64,000 nucleotides of DNA from Pseudomonadales bacterium (lineage in GTDB: Bacteria; Pseudomonadota; Gammaproteobacteria; Pseudomonadales; DC-out160), in assembly GCA_019090455.1 (NCBI GenBank), contig JAHRWA010000030.1:1-64000 (forward strand), read 5' to 3'. The notes beneath the pieces were generated by a model. That model did not search any database. It saw only the letters and a program-made list of their open reading frames with translations, and was not told the origin of the DNA. The translations under genes and the position numbers were made by a program. Shown here piece after piece: positions 1-64,000 of the stretch (the first letter of the stretch is position 1; the number at the start of each line of letters is the position of its first letter).

Positions 1-326
1 CAACATGATAGTCATTTTGGACGCTATCGGATAGACCCAGGGCATGATGAATAAATATGTTGTTGAGCTAAGAACGGCCTACAAATTGCTAAAAGGGGAT
101 TGAATCAAAACCGTCAGATTCAATTAGCAGAATTTGAATACAATTGATCTCTCTTTTCCTGTTAATCACCTTAAACGATCGCTCATTCCATTTTTCTTGT
201 ACCCCAAATGGAGTGATATTGGCGTACTTCTTGAGCTTAGCACAAGCGCCATCCCACCCTCCTTATTCTAAGAGTGCCAATGGTTTGAACCTTTCACGAA
301 AACCCTAGAAGGGCTTCAGTTTTTTT
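1..326. other. Left-edge spacer, no recognisable gene
   Basis: No reading frame with a credible start, ribosome binding site or family resemblance is visible here. The stretch lies immediately downstream of the decayed transposase on the minus strand and may contain more insertion-sequence debris, but I see no terminal inverted repeats; IS91-type elements lack them anyway. The window edge cuts the context, so nothing more can be said. Confidence 0.5.
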
Positions 327-960
327 CTAATCTGGAGCAAGCTGCCTAAATCGGGGAATGTCGGTAAAGAACTTCATTCGCCCTTACTTGCAGACTTTGC
401 ACTGATCCAACTCTTTACCCGTCACTCTTCGCATCTGCTCAATATAATTCTCCGCTGGTTTAACCTTTCGGATAACCGGCGCGGCTCTTAATAATCGACG
501 AATCAGATCAAGGTTTTTCTGCTTGTAGCGACCACTTATAAACCAGTAGTGACGAATCCGCATAAGTCCTGCTGGCAGTACATGCAACAAATACCGACGC
601 AGTAGCTCGCCTCGCTCTAGCGTTGTTGTTTTTATTTTATTATTTTCTCGGTAATCTGGCGATTTTGAAGGTGTATTGAGATAGGTAGTTGAGAACTGGT
701 TTTCCCGTGGGTAGTGGTGGCTTGCAGTATACGACCCACTCTTTTTTCATCAATGTATTGAGCAGCTCATTGTTTTTAACAATGCAATGTAGGTGAATGT
801 AATGGTTGATCTGTTGACCCCAGGTATGTAAAAAGGAGGTCATTCCCATTTTACCATTCAACCGTTTTTGATCTGCGCCCAGAGTCTTAATGATTTTCTG
901 GAGTATGCTGTAGAGGATCTTCTGGCTAGCTCTGGACAGTGGGTTTAGCTCATGGGGTAG
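327..960 (-). pseudogene. Decayed IS91-family transposase
   Basis: This is a remnant of a rolling-circle (Y2, IS91-type) transposase. Reading right to left, one frame encodes the motif TSFLHTWGQQ followed by HLHCIV and EWVVYCKPPL, all typical of the IS91 catalytic core. A second frame then encodes ERGELLRRYLLHVLPAGLMR and a cysteine pair QCKVCK, the usual C-terminal region. The two parts are in different frames. The span between HLHCIV and EWVVY is much shorter than in intact members, so an internal deletion is likely. A TAA at 384-386 interrupts the frame just after the CxxC pair, while similarity-like sequence (GRMKFF) continues behind it. No complete ORF remains, so the element is inactive unless helped in trans. 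Confidence 0.8.
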
Positions 961-1065
961 GGAATTATTTTTTTATAAAACTATAGAGTTTATTCTACAG
1001 TCTCAACGCCTAGCACACAGGTTTTAGCGCCATGAAATTAGTTACTTGTAAGTATCTATTTCTTC

Positions 1066-1308
1066 CTAAATTTCAGAATCAAAAACCTTTTCCCAAATGG
1101 AATAAAAACCAATTTCTCTCATATATTTTGTAATTTCATAACTGAGATCGGGAAGCATGTCTGTATTATCTTTGCTTCCCAATCCTTCCTTGCCATTCTC
1201 TTCATCCTCATTAATCCGCTCTACCATACGCCATATAAACTGTGAAAATTTAGTTGCATCCTCTTCTGTTAAAACACCCGATTCAAGAACGCTTAATTTC
1301 CTACTCAA
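1066..1308 (-). CDS. Hypothetical 80-aa acidic protein
   Basis: A short soluble frame of 80 residues with no family I recognise. It would begin at a TTG with no convincing ribosome binding site, 12 nt downstream of the DUF3014 stop codon and in the same direction, so it could be a coupled distal gene of that transcript. The sequence is charged, has no signal peptide or membrane segment and ends in an aromatic-rich helix-like tail (GFYSIWEKVF). Composition looks protein-like rather than random, but the weak start means it could also be a truncated remnant next to the insertion-sequence scar. Confidence 0.4.
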   Translation of the reverse strand: MSRKLSVLESGVLTEEDATKFSQFIWRMVERINEDEENGKEGLGSKDNTDMLPDLSYEITKYMREIGFYSIWEKVFDSEI

Positions 1309-1320
1309 CGAAGCTCATAG

Positions 1321-2361
1321 TTATTTCAACACCTGAGACAATACCAGCTCTAACTCTCGTGCTTTTTGTTGTAGCAATCGCGTATTGGCTGGTCCCATTC
1401 TGATGAGTTGTTTATCGAGGGCACTACGCTGTTCTAGATTTTGATTCTGAAATTCGTACATCACCTTTGGCTGAATCAAACGTATCTCGCCTTCCACAAT
1501 CGGTGCTGTCTGAATTTTCTGTAACGTTGTTAACACCACATCATCGATACCTCCGGCGGGATAACCTAGCTCTTTATAGGCCTCTTGCAATAGAGGTCGA
1601 AACTGTCGATAAAAGCGGATGATCTGATGCGTCTCCACGGCGGTGATCGCAGTGACGATGGGAGAATAACGCTGATAGCTTTTGGGGTTAAGTTGAAAGA
1701 CATCAACACTATCTTGCTCATTGGTTTCGGGCTGCACTAAATCAACGGCGAAGGGTGACTTTAATGAAAGTGTGCTCAATGAGTTCCGTACTATTTTACC
1801 TTGTGCAAAATTATCCAATAGGACAGTGGCCTTGCGCACAAGCTGTTCCGTCTTCGTCCCATCGACGACATCGGTACCCGACCACAATCGAACCCACTGT
1901 TTTCGGAATAGATCATCACTACTCTCTAACTCAGGTAAGGGCAGTGAAGTCGGAGCCGTGATAGCGAGCAGGCGCTTTACCTCTGCAGCTGCCGCTTTTT
2001 CGGCATCACTTAACTGGGTTTTTTTGGCCGTTACGGTTTTTTTCTGCGTAGACTTGCCTTGATCATCCTGACGATTCCCACTCTCAATCGGTGGAAAAGA
2101 AGGGTCAACAAGATGGCTTTGTGTTGAAGTTAAAGGTGGGGCTGTAGATAACGCTGAAGTGGGTGTTGCAACCACTTCTGTTACTGATTCCAACAAATCT
2201 TGATCCTCATCCCAGTAGCTTCGAACGAGATAGATAAGCATGATAATCAGTGCTATGAGTGAAACAGAAACCAACACCCCGTATCTCAGCTTGCTGCCAA
2301 AGCTCGATGAAGTCGCCGACTGGCTTGGGCGGTATTCCCCTTCTAATTCTTCTAATGTCAT
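1321..2361 (-). CDS. DUF3014 domain membrane protein
   Basis: Function unknown. The protein has a short cytoplasmic N-terminus, one transmembrane helix at about residues 27-46 (LVSVSLIALIIMLIYLV), a low-complexity Ser/Thr/Pro linker and a C-terminal domain of about 190 residues. That domain matches the DUF3014 family: it contains FRKQWVRLWSG near its start, the segment RYSPIVTAI and a terminal helix with PANTRLLQQKARE. I chose the ATG at 2361 (MTLEELEGEY) because AAGGA lies 8 nt upstream; the frame stays open upstream to 2520 but that extension overlaps the divergent gene's leader and looks non-coding. The single helix suggests an inner-membrane protein with a periplasmic domain. It is divergent from the DUF1499 lipoprotein, with about 157 bp shared between them. 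Confidence 0.8.
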   Translation of the reverse strand: MTLEELEGEYRPSQSATSSSFGSKLRYGVLVSVSLIALIIMLIYLVRSYWDEDQDLLESVTEVVATPTSALSTAPPLTSTQSHLVDPSFPPIESGNRQDDQGKSTQKKTVTAKKTQLSDAEKAAAAEVKRLLAITAPTSLPLPELESSDDLFRKQWVRLWSGTDVVDGTKTEQLVRKATVLLDNFAQGKIVRNSLSTLSLKSPFAVDLVQPETNEQDSVDVFQLNPKSYQRYSPIVTAITAVETHQIIRFYRQFRPLLQEAYKELGYPAGGIDDVVLTTLQKIQTAPIVEGEIRLIQPKVMYEFQNQNLEQRSALDKQLIRMGPANTRLLQQKARELELVLSQVLK

Positions 2362-2518
2362 GTGAGGTTCCTTATTCTTATCTGGCTGATACATTTCTGT
2401 TGGCGCATGAGTGCACGAAGGAAGTAGAATACTACACAACACTTTTACTGACTGTCTACCGAGCATCAATGACATCATTAATACATCCAACAACCAGTAC
2501 AAAATAGGAGATAGCATC

Positions 2519-3025
2519 ATGCGAGAGTTATCCGCTTCTCTACAGAGCGTTAAGGATTCGACCTATTGGCTGCGCCTTTGTTTCATCTTGTTATTCGGTT
2601 TTATATCGGCATGCTCAAGTTCGCCGCCAGACACCCTGGGTCTAGTCAATAATGAGTCTCTAGCGGACTGTCCCGAAACACCAAACTGCGTAATAAGTCG
2701 TATTGATGATTCCGAGCACTACATCGAGCCACTCGACTATACCGGTGATCAGGCAACGGCTAAGGACAAACTTCTCGAGTTAATAAACAATTGGAAGGGA
2801 GCTAAGGTGACGTTAGAGTCCTCCATACCCGATGAAGACTCTCAAGATACATCCACCTACATCAGGGCTGAATTCCAATCAAAATGGTTTAAGTATGTGG
2901 ATGATGTGGAATTTTTTATCGCAGATAAACAGATTCAAATACGTTCCGCATCGAGATTGGGACGTTCTGATTTTGGCGTGAATAGAAAACGAATAGAGAC
3001 CATTCGCGATGCGATGGACGACTAG
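2519..3025 (+). CDS. DUF1499 family lipoprotein
   Basis: Predicted lipoprotein of 168 residues. The signal peptide ends in a lipobox (FISAC, acylated Cys at residue 32), and the mature protein carries the DUF1499 domain. Family landmarks are CPETPNCVIS after the anchor, the FKYVDDVEFFI segment, and the terminal block QIQIRSASRLGRSDFGVNRK, which is strongly conserved in DUF1499 proteins. The start at 2519 is set by TAGGAG about 9 nt upstream; the frame is open further left but lacks a ribosome binding site. No biochemical role is established for the family that I can state. It is convergent with tilS, with only 26 bp between stop codons and no obvious terminator. Confidence 0.85.
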   Translation: MRELSASLQSVKDSTYWLRLCFILLFGFISACSSSPPDTLGLVNNESLADCPETPNCVISRIDDSEHYIEPLDYTGDQATAKDKLLELINNWKGAKVTLESSIPDEDSQDTSTYIRAEFQSKWFKYVDDVEFFIADKQIQIRSASRLGRSDFGVNRKRIETIRDAMDD

Positions 3026-3051
3026 ATAAGGGAAAGCGAGATCAAAAGAAA

Positions 3052-4437
3052 CTAAATCAAGGACAATGCCATATGAGGCTGACGATCTGCGGCATGCGCA
3101 CAGACAAACAAACCCGGCAGCGCAATTAAAGTATCATCACAATACAATAGCGGCCAACGATCACGTAACCAAGGCTGCACGCTATATTCTTGAAATAATT
3201 TTTTAAGTGTTTGTGATCCCGCCGCTCTACCATAGGGGCGGCAACGTTCCCCTCCTTGTCTCACTCTTAACACTAACAACTGCCCTTGATAATCTTGGCG
3301 TAACCCCTGACTGGCTGAACAAATCGCAATGGTCTTTTGCAGTGGCTCCCACCGAATTGAGGACTTTGCATCCCAAGGGACTGCTACATTATTTTCAAAG
3401 GGCGGCAGAGATTTTATAAAGTAAAGTTCACCTTGATACCGTCTCGCTTCTACATTGCCCCAAGAGACTAATGGCTGTGCGGTGTCGTCTGAATGAAGCA
3501 ATGCTTGCTGAATATTAAACATGACTGCCTCAGAGGGCATCGGCAAAGCTAGCTCTTGTATCCGAAACCGTAATAAATTGCGTTGCCTAACATCACTCAG
3601 CAATCGCAACTCTTGGATTTGTAACCGACCTTCTTCTCCATCACATTGTTTTGCATCTTGCTTGGCTAGCTCACCGCACAACTCATCAGCTTCTCGGCAA
3701 TGTCGACTTGCCCTGGTGATGGACTTCACCGCGTGGGGCCAGTGCTGCTCTAGTTCCGGTAGGATTTTGTGACGTAAGAAGTTTCGTGAGAAGTGGACGT
3801 CTTCGTTGGACTCATCCTCTACCCAGTGCAACGCATTATCCTCAGCATAAGAGATGATGTGTTTTTTAGGGCTGAACAAAAATGGCCTGATGACACTCAT
3901 TGATTCACTGGAATCTGGCTTTGCCTCTAATTTCGATTCCATGTCTGTTTTGAAGAGAGGCCCTTTCGTTGATTCCATACCAGAAAGCCCTTTTACACCA
4001 GCGCCTCGCATTAATCGATAGAGTACAGTTTCTGCTTGGTCATCTTGGTGATGGGCCAGGACGAGCACTTCGTTGGGTTTTAAATGCTGACGAAATTGGT
4101 TATGTCTGAGGGTCCTAGCGGCGGCTTCGATGCCGCCTTTTTGTTTTTCGACTTGTACTTTTTCCGTGACAAGGGGGATGTTAAGCCCATCGCAAGATTG
4201 CTGACAATGGTTTTTCCATTGATCCGCATTCTCACTTAAGCCGTGATGAATATGAATAGCGCGCACTGTCAGTCCGGGTATTGTGCTACGTAACTCGGCA
4301 CAAATATGGAGTAGCACTTGAGAATCAACGCCACCAGAATACCCCACCAATAGACTGAAAGGGTTTTCTTCTGTGGAAGAAAACCCTTTCAGTTGGTGTA
4401 GACTTTGTCGCACTTGTTCTACCAGTGTTGCTACCAA
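3052..4437 (-). CDS. tilS: tRNA(Ile)-lysidine synthase TilS
   Basis: TilS is an ATP-dependent ligase that attaches lysine to cytidine 34 of the CAU-anticodon tRNA(Ile), converting its decoding from AUG to AUA. It is a cytoplasmic essential enzyme. The PP-loop motif SGGVDS is at residues 34-39, followed by the N-type PPase core (HIHHGLSENADQW, LAHHQDDQAETVL) and the C-terminal TilS domains ending in the GGERCRPYGR and LRDRWPLLY signatures. At 461 residues it is slightly longer than the E. coli enzyme, partly because of a Ser/Glu/Lys-rich insertion of about 20 residues after GLSGMESTKGPLF. The only in-frame start near the right place is TTG at 4437, 14 nt after the dnaE stop, with a weak GAG upstream. 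It is the last gene of the minus-strand block; accA, often found between dnaE and tilS, is missing. Confidence 0.95.
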   Translation of the reverse strand: MVATLVEQVRQSLHQLKGFSSTEENPFSLLVGYSGGVDSQVLLHICAELRSTIPGLTVRAIHIHHGLSENADQWKNHCQQSCDGLNIPLVTEKVQVEKQKGGIEAAARTLRHNQFRQHLKPNEVLVLAHHQDDQAETVLYRLMRGAGVKGLSGMESTKGPLFKTDMESKLEAKPDSSESMSVIRPFLFSPKKHIISYAEDNALHWVEDESNEDVHFSRNFLRHKILPELEQHWPHAVKSITRASRHCREADELCGELAKQDAKQCDGEEGRLQIQELRLLSDVRQRNLLRFRIQELALPMPSEAVMFNIQQALLHSDDTAQPLVSWGNVEARRYQGELYFIKSLPPFENNVAVPWDAKSSIRWEPLQKTIAICSASQGLRQDYQGQLLVLRVRQGGERCRPYGRAAGSQTLKKLFQEYSVQPWLRDRWPLLYCDDTLIALPGLFVCAHAADRQPHMALSLI

Positions 4438-4451
4438 TTTGGGTTTCTCAT

Positions 4452-7400
4452 CTATCTGTATTTGACCTGCACTGAATTTTTACCGAAACGAAGGCGTAGG
4501 TGATTTAACAGTTCTTCTTTAGGGGTTACGCGCCACTCTTCTCCCAAATAAAGTTGCGCTGCCACCTTTTTCGTATCGTACTGAATACAGACACGACAAT
4601 GGCCATTGCGATAGGGTTCCAACATATGCTGGAGCTGCTCTGCAAATTCGGGCTCGCCTTGAGCCTGGCGACGACCTGGGCTTCTATCCTGGCTTCGATT
4701 CTGTTCTATATGCTGAACAAACTTATCGCCATCCACTTTCAGCATCACTTGTCTCGCAAAGGAGTTTCGCGCTTCGGCAATCCCCATTAATTTATTCGCT
4801 TTCACTTTCAAGCTACCGCTAAAGTCATCCACACTCGCTTCACCTTCAACCACGAGCAGATCGTCTTTTTGTAGCAGATGACGATATTCGCTAAAGGCTT
4901 CTGAGAATACCGACACTTCGATACGACCACTTTTGTCATCCAAGGTGGCGAAGGCCATGCCGTCACCGCGCTTATTCTTCATCATGCGCATGGCAATAAT
5001 CAAGCCGGCAATCGTGGACGACCCGCCTCTATTGTTGGGTTTCAAATCCGCGATACGACAGGTGACAAAATGACTGAGTTCTTTTTCAAACCGGTCTATG
5101 GGATGGCCTGTAAGGTATATCCCGAGGGTGTCTTTTTCCCCGGCCAATCGCTCTTCGTCACCCCAATCTCGCGCTTCGACAAACTGCCCTTTGACGGCGT
5201 ACTCATCATCTTCAGCCACTGATCCGAATAAGTCAGACATGCCCGCATCTTGGTTACGACTATGTTGATCGGCGGCTTTAATGGCCTCGTTCAAGCTAGC
5301 CATGAGAACCGCTCGTGTAGGCCCTAGATTGTCCATCGCTCCTGATTTAATCAAGGCCTCTAAACTACGTCGATTCACTTTTCGTGGGTCGACTCGTTGG
5401 CAGAAATCAAAAAGGTCTTTGAAAGCACCGCCAGATTCACGCGCTGCTACGATGCATTCCACGGGGCCTTCACCCACGCCTTTGACTGCACCCAAACCAT
5501 AAACAATGTGGCTATTTTGATCCACGGCAAATTTAAATTCACTCACACTCACATCCGGCGAGATAATTTCCAACTTCATGGTTCGACATTCGTCCACGAT
5601 CGTCACGACTTTATCGGTATTGTGCATATCCGCAGAGAGAACCGCTGCCATAAATTCCGCTGGGTAATGTGCTTTTAACCAAGCCGTTTGATAGGACACG
5701 AGAGCATAAGCGGCGGAATGAGATTTATTAAATCCATAGCCAGCAAATTTTTCCATCAAGTCAAATATAGAAGTAGCGACCTTCTCTTCAACCCCACGCT
5801 CCAATGAACCCTGGGTAAACAACACACGTTGCTTATCCATCTCCTCGGGCTTTTTCTTTCCCATCGCGCGTCGAAGCATATCGGCGCCGCCGAGAGAGTA
5901 TCCCGCTAGTACTTGGGCGATTTGCATCACTTGTTCTTGATAGAGAATGACACCATAGGTGTTGCCGAGAACAGGCTCTAAATCAGGATGGGGGAACTCC
6001 ACTGAGGCACGGCCATGTTTTCGATTAATGAAGTCATCCACCATGCCTGACTGCAAAGGGCCGGGACGAAACAATGCAACCAGTGCGATGATATCTTCAA
6101 AACTACTGGGCTGTAATCGCTTAATTAAGTCCTTCATCCCGCGAGATTCCAGCTGAAATACCGCTGTAGTCTCTGCCGCTTTCAACAAGTCAAAGGTACT
6201 TTTGTTATCCAGCGGAATCCGAACAATATCCACATACCCTTCGTCGTCAGGGCTGACTTCGGCGTTAATCGTTTTTAGTGCCCAGTCAATAATCGTGAGT
6301 GTGCGTAACCCTAAGAAATCGAATTTCACCAGACCCGCACTTTCAACGTCATCTTTATCGAACTGGGTGACTAAATTCGCGCCTGTTTCATCACAATAAA
6401 CGGGAACAAAATCCGTTAGCTTTGATGGTGCGATGACCACGCCACCCGCGTGCTTACCGACATTTCGCGTCAAGCCCTCTAGCCTAAGAGCCATGCCTAA
6501 TAGCTCGCGCGCTTCCTCATCATTATCAAATAACTCTTTAAGCTGTGGCTCCTCTTCCATTGCCTTGGTCAAGGTCATCCCAATATCAAAGGGAATCAAT
6601 TTAGCGATGCGATCTACAAACCCGTAGGAACGACCCTGCACTCGCCCTACATCTCGCACCACCGCTTTCGCGGCCATAGAACCATAAGTAATAATCTGGG
6701 AAACCGCATCTCGCCCGTAAGTTTTTGCCACATACTCGATAACTCGATCACGTCCTTCCATGCAAAAATCGATATCGAAATCCGGCATCGACACTCGTTC
6801 GGGGTTGAGAAACCGCTCGAATAACAAGTCGTATTCCAAAGGATCAAGATCAGTAATCGTCAAAACATATGCAACTAATGAACCTGCACCAGATCCTCGA
6901 CCCGGCCCCACAGGGACATCATTGCGTTTCCCCCACTGGATAAAGTCCATCACAATTAAAAAGTACCCAGGGAATCCCATTTGAATAATCACGTCTAATT
7001 CAATCTGAAGACGTTCATCGTAGGGTTTTCTGATATTTTCAAATTCAGGATCTTCACGATCAAACAAAAATGTGAGCCGATCTTCGAGACCTTTTTTCGA
7101 CTCTGCCCGAAAAAACTCATCCATGGTCATACCATCGGGTACAGGATAATTCGGTAGGTAATTGGTGCCCAAAGGCACATCCATGGTACAACGCTTAGCG
7201 ATCTCTACCGTATTTTCGATTGCTTCAGGTACATCTGAAAACAGCTCGATCATTTCCTCGGGGGAACGTAAATATTGTTGTGCTGAATAATTTTTTGGCC
7301 GACGAGGGTCGTCCAAGGTACGACTATCATGAATGCACACCCGCACTTCATGACCATCAAAATCTTCTGGCGTAAGAAACCGAACATCATTGGTCGCTAC

Positions 7401-7985
7401 TACCGGACAGTGTTTTTCACGAGCAAGGTCTACGGTAAGATGAAGACAATCCTCATCACCGACCCGACCCGTACGCTGTAATTCTAAATAGAATCTATCG
7501 CCTAACATTTCAAGCCATTCATCTAAGTGCTGAGCAGCATCGTCCTGGCGCTCTTCCAGCAACGCTCGTCCGATTTCACCCTCTTTACCACCAGACAATA
7601 CGATTAAGCCTTTGTTTTTTTCAGCAAGCCAATCTCGATGAATTAACGCTTTACCCAGATGCTGACCTTTTAAGTAAGCGTCGGATACTAACTCCGTCAG
7701 ACATCGATACCCGTCTTTGTTTTGAGCTAGTAATGTTAAACGAGTGGGTGCGAGCGAAGCGTCCTTTTGTTCCAACCACACATCAGCACCATAGATGGGT
7801 TTGATGCCGGCACCTACCGCCGCTCGCTGAAACTTGATGAGTGCAAACAAATTAGTTTCGTCAGTGAGCGCTATTGCGGGCATCCCCATTGAGGCAGCGG
7901 ATTTCATTAACGGTTTTAGCCTAACTAAACCATCCACTAACGAATACTCAGAATGTAGCCTTAAATGTACGAATTCGGCGGGCAT
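4452..7985 (-). CDS. dnaE: DNA polymerase III alpha subunit
   Basis: Catalytic subunit of the replicative polymerase III holoenzyme. The 1177-residue protein shows the DnaE order: an N-terminal PHP domain beginning [13 protein letters not shown], the polymerase palm with the catalytic pair in [13 protein letters not shown] near residue 400, the fingers ([24 protein letters not shown]), a helix-hairpin-helix region ([14 protein letters not shown]), an OB fold ([18 protein letters not shown]) and a C-terminal tau-binding part. The internal beta-clamp motif, QxDLF-like in relatives, reads MSDLF here. The ATG overlaps the rnhB stop in a TAATG, so translation is probably coupled. It sits in the usual lpxB-rnhB-dnaE order. 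Length and all catalytic landmarks agree with an active enzyme. Confidence 0.98.
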
Positions 7986-8620
7986 TAAACGTTACTCAAC
8001 TCAGCTTGTTCTAATTCCATCACTTTACGAACAGGCGCGTAGGATCGCCGATGAATCTCAGAAACACCCAATTCTCTCAATGCCTGTAGATGGGCTTTGG
8101 TAGGATAGCCTTTGTGCTTTGCGAGTCCGTACCCAGGATATTGTTGATCTAAAGTCTTCATCTCATTATCTCTCGATACTTTAGCGATAATGGAGGCGGC
8201 ACTAATGGCGGGGACCCGACTGTCACCTTTCACCACAGGCTCTGCGGGACAATCCAATGGTGGGCAACGGTTACCGTCGATCAACGCAAATTCGGGCTTA
8301 ATGGGCAAGGCGTTCACTGCTCGTTGCATGGCTAACAAACTGGCCTGTAGAATATTGATCTCATCAATTTCTTCAACTTCTGCTCGACCCAAAGCCCAGG
8401 CTGTGGCTTTTAATTTAATTTCTTCCGATAGGGATTCACGTTTTTTTTCTGATAATTTTTTTGAATCAGCCAAGCCTTCAATAATATTATTCGGATCGAG
8501 TATAACTGCTGCTGCCACTACCGCCCCCGCTAAAGGACCTCTACCCACTTCGTCTACACCCACAACCCATTTGAAGTTGCTATTGTTAGGTAAGAAATTA
8601 TCGACTTCATCAAAACTCAT
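7985..8620 (-). CDS. rnhB: Ribonuclease HII
   Basis: Cleaves the RNA strand of RNA-DNA hybrids and removes single ribonucleotides misincorporated in DNA. The type-2 RNase H signature [20 protein letters not shown] is near the N-terminus and supplies the first two catalytic acidic residues. Further landmarks are [18 protein letters not shown] and the C-terminal [11 protein letters not shown] plus HRRSYAPVR. At 211 residues it has normal length. I chose the ATG at 8620 rather than the TTG two codons upstream. Its stop overlaps the dnaE start by one base, and it follows lpxB after 57 bp. Confidence 0.97.
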
Positions 8621-8677
8621 ACCCAAAAACTCTCTTATTCATATTGATACCGCTTTAACAGCGGATACCCTAATTTA

Positions 8678-9886
8678 TTATTTATTACCTAGCAAACCCA
8701 ATACCGCATTAGCTGCCTTCTGATCCGCCTTTTGCCGCAATTGCAGATGTATATCGCCAAACCGTTTCTCTAATAATGTCTTAGCTTCAGGGTCCAATCT
8801 CGTTAATACCGCAGGTCCCACCTGCTCTACGGTCGCTTGCTCCTGTAAGTACTCAGGAACCAATGCTTCTCCAGCTAACAAATTGGGTAGCGATACAAAT
8901 TTTGTTCTCACTAAAGGCGCAATAATCGCATGTGTAATTTTCCCCCATTTGTAGGCAACTACCATGGGTTTTTTCAATAAGAGTGCTTCCAGTGTCGCCG
9001 TACCCGATGCAAGTAAAACAACATCACTAGCGGCCATCACTTCACGGGATTGGCCATCAACCAGCGTAATAGGCAGGTTTTCAGCATTGGCCTCACGTAA
9101 TAATGTTTCAAATTGCTGGCGTCGCGCGTCGTTGGCAAGAGGCACAATAAACTTTAAATCGGATCTTTGCCGGATTAGCCACTGCATCACTTCAATAAAC
9201 AAAGGCCCGATATACCGCACCTCGCCACCTCGGCTACCGGGCAGTACCGCTACCACTTTGTCGTCCGGCTGAAAACCAAATTGCTTTTTCGCTTGGGTGC
9301 AATCGATACTCGTGGGCACCTCATCGGCCAATGGATGTCCGACAAATGCCACAGGAACAGAATGTTTTTTATAAAATTGGTTTTCAAAAGGCAGCAACGT
9401 CAACATTAAATCAACGGCCTTTTTTATTTTCTTTACTCGCCACTGACGCCATGCCCATACAGATGGACTGACATAATGAACTGTGGAAATACCGGCCTGA
9501 TGAAGGTTTTTTTCAAGATCTAACGTAAAATCGGGAGCATCGATACCGACAAAAACATCGGGGCGTTGGCTGATTAGAGTCTCTCCCAAGTCTTTCCGAA
9601 TTTTGAGCAACTCTCTAAGCCTACCCAACACTTCGACAATCCCCATTACGGATAAACGATCCATAGGGTAAAAACTCTCAAAACCTTGGGCAATCATCTG
9701 GGTACCGCCGATACCCACAAACCGAGCATCAGGAAGTGTTTTTTTTATCTGTCGTATTAACCCCGCCCCCAACATATCACCTGACACCTCACCGGCAACA
9801 ATGGCAATTAAGGTATTTTTACCCGTATCGTTTTTAGATCCGTGAATGAGGCTGCTGGTAGATTGATCGGATGATTCTGAAACCAT
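8678..9886 (-). CDS. lpxB: Lipid-A-disaccharide synthase LpxB
   Basis: Glycosyltransferase (GT19) that condenses UDP-2,3-diacylglucosamine with lipid X to form the lipid A disaccharide on the inner face of the inner membrane. The N-terminal core begins IAIVAGEVSGDMLGAGLI, then FVGIGGTQMIAQGF and the VDAPDF-like segment FVGIDAPDFTLD. The C-terminal half has VAVLPGSRGGEVRYIGPLF and LLASGTATLEALLLKKPMVV. All are typical of LpxB. The protein carries an unusual N-terminal extension of about 25 Ser/Asp-rich residues before the first strand; no alternative in-frame start lies closer to the domain. It is separated from lpxA by a spacer longer than its neighbours', which contains a 17-bp tandem repeat. 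Confidence 0.96.
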   Translation of the reverse strand: MVSESSDQSTSSLIHGSKNDTGKNTLIAIVAGEVSGDMLGAGLIRQIKKTLPDARFVGIGGTQMIAQGFESFYPMDRLSVMGIVEVLGRLRELLKIRKDLGETLISQRPDVFVGIDAPDFTLDLEKNLHQAGISTVHYVSPSVWAWRQWRVKKIKKAVDLMLTLLPFENQFYKKHSVPVAFVGHPLADEVPTSIDCTQAKKQFGFQPDDKVVAVLPGSRGGEVRYIGPLFIEVMQWLIRQRSDLKFIVPLANDARRQQFETLLREANAENLPITLVDGQSREVMAASDVVLLASGTATLEALLLKKPMVVAYKWGKITHAIIAPLVRTKFVSLPNLLAGEALVPEYLQEQATVEQVGPAVLTRLDPEAKTLLEKRFGDIHLQLRQKADQKAANAVLGLLGNK

Positions 9887-10030
9887 AGCTAGGGCTATAC
9901 CTTAAATAGTGATATTCCGAATGGGGTAGACTCGATCAAACCGTACTCTATCGATAAAGTCGTCACGCCTAGCATAAAGTTATGGCCGTGGAATAAGCAC
10001 ATAACTATAGATAGGCAGAACGATGAATAG

Positions 10031-10064
10031 ACATGACTCTAGATTAAACATGACTTTGAATAAT
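10031..10064. repeat. 17-bp imperfect tandem repeat (2 copies)
   Basis: Two adjacent 17-bp units starting ACATGACT lie in the lpxA-lpxB spacer and match at about 12 of 17 positions. They belong to the window-wide class of locus-specific spacer repeats described in the findings. Confidence 0.5.
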
Positions 10065-10070
10065 CATAGC

Positions 10071-10838
10071 CTATCGAGTAATGCCACGCTGAGAGGATTC
10101 AATAGAGTCAATAAAGAGCTTCAATTCTGAACTTTGATCTAAAGACTTTAACTGCGACTTCGCCTCTTCAATGGTCACGCCCTGCCGATACACAATGCGA
10201 TAGGCATTTCGAAGTGTTTTAATCAGTTCTTTAGAGTAGCCCCTACGTTTCATACCCACTATATTCATCCCGTGAGCTGCGGCCATATTACCTTGCACCA
10301 TGACAAAGGCAGGGACATCTTTATTGATAGCAGAAAACATGGCCGCCATACTAAAAGCACCCACTTGGCAAAATTGGTGAACCCCAGTAAACCCGCCTAA
10401 AATAGCACCGTCACCAACGGTGACATGCCCAGCCAAAGTGGCGTTGTTAGCAAAAATGATATCATTACCAACCACACAATCATGGCCAACATGAACATAG
10501 GCCATGAACAAATTGCGGCTACCTATTGTCGTCAATGCTCTATCTTGAATGGTCCCACGGTGAAGGGTCACGTATTCTCGAATGGTATTATCGTCACCAA
10601 TTTCTAAGCGAGTCAGCTCGCCGTCATACTTCTTATCCTGACAATCTTCGCCTACCGAGGAAAACTGAAATATCTTGTTGTTCTTGCCGATAGTGGTGGG
10701 CCCTTTTAGAACCACATGTGAAGCGATAACCGTACCAGAATCAATCTGTACATCAGGCCCAACAATGGAATAAGGGCCAATTTCTACATCATCTGCAAGC
10801 TCTGCTTTCGAATCAATAATCGCAGTGGAATGTATCAA
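10071..10838 (-). CDS. lpxA: UDP-GlcNAc acyltransferase LpxA
   Basis: First enzyme of lipid A synthesis: transfers a 3-hydroxyacyl chain from ACP to the 3-OH of UDP-N-acetylglucosamine in the cytoplasm. The protein is a left-handed beta-helix built from hexapeptide repeats, visible as repeated I/V-G-x-x-x spacing throughout. Landmarks include FQFSSVGEDCQDKKY, the catalytic-His region MAYVHVGHDCVVGN, and the family's C-terminal NAYRIVYRQG followed by QRGITR. I chose TTG at 10838 (LIHSTAIID, as in relatives) because AGGTG lies 5 nt upstream and the fabZ stop lies just before it. The frame also offers TTG at 10859, which would overlap fabZ by 14 bp. It is coupled to fabZ. Confidence 0.96.
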   Translation of the reverse strand: MIHSTAIIDSKAELADDVEIGPYSIVGPDVQIDSGTVIASHVVLKGPTTIGKNNKIFQFSSVGEDCQDKKYDGELTRLEIGDDNTIREYVTLHRGTIQDRALTTIGSRNLFMAYVHVGHDCVVGNDIIFANNATLAGHVTVGDGAILGGFTGVHQFCQVGAFSMAAMFSAINKDVPAFVMVQGNMAAAHGMNIVGMKRRGYSKELIKTLRNAYRIVYRQGVTIEEAKSQLKSLDQSSELKLFIDSIESSQRGITR

Positions 10839-10845
10839 ATCGCAC

Positions 10846-11277
10846 CTATCTATCAGCAACAGTTAAATCAACGGTCGTCACTATCTCACCGTCCACACTA
10901 CCCTTACAGCCAAACTTCCAAATACCTCTCTTCTCTTTCAATACTCTCACTTCTAATTTAAGCTGGTCTCCGGGAACAACAGGGCGACGAAAACGTAATT
11001 TATCGGTACCCACTAACATGTACATTGAGCCGTCTTGAGGTGTTTTACCGACAGTTTTAAAACCTAAAACGCCGCATGCTTGAGCCAACGCTTCAACAAT
11101 AAGCACTCCAGGCATAATGGGTTTTTGCGGGAAATGGCCTTGAAAAAAAGGTTCATTAATAGAGACGTTCTTATATCCGCATAAATATTTGCCTAGCTCC
11201 AACTCTGTTACACGATCGATAAATAAAAACGGATAGCGGTGTGGTAAGTATTCTTGTATTTCATCGATATCCATCAT
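10846..11277 (-). CDS. fabZ: 3-hydroxyacyl-ACP dehydratase FabZ
   Basis: Hot-dog-fold dehydratase that converts 3-hydroxyacyl-ACP to trans-2-enoyl-ACP in fatty acid elongation, drawing on the same 3-hydroxyacyl-ACP pool that LpxA and LpxD use. The signature [11 protein letters not shown] opens the protein. The catalytic His48 and Glu62 lie in [20 protein letters not shown], followed by the [14 protein letters not shown] segment. Length of 143 residues is typical. I used the ATG at 11277; an upstream TTG would add five residues without a ribosome binding site. Its stop lies just ahead of lpxA. FabA, the other dehydratase, begins at the right edge of this window. Confidence 0.97.
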
Positions 11278-11582
11278 GGCAATGCATCCCAAAGGCGATT
11301 AGAGTCTCTAAATAAGGGGGCACAATACTCCGAAATTGGCTTAAAGTCAGGCCTAAATAATCGGATGTTTTGCAACCAAAACCAGAATATGAGAAGAATT
11401 CATAAACTTCAGGTTTTTGAACAGCTGGAGCCGAGTTAGCCCTCTTATCGTTCAAAAACCAAAACTGAATATAACATACTGTTTCTTTTACTTATGAAGT
11501 GTTTTGATGTTATTTCTACAGTCATAATAACTATCGGCTATTTTCAGGTGAACCTGGGCCACCAGGTCACAGCCAACCGACA
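11278..11582. other. lpxD-fabZ spacer, unusually long
   Basis: About 305 bp separate lpxD from fabZ, which are closely spaced in most relatives. Both strands have only short open frames without start signals. I see no clear promoter consensus, hairpin or repeat. The length leaves room for an internal promoter that would drive fabZ-lpxA-lpxB separately from lpxD. Confidence 0.4.
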
Positions 11583-12617
11583 TTAACGACGCTCTAACAC
11601 CACAAAGCGGCGATAGAAATCATTCAAACGACGTAATCTCACGACATTGCGACGCCAAAGATCCGTAGGCATCAATCCTGTACCAGAAGCATAAGATCCC
11701 GGTTCAGAAATAGAACTTGTCACTTGCGCCTGCATCCCTATATGCACATCATCGCCAATGACTAAATGTCCCGCAACGCCTGCCGCACCCGCGAGCGTGC
11801 AGTTTCGCCCAATGACTGAACTACCCGCAATACCAACGCAACCAGCAATCGCGGTATGATCCCCAATGACAACGTTGTGAGCCAACTGAACCTGGTTATC
11901 AATGATCACCCCATTGCCGATAACAGTATCGTCTAGCGCACCTCTATCTATTGTGCTGCTAGCACCAATATCCACATCATTACCAATAACGACTGAACCA
12001 AGCTGCGCAATCTTTTTCCACTTGCCTTTATCATTAGCATACCCAAAACCGTCTGCTCCAATCACCGTACCACTGTGGACGTTAACTCTCATGCCTAAGA
12101 CAACATGATGATAAAGTGTGACATTGGAGTGGAGTGTGCTGTCATCACCAATGGTGACGAAGCTGTCCACAACACATCCTGGACCAATCGTCACATTTGC
12201 GCCGAGTACCACACCTTGTTGAAGCACAGCATTGGGACCAATGCTAACGCCTTCACCCATGATCACAGAATCATGCACAACGGCTGAGTCATGCACTCCA
12301 GCAACGGAGGAAGAGAATTCAAAGTAATGAGAGAGAGTGGCATAAGCCAAGTAAGGGTTCGTACACAATAAAACAGAGGTGGGACATTCCGCGCTATTGT
12401 TTTCATCCAAGATGACCGCAGAAGCGCGAGTGTCTGCTAACTGATGCTTATAAACGGGATTTGCCAGAAAACTCACCTGTCCCGATTCCGCATTGGCTAA
12501 GGTGGCTAACCCTGTAACGACGGTTGAACCATCCCCTTTTAGCTCTGCGGAAACAATCTTGGCGATATCAGCCAAAGTTAAAATAGATTGAGAAGGTTTT
12601 AACTCGTGAGCAGTCAC
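11583..12617 (-). CDS. lpxD: UDP-3-O-acylglucosamine N-acyltransferase
   Basis: Third step of lipid A synthesis: adds the N-linked 3-hydroxyacyl chain to UDP-3-O-acyl-glucosamine. The N-terminal uridine-binding domain includes TLADIAKIVSAELKGDG and FLANPVYKHQL. The rest is a hexapeptide left-handed beta-helix with IGADGFGYANDKGKWKKI and the catalytic-His segment NQVQLAHNVVIGDHTAIAG. The C-terminal helix ends in WRRNVVRLRRLNDFYRR, as in the family. Its 344 residues are typical. The start is a GTG at 12617. It follows the Skp gene after 12 bp, the conserved order. Confidence 0.96.
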   Translation of the reverse strand: MTAHELKPSQSILTLADIAKIVSAELKGDGSTVVTGLATLANAESGQVSFLANPVYKHQLADTRASAVILDENNSAECPTSVLLCTNPYLAYATLSHYFEFSSSVAGVHDSAVVHDSVIMGEGVSIGPNAVLQQGVVLGANVTIGPGCVVDSFVTIGDDSTLHSNVTLYHHVVLGMRVNVHSGTVIGADGFGYANDKGKWKKIAQLGSVVIGNDVDIGASSTIDRGALDDTVIGNGVIIDNQVQLAHNVVIGDHTAIAGCVGIAGSSVIGRNCTLAGAAGVAGHLVIGDDVHIGMQAQVTSSISEPGSYASGTGLMPTDLWRRNVVRLRRLNDFYRRFVVLERR

Positions 12618-12629
12618 TACAAATCCAAA

Positions 12630-13148
12630 TTATTTTTCTGTTGATTCAACTTTTTTATTCATCTGCTCAGTCACCAATGCAGTAATATCGATACTCGACC
12701 CGAGATCTAATACGACTTGGCGCTGAATGATAATGTCAAACTTCTCACTTTCCATTACGTTCTTCAACGCTTGCTGGAAGCTTGGACGCAATTTAGTAAT
12801 GATCTCTTTGCTACTATCTTGAACGCGTTTTTGTAACTTTTGTGAGAGAAACTTGATATCCATCTGCTTCTCTTCGATATTGTTCTCTAGATCCCGTGCA
12901 CCATCCTTACTCATCACAGCAGCGTCTTTTTGATATCGTTCCATTAATGATTTCAATTCTTGCTGCATCGCCATCCCTTTGCTTTCTTCTGTGGATAAGG
13001 CGGCTCTCATTTTATCTTGCTCTACTTTGCCCTGATCCGAATTAGCAATGGCTTCAAGAGGCTCGACCACCGCAATCTTTGCCGCAAAACTGGCTTGAGT
13101 CGCAAGTACGAACATTATAACAACAGCATTCCGTATAATCTTATTCAC
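12630..13148 (-). CDS. skp: OmpH/Skp periplasmic chaperone
   Basis: Periplasmic chaperone that holds unfolded outer-membrane proteins on their way to the BAM complex. The start is GTG at 13148 with AGGA upstream. A signal peptide of about 22 residues ends at SFAAK. The mature part begins IAVVEPLEAIANSDQGK, the usual OmpH opening, then runs as a long charged coiled coil (residues about 45-120), and closes with a short strand region (FDIIIQRQVVLDLGSSIDIT). The length of 172 is normal. It sits directly between bamA and lpxD. Confidence 0.92.
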   Translation of the reverse strand: MNKIIRNAVVIMFVLATQASFAAKIAVVEPLEAIANSDQGKVEQDKMRAALSTEESKGMAMQQELKSLMERYQKDAAVMSKDGARDLENNIEEKQMDIKFLSQKLQKRVQDSSKEIITKLRPSFQQALKNVMESEKFDIIIQRQVVLDLGSSIDITALVTEQMNKKVESTEK

Positions 13149-13280
13149 AATTTTTCCTATTTTTAGTCAAAAGAACTTTTTATATCCACTACGATTGAAA
13201 TCGATTCAACCAGTCTGGATTAAAAATAATAGCTATCCAAACCAATGTCTATTCAAACGAGCCTTAATTTAAACAATTCG

Positions 13281-15863
13281 CTAAAAGGACTGCCCAAGAG
13301 AGAAGTTAAATCCTCGCGTTCTATCATCGTCTGAGTGATTAAAAGCTCTAGAGTAATTGAATGTCAACGGGCCAACACCCGTTATCCACGTTAAACCAAC
13401 TCCTACGGAATACCGTATTTCACTCATATCTAAATCCAGCCCTTCTTCATCCGTCCGATTGCTATCAAAGACATTACCTCCATCTAAGTAGAATGCAGTT
13501 CGAACAGAGCGCCTATCTTTAACAAATGGCGTTGGAAAGATCAGCTCAATACTGCCTTCGGTCAGCAGATTTCCACCAAAAGCGCGTGAGCTACCAGAGG
13601 AATCTTCAGGCCCCAAACTTCTATCACTATAACCACGAACTGAACCAAATCCGCCCGCAAAATAGTGTTTATAGAAAGGTAACCGCTCAGTGTCACTATA
13701 TCCGTCACCATAACCTAACTCAGTTCGAAAACGTAAAGTCCAAGCATTCGTGACCCTGAGATAACGCTGCGCTTGATACGTCACTTTATAGTATTCCAGA
13801 TCACTACCGGGTACAGACAACTCAAGTGACAAACGCTGGGACGCACCTCGGTTTGCTAGCATACCTCGGTTTAAGGTACTGCGATTCCAGGAACCGGTAA
13901 GGGTGTAATTTGTGAAGTGTTTAGATTGAATGCCTGCGTTTATTCGTCGCTCGTTGTCATCTGACGCAATAAATGTAAAGCAATCCACATCGATGCTCCC
14001 ATCGCCATTAAATAGCAGCACGTCAGTACCATCGGTAAAACCTGGATCATTCACATCCTGAAACACTAACTCTCCATCATCATCAATAGCTTGTACCGGG
14101 TCGCCATTTGAATCTAATACAGGATTTCCGTCATCATCAACCTCACCGACTTTTAAAACCTCATCAATATTATCGATAAAACACTGGTTTCGCTCATAAT
14201 CGACAAACTCTCGAATCTCCGTAGCGCTACTGTCGCTTGCGAAAATAGTCGTATTATCGAACCCAAATGCAAAGTTTAATCTCTCATTTTCATTAATGGG
14301 ATAACCAAATCGAATTGAGGCACCAAATGCATCAGTCTGATAACTACTCACGCTACTATTACCGGAAAAATCAGTTTCTTGAAAAAATAGACTAAAACCT
14401 CGACTGACTCCGTCGACAGTATAATAAGGGTTGATGTAGGAGAAGTTATAACTATTGCGGATATCGGTACGATTGATGGCAAACGAAACTTGATTGCCTG
14501 TTCCTAAAAAGTTATTTTGACTCACATTGGCGCCAAACACCAAACCGGTTCCATCTTGATACCCTAAGCTGGCACCGATAGATCCCGATGCTTGCTCCTC
14601 CACACTAAAATCAAGATCTATCTGATCGTCGGTACCTGGCACTTTAGGCATACTCATATTCACACCCTTAAAGAACCCCAATCGTTCTAATCGTACTTTT
14701 GACAACTCGATCTTTTGCCCCGATGCCCAAGCGCCTTCCATTTGTCGCATTTCTCGACGAAGCACTTCATCTGCCGTTTTTTCATTACCGCTAAAATTAA
14801 TTCTACGGACGTAAACACGCTTTCCCGGATTGACGAAAAATGTAATTTTCACTTTTTTGGTATCATTGTTTATTTCGGGTACACCATTCACCTCTGCAAA
14901 GGTATAACCTTCATTACCCAGTCGCTTACTAATCAGGTTCTCGGTGTAAGTCACCAGCTGACGAGAAAATGTCTGCTCTTCTTTGACAATGAGCATTGCC
15001 CGCATCAAATCTTCGGCAATAGGAATTTCACCGGCCAATTGCACATCTTCAACCGTAAACTTATCGCCCTCAGATACATTTACGGTGACATAGACGTGCT
15101 CCTTATCAGGAGTCACTGATACCTGAGTGGAAACAATAGTGAAATTTATATAGCCTCTATCCATATAAAATGAACGTAAGTTTTCAAGATCCCCTGATAA
15201 TTTCTCGCGAGCATATTTATCGTCCCCTTTGAAGAATGACCAAAAGTGCGTCACCTTCAATTCAAAAAGATCTTGTAGCGACTCATCGTCATACACCTCA
15301 TTGCCCACGATATTAACGTGACGGATGGAAGCCACTTCACCTTCGTATATTTCAATTTGTAAGATCACTCGGTTACGAGGTTGTGGAGTCACAGTGATAT
15401 CAACACGAGCACCGTAACGGCCTTGCGCGATATATTGCCGTTCTAGCTCTAACTTGACTCGCTCCAATGTTGCCCGCTGAAAAACGCTACCTTCTTCTAA
15501 TCCCGACTGAGAAAGGCCTTCTAATAAGCTATCGGAATCAATTGTTTTGTTCCCATCCAATTCAATACTGCTGATAGAGGGCCGCTCGCTGACAACATAA
15601 ACTAAAACATCGCCTTCCCTTTCCACCTTTATATCCTGGTAATTACCCGTTCTAAAAAGGGACTTAATGGAATCGGCAACCAATCGACCATCAACTGGAT
15701 CACCGACATCAATGGGCAATGCGCTGAAAGCAGATCGTGCAGACATTCGTTGCAAACCATCAATCCGAATATCGGAGACGACAAAGGAGTCAGCATAGAG
15801 GGATTGTGAGAAAAAAATTAAAACAAGACTGAGACGAATAATAGATCGCTTCATGTATTCCAT
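13281..15863 (-). CDS. bamA: Outer-membrane assembly factor BamA
   Basis: Core beta-barrel of the BAM complex, which folds and inserts outer-membrane proteins. A signal peptide ends near SLYADS. Five POTRA domains follow (for example IRIDGLQRMSARSAF, and the last one RINFSGNEKTADEVLRREMR). The 16-stranded barrel comes next, with the conserved GGFGSVRGYSDRSLGP and a terminal Phe (FNFSLGQSF). At 860 residues it is longer than usual. The excess is an Asp-rich segment at about residues 550-630 with three DDDGNP-like motifs, flanked by two cysteines, which should fall in an extracellular loop. The start may be the ATG at 15863 or the ATG three codons later at 15854, which gives a cleaner signal peptide. 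Confidence 0.97.
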   Translation of the reverse strand: MEYMKRSIIRLSLVLIFFSQSLYADSFVVSDIRIDGLQRMSARSAFSALPIDVGDPVDGRLVADSIKSLFRTGNYQDIKVEREGDVLVYVVSERPSISSIELDGNKTIDSDSLLEGLSQSGLEEGSVFQRATLERVKLELERQYIAQGRYGARVDITVTPQPRNRVILQIEIYEGEVASIRHVNIVGNEVYDDESLQDLFELKVTHFWSFFKGDDKYAREKLSGDLENLRSFYMDRGYINFTIVSTQVSVTPDKEHVYVTVNVSEGDKFTVEDVQLAGEIPIAEDLMRAMLIVKEEQTFSRQLVTYTENLISKRLGNEGYTFAEVNGVPEINNDTKKVKITFFVNPGKRVYVRRINFSGNEKTADEVLRREMRQMEGAWASGQKIELSKVRLERLGFFKGVNMSMPKVPGTDDQIDLDFSVEEQASGSIGASLGYQDGTGLVFGANVSQNNFLGTGNQVSFAINRTDIRNSYNFSYINPYYTVDGVSRGFSLFFQETDFSGNSSVSSYQTDAFGASIRFGYPINENERLNFAFGFDNTTIFASDSSATEIREFVDYERNQCFIDNIDEVLKVGEVDDDGNPVLDSNGDPVQAIDDDGELVFQDVNDPGFTDGTDVLLFNGDGSIDVDCFTFIASDDNERRINAGIQSKHFTNYTLTGSWNRSTLNRGMLANRGASQRLSLELSVPGSDLEYYKVTYQAQRYLRVTNAWTLRFRTELGYGDGYSDTERLPFYKHYFAGGFGSVRGYSDRSLGPEDSSGSSRAFGGNLLTEGSIELIFPTPFVKDRRSVRTAFYLDGGNVFDSNRTDEEGLDLDMSEIRYSVGVGLTWITGVGPLTFNYSRAFNHSDDDRTRGFNFSLGQSF

Positions 15864-16014
15864 TCTTAAAATTATGATAATTCAGTTACGTAAGGAGAAA
15901 GACAATATTAGCCTATCCTCCTAATTTTCTGGGAATTAAACGAAAAACCCTCAGCACTTTAGTGGCAAAATAACCAATTTAAAAGGTTCTAATACAAAAA
16001 AAGCCATTAAATTC

Positions 16015-17379
16015 CTATTGAATCAATCGAGTAATATCATTATAAAAAGCCAGCAACATAAATGCGGCCAATAAACTCATACCGATACTCAGACCTGCCT
16101 GCTGCACTCTCTCAGACAAGGGTTTGCCACGCACAATTTCAGCCATCGCAAAAAGTATGTGGCCGCCATCAAGAATGGGGATAGGCAATAAGTTCAATAT
16201 CCCCAAACTAATACTTAAATAGGCTATAAAACTCAAAAAAGGTTCCAAGCCATAACTCGAAGTATCACCCGCTACTTTGGCAATGGTGATTGGGCCGCTA
16301 AGGTTTTTAACCGATATTTCTCCGCCAATCATTTTCCAGATGGTCACCAACGTTAGCGTTATTCTTGTCCATGCTTTTTCAGCGGCGGGGACCCAGGCAC
16401 CAATAAAAGAATATTGAATCGTTCTGCGATATTGCTCTGGCGGCCAGGGAACAGGGACTGGCATAGCCCCAATTAACCCAATAACCTTACCATTATCAGT
16501 TTTATGAACTGCCGGCGTTAATTCAACGGACTGCTGTACCCCATCTCGCTCTATGATAACCTGCATCGTTTTATCTGGGTTCTCTCTTACAACGTCAACC
16601 CAGTCTGCCCAAGAAATCACATTCTTATCATTCACCGATACGATCAAGTCTCCCTGTTTCAGACCATCTCGCTTAGCCGCCCCATCTGCGATTAATTCTC
16701 CTAATACCGGATCGATATCAGGCCGGAACACCGTTAAACCAAGCGTTTCCATGGGTGCTATTTCTTCTTGGCCTACCAAAAAATCGGTGATAGCAACAGG
16801 CTTATCCAACGCAATAGAAGATGAGGCAGGCTTGATGGTAAATTGAATTTGGCCACTGTCGCCTATTCTTCCCACTAGAGCGAAATTGACAGCTTCCCAG
16901 TCCACTGTCTCCACTCCGTCTATCATCAGGATCTCATCGCCAACTTCTAACCCAGAAAGTGCTACCTGAGAATCTGACTGCAACTTGCCAATGACTGGTG
17001 CCATGGTAGCGACGCCGTTAACAAACATCGCCCAATATAACAACACAGCAAATGCGAGATTGATTAACGGACCCGCTGCAAAAATAGCAATGCGCTGAGC
17101 AACCGGCTTTTGATTGAATTCTTGATCGACAAATTCAGAAGGTATATCCCCTTCTCTCGAATCCAACATTTTCACGTAACCACCCAAAGGAATAGCAGAG
17201 AGCCAAAACTCAGTATCATGCCGGTCCTTCCATTTAAACAAGGGATGACCAAAGCCCACTGAAAATCGCAGCACTTTAACACCGCATTTTCTCGCTACCC
17301 AGAAATGCCCAAACTCATGAACGGTGACAAGCACGCCCAATGCTACGATAAATGATATTACGGTTTGTATAAAATCCAT
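16015..17379 (-). CDS. rseP: Site-2 protease RseP
   Basis: Inner-membrane zinc metalloprotease that cleaves anti-sigma factor RseA after DegS, releasing sigma-E, and also clears remnant signal peptides. The zinc motif HEFGH is at residues 21-25 in the first membrane helix. Two periplasmic PDZ domains lie in the middle (LSGLEVGDEILMIDGV and RDGLKQGDLIVSVNDK). The third zinc ligand lies in LNLLPIPILDGGHILF near the C-terminus. The length of 454 residues matches the family. It precedes bamA and skp, so the protease for the envelope-stress response is encoded with the machinery it protects. Confidence 0.97.
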   Translation of the reverse strand: MDFIQTVISFIVALGVLVTVHEFGHFWVARKCGVKVLRFSVGFGHPLFKWKDRHDTEFWLSAIPLGGYVKMLDSREGDIPSEFVDQEFNQKPVAQRIAIFAAGPLINLAFAVLLYWAMFVNGVATMAPVIGKLQSDSQVALSGLEVGDEILMIDGVETVDWEAVNFALVGRIGDSGQIQFTIKPASSSIALDKPVAITDFLVGQEEIAPMETLGLTVFRPDIDPVLGELIADGAAKRDGLKQGDLIVSVNDKNVISWADWVDVVRENPDKTMQVIIERDGVQQSVELTPAVHKTDNGKVIGLIGAMPVPVPWPPEQYRRTIQYSFIGAWVPAAEKAWTRITLTLVTIWKMIGGEISVKNLSGPITIAKVAGDTSSYGLEPFLSFIAYLSISLGILNLLPIPILDGGHILFAMAEIVRGKPLSERVQQAGLSIGMSLLAAFMLLAFYNDITRLIQ

Positions 17380-17430
17380 GCTAATCCTTAAACCTCAAAA
17401 AGACAGTGCTATATTCCTCTATATCTTAGA

Positions 17431-18660
17431 CTAGTATTTTGTGACTACCTCATCCGCATAAACTCTTGCCACCTGATCCGCATTTATTACTGTTTCTAGT
17501 TGATCAATATTCTTTATATCGCCACTGCGAATCGTCTTATTCAGCACTTCGTCAATAACAGTATGAATATCCGTAAAACGAATCCTGCAATCTAAAAAAG
17601 CCTGTACCGCCACTTCATTTGCCGCATTCAGTACAGCGGGGGCTGTTCCATTTTCTTTCATTGCACCCTTTGCTAATTGCAAACAAGGAAAGCGGTCATA
17701 ATCTGGCGCTTCAAAATCGAATCTAGCAGTTTGTATCAAATCCAAATAATCAACACCTGACTCAATTCTTTCAGGCCAAGACAACCCATAGGCAATGGGT
17801 ATACGCATATCCGGATTCCCCATTTGGGCAATAATCGAACCATCCACGTACTCGACCATAGAATGAATAATACTCTGAGGGTGGATAACGACTTGAACTT
17901 GGTCCGGTGTCACATCGAACATCCAGCATGCTTCAATAAACTCTAATCCCTTGTTCATCATGGTGGCTGAATCCACTGATATCTTACGCCCCATATCCCA
18001 ATTCGGGTGATTGCAAGCCTCGTCAGGTGTTTTATCTTTTAATGCTTCAGTTGGTACTGTTCTAAACGGTCCACCGGAACCGGTTAACAACAGTTTTCGT
18101 ATCCCTTTGGCCTGTAGACTAGATTCCGAATCCAAAAAATCGTGAGGTAAACATTGAAAAATAGCGTTGTGCTCACTGTCAATTGGAATAAGTTGCGCCT
18201 TATTTTTTCGCATTTCCCCCATCATGAGCGAACCCGTCATGACTAAAGACTCTTTATTAGCGAGCAGCACTTTCTTACCTTCACGTACCGCCGCTAACGT
18301 AGGCAACAATCCTGCCGCTCCTACAATGGCTGCCATGACAATCGGTGCATCGGCATCAACAGATACTTGATTTAATCCTTCTACTCCCACCAGCACTTGC
18401 GTAATTGGCTTACCTTCTGACGCTTGTGTCGCAAGTTGGTTCCGTAGCGTTTTCCAATCACCATCACCGGACAAAACAGCAAACTTAGGCTTAAACCGTA
18501 GGCATTGTTCTGCAAGCAATTCCGCATTAGAGTGCGCTGTAATGGCATGCACACGATAACGCTGTGGATGCCGAGCAATCACATCAAGGGTACTAACACC
18601 TACTGATCCCGTCGACCCAAGCACCGTAACGCCAATCGGCTCGCTATTAAGGCTAGTCAT
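17431..18660 (-). CDS. dxr: 1-deoxy-D-xylulose 5-phosphate reductoisomerase
   Basis: Second enzyme of the MEP isoprenoid pathway: rearranges and reduces DXP to 2-C-methyl-D-erythritol 4-phosphate with NADPH. The N-terminal Rossmann motif is VTVLGSTGSVGVSTLDV. The metal and substrate region has LANKESLVMTG, PIDSEHNAIFQ and GSGGPFR, followed by PNWDMGRKISVDSATMMNKG, all Dxr signatures. The mature length of 409 residues is normal. I chose ATG at 18660; a TTG four codons upstream is possible. It feeds the pathway whose product is used by UppS two genes upstream. Confidence 0.97.
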   Translation of the reverse strand: MTSLNSEPIGVTVLGSTGSVGVSTLDVIARHPQRYRVHAITAHSNAELLAEQCLRFKPKFAVLSGDGDWKTLRNQLATQASEGKPITQVLVGVEGLNQVSVDADAPIVMAAIVGAAGLLPTLAAVREGKKVLLANKESLVMTGSLMMGEMRKNKAQLIPIDSEHNAIFQCLPHDFLDSESSLQAKGIRKLLLTGSGGPFRTVPTEALKDKTPDEACNHPNWDMGRKISVDSATMMNKGLEFIEACWMFDVTPDQVQVVIHPQSIIHSMVEYVDGSIIAQMGNPDMRIPIAYGLSWPERIESGVDYLDLIQTARFDFEAPDYDRFPCLQLAKGAMKENGTAPAVLNAANEVAVQAFLDCRIRFTDIHTVIDEVLNKTIRSGDIKNIDQLETVINADQVARVYADEVVTKY

Positions 18661-18720
18661 TGAACCATCCAACTAACAATGAAAAAAGAAATTGAGATGC
18701 CAGGCTAATCGTTATAGGCA

Positions 18721-19521
18721 CTAGATCGCACCAGCCATTAACAAACCCGTTGCATAGATAGGCAAAGCGGCAGTCAAACTATCAACGCGATCCAGAATAC
18801 CGCCGTGCCCAGGTAGAATATTGCTACTGTCTTTAATGCCACGGTGACGCTTAACCATACTTTCCAAGAGATCACCTAAAACAGAAAACAAAACCGTCAC
18901 TAGCACCAACAAGAGAAAAGCAGCAGACCCCGCCGATATATCCCAGGTCATCAACACGACAAGGGCTAGCATCATAGAACTCACCAAACCACCCAACAAT
19001 CCAGCAATGGACTTTCCTGGACTCACTTCTGGCGCCAGTTTGCGTTCACCCCATTTCCGTCCCGCAAAATAGGCACCCGTATCAGCAGCCCAAACCAACC
19101 CCATAACGAAAAGCAACACTAGAGAGCCGTCTTCCAACGCCTGAATATCCACTAATGCTCTCCATGCGGGACTCAGTACGACGATGCCCATTACTCCTAA
19201 CATTTTAGGATTTGCCCAACGGTTTTTGTCCTTGGGATAACTCACCACCCACTTAAATGCAATAGACCACCAAATTACGGCAACACCATAGGTTAATGAA
19301 GGCGGAAGATAGTGACTAGCCAACATAGCCAAGGCGATTACGAAGCAATAAAAGAAACGATGATGGTATTCCTGCAATCCCATCATATTCCCCCACTCCC
19401 AGGCACCAATCAGTATGACGCCGGCCATGACTAAGGCAAATCCAGTAGAGGGCAACAAAAAGATAGCACCCAAAACCAGGGGTACGAGAATGACCGCTGT
19501 GATTATTCGTTGCCTTAACAT
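18721..19521 (-). CDS. cdsA: Phosphatidate cytidylyltransferase
   Basis: Makes CDP-diacylglycerol from CTP and phosphatidic acid, the branch point of phospholipid synthesis, in the inner membrane. The 266-residue protein has about seven hydrophobic helices. The C-terminal CDP-alcohol signature appears as SMVKRHRGIKDSSNILPGHG followed by GILDRVDSL, with the preceding WAADTGAYFAGRKWG. The ATG overlaps the end of uppS by 7 bp, so the two are translationally linked. Confidence 0.96.
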   Translation of the reverse strand: MLRQRIITAVILVPLVLGAIFLLPSTGFALVMAGVILIGAWEWGNMMGLQEYHHRFFYCFVIALAMLASHYLPPSLTYGVAVIWWSIAFKWVVSYPKDKNRWANPKMLGVMGIVVLSPAWRALVDIQALEDGSLVLLFVMGLVWAADTGAYFAGRKWGERKLAPEVSPGKSIAGLLGGLVSSMMLALVVLMTWDISAGSAAFLLLVLVTVLFSVLGDLLESMVKRHRGIKDSSNILPGHGGILDRVDSLTAALPIYATGLLMAGAI

Positions 19522-20306
19522 CCTCTAGAATCCTTTTCTAAAAGGCTTGCAGCTACTTGTTCGGCTGTTCGCCCAAATCGCCTCTGCCTGTGTTGATATT
19601 CCTTGATAGCGGCCGCCAGCCTATCACCGGTAAAGTCCGGCCAATAACATTCGGTAAAATAGAGTTCCGCGTAAGCTAGCTGCCACAAGAGAAAATTACT
19701 TATGCGACTATCGCCACCAGTGCGGATGCACAAATCAGGAGGCGGCAAATCCCCTAAACTAATATGTTTTTCAAATAAAGACTCGGTTACCTGGTCTGCA
19801 CTCAACTCCTTTCTCTCAACTTGCTCCGCTATGGTTCTGGCGGCATTAGCGATATCCCATTGGCCACCATAATTGACCGCCACTGCGAACACCAACTTAC
19901 CATTACTTTTCGTTCGCTCTACAGAGTCATTCATTTTCCCGCGAAGCTCAGTCGAAAAGCGGGACAAGTCTCCGATAAATCGAATCTGAACGCCCTCGGC
20001 ATCCAATTCATCAACCTCTTTTTGCAAGGACTCGAGAAAAAGAACCATTAGCCCGTCGACTTCCTCTTCTGGACGACGCCAATTCTCACTGCTGAAAGCG
20101 AAAACGGTTAACACTTCAATGCCAATTTTCGCACAGGTTTTTATGCTTGAACGAACCGTATCTGCTCCGGCCCTATGACCCTCACTACCCGGTAAGCCCT
20201 GAGCTTTAGCCCAGCGGTTATTACCATCCATAATGACAGCGATATGTCTCGGTATATCGCCCGTCACTGAATCCAAATCAGGTGCTATTGATTTTTTATT
20301 ATTCAC
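19515..20306 (-). CDS. uppS: Undecaprenyl diphosphate synthase
   Basis: Cis-prenyltransferase that extends farnesyl diphosphate with eight isopentenyl units to undecaprenyl diphosphate, the lipid carrier for peptidoglycan, O-antigen and exopolysaccharide. Signatures are HIAVIMDGNNRWAKAQG, with the catalytic Asp, then GHRAGADTVR, TVFAFSSENWRRP and the C-terminal DLCIRTGGDSRISNFLLWQ. Length 263. The start is a GTG at 20306. UppP, which recycles the same carrier, is encoded at 52.4 kb in this window. Confidence 0.97.
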   Translation of the reverse strand: MNNKKSIAPDLDSVTGDIPRHIAVIMDGNNRWAKAQGLPGSEGHRAGADTVRSSIKTCAKIGIEVLTVFAFSSENWRRPEEEVDGLMVLFLESLQKEVDELDAEGVQIRFIGDLSRFSTELRGKMNDSVERTKSNGKLVFAVAVNYGGQWDIANAARTIAEQVERKELSADQVTESLFEKHISLGDLPPPDLCIRTGGDSRISNFLLWQLAYAELYFTECYWPDFTGDRLAAAIKEYQHRQRRFGRTAEQVAASLLEKDSRGC

Positions 20307-20360
20307 ATTTACTCACGACTTCGAAGGTAAATTCAAAAATAGGAGGGGGGGAAGAGATCA

Positions 20361-20918
20361 CTAAACTTCCATTAGATCCTTTTCTTTTTGGGATAGGTCC
20401 GTATCAATCAAACCGACATATTTATCGGTAAGTTTTTGAATGCCTTCTTCACCATGCCGCTCTTCGTCTTCACTAATTTCTTTTTCTTTTAATAGCTCTT
20501 TCATATCCGAGTTGGCATCTCGCCGAATACTGCGAACGGATACACGGGCAGATTCAGCATCTGCTCTCACGATTTTAATGAAGTCTCGCCGAGTTTCTTC
20601 AGTCAACGCAGGCAAAGGAATTCGAATAATCTCACCCGTAGATGAAGGATTAAGCCCAAGATTAGCGGCCATTATCGCCTTTTCAATAACGGGGATAAGT
20701 GGCTTTTCCCAGGGTACTACTGTTAATGTTCGTCCTTCTTCAACTCCGATATTGGCAAGCTGCTTCAAAGGAGTCGGTGCATCAAAGTACTGAACAAAAA
20801 CACCGTCTAATAAACTGGGATGCGCCCGACCCGTTCGTACTTTACTAAACGCCACGGCCAATGATTCTAATGATTTTTTCATTCGAATTTCGGCATCTTT
20901 TTTAATATCATCTATCAC
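20361..20918 (-). CDS. frr: Ribosome recycling factor
   Basis: Splits post-termination ribosomes together with EF-G and IF3. The 185-residue protein has the family length and order: an N-terminal helix with [20 protein letters not shown], the [12 protein letters not shown] strand, the small domain with [14 protein letters not shown], and [19 protein letters not shown], followed by the long C-terminal helix. The start is a GTG at 20918 with GAGG 8 nt upstream. It follows pyrH, the standard arrangement. Confidence 0.98.
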
Positions 20919-21097
20919 GATTATTTCCTCTCAAGAATCTCTAGTGAAGGGAATATTGATAACGCAACTGCGCCGAGATTCCACTTACTGTGTGCCCGAT
21001 ATGGGCTTAAGACAGTGTATCAACGTTCTGTTTAGGCTAACACCCACATCCCAGGATAGATTCCACTTAATTCCATCATCCCACTATCCCAGCAGAT

Positions 21098-21826
21098 CTA
21101 ACCCGTTACGATTGTGCCATCTTCCCCACCCACAATAATATTGATTAAAGCACCCGGCGAATTCATATTAAATACTCTAATGGGCATTTCATGGTCTCGA
21201 CACAAACAGATGGCCGTCAGATCCATGACACCTAATTTTTTATCCAACACCTCATCAAAAGTAAGGGAGTTGTATTTAATCGCATCAGGATTTAATTCAG
21301 GATCAGAGTCGTAAATCCCATCAACCTTAGTCGCCTTTAGGACGACTTCGGCTCCAATTTCTATACCTCGAAGACATGCCGCTGAGTCTGTCGTAAAAAA
21401 AGGATTACCCGTGCCCGCCGCAAATATGACCACCTCACCATCCCCCAAATAACGCGTTGCCTTCAGCCGGTCATAATGTTCAACAACGCCATTCATTTGG
21501 ATAGCTGACATGAGTCGTGTGGCGATATTAGAACGCACTAACGCATCTCTCATTGCCAATCCATTCATTACCGTCGCCAACATCCCCATATGATCACCAA
21601 CAACTCGATCCAAACCCGCTTCCTGCAGAGCCGCACCTCTAAATAAATTGCCGCCACCGATAACCAACCCAACTTCAATTCCGATCCCCACAAGTTGACC
21701 CACTTCAAGCGCCATGCGATCCATCACTTTGGGGTCAATGCCAAAATTCTCCTCACCCATTAGCGCTTCGCCGCTTAGTTTTAACAATACTCGTTTGAAT
21801 TTGGGCTGGCGACCGGCTTCTGGCAT
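21098..21826 (-). CDS. pyrH: UMP kinase
   Basis: Phosphorylates UMP to UDP, the bacterial hexameric amino-acid-kinase type regulated by GTP and UTP. Signatures are [13 protein letters not shown] at the N-terminus, [31 protein letters not shown], and [19 protein letters not shown] with the C-terminal [20 protein letters not shown]. The length of 242 is typical. A terminator-like hairpin and a 15-bp repeat separate it from tsf upstream, so it probably has its own promoter. Confidence 0.98.
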
Positions 21827-21843
21827 GGGGGAGAACCTCTTTT

Positions 21844-21873
21844 AGATTTACGATTTATAGATTTACGATTTAA
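21844..21873. repeat. 15-bp tandem repeat (2 copies) upstream of pyrH
   Basis: Two units of AGATTTACGATTTAT, matching at 14 of 15 positions, lie 18 bp upstream of the pyrH start. They are A/T-rich and could overlap the pyrH promoter, though no clear -35/-10 pair is visible. Confidence 0.7.
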
Positions 21874-21966
21874 ATAAATGCAGAATAAACAGCATTCAAT
21901 GAAACAATTTATCGACTAAGATATTAGCTTTAATGGCAATCCAACCAAAATCATAGCCCAGATAAT

Positions 21967-22000
21967 AATAGACCCTCACACAAAAGCGCGAGGGTCTATT
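21967..22000. terminator. Intrinsic terminator between tsf and pyrH
   Basis: A perfect 11-bp inverted repeat (AATAGACCCTC and its complement) with a 12-base loop. On the plus strand it is followed by a T run; on the minus strand it is followed by the T-rich ATTATTAT. It lies about 80 bp past the tsf stop codon and should end rpsB-tsf transcription. Confidence 0.8.
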
Positions 22001-22082
22001 TTTAGACTTTAACTATCCCAGATAAATCAAGCTCTAACTTAAATCTAGCTTTTGCTTAACCTAAGAAGCCTGACGACTATTG

Positions 22083-22955
22083 CTAGCTTTTCACTTGGGC
22101 CATTACTTCTGTCGCGAAATCAATTTCGTCTTTTTCGATACCATCACCTACTTCGAAGCGAACAAAAGATTGGATATCACCGCCCGCCTTTTTTGCAAAA
22201 GCGCCGACTTTAGTATCAGGATCTTTAACAAACGCCTGCTCAACCAAACTCACCTCGGCTAGAAACTTCTTCATGCGTCCGATAATCATCTTGTCAACAA
22301 TTTCTTCAGGCTTACCTGATTGCCGAGCTTGTTCTGCAAAAATTTCCTTCTCTTTAGCTTGAAGTGCTTCAGGCACATCTTCAGGTCTAACCACTTCCGG
22401 ATTAGCCGCAGCAACATGCATAGCAACGTCCCGAGCAACCTCTTCAGTACCACCCGTCAAAGCGGTTAACACACCGATTCTGCCACCATGTATATACGCA
22501 CCAACAACAGGAGCAGTGAGGCTAATCGCTCGGCGAATCTGTATATTTTCACCTATTTTTTGCACTAGAGCTTGGCGAGTCGTTTCAATAGAAACATCTC
22601 CCCCTTTTTCTGCAGGCAATGCCATTATTTTTTCAACATCTGTTATTTTTTCTTCTAATACTCGCTGAACTACCAAGCTGGTGAAATTGATAAAATTCTC
22701 ATCTCTTGCAACGAAGTCAGTTTCACTGTTGATTTCAACCATGACTCCATAACCGCCATCAACTTGAACGACTACAGCACCCTCTGCCGCAGTACGACCC
22801 GCTTTCTTCGCGGCTTTTGCTTGCCCGGATTTACGTAAATTTTCAATCGCCGTTTCAATATCACCATCCGTTTCAACTAGCGCTTTCTTGCAATCCATCA
22901 TGCCCAAGCCTGTACGCTCACGGAGTTCTTTTACCAGTGCCGCTGTAACAGCCAT
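22083..22955 (-). CDS. tsf: Elongation factor Ts
   Basis: Guanine-nucleotide exchange factor for EF-Tu. The N-terminal UBA-like domain carries [18 protein letters not shown], then the core begins [20 protein letters not shown] with the [10 protein letters not shown] motif. The 290-residue length and the C-terminal [18 protein letters not shown] are standard. GAGGTG lies 6 nt before the ATG. It lies 90 bp after rpsB in the same transcript, with a small hairpin between them. Confidence 0.98.
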
Positions 22956-23004
22956 TTCTTCACCTCACTTGAATAGGGTTTACAATTTGTCCAAGGCCAC
23001 ACGC

Positions 23005-23028
23005 CGTTTTTCAAATACAAGAAAAACG
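23005..23028. terminator. Weak hairpin between rpsB and tsf
   Basis: An 8-bp perfect stem (CGTTTTTC paired with GAAAAACG) around an 8-base loop. It is A/T-rich with no strong T tract. It may attenuate read-through from rpsB to tsf, as has been suggested for the equivalent E. coli spacer, or be incidental. Confidence 0.4.
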
Positions 23029-23045
23029 ACGCATATCAACCAAAT

Positions 23046-23873
23046 TTAGCCTTCTTTAGCATCTTTAACTTCAGCAGCAGCCGCCTGAGCTGGTTCTGCT
23101 GCAGCTGTACTTGCAGCGGCTCCGCTAGTCGCACCTTTCATTTCTTCTACATACCCATCCTTTTCTTTAGCACCTACATTTTGGGCTGCTAAATACTCTT
23201 TACCTTCTAGTACAGAGTCGGCGAATGCTTTCACATAGAGTTGAATAGCGCGGATCGCATCATCATTTCCGGGAACCGGATAATCAACACCATCAGGCGA
23301 ACTATTAGTATCAATGATGCCGATAACGGGGATACCTAGCTTGTTCGCTTCTTGAATGGCAATCCGTTCGTGCTCCACATCAACAACAAATATGGCGTCA
23401 GGCAATCCGCCCATATCTTTTATTCCGCCCAAGCTGCGCTCGAGCTTTTGCATCTCCCGAGTACGCCCAAGTGCTTCTTTTTTAGTAAGCTTCTCAAAAG
23501 TTCCGTCAGTACTTTGAACTTCTAATTCTTTCAAACGGCGAATAGATTGGCGAATGGTCTTCCAATTGGTAAGCATACCGCCTAACCAACGGTGATCAAC
23601 ATAAGGCATGCCACAACGAGTGGCCTCTTCTGAGATAATTTTGCCCGCAGCGCGTTTGGTGCCGACAAAAAGTAATTTGTTCTTCTTCACTGCTAGACCA
23701 TTAACAAAAGTTAAAGCGTCATTGAATAAAGGAACTGTTTTTTCAAGATTGATAATATGGATCTTGTTACGTGCGCCAAAGATGTATGTGCGCATCTTTG
23801 GATTCCAGTAACGAGTTTGATGTCCAAAGTGAACACCTGCTTTGAGCATGTCTCGCATAGAAACATTTGCCAT
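23046..23873 (-). CDS. rpsB: 30S ribosomal protein S2
   Basis: Structural protein of the small subunit. The conserved opening is [20 protein letters not shown], then [18 protein letters not shown], and later [20 protein letters not shown] and [21 protein letters not shown] lies 6 nt upstream of the ATG. The 275 residues include a C-terminal Ala-rich tail of about 30 residues (starting near GATSGAAAS), which is longer than in E. coli and probably disordered. S2 genes in this class are usually autoregulated through their leader; the long spacer upstream leaves room for that. Confidence 0.98.
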
Positions 23874-24236
23874 TGTAGACTCCTAAAATTGTCTGGGTTG
23901 GGCCTCCATATATCCCATAACTTAACCCAGCAACTCTCATTAAACGTTCATTTCAATACTGTTATGCAGTACGCTGTCGCCAGCCTTTGCTTCCGCCTAA
24001 TTTGGCTTAAAAACATGACTAGCAAAACAGGATAAAACGCTTACAATCAGAGAGTTACAAGCACCCAAAGTTACGTGACGATATATGTGCGGATTATTGG
24101 TTCTTTTGTGCTTAATACAAACCTAACGGCTACTGATTTTCAGGCGATTGCCCGACTAAAATAGCTTCCATCATAATGCAGTATTAGGTTTGCCTTAATG
24201 CGCGGCGCTTTATACCATATAGCACCATTTTCAACA

Positions 24237-24250
24237 AGCAACCGGTTGCT
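24237..24250. promoter_or_regulatory. Perfect 14-bp palindrome, possible operator
   Basis: AGCAACCGGTTGCT is a perfect dyad with no loop, of the type bound by dimeric regulators. It lies midway between the divergent rpsB and map genes. No regulator can be named from the sequence. Confidence 0.35.
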
Positions 24251-24335
24251 GCTGCCGCTAGACTGCTATGAATTGGCAACTTACAGACAACACTGGTTTA
24301 TAAACGCTAGTTCATAAATGTTAATACTCAAATGT

Positions 24336-24404
24336 TTATTCACGGACCTTAATTCACATGTATTAATTCACTGACATTAATTCACACACGTTAATTCACA
24401 GACA
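24336..24404. repeat. 14-bp tandem repeat, five copies
   Basis: Four consecutive 14-bp units beginning TTAATTCAC, preceded by a 13-bp variant (TTATTCACGGACC), run without gaps. A still more degenerate unit can be seen just upstream at 24321. The first nine bases are invariant in the four full units and the last five vary. The array ends 100 bp before the map start. Confidence 0.85.
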
Positions 24405-24503
24405 ATGGCGCGTATTACACTATTGTAGAAATTACCCTTAAAAAACTATTTGAAGCCTGGACTGAAGTTCATCAGTTGGGCGACTCAAGACGGATATAGA
24501 AAT

Positions 24504-25274
24504 ATGGCGATCACTTTCAAAACGCCCGATGAAATCGAGAAAATGCGAGTTGCTGGCCGATTGGCCGCAGAAGTTGTTGAAATGATAGAAGAATACGTCA
24601 TACCGGGTGTATCAACAGGAGAACTCGACCGAATTTGTCATGACTATATGACAAATCATCAAAATGCGATCTCTGCCTGCCTGAATTACCACGGATTCCC
24701 AAAATCAATTTGCACATCGGTCAATCACGTAATTTGTCACGGTATTCCCAGCGACGAAAAGATACTGAAGAAAGGTGACATCATCAATATTGATATCACC
24801 GTTATCAAAGACGGCTTTCACGGCGACACGAGCAAAATGTTTTTTGTCGGCAAGCCCTCGACCCTAGCAGAACGATTAGTCAAAAACGCCGAAGAATGTC
24901 TCTACAAAGGCATTGAACTAGTGGGTCCCGGAGTTCACCTGGGCGATATCGGTCACGTCATTCAAAATCACGCAGAAAACAACCGATTCTCCGTAGTTCG
25001 CGAATATTGCGGTCACGGCATTGGAGAAGGCTTCCATGAAGAACCCCAAGTATTGCACTACGGTAAACCAGGCACCAGAGAGATCCTAGAGCCGGGTATG
25101 TGCTTTACCATCGAGCCAATGATCAATGCCGGAAAACGCCACACCAAATTACTGCCAGACGAATGGACTGTGGTGACGAAAGACCGAAAGCTCTCTGCAC
25201 AGTTTGAACATACTCTGCTAGTCACCGACAACGGACATGAAGTACTGACAAAAAGAAGCGAAGAGACCTTCTAA
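24504..25274 (+). CDS. map: Methionine aminopeptidase type I
   Basis: Removes the initiator methionine from nascent proteins when the second residue is small. The five metal ligands of the pita-bread fold are visible: two Asp in NIDITVIKDGFHGDTSKMF, His in GHGIGEGFHEEPQV, Glu in FTIEPM and Glu in QFEHTLLVT. I start it at ATG 24504 (MAITFKTPDEIEKMR), which aligns with the E. coli N-terminus; the frame is open 18 codons further left without support. Length 256. glnD follows after 3 bp. Confidence 0.97.
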   Translation: MAITFKTPDEIEKMRVAGRLAAEVVEMIEEYVIPGVSTGELDRICHDYMTNHQNAISACLNYHGFPKSICTSVNHVICHGIPSDEKILKKGDIINIDITVIKDGFHGDTSKMFFVGKPSTLAERLVKNAEECLYKGIELVGPGVHLGDIGHVIQNHAENNRFSVVREYCGHGIGEGFHEEPQVLHYGKPGTREILEPGMCFTIEPMINAGKRHTKLLPDEWTVVTKDRKLSAQFEHTLLVTDNGHEVLTKRSEETF

Positions 25275-25277
25275 ACC

Positions 25278-28001
25278 ATGAGCAACCTAATACTCAGCCA
25301 AATGGATACCGACCCTGAATTACTGGATTCTGAGGTGCTTGCGCGGGCAGTCAGCGAGGACATCAACAGGATAGCGTCATTAAAAACCCTGCTAAAGGAC
25401 GCTAATGAAGTCCTCTTTAGCCGTTTTAAAGCCAAGGAATCAATTAGACGTCTAGTGCTCAAACGGGCCTGGCTCGTGGATCAAGTTTTGAGTGAAGTTT
25501 GGCAGAAACTAGACTGGCCTGAAGACAACTTAATAAGTCTTGTAGCAGTAGGCGGTTATGGTCGCGGTGAGTTACATCCGCAATCTGACATAGACCTATT
25601 GATATTACTGGAATCAGAACCTACCGACCAAAACAAACATTGTATTGAAAAGTTTCTGACATTGCTTTGGGATATAGGACTGGAGGTAGGGCAAAGTGTA
25701 CGCACAATAGAAGAGTGTGTAGAGCTAGCTAAGACTGACATCACGATTGCCACAAATTTAATGGAATCCCGTACTATTGCTGGATCCTCAGCGTTATTGG
25801 TCAAACTCGTCCCGCTGATTGGGCGCGACAAAATTTGGTCTGGTAAGGATTTTTTTCAGGCGAAATGGGACGAACAAAAAAGCCGTCATCTCAAAAACAA
25901 CAATACCGAATACAATCTAGAACCCAACATCAAAACAGCACCTGGAGGCTTACGAGACATCCAAATGATCGGATGGGTTGCCAAACGCCATTTTGGAGTT
26001 AGCTCGCTTCGCGACTTAACCCAAAAAGGATTTCTGACTGAAGATGAATACAGCATTATCGATGCCGGGGAAAGCTTCTTGTGGCGTGTTCGCTTTGTCC
26101 TACACATGATCACAGGACGAGATGAAAACCGCCTACTGTTCGACTATCAAAAAGCAGTAGCAGATGAATTCGGTTATAAAGATACGGATGCGTCTCTGGC
26201 CGTTGAACATTTTATGAAACGCTACTATCGAATGGCCGTCGCACTAGCAGAACTCAATGACGTCCTTTTACAACACTTCGATGAAGCCATCATTAGAGAA
26301 AATGAAGAGACAAGCATTATACCTCTCAATGATCGCTTTTATGTTCACAACAATTATATTGAAGTGAACAGTGACGACGTCTTCGAAAAAGCGCCATCGG
26401 CTTTGCTTGAGATATTCGTGTTAATGGCACATAACCCAAGCGTCATAGGCATTAGAGCCTCCACTATCAGATTGATTCGTGATAGCCGCCACTTAATCAA
26501 CGCTCAATTTAGAAAAGATGCTCACAACTCCTCTTTATTCATGGAATTATTACGAGCACCACGAACGGTCTTCGCGCAACTTAAACGGATGAAACGCTAC
26601 GGTGTTCTGGGTCGTTATATACCACAGTTCGGCGATATTATCGGTCAAATGCAATATGATTTATTTCATATTTATACCGTTGATGCCCACACTCTGCTCG
26701 TCATACAAAACATGAGACGCTTACAGCGTCCTGAATTACAAGAACAGTTTCCGATCGGCTACCAAGTTTCCACCGGCCTTCCCAAAATTGAATTACTTTA
26801 TATTGCCGGATTATTTCATGATATAGGCAAAGGCCGTAAGAGCGATCATTCTGAACTTGGTGCCATTGATGGCGAGGCTTTTTGCCAACAAATGGGGCTT
26901 GGTGCTTGGGACACCAGTTTGGTAGTTTGGCTAATCAGAAGCCACCTATTGATGTCGATGACTGCGCAGAAAAAAGATGTTTCAGACCCTGATGTCATTA
27001 ATGAATTTGCGCAACTAATTGGCGATCAAGTGCGATTAGATTATCTCTATGCACTCACCGTCGCCGACATATGCGCAACCAATCCCACGCTATGGAACGG
27101 CTGGCGCGCCACCCTGATGCGCCAACTCTATACAGAAACCAAAAGAGCGCTGCGACGCGGATTGAGCAACCCCGTCAACAAACAAGAATGGATCGACGAC
27201 ACTCGAAATATGGCTCTCATCTATTTACGTCGCGTCGGAATCAAAAAGGAAGAAGTAGAAGAGATCTGGAATGAGCTGGGAGAGGAGTACTTCTTAAGGG
27301 AATCAGCCGCCGATATCGCTTGGCATTGCGAAGCCATTCTTCGCGACTCCCCTTCCACGAACAAGAACAGCGATCACCCTCCACTCATATTAATACGAGA
27401 AACCACCGACTTAAAATTCGAAGGCGCAAGTCAAATATTCGTTTACACAAAAGACCAACCCAATTTGTTTGCCACCACCGTAACGGCTTTGGATCAATTA
27501 CAACTGACTATTGTTGATGCGCGCATAATTACTTCATCGCAAAATTTCAGTCTCGACACTTACATCGTTCTGGATAAAAACAGCTCTCCCATTGGTCACA
27601 ACCCTGATAGGATAAATCGCATAAAGGATGTATTAGAAAATTCGTTATCGAATACGTCCCAATTCCCTCAACTCGTAGGGCGCCGATTACCTCGACAGTT
27701 AAAGCACTTTTCAATCCGATCTCAAGCCTTCATTAGCAATAACCCCGAGAACAAATATACGGTGGTTGAAATCCAGAGCTTGGATACCCCTGGCTTATTG
27801 GCTAAAATTGGGCAAATATTTGCCCAATTCAATTTATCGGTAGTCAACGCTCGAATTGCCACCCTGGGTGAAAAGGTGGAGGACGTCTTTTTCGTGACGG
27901 ACAGTCGCCATCAGCCTATTACCGACCCCGAGTTATGCCAAGAGATTTGCAAAAGTCTGCGAAAACAATTAGACGAATTGAATCAATCGAATGTGGGTTA
28001 G
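25278..28001 (+). CDS. glnD: [Protein-PII] uridylyltransferase/removing enzyme
   Basis: Nitrogen sensor that uridylylates PII proteins when glutamine is low and removes UMP when it is high. The order is complete. The nucleotidyltransferase domain has GGYGRGELHPQSDIDLLIL, with catalytic Asp104 and Asp106. The HD hydrolase domain for UMP removal has LFHDIGKG, with His514-Asp515. Two C-terminal ACT domains sense glutamine (about residues 710-790 and 820-895). The length of 907 is normal. It is separated from map by only 3 bp, so the two are almost certainly cotranscribed. Confidence 0.97.
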   Translation: MSNLILSQMDTDPELLDSEVLARAVSEDINRIASLKTLLKDANEVLFSRFKAKESIRRLVLKRAWLVDQVLSEVWQKLDWPEDNLISLVAVGGYGRGELHPQSDIDLLILLESEPTDQNKHCIEKFLTLLWDIGLEVGQSVRTIEECVELAKTDITIATNLMESRTIAGSSALLVKLVPLIGRDKIWSGKDFFQAKWDEQKSRHLKNNNTEYNLEPNIKTAPGGLRDIQMIGWVAKRHFGVSSLRDLTQKGFLTEDEYSIIDAGESFLWRVRFVLHMITGRDENRLLFDYQKAVADEFGYKDTDASLAVEHFMKRYYRMAVALAELNDVLLQHFDEAIIRENEETSIIPLNDRFYVHNNYIEVNSDDVFEKAPSALLEIFVLMAHNPSVIGIRASTIRLIRDSRHLINAQFRKDAHNSSLFMELLRAPRTVFAQLKRMKRYGVLGRYIPQFGDIIGQMQYDLFHIYTVDAHTLLVIQNMRRLQRPELQEQFPIGYQVSTGLPKIELLYIAGLFHDIGKGRKSDHSELGAIDGEAFCQQMGLGAWDTSLVVWLIRSHLLMSMTAQKKDVSDPDVINEFAQLIGDQVRLDYLYALTVADICATNPTLWNGWRATLMRQLYTETKRALRRGLSNPVNKQEWIDDTRNMALIYLRRVGIKKEEVEEIWNELGEEYFLRESAADIAWHCEAILRDSPSTNKNSDHPPLILIRETTDLKFEGASQIFVYTKDQPNLFATTVTALDQLQLTIVDARIITSSQNFSLDTYIVLDKNSSPIGHNPDRINRIKDVLENSLSNTSQFPQLVGRRLPRQLKHFSIRSQAFISNNPENKYTVVEIQSLDTPGLLAKIGQIFAQFNLSVVNARIATLGEKVEDVFFVTDSRHQPITDPELCQEICKSLRKQLDELNQSNVG

Positions 28002-28023
28002 CCAACACTGCCCTCGAAACCTG

Positions 28024-28053
28024 TTCGTGTCTCAGTCACAGATGTAATATAAT
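28024..28053 (+). promoter_or_regulatory. Possible dapC promoter
   Basis: A perfect TATAAT at 28048-28053 with a poor -35 (TTCGTG, spacer 18) lies about 95 bp upstream of the dapC start. Only the -10 element is persuasive. Confidence 0.3.
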
Positions 28054-28106
28054 TTCTGTCCCTAAACGCGAGCCTATAACCCTCGCTTTCAGTCGGCAAT
28101 AACGGC

Positions 28107-28144
28107 TTTCAAACAGACTCAACATTTTCAGACAGACTCAAAAT
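28107..28144. repeat. 19-bp tandem repeat (2 copies) before dapC
   Basis: Two adjacent 19-bp units with the core ACAGACTCAA match at 17 of 19 positions and end 1 bp before the dapC start codon, so the second copy lies where a ribosome binding site would be. No purine-rich Shine-Dalgarno sequence is visible there. Confidence 0.75.
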
Positions 28145-28145
28145 A

Positions 28146-29393
28146 ATGAATCCTGATTTAGATAAACTGCACCCCTATCCTTTCGAGAAGCTATCTCAAT
28201 TATTTGCTGGCACCTCGGCTGCCGAAAAGCAAGCCATCGCACTTTCTATAGGAGAACCCAAGCATCCCACACCAGAATTTGTCAAAACCACACTGGCAGA
28301 TAATCTACCCGCACTGGCAAAATACCCTACGACAAAAGGACTACCCGAACTCAGAAGCGGTATCGCTCATTGGCTTCAACAACGATTCGACATCGATACC
28401 ATTAATCCAGAAAACCAAGTATTACCCGTCAATGGCACTCGCGAAGCTCTTTTTGCATTCGCCCAAGCCATGATTGATCGCGATGCAGAATCACCCCTGG
28501 TATTGATGCCAAATCCCTTTTATCAGATTTATGAGGGAGCCACCTTTCTAGCAGGCGCCGCCCCCTACTACCTTGACTGCTTAGCCAACAACAACTTTAT
28601 CCCCGATTTTGAGGCTGTGAGTGAAAAAATTTGGCAACGCTGTCAGATACTCTTCATATGCACACCAGGCAATCCCGCAGGCGCGACATTAGACCACAAA
28701 CAATTAGCCTGCCTCATCGATCTTGCCGATAAACACGATTTTATCATCGCTTCTGATGAGTGTTATTCCGAAATTTACTTTGATGAAAGTCGCCCCCCTA
28801 CCGGATTGCTAGAGGCATGCGCCAAGATAGGCAGAGATGACTTTAAACGTTGCCTCGTCTTTCACAGCCTATCTAAACGCTCAAACCTACCCGGTCTACG
28901 ATCAGGGTTTGTCGCAGGCGATTCAGAAATTATCACTCAGTTTTTTAGGTACCGAACCTATCATGGCTGCGCGATGCCCGTACCGACACAACTGGCCAGC
29001 ATTGCGGCATGGTCCGATGAAGCGCATGTCGCAGAGAATCGTGAAAAATATCAGCAAAAATTCGCGGCTGTACTGCCTATCCTAAAACCGGTTATGGAAG
29101 TAGATCAACCTGATGCGGGTTTTTATCTTTGGGCAAAAACACCGATTGCTGATGAAGAATTTGCAAGGGGATTGTTCGAACAACAGAATGTGGTAGTGCT
29201 ACCCGGCAGTTATCTTTCTCGCAATTCAGTGAATACACCTAACAGCTCCGCTTTATCAGAAGGGCATTCACTATCAAAAAACTCGCCGGGGTATAAGCGT
29301 GTTCGAATGGCCCTAGTCGCCCCCCTGGATGAATGTGTGGAAGCCGCGAAAAGAATACGAGATTACATCATCAACATTAACCAATCCGTTTGA
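28146..29393 (+). CDS. dapC: Succinyldiaminopimelate transaminase
   Basis: PLP enzyme of the lysine/diaminopimelate pathway that aminates N-succinyl-2-amino-6-ketopimelate. Fold-type I aminotransferase features are present: the N-terminal ISIGEPKHPTPEFV-like segment, CTPGNPAG, SDECYSEIYFD, and the PLP lysine Lys244 in SLSKRSNLPGLRSGF, whose wording is characteristic of DapC. Near the C-terminus, between GSYLSR and YKRVRMALV, there is a Ser/Asn-rich insertion of roughly 20 residues not usual for the family. dapE, the next pathway gene used after DapC, lies 4 kb downstream beyond an accessory island. Confidence 0.93.
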   Translation: MNPDLDKLHPYPFEKLSQLFAGTSAAEKQAIALSIGEPKHPTPEFVKTTLADNLPALAKYPTTKGLPELRSGIAHWLQQRFDIDTINPENQVLPVNGTREALFAFAQAMIDRDAESPLVLMPNPFYQIYEGATFLAGAAPYYLDCLANNNFIPDFEAVSEKIWQRCQILFICTPGNPAGATLDHKQLACLIDLADKHDFIIASDECYSEIYFDESRPPTGLLEACAKIGRDDFKRCLVFHSLSKRSNLPGLRSGFVAGDSEIITQFFRYRTYHGCAMPVPTQLASIAAWSDEAHVAENREKYQQKFAAVLPILKPVMEVDQPDAGFYLWAKTPIADEEFARGLFEQQNVVVLPGSYLSRNSVNTPNSSALSEGHSLSKNSPGYKRVRMALVAPLDECVEAAKRIRDYIININQSV

Positions 29394-29470
29394 CCAACCT
29401 ACTTTGACATCAATAATTTATTGCGAATCACTGGCTAGTGCGATTCACGTCAAATCTGACAACGGCAAAA

Positions 29471-29502
29471 AGCCATACTCTTATCCCATTAAAAGTATGG
29501 CT
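29471..29502. terminator. Hairpin downstream of dapC
   Basis: A perfect 9-bp inverted repeat (AGCCATACT and its complement) with a 14-base loop, 78 bp past the dapC stop. It lacks a T tract, so it may be a degenerate terminator or an RNA-stabilising stem. Confidence 0.35.
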
Positions 29503-29655
29503 CGACCAATCCCTACAAACTTACGCCTATTCGCCTAATTCGATCCAGCCTCTCGACAAATATTCCGCGCTTAAATGCAGCAGTCCTCAGCGTCTTCTAT
29601 ACTCAATTAACACTCGATACTGATTTCACCGAACCATTTTGAAACGAATAGTGTT

Positions 29656-30441
29656 ATGGCGATATTGCAATACGTTCTACCCATCCTCATTTTTCTAGGC
29701 GCAGTGGGCTGCGCCTTTATCAATATAAAACAAGACAAAGGTCCAATCTTTATTGGGGCCATCGCATTTTTGCTACTGCTTTTTCTCGGCTTCAACCTTT
29801 ACTTAACCGCGAGCACTAGCAGCGAAAAAGAGGATCTCATGGCACAGGTCGACGTAGGGCTTGCCTGGCAAAAACGCAGCGTTGCTAACTTGCAAAGTAT
29901 CCTGGCAACATTAACTCCCGATAGCGACCAAAAAACACAAGAAATAAAGAAACTCGTCAAGCTCGGCTGGACTATCGATAACCCCATGTTTGAAGAGAGC
30001 TTTGCCGCGGATGAGGCTCGCCAAAAACTATTGGCCCTCGCCCCCCCACCCAATCACCCAGTCACTGTTAACAATTTGCCCGCCAACATCAATCCCATCA
30101 TCACCAGACTTGCGATGGAAGAGTTAGGCCACATGATGGCGACACCTGATCCGGAAGGAGAGGAGGATGTTGATTTCGAGGAGGAGGAAGACGAAGAAGA
30201 GGAGGAGGGCTTAAAAATCGCGAATGTAATGTTCTACGGTAAATTGGTGCGTAACTCAGACATAAAACTCATCGCCTACACCCTCATACGATCAGGCGTA
30301 CAATTGAAAATGCTTCGACCCTACAAAAAAGCCACTCGTAAAAATGCTCGTACGGTTGAATTAGACTGGTCAAAAATGTACAAAAACCGAAAGAAAGTAA
30401 CCGTACAAAGCTTGGAAAAAGCCAAGAGCTTTAAACGCTAA
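29656..30441 (+). CDS. Two-TM protein with acidic tract, unknown
   Basis: I do not recognise this 261-residue protein. Two hydrophobic helices form the N-terminus (about residues 5-23 and 30-48), so it is an inner-membrane protein with most of its mass on one side. The soluble part starts with a charged helix, has a Pro-rich turn (LAPPPNHP), then a run of Glu/Asp at about 165-185 that is nearly uninterrupted. A basic C-terminal segment follows (KKATRKNARTVEL and KNRKKVTVQSLEKAK). Acidic and basic halves could pair within or between subunits. The ribosome binding site is weak. It is transcribed toward the minus-strand island genes, from which 75 bp separate it. Confidence 0.6.
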   Translation: MAILQYVLPILIFLGAVGCAFINIKQDKGPIFIGAIAFLLLLFLGFNLYLTASTSSEKEDLMAQVDVGLAWQKRSVANLQSILATLTPDSDQKTQEIKKLVKLGWTIDNPMFEESFAADEARQKLLALAPPPNHPVTVNNLPANINPIITRLAMEELGHMMATPDPEGEEDVDFEEEEDEEEEEGLKIANVMFYGKLVRNSDIKLIAYTLIRSGVQLKMLRPYKKATRKNARTVELDWSKMYKNRKKVTVQSLEKAKSFKR

Positions 30442-30516
30442 AACCGATGCAAACAATCAAAGGAATAGAAACGATACTGGTTATTCTAAATCATTTACCC
30501 TTTAAAACCGTCAAAT

Positions 30517-31209
30517 CTAAGCTAGAGAGCCTTCTACTTTTGCGTCGTAAATTTCCTTATTGTAAGGAAACAGCAAATTAAGAAAAACAATAAAAGAACC
30601 CACGAACTCAGTTAACTCGCCTCTCTTTGGTGACTCCATCATTCCTTCAACAACAACAAGAAGAATGAAATACGCGGCAATATGATAATTTTGGGGGATG
30701 GGGACACCGAAGTTTTCAAAGAACCGTCTTGCCTTTTCATTCTTTCTATAAAGTGGTGTGACAACAAATAAATAGCTCAACAAAATAAGCGCAAATCCAG
30801 TACCAAAGATCATCTTATTAATTTTCTTACCGCCGACCACCATATTATGCAAGTTAGTCTCACTTTGCGCATTATTCGCTTTAAAAAACTCGGAGCTTTC
30901 CACATCAAATAATCGCTGCCCCCATGAGATTTCTTCGCCTGCGCCAAAAAGGAAAAAAAACGTCAACAACCCTGTGACCATCATAAAGGGGAGGCTACGT
31001 TTTCCCTTTAGTTTAACAAACCGACTACCACAAACGACCATACTAGCTAACAATCCTACAACCGTTAACCATTCAATAAAGCCATCTTCAACCACGTATT
31101 TTTCACGATAAAATGCATGATCTGCAAATGAAAAGTAAACGCCTGTGCCAAACAACACTGCCACAACCAATAACACACCTATTTCCACTCGCCCCATCAC
31201 CTTAATCAT
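30517..31209 (-). CDS. Membrane protein with GEEISWGQR motif
   Basis: A 230-residue inner-membrane protein with about five or six helices. The striking feature is a polar motif at a helix end, GAGEEISWGQR (Glu92, Glu93, Trp96, Arg99), followed by NAQSETNLHN (Gln115, Glu117, Asn119, His121). I recall these paired motifs from a widespread family of uncharacterised membrane proteins. Two Glu, an Arg and a His within 30 residues at the membrane interface look like an active site. The spacing EE-x5-R differs from the CAAX-protease motif. The start at 31209 has GGAGG 10 nt upstream. It is the most downstream gene of the minus-strand island. Confidence 0.7.
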   Translation of the reverse strand: MIKVMGRVEIGVLLVVAVLFGTGVYFSFADHAFYREKYVVEDGFIEWLTVVGLLASMVVCGSRFVKLKGKRSLPFMMVTGLLTFFFLFGAGEEISWGQRLFDVESSEFFKANNAQSETNLHNMVVGGKKINKMIFGTGFALILLSYLFVVTPLYRKNEKARRFFENFGVPIPQNYHIAAYFILLVVVEGMMESPKRGELTEFVGSFIVFLNLLFPYNKEIYDAKVEGSLA

Positions 31210-31326
31210 TTAAAAACTGCCTCCACTCATTCAATTGTTATTTCGATTCTTATTCACAGACTCTTGATTCAACGACAGCGATAAAGACAACGCCATCAAA
31301 AATAATAATGACAACATCATCAATTG

Positions 31327-31965
31327 TTACGCCGTATTTAGCACTCTCAATTTCATTAGCTTGGATACGCTACACGAAACCAGATACCCCATAGCGTACA
31401 GTATCAAAAAGGGATCGATTAAGTAGTCCCATACATTATTTGATTCATAGATTCGCAGTTGATAAGCAACAACACTCAGCGATAACCAGATAACGGTCAA
31501 ATAGAAACGAGCCCACCATGCCGCCAAGCAAACTAACAATAAGCCCAACGCAAAGCCTAGATTTCCGTATCCCCAGCCATAAGTATCAACGGCTCCCCAA
31601 CCCAGCGCAAAAGGGTATAACACAAGTGACATTATCACTGTAACCATCAGCATTAGTTGGCGATCCCTCGTATTGGGCAATGATATAACACCCTTAAAAT
31701 CAAAGCCAACAAACAAAATAGAGGCGATTGAAATGGAGCATAACAACAACGTTCCCACACTAAAGTCCCCACTAAACCCTCGGATCAATATCAACAAGGA
31801 TTCCCCGGACACGGGCACTACCAGCGCAATCACTCCCACTATCGCAACACCCCACCGCACCGCTAACGGATATTGACGGCACCAAGACCACCTCAATATC
31901 GCCGCTAAGTAGACGAGTCCACATCCAAAAAGAGCAAAGATCGACACCACTTGATCAGTTATCAT
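31327..31965 (-). CDS. Six-TM membrane protein coupled to sialidase-like gene
   Basis: A 212-residue, very hydrophobic protein with about six transmembrane helices and short loops; no family recognised. Its ATG at 31965 overlaps the TGA of the sialidase-like gene in an ATGA and has AGGGG 8 nt upstream, so translation is coupled and the two products probably act together. Loops are rich in Trp, Tyr and Gly (WGAVDTYGWGYGNLGF), as in proteins handling lipid or glycan substrates, but no catalytic motif is evident. It may be the membrane partner of the sialidase-like protein. Confidence 0.7.
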   Translation of the reverse strand: MITDQVVSIFALFGCGLVYLAAILRWSWCRQYPLAVRWGVAIVGVIALVVPVSGESLLILIRGFSGDFSVGTLLLCSISIASILFVGFDFKGVISLPNTRDRQLMLMVTVIMSLVLYPFALGWGAVDTYGWGYGNLGFALGLLLVCLAAWWARFYLTVIWLSLSVVAYQLRIYESNNVWDYLIDPFLILYAMGYLVSCSVSKLMKLRVLNTA

Positions 31966-33248
31966 TTTAACAACCCCTCTAACCACACATCATTAAACTC
32001 GACATGTTTAATATGAGTTCGCTTCCACGTATATAACATGTGGTAGCTCCCCCCTTTAGATTGAATCAAAGTGGGGTAAGAAAAACGATTAGCACGCATT
32101 TTAGATTCATTCTCAAAATCATGGATCACAGCCCATTGCTGGCCATTATCCTCAGAATACGCGAGAGACAATATATTGCGTTGATCCGGTGAATTATTAA
32201 AGACCATCAGCAGGCTTCCGTCCGCTCTACGCAATGCCGACAAACCGGAATTGGGATTAAACAATGACACCGCCTCGGGTACAACGTTCTCTTTGCTATG
32301 CCTTTGAATCTCTTTTCGTAAAATTCGGTTTAGCTTGGCACTTGCCGAACGCAAAAATACAACTGCGTCGTCTCCACTGACCGGAACGACCAAGGGCTGT
32401 AAAGCCCCCCTCGCCCACCATAATCTTTGTTTCCCTAACAACTCGCCGTTCTTATCGATACGAATTATTTCAGGGAACTTCCCAATAAACTCATGATAAA
32501 CAGGCAAGCCCATAGTCCCATCTTCATAATAGAAAGGTTTACTCTTTACCAAGGTACTAATATTAATAAAGGGAGAGGTCACTATTCTCCGAGACGGCCC
32601 CCAAGTCTGCCCATTATCATCGGAATACATCACGGCAATAGAGCTGCCGGCCCAACCACCCACGGAAACCGTCACATAGAACAACCAAACTCGGCCATAG
32701 GAATCTTTAGTGATAACGGGGTTGCCCAATTTCTTGATGTAACGTGACAAATCCTTCTGCGCCAATTCGCGGGATGCAATCGCATGGCTAGCGCTCCATG
32801 AAGAGAATCCCCGTTGCACAGAATCGGCATTGATAGCAGTGGCGTCCTCACTAATCGAATTTTGACTGCGTGGTTGTGGGGCTTTGTCGTGGAGATTCAA
32901 AGTGGCTTGCATTATGACAGTGTCCCGACTGCCTTCCCGAGTCCCTCCGTACCACACTGCACTCAAAATTCCATTCTCTATTTCTACGACAGAAGCAGAG
33001 TGCACCTCTGCCGTCACTCCATCGGAGACCTGTCGCACACGATATAGACTGGACTGCTCTTTGAACGTATCTTGGGCAGCGGACTTACCTTGGACATTAA
33101 ATGCCGGCGGCGCAGGTAAGCTTGACCATTGAGCAACGAGAGCACCCAATATACCCAGCACAATAACTAGGCCGACATAGGAGCCATATCCTCTAGAGGA
33201 GATAGCTTGCGCTTTTGGTGGCCTGTTAGATTCCACATTCGATGACAT
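31962..33248 (-). CDS. Membrane-anchored sialidase-like (BNR) protein
   Basis: A six-bladed beta-propeller protein of the sialidase/BNR superfamily, anchored by one N-terminal helix (residues about 21-41) with the propeller in the periplasm. Two Asp-boxes are visible (SDDNGQTWG at 209-217 and SEDNGQQWA further on). The N-terminal blade reads AVWYGGTREGSRDTVIM, close to the AVWFGG-REG signature of bacterial exo-sialidase-like proteins. The classical FRIP motif is not obvious, so sialidase activity is not assured; binding or hydrolysis of another acidic sugar is possible. I start at ATG 33248, because the upstream TTG extension runs into tandem repeats. It is coupled to the downstream six-TM gene. 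Confidence 0.8.
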   Translation of the reverse strand: MSSNVESNRPPKAQAISSRGYGSYVGLVIVLGILGALVAQWSSLPAPPAFNVQGKSAAQDTFKEQSSLYRVRQVSDGVTAEVHSASVVEIENGILSAVWYGGTREGSRDTVIMQATLNLHDKAPQPRSQNSISEDATAINADSVQRGFSSWSASHAIASRELAQKDLSRYIKKLGNPVITKDSYGRVWLFYVTVSVGGWAGSSIAVMYSDDNGQTWGPSRRIVTSPFINISTLVKSKPFYYEDGTMGLPVYHEFIGKFPEIIRIDKNGELLGKQRLWWARGALQPLVVPVSGDDAVVFLRSASAKLNRILRKEIQRHSKENVVPEAVSLFNPNSGLSALRRADGSLLMVFNNSPDQRNILSLAYSEDNGQQWAVIHDFENESKMRANRFSYPTLIQSKGGSYHMLYTWKRTHIKHVEFNDVWLEGLLK

Positions 33249-33261
33249 AGGTTTTGTTGAT

Positions 33262-33312
33262 CCCTTAAGTTCCCTGATCAATTAAGTTCTTCCGTCAATT
33301 AAGTTCTTTGGA
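33262..33312. repeat. 17-bp tandem repeat, three copies
   Basis: Three contiguous 17-bp units sharing the core TTAAGTTC lie just upstream of the sialidase-like gene. The second and third match at 13 or more of 17 positions and the first is more degenerate. Different in sequence and period from the 12-bp array 80 bp further on. Confidence 0.75.
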
Positions 33313-33390
33313 TCACTATCGACTGAAAGCGAGGGGGATTCTCTCCAAATCAGATTCATTGTCAAGCCTGTTCCGCTCCCACCTCTAAAT

Positions 33391-33438
33391 CCATACCGAC
33401 ATCCATAGTTACATCCATAACAACGTCCATAACAACAG
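33391..33438. repeat. 12-bp tandem repeat, four copies
   Basis: Four 12-bp units beginning CCATA sit between the divergent sialidase-like gene and dapE. The period is a multiple of three, so it produces a false repetitive reading frame on the minus strand that I do not accept as a gene. Confidence 0.75.
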
Positions 33439-33514
33439 CCACATAAACGGATTGAAATTTAAAACGATACGAACCTAAATCGATGTTATTATAGCCAGCC
33501 AGTTTAATTGACTC

Positions 33515-34681
33515 ATGGACTTCCCTATTATGCCGTCTGCCCAGACTCATGCTGCAGTGACTCTTACCGAAGCATTAATCCGCAAGCATTCTATCACGCC
33601 TATTGATGGCGGCTGCCAAGCCTTAATGATTCAGCGCCTAGAGAAAATCGGTTTTCAGGTCGAAGTTTTAAATTTTGGCGACGTCACCAATTTTTGGGCC
33701 AGACGCGGAGAAGACAGTCCCCTCTTAACATTTGCTGGCCACACCGATGTGGTACCCACAGGCCCATTAGATTTATGGAATACGGACCCTTTTGAACCCA
33801 CGATTATCGATGGAATTCTCTATGGCCGTGGCGCAGCTGACATGAAAGGAAGTCTCGCCGCGATGGTGGTAGCCTGTGAAAACTTTGTCGCCAACAATCC
33901 GACTCATACCGGCTCCATTGGCTTTCTCATTACCAGCGATGAAGAAGGCATAGCCGTTAATGGAACCGTAAAAGTTGTTGAGCATCTTGAAAAGAGAAAG
34001 GAGAAAATCGATTATTGTATCGTAGGTGAACCCACCAGCAGCCACCAAGTCGGTGATACCGTAAAAAACGGTAGACGAGGCTCGCTAGGCGCTAAGCTTG
34101 TCATCAAAGGAATTCAAGGTCACGTTGCCTACCCCCAACTAGCAAGCAATCCAATACATCTTGCGATGCCAGCTATTGACGAATTAAGCAAGGCCGTCTG
34201 GGATGAAGGCAATGAATTTTTTCCTGCGACCTCGTTCCAAGTTTCCAATATCAACAGCGGTACAGGTGCCACCAATGTGATACCCGGGGACATTGAAATC
34301 GTATTTAATTTCCGCTTTTCCACAGAACAGACGGAACAAGATTTACGGCAAAAGACGGAAGCTATATTGAAAAAACACCAACTCAACTACCATATCGAAT
34401 GGAACCTAAGTGGCCACCCCTTTCTCACCTCCACAGGCCCTCTTATCGCTGCAATGAAAAAATCGATACAACAAGCTGCTGGTATTGAAACAGAATTATC
34501 CACGTCAGGCGGCACATCCGATGGCCGGTTTATCGCACCCACCGGAACTCAAGTGGTGGAACTAGGCCCCTGCAATAGCACCATACATAAAGTAAATGAA
34601 TGTATCGCCATAGATGAGCTTCCTCTCTTAACCACAATGTATGAGCATTGTTTAGAATACTTACTGCCGAACAAATCATGA
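33515..34681 (+). CDS. dapE: Succinyl-diaminopimelate desuccinylase
   Basis: Di-zinc M20 hydrolase that releases succinate from N-succinyl-LL-diaminopimelate. Metal and catalytic residues sit in [12 protein letters not shown] (His), [18 protein letters not shown] (bridging Asp), [17 protein letters not shown] (catalytic Glu pair), VGEPTSS and the C-terminal [15 protein letters not shown] (His). The dimerisation region has [12 protein letters not shown] and [14 protein letters not shown]. The ATG at 33515 gives 388 residues; ATG 33530 ([10 protein letters not shown]) is an equally plausible start. rlmA overlaps its stop codon. Relatives often have dapD nearby; it is not seen in this window. 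Confidence 0.96.
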
Positions 34682-35649
34682 CCTCTCGATGGAATCTAGC
34701 TAGGTTAATTTGCCCACTGTGCAAACTCCCTTTGGTTGCGATCCTACCCACCGAGAGTGATACTCAGGTGAGGTCTAAATCTAGGCCTATGTCTATGGCT
34801 TGCGATAATAACCACAGCTTTGATATTGGTAAGCCGGGTTATCTGCACCTAATTCCTGCACAAAATAAACGCTCCAAAGAACCTGGCGACAATAAAGAAA
34901 TGATCGCTGCTAGAAAACGGTTTTTATCTAAAGGCTACTATCAGCCTATTAGCGCGGGAATCAACCACTCTATCAATCACTACATCACTCGCACAATGCA
35001 GCAACATGAGACAGATAAAACCAATACTTCACTACAAATCCTAGATCTAGGCTGTGGAGAAGGATACTACACGACACAATTAAACCAGCATTTACAGCGA
35101 CAACCAGTTCCACAACGACAACCTAACCCACTACCACACCTAATGAATTTGTACGGTTTGGATATATCCAAATCCGCTATTCAACAGGCCGCCAAACGCA
35201 GCACTGACATCATTTGGTTAGTCGCCAACAGTAGCGACATTCCGTTACCGGATAACAGTGTTGATATTGTATTTTCGATATTTAGCCCCATTGTCGCTGA
35301 GGAATGCCATCGCATTCTGGCTCCTGGTGGGAAACTCATCACCGCTACCGCAGAATCACAGCACCTATTATCACTACGCGAATTAATCTACGACGAAGTG
35401 AAACACTACAAAAACGGTAAACTTGAAGAACAACTTGCCCCTTACTTCACCTGCCAAGAAACAGAGGTGATAAACCATTCCTTACAATTGACGCTTTCAG
35501 CAGACGTACTTGACCTACTTCTGATGACGCCGCACTATTGGCGCACCACGGCAGAGAAAAGAATGCACCTTGCCTCGTTAAGCTCTCTAGCAACTGAATT
35601 ATCAGTTCAACTTCAAGTCTTCACAACCCAGCCCAAGGCAACACCATGA
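34678..35649 (+). CDS. rlmA: 23S rRNA (guanine-N1)-methyltransferase RlmA
   Basis: SAM-dependent enzyme that methylates N1 of a guanine in helix 35 of 23S rRNA (G745 in E. coli). The N-terminal zinc site has CPLC and CDNNH. Then come [20 protein letters not shown] and [14 protein letters not shown], which are family signatures, followed by the SAM motif [14 protein letters not shown] and [19 protein letters not shown]. At 323 residues it is about 50 longer than E. coli RlmA. The excess includes a loop with a duplicated QRQPxP motif, encoded by an 18-bp tandem repeat at 35095-35130. The ATG overlaps the dapE TGA in an ATGA. Confidence 0.9.
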
Positions 35650-36035
35650 GCACCTCCAGCGAAAAATCACCTGATATCGAAATATACGTCCAAGATACGA
35701 CACTGACAGAAATCACAGAATGGTTAGACAATGTCTTTGATACTTTAGCCCAGACAAAATCACAGAAAAATCAATCATACTATCAAGCTTCATGGCAAAA
35801 CATTTCCATGACAATACTGGTTTTTAAACACGTTATAAAAGGCTATACCAGCATCTGGATAGATTCACCTAATAGCCCCTGGAAAAACGATATTGAGTGC
35901 GCCAGAGATGCTCAAATAGCCTTTAAAACCGATGTCCGATGTATCCAGGGCAGTTGGGAAGATTCTGAAGACCCCGATTTATGGTGGTTCATTAACAACG
36001 AAGGTGAAGGGTCTTTAATTTGGAAAACAGATTAG
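35646..36035 (+). CDS. Hypothetical 129-aa protein coupled to rlmA
   Basis: Soluble alpha/beta-looking protein of 129 residues; family not recognised. Its ATG overlaps the rlmA stop (ATGA), so expression is coupled to rlmA. It is acidic, has no signal peptide or membrane helix, and contains several Trp residues in the second half (SWEDSEDPDLWWFINNEGEG). That style recalls small bacterial proteins of regulatory or immunity type, but nothing decisive. Coding is supported by the overlap and by steady composition along its length. Confidence 0.65.
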   Translation: MSTSSEKSPDIEIYVQDTTLTEITEWLDNVFDTLAQTKSQKNQSYYQASWQNISMTILVFKHVIKGYTSIWIDSPNSPWKNDIECARDAQIAFKTDVRCIQGSWEDSEDPDLWWFINNEGEGSLIWKTD

Positions 36036-36094
36036 CGTTACGTCTTCGTATACAGCGACTATATTGGCCGCTATTATTATCCTCACCTCGAACT

Positions 36095-36166
36095 AAGTAC
36101 TAAACTTACTCAAAGTACTAAGCTCACTCAAAACACTAGATTCACTCTCAGTATTAGGCTCACAGA
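36095..36166. repeat. 18-bp tandem repeat, four copies, before prsT
   Basis: Four 18-bp units, beginning AAGTACTAAACTTACTCA and progressively degenerate toward prsT, run without gaps and end 20 bp before the chosen start codon. They fill most of the leader of the prsTKR genes. The units share the core AGTACTA with the 18-bp array upstream of prsR. Confidence 0.8.
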
Positions 36167-36186
36167 ATATGCAAAAGGGTTTCCTT

Positions 36187-38535
36187 ATGGCGCAGTCTCA
36201 TCTTTTTTCACGCGTAGGCCAAATGGCACTCACCATCGCGTTAACCCTACTAATCCTGATCTGCGCCGCCAATTTGACCGGATGCCAGCAAGAAGACCCA
36301 AAAGCAAGCATTGATCACCACCTTTATTTAGCCGAAAGTTACGTTAAACAAGGTCAACTAAAAGCCGCCATACTCGAAGCCAGAACCATTCTCAGTTTGG
36401 CACCGGGAAATCCTCGAGCCATTTTCGTCATCGCCAAAACCATGCTCATATCAGGAGATGCCAGATCGGCTGAAAAGAAAATAGCAGAACTTGTAAAAAC
36501 GGATCCTACCAACCCAGACTATGCTTTTTCATTGGTCGATGCATTACTCAAACTAAAACAACAACACTCCGCATCTTTCGAATTAACACGGTATGAAAAA
36601 GCGGGCGGGCAATTAACGGATCAATACTACACATTAATCGGTAGAAGCCACCTCCTGGCTAAAGATTTTGAAAAGGCAAAACAGGGCTTTCAACGTTCAT
36701 TAGAAATCCTCCCAGACAACCCAGACGCTCTCCTGGGTTTGGCTCAAACCGCTCACCAAGAAAACCAACTTGACGAGCGGGATAGCTTCCTTCAAAAGGC
36801 AATAGATAGCTCTCCCGAACATATTGAAACCTGGCTATGGAAAGCAATGACGGCAATGAGCTCGGAAAACTACCCCGATGCAGAAGAGGGGTTTTCTAAC
36901 GCCCTGCTCGAAATGCAACGATTCGATACCATGACGGCAACAAAATACCTAACCCTCAATGGACTAGTGCAGGCACTCATTGCCCAAGGGAAAACTGATG
37001 ATGCGCTTCGCTATTCAGAAACCCTCTCCAATAGTGCTCAAGGGAAATTACAAAGTAGCTTTAAGGATGCCGTCAGCGCATTTCAAACCGGTGATTTTTC
37101 AATAGCCGAAAAAGTATTCCAAGAAATTCTTGAACAGGCTCCAGCCCACGGCGTGACGGGTACAGCACTGGGTATCATAAGTTATTCTCAGGGTGATTTT
37201 GCTGAAGCCGAAAGCTACCTGACTCAAGTGTTAGCAGGTGGCGACAAGGTTCCTGATCAAGCTTATAAACTACTTGCGGTAACCCGTTTAAAATTAGACT
37301 TAGCAGAAGAATGCCTCGATATTATTTCCAATGGACTCAAGGCCCTGGGGGAAGACCCCGACCTCTACTCTATCCAAGGTCTAGCTCATTTAAAGTTAGG
37401 CAATCTGGATGAGTCGCGTAAGTCGCTCAATAAAGCACTCACTATCAAACCCGGACACCTTCCAGCCCAAATCACGATGGCCAACTTACACATCACAGAG
37501 AAAAACTATGATGATGCATTGCAAATCTATAACAAAACCCTTGAAAAAAACCCCAATAGCATGGTTGCCTTAAAAGGCGTTATGGACGCTACCACGGCAC
37601 AAGGCAAGCCTGAAAATGGAATTAAAATTCTTAAAAAACTAAAGAAAAAACATCCCGAAAGTATCAATCCCACTCTCATTCTTAGCGCCTCACACCTGAA
37701 AAACCGAGAATATGACGACGCAATACAGTACGCTCAGCAGGCATCAAAACTAAAACCCGACAATCAAAAAATCAATCATCTTTTAGCGACAACTTACTAC
37801 CTAAAATCCACCAGCCTGATTGCTGAAAAAGACGTCCCCGGCGCATTGAAATTCGTCCGCAAAGCGCATAAAAAATCTCCCAATTCAATCCCCATCCTCC
37901 TCGCCAACATTAAGTTAGAAATGCAATCGAACAACAAAGCGCTAGGCGAGAAAATTGCCCAGAAATTCATTCAAAACAATCCAGAAAATCATCAAGGGTT
38001 TGAAATATTGGGCGACATTCAAATCCGACAATCTCGTTTTATTGAAGCGGTAGAAAACTTGGAAAAAGCATGGGCAATCTCACAAAACCATTTGCTCGGC
38101 ATGAAACTTTTTCGAGCCAAAAACGCCCTACGCCAGGACGATGATTCACTAAAACACCTTCAACAGTGGGCCACCAATAGCGACGATGACCCTGAAAGAC
38201 AATTTACTCTGGCCATGGCGTATCAAGAATCACAACAACCGGCAAAAGCAATAGAACAATACGAGGCCGTATTACAGCGGAAACCCGATCATGTGGTCTC
38301 ACTGAACAATCTAGCATGGTTATATCAAGAAGCCGGTCACGAAGATGCAGAAAGGCTAGCGAAAAAAGCCAGTGAATTGGCCCCAAAAAGTGCAGCTGTC
38401 ATTGATACCTATGGTTGGATACTGGTACTCCAAGACAAAAATGACGCCGGCATTAAAGTACTGAAAAGGGCTTTAGAACTCGCGCCAAAAAACAAGTATA
38501 TAATTCAACATTTAGCAGAGGCTCAAGCGAAATAG
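36187..38535 (+). CDS. prsT: PEP-CTERM system TPR lipoprotein PrsT
   Basis: Large TPR-repeat lipoprotein of the exosortase/PEP-CTERM system, which sorts proteins to the envelope alongside exopolysaccharide production. The signal peptide has a lipobox ending LTGC (Cys33), and the rest is about 20 tandem TPRs, visible as repeated A-x4-P...A pattern (LAPGNPRAIF, LKPDNQKINHL, LAPKSAAVIDTYGWILV). The 782-residue length and the immediate neighbours prsK and prsR identify it as the PrsT family. I chose ATG 36187, with AAGGG 8-9 nt upstream, over ATG 36169. It probably lies in the periplasm or on the inner face of the outer membrane as a scaffold. No exosortase gene lies in the window. Confidence 0.9.
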   Translation: MAQSHLFSRVGQMALTIALTLLILICAANLTGCQQEDPKASIDHHLYLAESYVKQGQLKAAILEARTILSLAPGNPRAIFVIAKTMLISGDARSAEKKIAELVKTDPTNPDYAFSLVDALLKLKQQHSASFELTRYEKAGGQLTDQYYTLIGRSHLLAKDFEKAKQGFQRSLEILPDNPDALLGLAQTAHQENQLDERDSFLQKAIDSSPEHIETWLWKAMTAMSSENYPDAEEGFSNALLEMQRFDTMTATKYLTLNGLVQALIAQGKTDDALRYSETLSNSAQGKLQSSFKDAVSAFQTGDFSIAEKVFQEILEQAPAHGVTGTALGIISYSQGDFAEAESYLTQVLAGGDKVPDQAYKLLAVTRLKLDLAEECLDIISNGLKALGEDPDLYSIQGLAHLKLGNLDESRKSLNKALTIKPGHLPAQITMANLHITEKNYDDALQIYNKTLEKNPNSMVALKGVMDATTAQGKPENGIKILKKLKKKHPESINPTLILSASHLKNREYDDAIQYAQQASKLKPDNQKINHLLATTYYLKSTSLIAEKDVPGALKFVRKAHKKSPNSIPILLANIKLEMQSNNKALGEKIAQKFIQNNPENHQGFEILGDIQIRQSRFIEAVENLEKAWAISQNHLLGMKLFRAKNALRQDDDSLKHLQQWATNSDDDPERQFTLAMAYQESQQPAKAIEQYEAVLQRKPDHVVSLNNLAWLYQEAGHEDAERLAKKASELAPKSAAVIDTYGWILVLQDKNDAGIKVLKRALELAPKNKYIIQHLAEAQAK

Positions 38536-38575
38536 CTATCATCGAAATCGCTTTCAGAGCGAGCAATCAAACACT

Positions 38576-40717
38576 ATGAATATAGTTATCGACCCCTCTA
38601 TCAACTCTGTTAGTCACGCCATCGGGGCGATCACCTATTTCGGCCTTGCTTTCTATTTATTAAAATCTATTAAAGCCAACACATCGGGGCGGCTAATTTT
38701 ATTAGCGGCGCTGATTATGGGGACGTGGAATTTCGTCATTGCCCTTGATTCTTTTTTTATCAACATCGACTTATCCTATTTCAGCAACATCCTTGAAATT
38801 ATTAAAGTGGGCGCATGGATCGCCGTCATCATTCGAATACTTGGTATTCCCAAACAACCCTCGACACTATTGCCTATTTTTAGCGAGCAGAATAATCCAT
38901 TTTATTTAGTTATTTTCACACTCGGTCTGTTTTTAATACTGCTCATCATGGCTGTCACCAAACCACTGCTGCCCGAGAACTCAGCACTATTCAACTTCAA
39001 CGATAATTTCGCGCTAGTGGGTTTCATGTCTCTCTCAATTTGTGGCGCGATGTGGGTGGAACAGATTTTAAGAAACAGCATTGAATCAGCGCTATGGCAT
39101 ATAAAGTTTTTCTGTTTAAGTTTGGCGGCTATTTTCGGCTACGACATCATTTTGTATTCCCACGGTATTTTAGTTTCTGGCATTGACCCACACTTATGGC
39201 AGGCTCGAGGGGTCGTAACGGCTGTACTTGCACCCTTAATCGCATTGGGCACAAGGCGAAACCTAAACCAATCTTCAAATATCAATTTTTCTCACAGTGC
39301 CGTTTTTCATACCGGTACCCTATTAATAATTGGTATCTACTTAATAGTAATGTCCATAGCCGGTTACTATATTCGGATATTTGGCGGCGATTGGGGCTCT
39401 ATCCTGCAAACCCTACTGATTTTTTCCTCTCTAATCGGTTTGATCACTCTCATCTCCTCGGGGTCGATGAGAGCGAAACTCACCGTTTATATCTCGCGGA
39501 ATTTCTTTAGTTATAAATACGATTACCGCAATGAATGGATCAAGCTAACCAATAAACTCTCTCGACCTCACAGCAACCTCTCCTCCTATGAACAAGCCAT
39601 TCGATCTATCGCGGATCTAGTAGAAAGTACAGGTGGAGGTTTATGGTTAGAAGAAAACAAGCACTTTAATTTCTTAGCCAGCGCCAATGTCAAATTGGAA
39701 ACCCCTCCCGACATCAGCCCAGACTCCTCCTTATCATTATTTCTGACAAACCAGGAATGGATCATCGATATCCCTGAATATCGCAGTAATCCCAGCCACT
39801 ATAAAAACTTAATATTAGACCCCTGGTTTATCGATAATAATCGAGCCTGGTTGATCGTACCTCTTATGCTACAGAACCAGTTACTCGGATTCATTTTCTT
39901 AACAGAACCGAGAACAGCAATGCAACTGAATTGGGAAGACACCGATTTACTGAAGGTAGTCGCTCGACAAATTGCAAGCTTTCTGGCCCAAAAAAGAATA
40001 GGAGAAGCTCTTTCTCGTGCGAAACAGTTCGAAGCAGTCAATCAAATGTCGGCCTTTCTCGTTCACGATTTAAAAACTATGATCGCTCAATTGTCTCTCC
40101 TGGTATCCAATGCGGAGAAGCACAAACATAACCCCGTTTTTATCGATGATATGATTAAAACAACAGATCATTCCGTTACAAAGATGAATCATATATTACA
40201 AAAATTGAAAAACAGTAATGGGGAAACTGCCACTGAGGAGTCAAGTGAAACCACCTTAAACGACGCGCCCATGAAATTACAAACAGTGAGTGTTTTAAAA
40301 CTGATACGAGCGGTTCTCAGTACCAAATCACAACACAAGCCCGAACCTTCTTTCACAGACTGTGATCCCAATCTTAGTATTTCAGTAGACCCCGATTTAT
40401 TTTCCAGCGCTTTGGGTCACATATTAAAAAACGCACAAGATGCCACCGATAATGATGGATCAATTCAAATAACAGTTGAAAAATCCGAGCAACAAGTCAG
40501 AATCTTGACCACAGATAATGGGGCAGGCATGGAATCTGATTTCATTAAGAACAACCTTTTCCGCCCTTTCGATAGCACTAAAGGACTTGTGGGCATGGGT
40601 ATCGGCGCCTTTCAAAGCCGAGAGTATTGTCGAAATATGGGAGGTGATTTAACTGTCACCAGTGAGCCCCAAAGAGGAGCTTGCTTCTGCATGACGTTTC
40701 CTGAAGCAAGCGACTAG
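38576..40717 (+). CDS. prsK: PEP-CTERM system sensor kinase PrsK
   Basis: Membrane histidine kinase paired with PrsR. The first 300 residues contain about eight or nine transmembrane helices, a GAF domain follows at about 340-480, and the kinase core carries the H-box FLVHDLKTMIAQLSLL with the phospho-acceptor His497. The N-box ILKNAQDATD, G1 box TDNGAGM and G2 box VGMGIGAFQSREYC complete an active ATP-binding domain. The length of 713 and the H-box wording HDLK are typical of the PrsK family. It follows prsT after 40 bp. The signal sensed by the membrane part is unknown. Confidence 0.93.
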   Translation: MNIVIDPSINSVSHAIGAITYFGLAFYLLKSIKANTSGRLILLAALIMGTWNFVIALDSFFINIDLSYFSNILEIIKVGAWIAVIIRILGIPKQPSTLLPIFSEQNNPFYLVIFTLGLFLILLIMAVTKPLLPENSALFNFNDNFALVGFMSLSICGAMWVEQILRNSIESALWHIKFFCLSLAAIFGYDIILYSHGILVSGIDPHLWQARGVVTAVLAPLIALGTRRNLNQSSNINFSHSAVFHTGTLLIIGIYLIVMSIAGYYIRIFGGDWGSILQTLLIFSSLIGLITLISSGSMRAKLTVYISRNFFSYKYDYRNEWIKLTNKLSRPHSNLSSYEQAIRSIADLVESTGGGLWLEENKHFNFLASANVKLETPPDISPDSSLSLFLTNQEWIIDIPEYRSNPSHYKNLILDPWFIDNNRAWLIVPLMLQNQLLGFIFLTEPRTAMQLNWEDTDLLKVVARQIASFLAQKRIGEALSRAKQFEAVNQMSAFLVHDLKTMIAQLSLLVSNAEKHKHNPVFIDDMIKTTDHSVTKMNHILQKLKNSNGETATEESSETTLNDAPMKLQTVSVLKLIRAVLSTKSQHKPEPSFTDCDPNLSISVDPDLFSSALGHILKNAQDATDNDGSIQITVEKSEQQVRILTTDNGAGMESDFIKNNLFRPFDSTKGLVGMGIGAFQSREYCRNMGGDLTVTSEPQRGACFCMTFPEASD

Positions 40718-40719
40718 TG

Positions 40720-40791
40720 CAACACCTAGAACGATTACAATACCTAGTACGAGTACAATACGAAGTACTAGTAAAACAGGTACAACTAGAG
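40720..40791. repeat. 18-bp tandem repeat, four copies, before prsR
   Basis: Four 18-bp units, beginning CAACACCTAGAACGATTA, start two bases past the prsK stop codon and run toward prsR. The period and copy number equal those of the array before prsT, and the third unit contains the same AGTACTA core, but the rest of the sequence differs. Confidence 0.8.
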
Positions 40792-40882
40792 CCCATTGTG
40801 AACCGGACCAATTTTCCAATTTGAATAAGTCATATCATTAGAACAAATCATCAAATAAAATTTTTTTTGACCGAGGCCAGTT

Positions 40883-42244
40883 TTGAAAGACAAGAACCGA
40901 ACTTTATTAATTGTGGAAGATGACCCTGGATTACAAAGCCAATTACGGTGGTGCTTTGATGAATCTATTACCATAGTCACTGCAGAAGATAAAAAATCAG
41001 CCACTGCTCATATTCGACGAATTGAACCACAGGTCATCACGCTCGATTTAGGGCTACCACCGGACCCAGGTGGCTCCTCCGTGGGGTTTGAAATTCTTCA
41101 AGAAGCAATCACGCTAACACCTAAAGCCAAAATCATTATCATTACTGGTCGCGAAGAAAAAGAACATGCTGTCAGGGCCATTGGGATGGGGGCTTATGAT
41201 TTTTATCAAAAACCTATCGACGGAGATTTATTACGATTTGTAGTAGAACGCGCATTTCGGTTACATGAACTCGAAACTGAAATCACCGCCTATGCCCAAT
41301 CCCAACAAACTGCATTAGGCGGCATTATTGCTTCCAGTGAACAGATGCTAACAGCCTGCAGAACCATTGAGAAAGTGGCACCCACCGATCTCACAACTCT
41401 GATCTTAGGTGATACCGGAACCGGCAAAGAACTCTTTGCGCAGGCTCTTCATACCCATAGTGAGAGAAGCGAAGGCAGCTTCAATGCCATTAACTGTGCT
41501 GCGATTCCCGATGCACTACTGGAAAGCGAATTATTTGGATACGAGAAAGGGGCATTTACAGGCGCGGTAAAACAGAAAATTGGCAAAATTGAAGCCGCTA
41601 ATGGCGGTACACTTTTTCTAGATGAAATCGGCGATATGCCACTGAGCCTTCAAGCTAAACTGCTGCGATTTTTGCAAGAGCGAACGGTGGAACGCTTAGG
41701 CGGGCACAAATCGATACCTGTGGATGTGCGAGTCGTATGCGCAACCCACCGTGATTTGTCAGAGATGATAACAGAAGCCTCCTTTCGTGAAGATTTATTC
41801 TATCGTATCAGCGAAATGACTATCAACGTACCGCCACTACGAGAAAGAGAAGGTGATGCGGTATTACTAGCCCATGCTTTTATGGAGAAATATTGCGAAC
41901 AACACAAGCGACAACTATCTGGCTTTACGGAAGAAGCCATAGCGGCCTTGGAGTCCTACCGTTGGCCAGGTAACGTCAGAGAATTGGAGAACAAGATCAA
42001 ACGAGCCACCATTATGGCCGATGGAAATAAAATTAATGCTCTCGATCTTGAAATAAAATTAGATGAATCGGAAGAAATCGAACCACTTAATTTACGCGAA
42101 GTTCGAGATCGTGCAGAAAAACAAGCCGTTATGAGAGCACTCACCAATAGCAAGAATAATGTCACCCAAGCCGCTAGAATGCTGGGCATTACCCGCCCGA
42201 CACTGTACAACCTGCTAAGTAAATTTAACATCAACGTTGAATAA
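40883..42244 (+). CDS. prsR: PEP-CTERM response regulator PrsR
   Basis: Sigma-54-dependent transcriptional activator that is the cognate regulator of PrsK and switches on PEP-CTERM protein genes. The receiver domain has the acidic pocket VEDD (residues 11-14) and phospho-acceptor Asp55 in ITLDLGLPP. The AAA+ domain has Walker A GDTGTGKE near 176-183 and the RpoN-contact loop GAFTGA at 223-228. A Fis-type HTH ([20 protein letters not shown]) closes the 453-residue protein. It starts at TTG 40883 with GAGG 7 nt upstream. A 165-bp spacer with an 18-bp repeat separates it from prsK, so it may also have its own promoter. Confidence 0.95.
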
Positions 42245-42256
42245 TCGACTTTATAC

Positions 42257-42288
42257 ATAATTAGCGACTTGAATAATTAGCGACTTGA
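42257..42288. repeat. 16-bp perfect tandem repeat (2 copies)
   Basis: Two identical, adjacent copies of ATAATTAGCGACTTGA lie between prsR and the MerR-type regulator, and end 16 bp before the latter's start codon. Partial traces of a third copy flank them. Confidence 0.85.
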
Positions 42289-42304
42289 ATAATAGGTAAC
42301 AGCA

Positions 42305-42730
42305 ATGAGCCTCCACCGCATCGGCCAAGTGGCAAAGCACACAGGCGTTAGTATTGAAACATTGCGCTATTACGAAAAACAAGGATTAGTGGATACACCT
42401 AGCCGAACAAATGCCGGCTATCGCCTCTACAGCGAAAAAACTATCCGTCAAATCGAGTTTATTATTAGCGCGAAAAATCTCGGATTTTCGCTTAAGGATA
42501 TCCAAGAACTATTAAATGTACGAGTAGATAAAGAAAGCCACACTTGTGAAGAAGTCAAAACACGAGCAGAGCAAAAACTGGAAGAAATAGATAACCGTAT
42601 TCAGGACCTTACCCGCATTCAACTCGCATTGAAACAAGTTATCAGCACCTGCTCGGGTGGGCCGGAAAGTGCGGAGAAGTGCTCCATTCTCAGCGCTCTT
42701 GAATCCGATTCTTCAGACAGTCATTCTTAA
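42305..42730 (+). CDS. MerR-family metal regulator, ZntR-like
   Basis: Dimeric MerR regulator that would activate a metal-efflux gene by untwisting its promoter. The winged HTH reads IGQVAKHTGVSIETLRYYEK, followed by the dimerisation helix. Metal-site residues are Cys81 in SHTCEEVK, Cys116 and Cys126 in CSGGPESAEKCSIL. This layout follows ZntR, but the second Cys and the His of the E. coli binding loop are Ser and Glu here, so metal specificity (Zn, Cd, Pb or other) is uncertain. AGGT lies 9 nt before the ATG. No efflux pump gene is adjacent, so its target is elsewhere. Confidence 0.85.
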   Translation: MSLHRIGQVAKHTGVSIETLRYYEKQGLVDTPSRTNAGYRLYSEKTIRQIEFIISAKNLGFSLKDIQELLNVRVDKESHTCEEVKTRAEQKLEEIDNRIQDLTRIQLALKQVISTCSGGPESAEKCSILSALESDSSDSHS

Positions 42731-42835
42731 ATGAATTAATCGACACACTCCAGCGACAAGATATTCATTTTAATTAGTCACTTCTAGAAAAACATGCTGT
42801 AATTATTAGGTGGTTATTCATATTCGGACAAATTC

Positions 42836-43126
42836 ATGTACCTAAAACGAAAACTCTACACATTAGCTTGTATGGCGGCTTGGGCCTTTATGATCAAAAA
42901 TGCCTACGTGGTCTTTTGCAATAATATCAGCACCTTGCCATCAACAGGCTTTGATACTGCACAGGCGCTAAACATGATGTACTTGTCCGTTCCCGTTTGG
43001 CTAATACTATTCGTATTCTGGCAAATAAGTCCTGCCAAAGATCCATTTTCAGGAAACGAGAAAATGAACAGAAAGCAGCAGAAGATGATCGACGCCGCAC
43101 TGAAAGAGCAGCCGCCTCGCTTTTAA
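42836..43126 (+). CDS. Small two-TM hypothetical protein
   Basis: A 96-residue protein with two hydrophobic stretches (about residues 8-27 and 46-62), a cytoplasmic-looking charged tail (NEKMNRKQQKMIDAALKEQ) and no recognised family. There is no strong ribosome binding site, but the composition and membrane topology look genuine. It stands alone between a MerR regulator and an HDOD gene, with repeat-bearing spacers on its downstream side. Confidence 0.5.
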   Translation: MYLKRKLYTLACMAAWAFMIKNAYVVFCNNISTLPSTGFDTAQALNMMYLSVPVWLILFVFWQISPAKDPFSGNEKMNRKQQKMIDAALKEQPPRF

Positions 43127-43155
43127 ACTCAAGTCGCCAAGTCACACTATTCTTT

Positions 43156-43218
43156 TTCAGACACAAGCCTCATTCCTTCAGACACAGCCCTTATTCCTGA
43201 AGACACTAATCCCATAAA
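43156..43218. repeat. 21-bp tandem repeat, three copies
   Basis: Three 21-bp units sharing the core AGACAC, the first two matching closely and the third degenerate, lie just past the small membrane-protein gene. Confidence 0.75.
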
Positions 43219-43376
43219 AGTATCAATTAAACTTTTCGTTTATCCGAAATAGCTGACTATTAATGTTACCCACCAAAGCCCTTCGTTCCTCAATGTTCTA
43301 CACTTAATCTATCTGGACGCCATTACATCTAATACTTCTAGCTAAATGGTCTAATACGAAGTTGAAAGGAACTACT

Positions 43377-44234
43377 ATGTCATCCCCTGCACCCGAGATA
43401 GACAACAAACTATTACGTCATTTAGAAAAAGAACTCAGAGGCCGCAACTTCGTTCTACCCTCCTTACCAGACAGCGCGCAGAAAGTAAGGGATGCCATCA
43501 ACAATCCCAATGTCGATTCAAACCAAATAGCTAAAATAATCGGCACCGATCCCGTGCTGTCCGGCCGAGTGATACAAGCAGCCAATAGCCCACTTTTTAG
43601 AGGACTAGATCGTATAGAAGACCTTAGCAATGCGGTTTCCAGATTGGGGTTGACCTGCGTAAGAAATTTAGTGATCAGCCTAACCGTCACCAAACTCTAC
43701 AAAGGCGAAGGCAAAAAGTTTTTAAAAGATAAAATGATTTTTATCTGGGGCCTCAGTATTAAAGTCGCAGCGGTAAGTGAAGTGCTAGCACAAAACTGCA
43801 GAGGAATAGACCCATCAGAAGCAATGCTCGCAGGACTGCTACACAATATAGGCGCCGTGCCCATTCTTGCCAAATGCGCACAAACCAATATTAGCGACAC
43901 CTACACCGACGCCCTCGACGATGCCTTGTTAAAGTTAGAACCTACATTAGGTCAGTGGATCATGGAACAATGGCAATTGCGCGAAGAATTATCATCCGTC
44001 CCAATCAACATCGCTGACATCTATCGCAGCCACGAAGGACCCGCGGATTACTCCGACATCATTCAAGTCGCCAGACTTCACGCCTATCGTGGAACAAAAC
44101 ACCCATTGGCAAAATTAAAGTGGATAGGTATTCCCGCGTTTGAAAAACTGAATCTGACACCAGAAGAAAGCATTGAAGCAATTAAAGAAGCTGACGCAGA
44201 TATTAAAGAAGTGATGCAGATGTTACGTTCTTAA
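43377..44234 (+). CDS. HDOD domain signalling protein
   Basis: HDOD proteins are catalytically degenerate HD-domain proteins that act in signalling, motility or stress pathways, often together with cyclic-di-GMP enzymes. The domain covers most of the 285 residues: the N-terminal VLPSLPDSAQKVRDAINNPN, then the helix LSGRVIQAANSPLF, SRLGLTCVRNLVISL and AMLAGLLHNIGAVPIL. The residues His156-Asn157 replace a true HD pair, consistent with no phosphodiesterase activity. AAAGGA lies 6 nt before ATG 43377, which I prefer over the upstream ATG 43362. No partner domain is attached. Confidence 0.88.
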   Translation: MSSPAPEIDNKLLRHLEKELRGRNFVLPSLPDSAQKVRDAINNPNVDSNQIAKIIGTDPVLSGRVIQAANSPLFRGLDRIEDLSNAVSRLGLTCVRNLVISLTVTKLYKGEGKKFLKDKMIFIWGLSIKVAAVSEVLAQNCRGIDPSEAMLAGLLHNIGAVPILAKCAQTNISDTYTDALDDALLKLEPTLGQWIMEQWQLREELSSVPINIADIYRSHEGPADYSDIIQVARLHAYRGTKHPLAKLKWIGIPAFEKLNLTPEESIEAIKEADADIKEVMQMLRS

Positions 44235-44563
44235 GTGGTAACGACAAATTAGGAGAGGGATTACACCCTTTGCATGATTTGTATTTTCATCATTTTATTA
44301 TTGCACTAACGTTTTATTCAGCCACCTCCCTTTCTAAAGTAATTTCTAGCACCTTGTTTCTGTCGATTGGCAGTTTATCAATGCCACGTCGGAACAAGCA
44401 GCACGATTATTTATTTTCATTTGTCTCAACCACCAATCTCGCCCAATCCACTTTCCCTAGACCGCTGCTGAGCGGGAAGTTATGATTCGAGGCACTGGCC
44501 CACACAAAGTCAATCCGACACTAAAAAGAAAGAAAACCATAACAATGCAAACAGGTAATAAAA
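44235..44563. other. Spacer between HDOD and GST-like genes
   Basis: A 329-bp non-coding stretch. It contains short open frames on the plus strand without ribosome binding sites or protein-like composition, and I see no hairpin or repeat of note. It presumably carries the promoter of the GST-like gene. Confidence 0.4.
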
Positions 44564-45601
44564 ATGTACAAAGGCACTTACACTTTAATTGGTTTGGAAT
44601 TGAGTATGTTTACGCGCAAGCTGGAGGCTCAATTACGGTATCAAAAAATTCCTTATCAATGGCAATTTAAGACCATGGATAAAAGTCAAAACATAGAGCA
44701 ACGATCTGGAACGCGTTTCATACCGTTGTTAGAAACACCCGATGGCTGGATTATCAATGACACAATTTCTATCGGTCCTATGCTGAGTGATCGTTTTCCT
44801 GAAAATACGGTTATACCCAGCAGTCCTAATCAACGAGCATTGTGTTTTATCATCGAAGATTATTACAACCATTGGATGCCACGTCATGCATTACACTCCC
44901 GATGGTGTTATGAGGACAATGTGCTCGATGCGGGAATAAATTTTGGCGCTAACATGGTACTCGGCAAAAGTATTGATGAGGCAAGAACCCCAGAGGAAAA
45001 CAATAAAGCTGAAAAGATGGGAGCATTCATGCGAGACTCCTTTGGCCTTGCAGCTTGTGAAACTCAAGGGGCGGGACCCGACAAGAAAGAGGCGCTGCAA
45101 GCGGACTATCAAGAAATAATGAGTCTACTCAGCGATCATTTTAAACACCATGGTTTTTTGTTGGGTGGCCGAGCCTGTCTAGCCGACTTCGCTTTGGTGG
45201 GGCCTGCTGTAGGTCATTTCCTACAGGACCCGGAACCACGTTCCTGGTTAGGTGAGCATGAACAAATGTTAAAGGATTATGTGGCTCGGGTTTGGAATGG
45301 CAGCAAACCGGATCAGACCTATTTAGCGAATGACGAAATCCCCTCAACGCTTTGGCCTATTCTGGAACACGCTAAGAAAAACTATCATGCCTTTGCATTG
45401 GCGAGTATCGAAGCAGCGGCTGAGGGTAAAAAGTTTTTTGACTTGGATTTAGGACACGGTCAATGTAAGGCACGTTCGATGAAACGTCTCGACAAATCCC
45501 GACTGCATGTTCAAAATGAGATTGAAAATAGTCAATTGAAAGACAATGATCTTAAGAATTCTGGGATATTGGATTTTTATCTCAGAGCACCCATGATATA
45601 G
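44564..45601 (+). CDS. Glutathione S-transferase-like protein
   Basis: A 345-residue protein with a thioredoxin-like N-terminal domain (FTRKLEAQLRYQKIPYQW and the RFIPLLETPDGWIINDTISI segment, which corresponds to the V/I-P-x-L glutathione-binding strand). A C-terminal all-helical domain includes the N-capping box region FLLGGRACLADFALVGPAVG, in which Asp of CLADF is the conserved GST folding residue. The C-terminal 90 residues extend past a normal GST. Substrate is unknown. AGGT lies 8 nt before the ATG. It is convergent with the ABC transporter genes, separated by a hairpin. Confidence 0.8.
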   Translation: MYKGTYTLIGLELSMFTRKLEAQLRYQKIPYQWQFKTMDKSQNIEQRSGTRFIPLLETPDGWIINDTISIGPMLSDRFPENTVIPSSPNQRALCFIIEDYYNHWMPRHALHSRWCYEDNVLDAGINFGANMVLGKSIDEARTPEENNKAEKMGAFMRDSFGLAACETQGAGPDKKEALQADYQEIMSLLSDHFKHHGFLLGGRACLADFALVGPAVGHFLQDPEPRSWLGEHEQMLKDYVARVWNGSKPDQTYLANDEIPSTLWPILEHAKKNYHAFALASIEAAAEGKKFFDLDLGHGQCKARSMKRLDKSRLHVQNEIENSQLKDNDLKNSGILDFYLRAPMI

Positions 45602-45639
45602 AAAGGTAAAAACCTAGAAAAATAAAATAGAGTCTCTGA

Positions 45640-45675
45640 GTGGGCTAACGGCTTATTCCTGCCCGTTACGCCCAC
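45640..45675. terminator. Strong hairpin between convergent genes
   Basis: An inverted repeat with arms GTGGGCTAACGG and CCGTTACGCCCAC (a single bulged C) around an 11-base loop sits between the convergent GST-like gene and the ABC auxiliary gene. There is no T tract on either strand, so if it terminates transcription it may need Rho, or it protects the RNA 3' ends. Confidence 0.5.
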
Positions 45676-45743
45676 CTAAAATTATGTTTGCTTAAAGAGC
45701 TATATTTATTTAAAGAGCTAGGTCATGACAACTAAATTCGCCT

Positions 45744-47672
45744 TTAAACTAGCGATTCTCGTCGGCGTTTTATCAAAGCAAAGCCTAATGCGAACAACGT
45801 TAATATCAAAGGAACAGCAGCAATATTAATGATTTTTAAGCCCGCCCCCAAATCCTTAATATCCTTATTCAATTGATGTTGAACATCACGTAGTTGTTTA
45901 CGAATTTTCGCCTTTTCATCTTGGAATTTAATCAACTCCTGCTCTTGTTCTTCACTCAGAGACAAGATTCCATTTTCCGGTGGCTCTTGCAGCGCCATTA
46001 GTTCCCGTTCCGTTTCCTGTAAACGTAAGCTGAGTTCCTTTTCACTTTTTCTAAACTTTTCCTCAGCGAGGCGTTGAATTTCTTGCACACGCGTAAATGG
46101 ACGTGAAAACTGCCCACGACTTCGTATACCAATGAGATCAGAACTTCCTGAAAGATGCTCCAAACCATTCACGATAAAGTCAGCATTATTAGCCCACGGT
46201 GAAGCAACCCGTTGACCAAAAAAGTCTTGTACCCGCACCCACAAGCGATCAGTCAATATATCGGTATCAGCCACAATGAGCACATTAATCTCGCTCTTCG
46301 ATACCTTAAGATGTGACGTTCCCACGTCCTCTACCTCCTGATCACTATCAACGGGACTCACCTCAGCGTCAGCATCTTCTGTATTCACCTCCTCGACATT
46401 AGGTGCGCCATCGGGAAACGCGGTATTAACAATACCTTTAACACGAGCAGCGACGGCATAACTGTCACCCGTGGGTATAAATCCATCGGCAAGCATTGCC
46501 GGATCTCTCAAGTTATTAAAGAGCGCCAAATCAATGGGCATCGACTCGCTACTGGATTCTATCAATGGGGTAAAATCAGTGGTGGCCCCTTCACGCTGAG
46601 AGAGTATCCCTGCGGTACCCACATTAATAAGTTCAAGTTGGTCCGTCACAACATCACGACCCACAAAATTCGCTGGCCCATATCCTTGCAACCCCAGATG
46701 CCGAATGGATCGGCTCTCTCTACCCATGCCGACGACCATGGCATATTTCGCATCACCTAGAACAGAGTTCTCAGTCAACTCCACCCCCCACTGATCAAAT
46801 AGTTTTTTCAACTCAGATGTTTTGGTCACACTAGGATCACTGGGCATTCCCCCCATGGGAATATCCAATTCCGCATTAGGGTCAACAAATATCATCGCCT
46901 TTCCGCCACGTAAAACAAATTGATCAATCGCATAGAGAGTACGATCAGGCAAATCTTTCGGATGCACTATCATAAGTACATCGATTTCCTTATCGATTTC
47001 TTTGGCGGTTAGATCCACTGTATTGACATCAAACACCCGATCGATTTCGGACATCAACATCCAAGCGGGTGTCGGTTGACGTGAGGCCATATCAAAACCA
47101 CCTTGCATCTGCAAACTTGACATCAAACCGATCACAGTGGATTTTTCATGGCTTAGTCTATAGAGCATTTGACTCAGCTCATACTCCAAGAACTGCTCTT
47201 TGTTTGGCTGGAAAAAACCAATGATTTCTTGACTACCCGCCGCGTTTTTACCGACTAAACCAAAATAGATCTTGTCGCCACTGATCGCGGAAGGCGCTAC
47301 ACCTTGCAAGCCGTATTCCATTGCTTGATCTTCTTCCTCCGAAAAGGGTACGGGATCAATTACGTGCAACGTTATTTTATCGGGTGCCAGCAATTCATAT
47401 TCTTGCAACAACTCCTCAACTCGCTTGGCATAATGACGTAAATCAGGAATTTCTTTGGTTACCTCATTAGAGTAAAAGAAATAAAGCTCAACCGGTTGCT
47501 CCAGCCCTTCTACAATATTTTTCGTTCCCTCTGATACGGTATAAAGTTGATTTTCTGTCAAATCAAAGCGGGCGGTATTCATTACGCCGTTTGAAATTCC
47601 AATCATAACAACGGTAATTATCGCTACCAGCCCCAATCCCACACCAGAAAACAATAGTTTCTTATTCATCAT
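45744..47672 (-). CDS. Gld-type ABC transporter auxiliary protein
   Basis: Third component of an ABC-2 exporter of the GldG type. An N-terminal membrane helix (SGVGLGLVAIITVVMIG) is followed by the family's periplasmic domain, beginning RFDLTENQLYTVSEGTK with the LEQPVELYFFYS segment. A second domain follows (VLMIVHPKDLPDRTLYAIDQ), then a Glu-rich linker, a long coiled coil (about residues 545-610) and a C-terminal helix. GGAG precedes the paired ATG codons at 47672/47669. It follows the permease gene by 11 bp. The set resembles gliding-motility GldAFG but is widespread in non-gliding proteobacteria, so substrate and function are open. Confidence 0.85.
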   Translation of the reverse strand: MMNKKLLFSGVGLGLVAIITVVMIGISNGVMNTARFDLTENQLYTVSEGTKNIVEGLEQPVELYFFYSNEVTKEIPDLRHYAKRVEELLQEYELLAPDKITLHVIDPVPFSEEEDQAMEYGLQGVAPSAISGDKIYFGLVGKNAAGSQEIIGFFQPNKEQFLEYELSQMLYRLSHEKSTVIGLMSSLQMQGGFDMASRQPTPAWMLMSEIDRVFDVNTVDLTAKEIDKEIDVLMIVHPKDLPDRTLYAIDQFVLRGGKAMIFVDPNAELDIPMGGMPSDPSVTKTSELKKLFDQWGVELTENSVLGDAKYAMVVGMGRESRSIRHLGLQGYGPANFVGRDVVTDQLELINVGTAGILSQREGATTDFTPLIESSSESMPIDLALFNNLRDPAMLADGFIPTGDSYAVAARVKGIVNTAFPDGAPNVEEVNTEDADAEVSPVDSDQEVEDVGTSHLKVSKSEINVLIVADTDILTDRLWVRVQDFFGQRVASPWANNADFIVNGLEHLSGSSDLIGIRSRGQFSRPFTRVQEIQRLAEEKFRKSEKELSLRLQETERELMALQEPPENGILSLSEEQEQELIKFQDEKAKIRKQLRDVQHQLNKDIKDLGAGLKIINIAAVPLILTLFALGFALIKRRRESLV

Positions 47673-47683
47673 TTCTACTCCGC

Positions 47684-48412
47684 TTAGTTTGCTTTCTTCA
47701 TGTGGATAACAATCGCTGTCGCCAGCAACCAACTAAAAATCATCAGTGAAAAATACACCACATCGCGCAAATCAAGCACCCCTTTGCTAATGGAATTAAA
47801 ATGGTGGAGAAAACTCAAAGACGCAACCGCATCCACCATACTCGATGGTGCCCACCCGCTCACCGTATCCATGACCATGGGAAAACCCGTCACCACAAAC
47901 AGAAAACAAATCACCACGGTAAGAATAAAAGCAATAACCTGATTCGACGTCACCGCTGACATACACGAACCAATCGCCAGATAGCCGCCCGCCATTAGCC
48001 AACTCCCAAGATAGCCAGCAACGATGGCGCCATTATCCGGCGAACCCAAATAGTTCACCGTTATCCAGATGGGAAAGGTTAACAACAATGCAATTCCTAA
48101 AAAGACCCAAGCAGCGAAGAACTTACCCAACACCGCATCTTGTAGCGTCACGGGCAACGTCATCAACAGTTCAATGGTTCCCGTTTTGCGCTCTTCTGCC
48201 CACAAACGCATGGACAAAGCGGGCACCAAGAATAAATAAAGCCAAGGGTGAAAGTTAAAAAAGGCTAACAAGTCTGCTTGCCCGCGATCAAAAAAACCAC
48301 CCATATAAAACGTGAAGGTCTGAGTCAACATAAGAAAGATGACGATAAAGATATAGGCCAACGGGGTAGAAAAATAACTCGCTAACTCTCGCTTGAATAA
48401 GATACCCATCAT
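47684..48412 (-). CDS. ABC-2 type permease, GldF-like
   Basis: Integral membrane subunit of 242 residues with about six helices. The opening LFKRELASYFSTPLAYIFIV and the following AEERKTGTIELLMTLPVTL are characteristic of ABC-2 permeases of the GldF type. The ATG overlaps the TGA of the ATPase gene (ATGA), and the auxiliary gene follows after 11 bp, so the three genes form an operon. Confidence 0.9.
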   Translation of the reverse strand: MMGILFKRELASYFSTPLAYIFIVIFLMLTQTFTFYMGGFFDRGQADLLAFFNFHPWLYLFLVPALSMRLWAEERKTGTIELLMTLPVTLQDAVLGKFFAAWVFLGIALLLTFPIWITVNYLGSPDNGAIVAGYLGSWLMAGGYLAIGSCMSAVTSNQVIAFILTVVICFLFVVTGFPMVMDTVSGWAPSSMVDAVASLSFLHHFNSISKGVLDLRDVVYFSLMIFSWLLATAIVIHMKKAN

Positions 48413-49338
48413 GGCGCAACACTCCCTACGGTAATCTGACGAAACACTTCATCTAAGTGCCCTTTTTGCACAAACAATTCATCCACCGTCCAAGCCCGTT
48501 GTTGCACAAGCTCACTGACAGCAGAGTACACCTGTTGATTCGGTTTCGGGATAACCAGCAATGCTCTACCTCCATCAATTTCTTTTACCTCAGACACCTG
48601 TGACAATTCACTGAGAGCCTCCAATGCTCCCTCACCCTTTTCAATTCGCAAAGTCACCGCCTTATGATGAGGGGACTTCGCCGCTAACTCATCAGGAGTA
48701 CCATCTGCCAGTAATTTTCCGTGAGCAATAATCATAGCCCGAGTACACACAGCGCTGACCTCTTCCAATATATGAGTAGAAATTATGACAATTTTATCCT
48801 GTGATAGATTCTTGATGAGATCTCGAACTTGATATTTTTGGTTAGGATCCAGACCATCCGTAGGTTCATCCAGGATTAAAACCTTTGGATCATGGATAAT
48901 GGCCTGGGCCAGTCCGACCCGCCGCTTGAAGCCTTTCGATAAGGTATCAATGGATTTATGGTATACCTGCTGCAATTCGAGCTGCTCGACTACCTGCTGA
49001 ATGCGCTGCTTTCTCTCTACCTTTTGAAAACCCCGTATTTCAGCAATAAAATTCAAAAAAGAAGCACAGGTCATATCGCCATAACAAGGCGCTCCTTCCG
49101 GTAAATACCCAATCAAGCGCTTAGCTGCCAAGGCATCTTGCGCTATATCGTAATCACAGACTGTGACCTTGCCTTTTGTTGGGCTTAAGAATCCCGTGAT
49201 CATTTTCATCGTGGTGGATTTACCGGCTCCATTCGGTCCAAGAAAGCCAAGTACCTCTCCTTCTTGCACAGTAAAAGACAAGTTATCCACGGCAACGAAG
49301 GGACCAAATTGCTTGCTAAGTTTGTCGATCTTTATCAT
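48409..49338 (-). CDS. ABC transporter ATP-binding protein, GldA-like
   Basis: Cytoplasmic ATPase of the same exporter. Walker A is GPNGAGKSTTMKM, the signature motif LSKGFKRRVGLAQA, Walker B VLILDEPTDGLDPNQ, and the switch His lies in IISTHILEEV. The 309-residue length fits ABC-2 exporter ATPases with a short C-terminal regulatory segment. I start at ATG 49338 because GAGGA lies 5 nt upstream; an upstream in-frame start at 49350 is unsupported. First gene of the three-gene transcript. Confidence 0.93.
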   Translation of the reverse strand: MIKIDKLSKQFGPFVAVDNLSFTVQEGEVLGFLGPNGAGKSTTMKMITGFLSPTKGKVTVCDYDIAQDALAAKRLIGYLPEGAPCYGDMTCASFLNFIAEIRGFQKVERKQRIQQVVEQLELQQVYHKSIDTLSKGFKRRVGLAQAIIHDPKVLILDEPTDGLDPNQKYQVRDLIKNLSQDKIVIISTHILEEVSAVCTRAMIIAHGKLLADGTPDELAAKSPHHKAVTLRIEKGEGALEALSELSQVSEVKEIDGGRALLVIPKPNQQVYSAVSELVQQRAWTVDELFVQKGHLDEVFRQITVGSVAP

Positions 49339-49757
49339 TCTAATCCTCAAATATTCTGACTATTCCACAGCCACATTAAGCAGCCACTCTCTGACTGCGG
49401 CGATAGGATTTTTATCCTGCCGCAAACGAAATAACTCGAAAAAGCGTTATTGTAGAATTGCATGTCTTTCAATTTTACAATCGAACGGCGAAATTATAGC
49501 GGCTAATATAAACATGAAAAGGCAGTAGCGATAAGATGGTAGCGATAAGAAAGTAGCAAAGAGATAATAGCGATTAGCCACAAAAAATTCTAGGTTATAT
49601 TGTTAATCCGTGAACCAGACCAACAAGATGATGTTAATTTGAAACTAACATCAAATAAGCATCATAAATCAAACTCAACAACCGCTCTTATAACATTGCC
49701 ATGTAAAGAGCATTAGCTATTCTTTAATGACACCCAACAAAAGGCACTGAAGATTTC
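49339..49757. other. Divergent ABC/GGDEF regulatory region
   Basis: A 419-bp spacer between the divergent ABC operon and the diguanylate cyclase gene. It contains the 14-bp tandem repeat at 49523-49578 and A/T-rich sequence on both sides, which fits two back-to-back promoters. No -35/-10 pair stands out enough to annotate. Confidence 0.5.
49523..49578. repeat. 14-bp tandem repeat, four copies
   Basis: Four 14-bp units: CAGTAGCGATAAGA, a near-identical second copy, and two more degenerate ones. They are contiguous and lie in the divergent spacer. Confidence 0.8.
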
Positions 49758-50987
49758 GTGGCACCTGCAATCCCTGATACGCGAAAGCAAGAAAAAAGTG
49801 AGATGGAGAATCTGCTCGCTCACGGATTAAGAATGGGGCTGGCATTTAGGCCTGAGATCGAGCTGAAATTTCAAAATTTCTATCGCGATCATGTGGTCAA
49901 ATCCATACGTCAGGTAAGCCTGATTGCCGCTGCTGTCTACTCCCTTATCGGTCTTCTCGGCCTTATTTTCATTCCTAAAGAAACACTCGCCATCTGGATC
50001 GCTCTCTATGCATCCGTGGCATTTGTAGGCTTAGTATTATTTCGTATTCCACACTCTAAAAGATTGCAAAAACACCATCAGACTTATATCGGCTGGGGTG
50101 TCTGTTTTGATGGCACCATTATTTTGGTGACAAGCTTCACGTTAACAGGCGACTTACAGCAGTACATTCTTAATTCCTTCATATTTCTCATGATGGTGCT
50201 CTATACCTCGAACATTATCAATTTTAAAACGGCAAGTTTTGCGGGCTGGGGTTGCGGTGCAGCAGCAACACTCATCACCAGCACACTGCACTTAACCACC
50301 CATTGGGGTCTTTTAGGCTACATATTTATTATTTCCAATATTATCGGTATGGGAATTTGCTATCAAAATGAACGCTCGCAAAGACTGTACTTCTTACAAC
50401 AAACTCTTTTAGCGCTAGAAAAGATACAACTCAGTAAAATGGGAGAAGAGCTTAAGGTCATATCCAGACAGGACGGATTAACAGGCATCGCCAATCGGCG
50501 CCACTTTGAAGAATACTATAAAAAAGAATGGCTACGAGGATACCGGCACAAGCAGCTACTCTCTGTCATATTCATCGATATCGACTTCTACAAACTTTAC
50601 AACGATGAATATGGTCATCAACAGGGAGATGAGTGCCTTATTGAACTAGCACAATGTCTCGACACCCAGGCCAGTCGGCCAGAAGATATCGTCGCCCGTT
50701 ATGGCGGGGAAGAATTCATCATGCTATTGCCTGCTATAGATGAACGGGGGGCAATGATAGTTGCCAAACGCATTCAGGAGGCGATAGCAGATCTCAAGTT
50801 AAAGCACAAAGCATCCGATATCAGTGACTACGTTACCGTTAGCATGGGTATCGCAAGCACCATTCCCAAGTCCCTCGATACCGCAGCGACACTAGTACGA
50901 CGAGCTGACGCGGCACTCTATGACGCAAAGTCATCTGGCCGAAATTGCTGGCGGGTAGCACCTTCAAGTAGAATAACGAACCGTTAA
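49758..50987 (+). CDS. Membrane diguanylate cyclase (GGDEF)
   Basis: Synthesises cyclic-di-GMP from GTP. The first 220 residues contain five or six membrane helices forming an uncharacterised sensor; the GGDEF domain follows from about 235 (SRQDGLTGIANRRHFEEYY). The active-site motif is GGEEF at 316-320, a functional variant. RPED at 307-310 is an RxxD product-inhibition site placed correctly five residues before it. DIDFYKLYNDEYGHQQGDE carries the metal-binding Asp. The start is GTG 49758; ATG 49803 is an alternative. Monocistronic. Confidence 0.93.
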   Translation: MAPAIPDTRKQEKSEMENLLAHGLRMGLAFRPEIELKFQNFYRDHVVKSIRQVSLIAAAVYSLIGLLGLIFIPKETLAIWIALYASVAFVGLVLFRIPHSKRLQKHHQTYIGWGVCFDGTIILVTSFTLTGDLQQYILNSFIFLMMVLYTSNIINFKTASFAGWGCGAAATLITSTLHLTTHWGLLGYIFIISNIIGMGICYQNERSQRLYFLQQTLLALEKIQLSKMGEELKVISRQDGLTGIANRRHFEEYYKKEWLRGYRHKQLLSVIFIDIDFYKLYNDEYGHQQGDECLIELAQCLDTQASRPEDIVARYGGEEFIMLLPAIDERGAMIVAKRIQEAIADLKLKHKASDISDYVTVSMGIASTIPKSLDTAATLVRRADAALYDAKSSGRNCWRVAPSSRITNR

Positions 50988-51038
50988 ATTGTAACACCCA
51001 CTCTATTTTAGAATCCCAGGACTAATTAAGAATTTAAG

Positions 51039-51890
51039 CTAATTTGTCATTTCAGGTCTATTTATAATATAAACATCAAATCGACAAGTTTTGCCTTCAA
51101 TGCTATGACTGGGTTCAATACTAGATCTGGACTGAATAACTAATTGATTTTGACTTCCTTCATCGATTACACCACTGTCATCAATCCTCGGCGCTTTCTT
51201 GGGCCTTTTCACCACTACCCTTTTTTTTGCCACCTTCAATGCCTGGTGCAGCAACAATGCCGCATCTTTATCCTCACCCACAATGTCTTTAAATACACGC
51301 ATTTCTTTTTTGACTAACGCCGATTTCGACCTCGCAGGAAACATGGGATCACAATACACCACGTCGGGTGGATCAAGAGGCGCAATACTCTCAAGATACT
51401 TCACCGAATCCCCTGATACCAAAGACATATTATTCGCAACCATCCCAATGGTGCTCGACTCCTTTGCTCGCCGGAGACCATCCCACAACATTGCCCGCAC
51501 AGCATGGGAACGTTCTAGCATCGTCACCTGACAGCCAATTCCAGCCAAAACGAAACTATCTTGTCCTAGGCCTGCAGTGGTATCAATCACCGACGGCAAA
51601 AACCCTTTTTTCACGCCAACCGCTTTTGCAATCAACTCTCCACGGCCACCATGAGTGCGACGATAATCACTTTTACCCATAGCCCAATCGATGGTAAAAG
51701 GCTTATACCCTTGATTAGAAAAACTTTGCAGAAACAATTTATCTTCTTGCCAAAAGAGTACAGCAATACAATTGGACTGAACGGCATCTTCTACGCTATC
51801 CACAGAAATAAAATGATTGAGGTTTAGGATCTGGCTTTCTACTTCGCGTAAACGGGGAGAATAAACCAAGCCAATGACGGCATCAGGCAT
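51039..51890 (-). CDS. rsmJ: 16S rRNA m2G1516 methyltransferase RsmJ
   Basis: SAM-dependent methyltransferase that modifies N2 of G1516 in 16S rRNA. Signatures are IDTTAGLGQDSFVLA (SAM motif), MLERSHAVRAMLWDGL, and the catalytic YCDPMFPARSKSALVKKEM, which is diagnostic for RsmJ. The 283 residues include an N-terminal extension before the fold (FTIDWAMGKSDYRRTHGGRG marks its end). I start at ATG 51890, which overlaps the end of the upstream 123-aa gene by 8 bp. Confidence 0.95.
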   Translation of the reverse strand: MPDAVIGLVYSPRLREVESQILNLNHFISVDSVEDAVQSNCIAVLFWQEDKLFLQSFSNQGYKPFTIDWAMGKSDYRRTHGGRGELIAKAVGVKKGFLPSVIDTTAGLGQDSFVLAGIGCQVTMLERSHAVRAMLWDGLRRAKESSTIGMVANNMSLVSGDSVKYLESIAPLDPPDVVYCDPMFPARSKSALVKKEMRVFKDIVGEDKDAALLLHQALKVAKKRVVVKRPKKAPRIDDSGVIDEGSQNQLVIQSRSSIEPSHSIEGKTCRFDVYIINRPEMTN

Positions 51891-52254
51891 AGTAGTCAAG
51901 ATTTCTTAGCAGCTCACCCTCACCACCCTTACCCGATTCGGCTGCACGCTGATTCGCCAGGTAGGTTTCAACGGCATGGCGTTGCCTGGTAGGCAACTGG
52001 TTGAGGTCTTTAAAGCGATGGAAGTTTTGTTGATCCCGTTTTTGATACTGCTGTTGATCCGATTGTTGATGGCGGTAAGGCGATTTATTTTCACGAACAG
52101 GCGCTATATTTTTTTGCGTAAAATTTTGCAATTCATGATGACTTGGGTTGCTGCGCAATGTTGTAGGTTGGGCACGCAAACGCCCGCCCTGAGAATGCTT
52201 AGGACGCTGAGTATCTCTCTTTACTTCCAATGATGTAGAAGAAGAAACTCGCAT
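51883..52254 (-). CDS. Gln/Arg-rich hypothetical protein before rsmJ
   Basis: A 123-residue, highly polar, Gln/Arg/His-rich protein that is probably disordered in its first 80 residues; the last 40 look helical (RQRHAVETYLANQRAAE) and end in ELLRNLDYYA. That terminal pattern reminds me of small proteobacterial hypothetical proteins ending in an LDLYA-like motif, but I cannot name a family. Its stop overlaps the rsmJ start, so the two are cotranscribed. Strong overlap and direction argue that it is a real gene. Confidence 0.6.
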   Translation of the reverse strand: MRVSSSTSLEVKRDTQRPKHSQGGRLRAQPTTLRSNPSHHELQNFTQKNIAPVRENKSPYRHQQSDQQQYQKRDQQNFHRFKDLNQLPTRQRHAVETYLANQRAAESGKGGEGELLRNLDYYA

Positions 52255-52300
52255 GATAAAAACAGCCTAACTAAAATGCTCTGCTAAAATACCCTATAGT

Positions 52301-52319
52301 ATAGCCAGATTATGGCTAT
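52301..52319. terminator. Small hairpin after uppP
   Basis: A perfect 7-bp stem (ATAGCCA and its complement) with a 5-base loop lies 114 bp past the uppP stop. On the minus strand it is followed at some distance by a short T run, so it may be a weak terminator or an operator in front of the rsmJ transcript. Confidence 0.35.
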
Positions 52320-52432
52320 CGTCTGAAAATTGCTTAACTCTTATTTGTCACTAGAAATACAAAATTGCTGGGCTTAACGATATAAACCAAATAGCCCAAC
52401 CAAAAGAGTCAAGTCAACGAAGCATCGCGAAT

Positions 52433-53242
52433 CTAACCGGAAAAAGTCAAAAATACAACGAGAAATAAGCCCAAGGATAAACGATAAACAACAAAGGGCA
52501 GCATGCCTACTCGCTCCAAGAGTAGGAGAAACCAACGGATCGTTAAGTAGGCACTGACGCAGGCAACCACAGCACCTAGAGAAATAAACACCCAATCAAC
52601 GTCCATCGACGATTGCATCAGCTGCAGTGTTTTCAAGCTACCGGCAGCCAAAATCAACGGCACTGACAATAAGAACGAAAACCTCGCAGAAACCGTCGCG
52701 CTAAACCCCAGCAATAGTGCCGCAGTAATCGTAATGCCACTACGAGAAGTTCCGGGTATTAAAGCGATAGCTTGAGCCGCACCGATCAACAAGCCGTAGC
52801 GCCAATCCAACTGCTCCTCTCCACGGCGAGCACGTTTGCCAACATGGTGAGCAAACCACAGTAAAAGACCAAAGCCTATGGTCGTAGCAGCAATGACCCA
52901 GAGTGAACGAAGATGCGTTTCAATAAAATCATCACATAAAATCCCAATGATGCCGGCAGGGATAACCCCCGCAATAACCGCCAAGCCTAACTGAGCATCA
53001 TGGTTAATAGATCGCTGGGCAACTGCGGTAATACAGCCCGTCCCCATATCAACAAGCTCTCGGCGAAAGTACGCCATCACCGCCACTAAAGTCCCTACAT
53101 GAACCGCGACATCAAAAGCTAAACCTTGATCAGGCCAGCCCAATAGTTGCGAAGGAAGAATTAAATGTGCAGAGCTAGAAACCGGAAGAAACTCAGTAAA
53201 ACCCTGTAATAACGCTAAAACAACAGCCTGAAAAATATCCAC
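52433..53242 (-). CDS. uppP: Undecaprenyl-diphosphatase UppP (BacA)
   Basis: Integral membrane phosphatase that converts undecaprenyl diphosphate to the monophosphate carrier on the outer face of the inner membrane and confers bacitracin resistance. The two signature motifs are GFTEFLPVSSSAHL near the N-terminus, with the catalytic Glu and Ser, and PGTSRSGITITAALLLGF in the middle, with the active-site Arg. About eight helices. The start is GTG 53242 with AGGA upstream. It follows tsaB after 18 bp, so yoaA-tsaB-uppP are one transcript. Confidence 0.97.
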   Translation of the reverse strand: MDIFQAVVLALLQGFTEFLPVSSSAHLILPSQLLGWPDQGLAFDVAVHVGTLVAVMAYFRRELVDMGTGCITAVAQRSINHDAQLGLAVIAGVIPAGIIGILCDDFIETHLRSLWVIAATTIGFGLLLWFAHHVGKRARRGEEQLDWRYGLLIGAAQAIALIPGTSRSGITITAALLLGFSATVSARFSFLLSVPLILAAGSLKTLQLMQSSMDVDWVFISLGAVVACVSAYLTIRWFLLLLERVGMLPFVVYRLSLGLFLVVFLTFSG

Positions 53243-53260
53243 TTCTTTTCCTATTAAATG

Positions 53261-54016
53261 CTATTCACGACCCGGCAATTTTTTCCACGTGATGGACTCT
53301 CGTAGATACACCGGCAAGGCTTTTTCAGCAATGACCGTCTGACCCGCTTCAAACAGAGGTTGTGCGAGGTATAAAACGTCCGTTGCCTCAATCATGACAT
53401 CAGCCTGAAAACCACTTAAGCCAGAGAATCGCTGCAAAAACACATCGGAATAGCACCAACCACTACCCGCACCGACCAACGGTTCACCCAATAGATTCTC
53501 ATAGCGCTCTGCCACATTTTGAGGAGAACAGACTAACTCGGCTCCCAGAGGTGTAATCACTCCCAGCTTTTCTACCCGATAAGGCACAACATAAACCTCA
53601 TTCATTCTCGCATCTAATGCAGCCAACACTTGCAAAGGTTTTGATGTGTCTTTTTCTTTAATAACATTTGATCCCATAGCCTTAGATTCAAACTGACGGC
53701 GGAAAGCCGCATGGGCAAGTGATGCTAGGCTGGAAACGGGGACAACCGGCAAATCCGCACCATAGGCTAAGCCCTGCACCACACCAGTGGCAATTCTCAA
53801 CCCAGTGAAAGAACCCGGCCCACATGCAAAAGCAATGGCATCCAATTCCACCAAGGGTAACGCAGCATCATTGAGAATTTGTTCAACCATCGGCAGTAGC
53901 ATCTCTGAATGCTTCCGAGGTGCCATTTCTAACAACTGAGTCACTTCACCATTAACGCTTAATGCAACGGAGCAAGCTTGCTCGGTGCTATCTATCGCTA
54001 AAATCTGATGTTTCAA
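53261..54016 (-). CDS. tsaB: tRNA t6A synthesis protein TsaB
   Basis: Non-catalytic partner of TsaD in the complex that makes threonylcarbamoyladenosine at A37 of tRNAs reading ANN codons. The ASKHA-type fold opens ILAIDSTEQACSVALSV and contains RKHSEMLLPMVEQIL and FACGPGSFTGLRIATGVVQG, both typical of TsaB. I start at TTG 54016 (KHQILAIDST), 4 nt after the yoaA stop with AGGGTG upstream; the open frame to 54076 overlaps yoaA and looks spurious. A Lys/Glu/Asp insertion (about residues 128-145) interrupts the middle of the domain. Confidence 0.93.
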   Translation of the reverse strand: MKHQILAIDSTEQACSVALSVNGEVTQLLEMAPRKHSEMLLPMVEQILNDAALPLVELDAIAFACGPGSFTGLRIATGVVQGLAYGADLPVVPVSSLASLAHAAFRRQFESKAMGSNVIKEKDTSKPLQVLAALDARMNEVYVVPYRVEKLGVITPLGAELVCSPQNVAERYENLLGEPLVGAGSGWCYSDVFLQRFSGLSGFQADVMIEATDVLYLAQPLFEAGQTVIAEKALPVYLRESITWKKLPGRE

Positions 54017-54020
54017 AAAT

Positions 54021-56036
54021 TCACCCTTCTTCGTGCCCTTGACCTTTTCCATTCTCAAAAACGTCTTCATTCTCAAAAAACTGTTCGACTAAATCCAGTC
54101 GACGAGTTCGTCGCATTTTCGGCAAACTTTGTACAAACTGCGCACCATAGTTCTTTGCCACCAAACGGGGATCACACACCATCAAGACACCACTGTCTTC
54201 AACATCGCGTATCAGTCTCCCGGCACCTTGCTTCAAGGTGATAACGGCCCTTGGCAATTGAAAATCGTTGAATGGGTTTTTACCCTGTCGCCGCATGGCA
54301 TCAATACGTGCCTGAACCACCGGCTCGCCGGGAGAAGAAAACGGAAGCTTATCAATGATAACACAGGACAAAGCGTCTCCTCGTACATCCACCCCCTCCC
54401 AAAAACTACTCGTCCCCAACAAAACCGCGTTATCTAATTGTCGAAACTGATTTAACAATTCATTCTTGCCCATTTCCCCTTGAACCAACAGTGAACAATC
54501 TAATTGCTCTTCAAGAATCTCAGCCGATCGCTGTAATGCTCGATGGCTGGTAAAAAGAAAAAAAGCACGACCTCTACTGGCCTTCAACACGGGAATCGCA
54601 GCCTCCACTACCGCATCAGAAAAACCAAACTGAGAAGGGTCCGGCATTCCTCTAGGCACATAGAGCATTGACTGCTCGGGGTAGTTGAAAGGGCTCTCAA
54701 ACTGTAAAGTCTTTGCCGAGACAAAACCTAAGTCATCGGTAAAGTGACTAAAATCACTGCCCATGGCGAGAGTCGCCGACGTAAAAACCCAAGCACATTC
54801 CTTACCGGCGACAAACTCTTGGAATCGCTCCGCAATGGACAACGGTGTAAAATTCAGGGAAAACGACTTTTTATAGGTTTCAAACCAATGCACTTGATCG
54901 TTCGGCGAAGCACCTGCCAACATTTCAAATCTTTGCGTAATATCTTCTGACCGGGTGAAACAATTATCCAAACCTTTCGAGCGCACAGAGGCAAGCTTTA
55001 ACTGCTCAGTAAAATTTTTTAGTTTTTCAACAACACTACCCAAAGCTTCTGCAATGGATTGATCATGCTCCACCTTTTTCCAAGGCGATTTTTGTGTCTC
55101 CTCACCAAAGGAAAGACGCGCATCACGTACACTCTTTTCAACACCGGCAGCGAGATCTTTCAGATCCCCCAGCTCTTTTGCATGCTGGATCACTTCATTA
55201 GTGGTATCTCGACAAAGGTCGATAACCTGTCGTGACCCCACTGACAGACCAAAGAACATGGCAGCCACATCCGGTAATTGATGAGCTTCATCAAAAACGA
55301 TAGCCTCAACACCCGGTAACAACTCTCCAAAGCCTTCCTCTTTTAATGCCGCATCCGCAAAAAACAAATGATGATTCACCACCACCAAATCGGCTTCCAT
55401 CGCTTTTCGGCGAACCTTTAATACCGGACAATCCTCTATGCAGGGACAATCCTGTCCTAAACAATTATCAGGGGAGGAGGTAACAAAAGGCCACACTTGC
55501 GCATTTTCAGGAATTTCTGACAGCTCGGCAATATCACCCGCAACTGTTATTTTGGCCCAAGTGGCAACGACCTGAAGGTGGTGCACCACTTCTCGAGATT
55601 GGAACCGACCATCTTCTAGATGCACTTCCAATCGATAAGGGCAGAGGTAATTGGATCGCCCTTTTAACAACGCTGTTTTTAAATTCAATCCAAGTGCTTT
55701 CTTAACCGTGGGCAAATCTCGATGATAGAGTTGGTCTTGCAGATTTTTCGTACCCGTTGATACGACGGTTTTTTTTCCCGAAAGCAATATGGGAATAAGA
55801 TAAGCAAATGTTTTACCTGTCCCAGTACCGGCCTCAGCCACCAATACACTCTTAGCGTCAATAGAGGACTCGACGGCAAGGGCCATTCTTTGCTGATCAG
55901 GGCGTGGAGCAAAACCATCGATATAATCGGCAATCGCACCGCCTGCTCCCAGTGCTTGCGCCGACTTAGAATCAATAAAATCAGAGTCGATCAAATCAGC
56001 GTCTTCGTCAGCAATCAAATTTTTTGTGTTGGTCAT
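54021..56036 (-). CDS. yoaA: YoaA/DinG-family DNA helicase
   Basis: XPD-like superfamily-2 helicase with an iron-sulphur cluster, involved in replication-fork repair. Walker A sits in VAEAGTGTGKTFAYL, the DEAH box in IVFDEAHQLPD, and four cysteines for the 4Fe-4S cluster are found in LCPYRLE and CLGQDCPCIEDCPVL. The C-terminal helicase motifs include VLLGTSSFWEGVDVRGDALS and LKQGAGRLIRD. The length of 671 and the cysteine layout favour YoaA over DinG. The C-terminal tail contains a duplicated FENxx motif encoded by an 18-bp tandem repeat at 54051-54086. Confidence 0.9.
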   Translation of the reverse strand: MTNTKNLIADEDADLIDSDFIDSKSAQALGAGGAIADYIDGFAPRPDQQRMALAVESSIDAKSVLVAEAGTGTGKTFAYLIPILLSGKKTVVSTGTKNLQDQLYHRDLPTVKKALGLNLKTALLKGRSNYLCPYRLEVHLEDGRFQSREVVHHLQVVATWAKITVAGDIAELSEIPENAQVWPFVTSSPDNCLGQDCPCIEDCPVLKVRRKAMEADLVVVNHHLFFADAALKEEGFGELLPGVEAIVFDEAHQLPDVAAMFFGLSVGSRQVIDLCRDTTNEVIQHAKELGDLKDLAAGVEKSVRDARLSFGEETQKSPWKKVEHDQSIAEALGSVVEKLKNFTEQLKLASVRSKGLDNCFTRSEDITQRFEMLAGASPNDQVHWFETYKKSFSLNFTPLSIAERFQEFVAGKECAWVFTSATLAMGSDFSHFTDDLGFVSAKTLQFESPFNYPEQSMLYVPRGMPDPSQFGFSDAVVEAAIPVLKASRGRAFFLFTSHRALQRSAEILEEQLDCSLLVQGEMGKNELLNQFRQLDNAVLLGTSSFWEGVDVRGDALSCVIIDKLPFSSPGEPVVQARIDAMRRQGKNPFNDFQLPRAVITLKQGAGRLIRDVEDSGVLMVCDPRLVAKNYGAQFVQSLPKMRRTRRLDLVEQFFENEDVFENGKGQGHEEG

Positions 56037-56097
56037 AGTTTTTTATTTATTACATATTAACGAACAAGTTTAAGCACATTGCTCGTACCACTAAATT

Positions 56098-56145
56098 GAT
56101 TAGGAGTTGAACTGACCAGGAATTGAAATCATTACGAATTTAACC
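56098..56145. repeat. 16-bp tandem repeat, three copies
   Basis: Three contiguous 16-bp units starting GATTAGGAGTTGAACT, the third the most degenerate, lie in the divergent yoaA/mobA spacer. Confidence 0.6.
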
Positions 56146-56254
56146 TATACCGCGCTGACAACTTGTTAGACTATAATACAACATTCCAATACAGCAAGCC
56201 TAGCCAGATAGCTTTTGCTGATGCTGATAAAACCACTCTCTCAATAGCGTTACT

Positions 56255-56878
56255 ATGACAGAACACAGCAGTCACCCTCCTTTGGTTATCACTAAAAAAG
56301 ACATCACGGGCCTTATTTTGGCAGGCGGAAAAGGCACTAGAATGGGCGGCGTTGATAAGGGCTTAGTGTCGCTTAAAGAAAACCGTCTCATTGATCGCGC
56401 AGTACAGCACCTTAGCCCTCAAGTCTCCCAGTTATTCATTTCCTGTAACCGCAACATTGAGACCTACCAGTCCCTCGGCTATGAAACGGTTCAAGACTTT
56501 TATTATAAAGATTGCGGCCCACTTAGCGGAATATATAATGCCTTACTCCAGTGTCAAACCCCTTATTTAGCGGTCGTTCCTGTGGACTCTGTTTCAATAC
56601 CCACCGACCTTGTCATGCGTCTCTCAAGCGTTATCAATTCCAGAGAAAGAGGCTGTAGCTATGCACATGATGGCGAACGAACTCAGCCTTTATTCGCGCT
56701 TATATTCACTCAACTGCGGGAAGACTTGGATGACTTTCTGAGTAGAGGTGAACGACGAACTCATGCGTGGATGAGGCAACACGACGCTATTTCCGTGGAC
56801 TTCAGCGATGAGCAATCTGCATTTACCAATATCAATGATCTTGAAACGCTAAATCGCTGGAACACGATAGAAAAGTAA
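56255..56878 (+). CDS. mobA: Molybdenum cofactor guanylyltransferase MobA
   Basis: Transfers GMP from GTP to molybdopterin to form the bis-MGD cofactor for DMSO-reductase-type enzymes. The nucleotide-binding opening LILAGGKGTRMGGVDKGLV is diagnostic, followed by DYYKDCGPLSGIYNAL-like sequence (QDFYYKDCGPLSGI) and the PVDSVSIPTDL metal site. The 207 residues include an extra 15 at the N-terminus compared with E. coli. A TATAAT at 56172-56177 lies about 78 bp upstream without a good -35. Divergent from yoaA and convergent with hemH. Confidence 0.94.
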   Translation: MTEHSSHPPLVITKKDITGLILAGGKGTRMGGVDKGLVSLKENRLIDRAVQHLSPQVSQLFISCNRNIETYQSLGYETVQDFYYKDCGPLSGIYNALLQCQTPYLAVVPVDSVSIPTDLVMRLSSVINSRERGCSYAHDGERTQPLFALIFTQLREDLDDFLSRGERRTHAWMRQHDAISVDFSDEQSAFTNINDLETLNRWNTIEK

Positions 56879-56908
56879 GCGGCTCCCTATCATCATCGAA
56901 AGGCAGTA

Positions 56909-57898
56909 TTACTCGTTATACGCATTAGCAATTAACGTTCCCAACAAGTGGATATGATCAGGCCGCGCATTTAGCGCAGGAACATACTGATAAGCCTCGC
57001 CACCCGCTTCAAGAAATACCGCCTTCAACTGCACTTCTAATTCCTCTAGGGTTTCCAAACAATCTGCTGAAAACGCGGGGGAAACCACATCAATGGATTT
57101 ACCTTTTTCTTTCGGAAACTCCGCTAACATTTCTCTTAGATAGGGCTTCAACCAGGCTTCTCTACCAAATCGAGATTGATACGCTAATGTCCATTGATCT
57201 TCCGCTAGCCCTAGTTCTTTTGCCACCCGCTCTGCTGTCCCAGCACACTCTTCCGGATAAGGGTCTCCCAAATCAGAGTAGCGCTGTGGAATACCATGAA
57301 ATGAAAAAATCAGGTGTTCATTACGTCCGTGTTGCTGCCAATATTCCTGAATTGAATTTTTAACGGCTTCGACATAAAGCGGATGTTGATAATAATTCTT
57401 AATGAACACAAACTCAGGTAGATTCCGCTCTTGAAGCAATACTTTTGCTACCGCATCAAATGCGGCTCCCGTTGAGGTAGCTGAATATTGCGGAAACAAA
57501 GGTAGGAGGATAATCCGCTCGCAGTTTTCCTCTTTCAGGGATTGCAACGCCGATTTTACGGAAGGGTTACCGTAGGTCATTGCCAACTTAATTGCGGGCT
57601 GCTCGCCGCCGCGCTGCTGAAACCACGATTCTAGGGCCGCGCGTTGTGCATTGGCGATTGACCGAATGGGAGATTCATTGTCTTGCCAAATGGCCTGATA
57701 TAATTTGGCCACTTTGCGAGGACGCACCCTTAAAATAACGCCATTCAGAATTAGCCACCACAACCATCGCGGCAAATCCACCACACGCCTATCGGAAAGA
57801 AATTCCTTGAGATATCGCCTGACTGCTGGGACTGTAGGCTCATCGGGTGTTCCCAGATTTAACAACAAAACACCCGTTTTCTTTTTTCGTAGCATCAT
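56909..57898 (-). CDS. hemH: Ferrochelatase
   Basis: Inserts ferrous iron into protoporphyrin IX, the last step of protoheme synthesis, at the cytoplasmic membrane surface. The N-terminal GVLLLNLGTPDEPTVPAVRR, the core FSFHGIPQRYSDLGDPYPEE with the catalytic His, and FGREAWLKPYLREML are family signatures. The length of 329 is typical. Heme made here would be needed by the CcmFGHI system encoded just upstream in the window. It is separated from adk by a clear bidirectional terminator. Confidence 0.97.
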   Translation of the reverse strand: MMLRKKKTGVLLLNLGTPDEPTVPAVRRYLKEFLSDRRVVDLPRWLWWLILNGVILRVRPRKVAKLYQAIWQDNESPIRSIANAQRAALESWFQQRGGEQPAIKLAMTYGNPSVKSALQSLKEENCERIILLPLFPQYSATSTGAAFDAVAKVLLQERNLPEFVFIKNYYQHPLYVEAVKNSIQEYWQQHGRNEHLIFSFHGIPQRYSDLGDPYPEECAGTAERVAKELGLAEDQWTLAYQSRFGREAWLKPYLREMLAEFPKEKGKSIDVVSPAFSADCLETLEELEVQLKAVFLEAGGEAYQYVPALNARPDHIHLLGTLIANAYNE

Positions 57899-57959
57899 TA
57901 ACCTAAAGGAAAGCTTGTATCTCTCAATACTATACCCAATTAAAAAAGCGCGCCCATTA

Positions 57960-57990
57960 AAAAAGCCGAATCAATTAAACTCGGCTTTTT
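57960..57990. terminator. Bidirectional intrinsic terminator hemH/adk
   Basis: A perfect 10-bp inverted repeat (AAAAAGCCGA and its complement TCGGCTTTTT) with an 11-base loop, carrying an A run on one side and a T run on the other. It sits between adk and hemH, 50 bp past adk, and would end adk transcription on the minus strand. Confidence 0.85.
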
Positions 57991-58041
57991 GAAAATACTA
58001 TTAGGCATTCACTTCGCGAATCGATCACTCCCGTTCGAAAT

Positions 58042-58755
<714 letters not shown>

Positions 58756-58884
58756 CAAACCAATGAATTTAGAGCATGAAAGGTAAACCTCGCGCTGAAG
58801 CAAATCTCAGCCGCTGGGCGACCCACCTTACACAGCTCAAATAAGAGTTTCAAGCCACAAATACGTACGCCAATAAGCCGCTGT

Positions 58885-60300
58885 TTATAAAACAGAATCT
58901 ATCACAAGCTTAACCGGATATTTGGCAGGATCGGACTTCAGATCCTTAAGCTTTACAAGCTTAGCAGATGCTTGAAAATCACCACTCGTGGCTGTTGGCT
59001 GCCCGGATTTTGATATCCTCGCCTCTAGTCTTACTTGATCGAAATTTGAGAGCTTGAATCTCGCCGTCACGGCAGTACTGTCATCCAAAGTCACTAGCAT
59101 CGGAAAAGCCAAATCGGTTCTTTTCACCGCTGCCACAGGCATGGGAGGCCCATCCACCGCTTTAGCAAAAATAAACAAAATATCCGTCGAATTCACTTTC
59201 GACAGTAGCGTAGGGGAAATATCCACCATCACTTTGATTTCAGTCAATCGCCCTTCGAATTGGACATTCGAATCACTTTTTTCAATCGGCTTTAATTGAG
59301 TTGAGGATGCTTCTGATCTGGTTGGAGAACCAGGCCTACCCGCCAGTTTTTCCCGCGCTAGTGCAATACTCTTTTGCAAGGCAAGTTTGCCTTTGCTAGA
59401 CCGTTCGGTTGTCCCTTGCCCCTCTCCTAGCTGCAACATCATCTGCCAAGCATCAATGGCCTCTTGGTACAAACCTGCGGAAAAAGAGGACATCCCTTTC
59501 AACATTAATGCATTTGCATTGTTGGGCTCGCGATGTAATATCGCTGCGATCAACTGACGACTTTCATCATCTAATCGCCCTTTCGCCGAATAGATTTTGG
59601 CACCCGCCACCCCTAACATTACCTCGATATCCATAGGTGATATCTGGTAAGCCTTTTCAAAAGCCTCCAAGGCTAGCTCCGGCATATCCACTTGCTGATA
59701 GGCTTTCCCTAATATCACCCAGCCCGCTACATTGCCGGCATCAGTTTGCAAACGAGATTGCAGCGATCGAATAAAATCGGCATAACTGTACTCAAGCTTG
59801 TCATCAGGAGTGCCTAACCCATAAAGCGTCTGATCCAAAACGGGCCGCATTTTCTCTTGTAGGGCAATCCACTCTGTACTGCGCTCGTCATGTACGAAGA
59901 AGCCATAAAAACCGAAAACAGAGGCGGCGAAAACCACCGTAACAACAAGCCCAACCGTAACACCTTGTCCACGACTCATTTGAGTCGACGCATTTGAAAA
60001 ATGGGCAGATTGACCTGTATTCACAACTTCTTGTTCTGGAATATCGGACAATAAAGTGCTTTGTAGCTCTATTTCCAATTCACCAAATTGCTTTTCGTCA
60101 ATGGTGCCTAGGCGAAGTTCAGATTGCAGCTCCAACAATCTCTCTTTGTAAATTGAGGTATTTAATTGTGCTCTAGACTCTTCGTCTGAGGCATCTTTGA
60201 CCCCACTTTCCGTCGCTTTATCGGTCCGCAGTAAAGGCCATAAGATGAAAGCGAGAGCTAGCACTATCAGACCAACATAAACTATCCATAATGCACTCAC
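58885..60300 (-). CDS. ccmI: Cytochrome c biogenesis protein CcmI
   Basis: Apocytochrome c chaperone of the system I maturation pathway. Two N-terminal membrane helices (residues about 4-22 and 112-135) flank a cytoplasmic loop with a leucine-zipper-like segment (LNTSIYKERLLELQSELRLG). The periplasmic part has TPR repeats (WVILGKAYQQVDMPELALEA) and a C-terminal extension of 150 residues typical of the longer CcmI/CycH type. The start is GTG 60300, which overlaps the ccmH stop in TAGTG. Last gene of ccmFGHI. Confidence 0.93.
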   Translation of the reverse strand: MSALWIVYVGLIVLALAFILWPLLRTDKATESGVKDASDEESRAQLNTSIYKERLLELQSELRLGTIDEKQFGELEIELQSTLLSDIPEQEVVNTGQSAHFSNASTQMSRGQGVTVGLVVTVVFAASVFGFYGFFVHDERSTEWIALQEKMRPVLDQTLYGLGTPDDKLEYSYADFIRSLQSRLQTDAGNVAGWVILGKAYQQVDMPELALEAFEKAYQISPMDIEVMLGVAGAKIYSAKGRLDDESRQLIAAILHREPNNANALMLKGMSSFSAGLYQEAIDAWQMMLQLGEGQGTTERSSKGKLALQKSIALAREKLAGRPGSPTRSEASSTQLKPIEKSDSNVQFEGRLTEIKVMVDISPTLLSKVNSTDILFIFAKAVDGPPMPVAAVKRTDLAFPMLVTLDDSTAVTARFKLSNFDQVRLEARISKSGQPTATSGDFQASAKLVKLKDLKSDPAKYPVKLVIDSVL

Positions 60301-60896
60301 TATTTACCTTCCTCGTTAACGCTCTCAACTGATACTTTGTGTTTGTCTTTATCGATGTCGTTACTATTAATTTTACTATCGCCTTGGGTTTCTATTTGCT
60401 CTGCCTCTTTGACATAGGTTTTTAATAATTGCGCAACTCGTTGCGTATCCACTGACTGAGGCCGATTCGCTGTTTTCTTTGCTTTGCTCGTCACTCGAAA
60501 AACAATGACACTAAACGCAATCAACAACACACATAAAGGCCCAAACCACAAAAACCACGTACTGGGATTCATCGGTGGACGATAGGATACAAAGTCCCCG
60601 AAGCGATCCACTAAGTACTGTGTAATCTCAGCATCGCTCATCCCTTCATTTATTAATTTATACACCCTATCTTTTAAGTCTTTCGCAAGGGGGGCACTGG
60701 AATCGGCGATATTTTGATTTTGACATTTAGGACAGCGCAGCTCTTCAATTAGGCTTTTAAACCGACGCTCCTTTTCTCTATCACCCGCAAAATCATAAGC
60801 TTCTATAGCAGCATAAACCCCGGAAGCAGGAACTAAGAGAATACTCAACAAGAGCAGCGTACAACAAACAATAAGAGGCAGTAATTTAGTGCTCAT
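60300..60896 (-). CDS. ccmH: Cytochrome c maturation protein CcmH
   Basis: Membrane-anchored thiol-disulphide protein that keeps apocytochrome cysteines reduced and works with CcmF and CcmG. A signal-anchor (LPLIVCCTLLLLSILLV) is followed by the hallmark RCPKCQNQN with Cys55 and Cys58, then KLINEGMSDAEITQYLVDRF and a second membrane helix (STWFLWFGPLCVLLIAF). A C-terminal hydrophilic tail of about 60 residues extends beyond the minimal CcmH. ATG overlaps the ccmG stop (ATGA), with GGGAG upstream. Confidence 0.96.
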   Translation of the reverse strand: MSTKLLPLIVCCTLLLLSILLVPASGVYAAIEAYDFAGDREKERRFKSLIEELRCPKCQNQNIADSSAPLAKDLKDRVYKLINEGMSDAEITQYLVDRFGDFVSYRPPMNPSTWFLWFGPLCVLLIAFSVIVFRVTSKAKKTANRPQSVDTQRVAQLLKTYVKEAEQIETQGDSKINSNDIDKDKHKVSVESVNEEGK

Positions 60897-61486
60897 TGTC
60901 TCCCCTCTTCTTGTTTAGCATTTAAGTGAACTAACTCGCCTTTTTGCTTAGATACTAAAGCCAGCATCTTTGGCTCTAATATCGTTTTCCAAACTTTATC
61001 ATTTACTTCCCCTACATGACGATACTGAACATAACCATCGGCATCTAGCAGGTAAGTCTCCGGCGCACCATAGACACCAAGATCTAGCCCTAAGTCGCCT
61101 GTTTCATCAAAAACAGTGAGGCGATAAGGGTCGCCGAGCTTAGCGAGATAATTTAAAGCCGCCTCGCGCTCATCCTTGTAATTGAGGCCATAAATAACAA
61201 CACCACTCTCAGCCAACGTATTCAATGCCGAGTGCTCTACCCGACAGGTAGGACACCACGTCGCCCAAACATTTAATAAAGCGGGCTGACCTTGCAATTG
61301 TATTTCAGTGACGCGCTGTTTTTCATCACTGAGCAGGGTAAGAGAAAACTCCGGCAATGGCTTACCTAACCTGGCGGATGGCAACAGCGAAGAATCAGTA
61401 CCGATGGCAAAAAAGAAGACTAGCGCCAGGGCAGTAAACACCACAAGTGGAAAGCCGAAGAGCAAGTTACGCGTTATTGTTGACAT
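60893..61486 (-). CDS. ccmG: Thiol-disulphide oxidoreductase CcmG/DsbE
   Basis: Periplasmic membrane-anchored thioredoxin-like reductant of the cytochrome c maturation pathway. After one N-terminal helix (residues about 9-28) the thioredoxin fold contains the active site NVWATWCPTCRVEHSAL, with Cys78 and Cys81 in WCPTC. The extra strand LNYKDEREAALNYLAKLG and the GAPETYLLDADGYVQYRHVG segment are typical of CcmG. AAGGT precedes the ATG. It lies between ccmF (9 bp before) and ccmH (overlapping). Confidence 0.96.
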   Translation of the reverse strand: MSTITRNLLFGFPLVVFTALALVFFFAIGTDSSLLPSARLGKPLPEFSLTLLSDEKQRVTEIQLQGQPALLNVWATWCPTCRVEHSALNTLAESGVVIYGLNYKDEREAALNYLAKLGDPYRLTVFDETGDLGLDLGVYGAPETYLLDADGYVQYRHVGEVNDKVWKTILEPKMLALVSKQKGELVHLNAKQEEGRQ

Positions 61487-61495
61487 AGTTCTACC

Positions 61496-63433
61496 TTATT
61501 TTGCTAAACGATATCGTCGATCACTAATAGCAAGCAAACCACCTAATGCCATTAATAGCGCACCTCCCCAAACCCATCGCATCAGCGGTTTGACATAGAT
61601 ACGAATGGCCCAAGACCCATCACCCAAGGACTCTCCTAGCGCCACATACAAGTCTCGGAATAAGCCCCCATCAATAGCCGCTTCCGTCATCATGCTGGTC
61701 TGCACATGATAAGCTCTTTTTTCCGGAGTCAACTCAGCAACAAACGCACCGTCGCGGCTAATGGTAAAATGGCCCCGCTGCGCTTGATAATTAGGTCCAG
61801 CGACCGAAGTGATACCCTTGAATTTAAATTCATATCCACCCACAGACACGGTCTCATCCGTTGCCAATCGCACATCTCTTTCCTCACTGTACAGGCTAGT
61901 CACAGCAATACCCGCCACCGCCACCGCCATTCCAATATGGGCCAAAACCATTCCACGATAACTTCGCGTTAAACGTTGATAGCCATGCCACAGTCCTCGC
62001 CTAGAACTGGACATTTTTTTCACCATATCTGCCAAGCTATTCAGCACCACCCAAGCCACCAATACCAAGGCGATACTCACACTCACCTGATAATCTCCCA
62101 CTAAAAAAAGAGGTGCAATCACACCAAATGCGATCGCTATAGCCATCCACTTCCACATTGGTTTAAGCAAAGCTTGAACACCATGTCGTTTCCATCGGAC
62201 CAGCGAGCCCACCCCCATGAACACCATCAATATCAAAGCGACAGGAACAAATACCAGATTAAAATAAGGTGGACCCACTGACACCTTACCTAATCCCAAC
62301 ACCTCAGCCACCAACGGAAACAATGTGCCCAGCAATACGATAAACATGGCAAGCATCAACAATAAATTATTAATCATCAAGAAGACTTCTCGGGAAACTA
62401 ATTCGTACCGGCCTTCCCCTTTCAAGGCTGTGGCCCTCACAGCAAACAACAAAAAGGATCCACCGACGACCACAAACAACAACACCAAAATAAACATACC
62501 GCGAGAAGGATCAGAGGCAAAAGAATGCACGGAAGTCAGCACACCAGACCTCACTAAGAATGTGCCCAATAGGCTGAGAGAAAAAGCGATGATCGCTAAC
62601 AATACCGTCCAGGCTTTGAAAACCGCACGTTTTTCCGTAACAGCCAAAGAATGTATCAGTGCCGTTCCGGCTAACCAGGGTAACAACGACGCATTTTCCA
62701 CCGGGTCCCAAAACCACCACCCACCCCAACCCAGCTCGTAATAGGCCCACCAACTACCCAACGCAATACCAACCGTTAAAAAAGCCCATGCAATCACGGT
62801 CCAAGGACGAGACCAGCGAGCCCAAGCACTATCCAACTGTCCACTCAGCAAACCGGCAATGGCAAAAGCGAATGCCACCGCAAATCCCACATACCCCATA
62901 TACAACATGGGCGGATGCACTATGAGACCAATATCTTGCAGAAGTGGATTCAGGTCACGGCCATTAAGAGGGAAGTCAGGCAACGTCCGATTAAAAGGAT
63001 TAGAAGTCAAAATAGTAAACAACAGTAAACCGATAGATATCATGGCCATTACTGACAACACTCTGGCGATAGCATCCACAGGCAATGCCCTGCTAAATCG
63101 TGCTACCGCTGTGGTCCACCCCGCCAACAGCACAATCCAGAGCAATAAAGAACCTTCATGCCCTCCCCAAACCGCAGACACGCGGTACCAAACCGGCAAC
63201 TGGCTATTGGAATGTGCGACAACATAGCTCACAGTAAAATCATTTTGCACAAAAGCATAGATTAAACAGAAAAAGGACAACAACAAGAACGTACACTGCC
63301 CATAAGCCAATGAACGTGACATGGCCATCAATCGATATTGATGCGTTACCGTTCCCCAAAGCGGAACAACGGCTAAGACCACCGAAAGCATTAAGGCTAT
63401 CACAAGACAAAAATGACCTATTTCAGGAATCAA
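61496..63433 (-). CDS. ccmF: Heme lyase CcmF
   Basis: Large membrane protein that attaches heme to apocytochrome c at the periplasmic face. About 14-15 transmembrane helices. The tryptophan-rich heme-handling WWD motif is WGGWWFWDPVENASLLPWL, and conserved His residues flank it (PPMLYMGY segment and SLAVTEKR). I start it at TTG 63433 (IPEIGHFCLVIAL), because GGAG lies 7 nt upstream and a promoter -10 overlaps the region that a longer frame (to 63487) would occupy. That gives 645 residues, the normal size. ccmABCDE are not adjacent, so they must lie elsewhere. Confidence 0.96.
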   Translation of the reverse strand: MIPEIGHFCLVIALMLSVVLAVVPLWGTVTHQYRLMAMSRSLAYGQCTFLLLSFFCLIYAFVQNDFTVSYVVAHSNSQLPVWYRVSAVWGGHEGSLLLWIVLLAGWTTAVARFSRALPVDAIARVLSVMAMISIGLLLFTILTSNPFNRTLPDFPLNGRDLNPLLQDIGLIVHPPMLYMGYVGFAVAFAFAIAGLLSGQLDSAWARWSRPWTVIAWAFLTVGIALGSWWAYYELGWGGWWFWDPVENASLLPWLAGTALIHSLAVTEKRAVFKAWTVLLAIIAFSLSLLGTFLVRSGVLTSVHSFASDPSRGMFILVLLFVVVGGSFLLFAVRATALKGEGRYELVSREVFLMINNLLLMLAMFIVLLGTLFPLVAEVLGLGKVSVGPPYFNLVFVPVALILMVFMGVGSLVRWKRHGVQALLKPMWKWMAIAIAFGVIAPLFLVGDYQVSVSIALVLVAWVVLNSLADMVKKMSSSRRGLWHGYQRLTRSYRGMVLAHIGMAVAVAGIAVTSLYSEERDVRLATDETVSVGGYEFKFKGITSVAGPNYQAQRGHFTISRDGAFVAELTPEKRAYHVQTSMMTEAAIDGGLFRDLYVALGESLGDGSWAIRIYVKPLMRWVWGGALLMALGGLLAISDRRYRLAK

Positions 63434-63473
63434 CTCACTACTCCAATAAATGGGATAAAAGACACGGCCGCCT

Positions 63474-63501
63474 ATAATAAAGTTCAACCCTTTTTTGTCC
63501 A
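63474..63501 (-). promoter_or_regulatory. Sigma-70-like promoter for ccmFGHI
   Basis: On the minus strand, TGGACA and TATTAT are separated by 16 bp, about 40-65 bp upstream of the ccmF TTG start. The match to consensus is good at both elements, and the placement gives a short leader. Confidence 0.5.
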
Positions 63502-63697
63502 GTCATCCACACTAAATAATGCTTTTTAGGAACATCCGCTTCATATTTTTATGGAAATCGCCCTTGAGGATGGATTAGCCCTCTAGCAATTGTCATTTAG
63601 ATTAGTACGCATTGCTCATATAACCTAGTCGTGCGTTTAACCCGGCTGGGCAATTAACATATGTAGCGGGAAGGAAGGACATCTAATTCGACAGCAC

Positions 63698-63722
63698 ACT
63701 CTCACATTGTCTATGTGAGAGT
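63698..63722. promoter_or_regulatory. Perfect 10-bp inverted repeat upstream of fabA
   Basis: Arms ACTCTCACAT and ATGTGAGAGT around a 5-base loop lie in the divergent ccmF/fabA spacer, about 96 bp upstream of the putative fabA -35. No T tract follows, so a regulator site or RNA stem is more likely than a terminator. It does not look like the FabR or DesT sites I know. Confidence 0.4.
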
Positions 63723-63817
63723 CGATTCTTGTGACGTACTGGGGTAACATCTCCAGTCTTAAAGACGGTCGCGACGGCCCTGCCTGTCCAACAAACAACC
63801 ACGCCTTGTGGTGAATC

Positions 63818-63846
63818 GATACACTGGGTTCCTAGTACCCTATAAT
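63818..63846 (+). promoter_or_regulatory. Probable fabA promoter
   Basis: A perfect TATAAT at 63841-63846 with GATACA at 63818-63823 (three of six consensus bases, ACA end) and a 17-bp spacer. It lies 39 bp before the fabA ATG. Confidence 0.5.
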
Positions 63847-63885
63847 CGATCCAGCTCAGCTCAATATTGAGATATAAAATTTCCA

Positions 63886-64000
63886 ATGGATAGAAAAAAA
63901 GAGTTTACCAAAGAAGAACTATTACAATGTGCGCACGGCGAGATGTTCGGCCCCGGCAACGCACGACTTCCCCTACCCAACATGCTAATGATGGATCGCA
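63886..64000 (+). CDS. fabA: 3-hydroxydecanoyl-ACP dehydratase/isomerase FabA (partial)
   Basis: The window ends 38 codons into this gene. The visible N-terminus reads [16 protein letters not shown] and then [11 protein letters not shown], which matches the opening of FabA (TKEDLL...GELFG...[11 protein letters not shown] in E. coli). FabA dehydrates 3-hydroxydecanoyl-ACP and isomerises the product to the cis-3 form, starting the anaerobic route to unsaturated fatty acids. Catalytic His and Asp lie beyond the window. Its presence supports a gammaproteobacterial or related host; fabB usually follows. Confidence 0.9.

What the first reader, a model, noticed from the sequence alone, without database searches (positions are those of the whole stretch)
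29656..33248. Membrane/glycan island between dapC and dapE
Four genes interrupt a stretch that otherwise holds conserved diaminopimelate and housekeeping genes: a two-TM protein with a Glu/Asp tract, a membrane protein with the GEEISWGQR motif, a six-TM protein, and a membrane-anchored sialidase-like propeller. The last two overlap by ATGA. All are membrane-bound and none is a known cytosolic enzyme. The combination suggests an uncharacterised envelope system that trims or recognises a surface glycan, possibly linked to the exopolysaccharide system implied by prsTKR.
Basis: partly seen in the sequence, partly recalled or inferred. Interest (0 to 1): 0.6.

Follow-up and report, generated by a model that had tools for sequence, protein, structure and literature searches.

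The report
Membrane-anchored sialidase-fold protein with membrane partner
A membrane-anchored protein with the shape of a sialidase is almost always encoded next to one uncharacterised membrane protein, and sometimes a second, in bacteria of several phyla, which points to an undescribed machine that handles a sugar of the cell envelope.

Summary
Real and more than chance, but the grouping needs correcting. The system is a minus-strand unit of three genes (30517-33248): a membrane-anchored sialidase-fold propeller, a small multi-TM protein whose start overlaps the propeller's stop (ATGA), and the GEEISWGQR membrane protein. The plus-strand acidic two-TM gene (29656-30441) is not part of it: its homologue stands directly before dapE, without the trio, in 5 of 6 loci examined outside the genus. 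Propeller and multi-TM genes are adjacent in 79 of the 80 loci kept of 422 found in public genomes; the miss is a contig end. The GEEISWGQR protein is an optional third member, fused to the multi-TM protein in some genomes. The propeller model matches solved sialidases at Z 36, but its clade has a fixed His and Gln where sialidases probably have an Arg and a Glu. In iron-oxidiser relatives the pair follows heptosyltransferase-like, GtrA and ArnT-like genes; in Pseudomonas it precedes an LTA-synthase-like gene. Best reading: a complex at the periplasmic face of the inner membrane that handles a sugar of an envelope glycolipid or glycan. Substrate and catalysis are unproven. The prsTKR link is not supported.

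The parts
31962..33248 (-). Membrane-anchored sialidase-fold propeller (BNR_2), 428 aa; one N-terminal TM helix (about residues 20-42), then a propeller read as periplasmic. An in-frame TTG start at 33281 is also possible.
   Evidence: 36 columns invariant over the window protein and 27 relatives
31327..31965 (-). Multi-TM partner (212 aa from the ATG at 31965; seven TM helices in my reading), no Pfam or NCBIfam family; motifs YP...G....D.Y..G and S.N.W.Y..D fixed in the 32 rows aligned, on loops read as periplasmic; ATGA overlap with the propeller gene.
30517..31209 (-). GEEISWGQR membrane protein (230 aa), optional third member; naturally fused to the multi-TM partner in some genomes. Here 117 nt separate it from the multi-TM gene.
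29656..30441 (+). Acidic two-TM protein, NOT part of the system: resident of the interval before dapE in genomes without the trio there; listed because the finding included it.

Best explanation
The three minus-strand genes encode an inner-membrane complex that works at the periplasmic face. The propeller is tethered by one TM helix and probably binds, and may cleave or transfer, one sugar of an envelope glycolipid or glycan (LPS core or lipid A, or an undecaprenyl-linked sugar). The multi-TM partner, and where present the GEEISWGQR protein, hold or deliver the lipid-linked substrate through conserved polar residues on their periplasmic loops. Shown here: gene linkage, fusion, propeller fold (predicted model) and conservation. 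Inferred: membrane topology, complex formation, the substrate class, and that the propeller is catalytic.
For: (1) Linkage: multi-TM gene adjacent on the same strand in 79 of 80 named loci (the best 80 of 422 found) and 33 of 36 loci of the order. Of the three misses in the order, L066 is a contig end, L110 has a divergent membrane protein in the same place whose relative in L112 does match, and L102 (G239) has the gene on another contig, fused to a GEEISWGQR-family protein. Overlaps or gaps of a few bases are usual. Control: the 5 loci that score above 100 bits with the propeller profile but are other BNR_2 proteins (4 distinct genes) have no multi-TM match in the 0.7-1.4 kb held behind them. 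(2) Distances of the two proteins correlate at r 0.92 over 106 loci, 0 of 2000 permutations as high; shared descent alone would also give this. (3) Natural fusions of the two membrane proteins: beside the propeller gene in L178, L206 and L207, and in G239. (4) Multi-TM loops with the conserved motifs are more acidic and poorer in K+R (last loop 0.38 K+R, 3.06 D+E) than the alternate loops (for example 1.94 and 0.12), 32 rows. (5) A PMT-family (weakly ArnT-like) gene directly upstream in 37 of 80 named loci, GT9 in 30, GtrA in 18; an LTA-synthase-like gene within 4 kb in 17 of 80, 9 of them among the 10 Pseudomonas loci. (6) Sialidase fold, Z 36.
Against: No activity or substrate is shown. The window's own genome has no PF02366 match (PMT_2 was not searched); its two GtrA genes over cut-off lie on other contigs. 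The PMT neighbours come almost all from one related group (Gallionellaceae/Nitrosomonadales), so they are few independent events; 'ArnT-like' and 'LTA-synthase-like' rest on NCBIfam scores far below their cut-offs (48 of 567 and 69 of 970 bits), the firm labels being PMT and Sulfatase. The clade seems to lack the usual sialidase Glu and one Arg, so it may not be a hydrolase. The GEEISWGQR half of the G239 fusion lacks the motif itself (sequence), and the family also occurs without the propeller. Conserved motifs of the multi-TM protein are changed in the most divergent relatives, such as L111. The membrane domains match no solved fold at E 0.001. The charge of the multi-TM C-terminus was uninformative. 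Topology and complex formation were not tested.
Confidence: 0.55

Rival explanations
1. The propeller is a non-catalytic glycan-binding or sensing subunit; the enzyme or transporter activity lies in the multi-TM and GEEISWGQR proteins, whose conserved polar residues form the active site.
For: The site of the catalytic Glu is Gln in this clade and the first Arg appears to be His (both alignments weak there). The GEEISWGQR family also occurs without the propeller (G033 and more distant members). Its fixed residues (EDG..E, GEE.SWGQR, N.Q.E..HN) look like an active site.
Against: The clade keeps Asp109, Arg300, Arg357, Tyr391 and a further Glu253, all invariant in the 28 rows of A3 (Arg357 at 90% or more in the 24 rows of A1), which suggests retained chemistry.
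Confidence: 0.25
2. It is an ordinary exosialidase (or one for Kdn or other nonulosonic acids) anchored in the envelope.
For: Closest solved folds are GH33 sialidases, with Kdnases also listed.
Against: The clade has a fixed His and a fixed Gln where the first Arg and the Glu are expected (not settled); a linked membrane partner and LPS-type neighbours are not features I know of catabolic sialidases (recall).
Confidence: 0.1
3. The system serves the PEP-CTERM/exosortase exopolysaccharide pathway represented by prsTKR nearby.
For: prsT, prsK and prsR lie at 36169-42244; the genome has an exosortase on another contig; exosortase is somewhat commoner among propeller genomes (19 of 35 against 88 of 258; hand count).
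Against: 16 of 35 propeller genomes have no exosortase match; the comparison is not corrected for kinship; none of the recurrent neighbour groups that I identified is an exosortase or prs gene, though not every neighbour was identified.
Confidence: 0.07

Closest known systems
GH33 sialidases (e.g. PDB 1eur, 2bf6)
   Same: Sialidase propeller fold, Asp-boxes, and Arg300, Arg357 and Tyr391 aligned with sialidase residues that I recall as catalytic (the alignment is weak).
   Different: Fixed His and Gln where the first Arg and the catalytic Glu are expected (rough alignment); N-terminal membrane anchor; linked membrane partner gene.
BNR_2 proteins of the 'predicted neuraminidase' type (COG4692, label recalled)
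   Same: L224, L226 and L232 share His83, Glu105, Asp109, Trp199, Gln284, Arg300, Arg357 and Tyr391; Glu253 is shared by L224 and L226, while L232 has Asp there.
   Different: Those paralogues had no multi-TM match in the flank held.
GtrA plus PMT/ArnT-type glycosylation genes
   Same: In Gallionellaceae and relatives the pair sits directly behind GT9, GtrA and PMT-family genes.
   Different: I know of no such cassette with a sialidase-fold protein and this multi-TM family (recall; none in the listings, some of them capped).
LTA synthase-like members of the Sulfatase family (PF00884)
   Same: Next to the pair in Pseudomonas and some other groups.
   Different: A neighbour, not a homologue of any part.

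Membership tests
GH33 sialidase | Sialidase propeller fold | tested here: met
   Model m7b95a2adbac7: Z 36.4, rmsd 2.4-2.5, 315 residues against 1w8o/1eus; Foldseek E 1.8e-15 to 1eur
GH33 sialidase | Tyr nucleophile (identity recalled) | tested here: met
   Tyr391 lies on the sialidase Tyr in the alignment (weak per-stretch score) and is invariant in 28 rows
GH33 sialidase | Asp acid/base (identity recalled) | tested here: inconclusive
   Asp109 is invariant in 28 rows and stands where the motif order puts it, but no printed alignment to a solved sialidase covers it
GH33 sialidase | Arg triad that binds the carboxylate | tested here: inconclusive
   Arg300 and Arg357 align with sialidase Arg; at the first site the clade has a fixed His83, not covered by an alignment to a solved sialidase
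GH33 sialidase | Catalytic Glu paired with the Tyr | tested here: inconclusive
   The region aligned with the sialidase Glu holds no conserved Glu; Gln284 is fixed in the clade where 11 of 15 other BNR_2 rows (some repeats) have Glu (rough alignment)
GH33 sialidase | Release of sialic acid | not testable with these tools
   needs enzyme assay
BNR_2 (PF13088) | Score above the curated cut-off | tested here: met
   216.7 bits against 31.4
O-antigen ligase Wzy_C (considered for the GEEISWGQR protein) | Score above the curated cut-off | tested here: not met
   14.7 bits against 31.7
Anti-phage defence proteins (PADLOC) | Match to a defence family | tested here: not met
   none for the three window proteins at E 0.1; one of the two relatives tested, L197, had a chance-level match (E 0.039)

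The most novel reading that the evidence does not exclude
A sialidase-superfamily enzyme with a rebuilt active site (His for the first Arg, Gln for the catalytic Glu, a further fixed Glu253) forms a complex with one or two undescribed membrane protein families and removes or transfers a sugar on an undecaprenyl-linked or LPS glycan at the periplasmic face: a new step in envelope glycan biogenesis shared by several phyla.
Probability: 0.3. Interest if true: 0.8.

Novelty: new variant of a known kind. Interest (0 to 1): 0.55.

Why it matters
The propeller carries a familiar sialidase fold and BNR_2 label, which hides a tightly conserved unit with one or two membrane protein families that no Pfam or NCBIfam model matched. 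One peptide pattern found 422 places encoding a relative of the propeller in a collection of 84,980 species genomes; the partner was checked in the best 80. If the system handles an envelope sugar, it would add an unknown step to LPS or periplasmic glycan assembly in Pseudomonas, iron oxidisers and many uncultured bacteria. A deletion in a harmless soil Pseudomonas would make it directly testable.

Tried and rejected
Four-gene island: rejected, because the acidic two-TM gene stands directly before dapE without the trio in L259-L263 and lies on other contigs than the propeller in the four genomes outside the genus that hold both (G032, weak match, G150, G273, G292). prsTKR/exosortase link: weak and not obligate. 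Horizontal import by composition: no signal. Known fold for the membrane proteins: nothing convincing. Foldseek gave 0 matches at E 0.001 or better; VIA-align gave only middling receptor and rhodopsin rows, best Z 7.0, nearly all for the GEEISWGQR half, read as a common arrangement; an absent family is not excluded, and the multi-TM half was barely tested. Weak Pfam hits of the membrane proteins (Wzy_C for the GEEISWGQR protein; YfbU, GtrII and others for the acidic two-TM protein) are below cut-off. Defence system: no PADLOC match in the window proteins. Promoter and terminator scans gave no more than chance. Literature: (search listings only, no paper read) showed nothing on the pair; one search listed 15 of 7,115 papers and one search listed 10 of 47, and two listed papers that contain the term COG4692 were not opened. 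The catalytic-site equivalence could not be finished: the printed alignments to solved sialidases do not reach the first Arg, and only 1 of the 30 BNR_2 loci extracted for comparison (4 of them the known propellers) had a canonical RIP motif (L243, left out of the alignment for its length).
Full report
What is there. Three lie on the minus strand in the order propeller (31962-33248), multi-TM (31327-31965), GEEISWGQR protein (30517-31209). The first two overlap by ATGA. The fourth, an acidic two-TM protein (29656-30441), is on the plus strand.

The fourth gene is a bystander. It has matches in 18 of 293 genomes of the order. Of six loci examined outside the genus, five (L259-L263, all of one family) have it 83-160 nt before dapE with no trio between; three of these also show a partial dapC match at the locus edge. 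The sixth, L258, has no dapE in the stretch held. In the four genomes outside the genus that have both this gene and the propeller gene, they are on different contigs; fragmented assemblies make this weak on its own. So the trio probably entered between this gene and dapE in the window's genus; loss elsewhere is not excluded. The one same-genus genome, G001, has the same layout. Composition shows no recent import.

The pair is tightly linked. In 293 genomes of the order, 35 have the propeller and 30 the multi-TM protein, all 30 among the 35. A scan of 84,980 species genomes with one peptide pattern confirmed 422 relatives of the propeller, of which the best 80 were kept. With profile searches, 79 of these 80 and 33 of 36 loci of the order (34 genomes, two of them with two contigs) have the multi-TM gene next to the propeller gene on the same strand. 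The miss among named loci (L199) ends 20 bases after the gene. Of the misses in the order, L066 is a contig end, L110 has a divergent membrane protein in the same place, and L102 (G239) has the multi-TM gene elsewhere, fused to a GEEISWGQR-family protein. One more locus, L103, holds that fusion and no propeller and was left out of the 36. Record titles of the named loci cover Proteobacteria, Acidobacteria, Opitutaceae, Planctomycetaceae and Candidatus Troglogloeales; most are metagenome-assembled, and some species titles look wrong. As a control, BNR_2 genes of four of these genomes were fetched. Nine loci scored above 100 bits with the propeller profile; four are the propellers already known, with the partner; the other five (four distinct genes) had no multi-TM match in the 0.7-1.4 kb held behind them. 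Pairwise distances of the two proteins correlate at r 0.92 over 106 loci (0 of 2000 permutations as high; 0.76 for distant pairs; the nearest multi-TM relative is among the three nearest propellers in 85 of 106). Vertical descent alone could give this.

The third gene is optional: a GEEISWGQR-family match lies within 1.5 kb behind the propeller in 9 of 80 named and 7 of 36 order loci, four of them in both sets. It is fused to the multi-TM protein behind the propeller in L178, L206 and L207, and in G239, where the motif itself is lost. The family is wider: G033 has a close copy without the propeller, and more distant relatives occur in six further genomes. No Pfam or NCBIfam model matched either membrane family above cut-off.

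Structure. The propeller model (mean pLDDT 87) has one N-terminal TM helix and a propeller that matches Micromonospora sialidase at Z 36.4. In a weak profile alignment to a solved sialidase, Arg300, Arg357 and Tyr391 fall on residues that I recall as catalytic. Asp109 sits where the acid/base Asp is expected, without a printed alignment. His83, Glu253 and Gln284 are invariant in the 28 rows of A3 and the 24 of A1 and largely shared with paralogues of the same type, but not with most other BNR_2 rows. So 'His for Arg' and 'Gln for Glu' are likely rather than shown. The fused membrane protein model (pLDDT 88, pTM 0.76) has no convincing relative among solved structures. Conserved residues of the multi-TM part (Y104 P105 G109 D114 Y116 G119 S162 N164 W166 Y168 D171, 32 of 32 rows; some are changed in divergent relatives not in this set, such as L111) and of the GEEISWGQR part (including E278 E279 S281 W282 G283 Q284 R285 N299 Q301 E303 H307 N308, 9 of 9 rows) sit at helix ends and loops that the charge pattern puts outside the cytoplasm.

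Neighbours. In Gallionellaceae and relatives the order is GT9, GtrA, PMT family (weakly ArnT-like), propeller, multi-TM. Counts within 4 kb in the 80 named loci, by sequence cluster and so probably low: PMT 37 (all same strand and upstream, 0-27 nt in 36, 151 nt in one), GT9 30 (29 same strand), GtrA 18, LTA-synthase-like 17 (13 same strand), MFS 14. These counts are dominated by one related group. In 9 of 10 Pseudomonas loci the pair is followed by an LTA-synthase-like gene; in four betaproteobacterial loci (L148, L154, L163, L165) a similar gene precedes it. In the order, 14 loci have a convergent sodium/solute symporter gene behind the pair. The window genome has one BNR_2 gene, two GtrA genes over cut-off on other contigs, and no PF02366 match, so the PMT partner is not universal.

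Reading. A periplasmic-face inner-membrane complex that handles an envelope sugar is the best fit; substrate, direction and catalysis are inferred. The main rival is a non-catalytic propeller that presents a glycan to membrane-embedded enzymes. The prsTKR link is not supported: 19 of 35 propeller genomes have an exosortase match against 88 of 258 others (hand count), uncorrected for kinship. No paper on the pair was seen in the listings, some of them capped; no paper was opened.

Noticed in passing
36169-42244 (+): prsT, prsK and prsR of the XrtA/PEP-CTERM system are confirmed by NCBIfam; an exosortase lies on another contig, G000:C103:35957-36706.
   Followed up: partly
L264 1728-2399; L127 1495-2181: Genome G033 has a GEEISWGQR protein but no propeller or multi-TM match; it stands close to the end of glnD, so the glnD/dap region carries this gene in more than one lineage.
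   Followed up: partly
L131, L133, L134, L135, L136, L137, L139: Distant relatives of the GEEISWGQR protein (226-485 aa) occur in other contexts; EE(I/V)SWGQ followed by N.Q.E.(N).HN marks a wider undescribed membrane family.
   Followed up: no
L121 and L122 (G001:C195 and C186): The same-genus genome shows the trio twice, at the ends of two contigs with slightly different letters: probably one locus split by strain variation (contamination estimate 6).
   Followed up: no
L063, L093, L095-L099, L101, L104-L108, L120: A sodium/solute symporter (SSF) gene stands convergent behind the pair in 14 loci of the order; its substrate might hint at a released sugar.
   Followed up: no
L145, L152, L203: Metagenome-assembled records titled Bordetella parapertussis or Klebsiella pneumoniae look misnamed; L152's contig has the length of G032:C12, a member of the window's order.
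   Followed up: no
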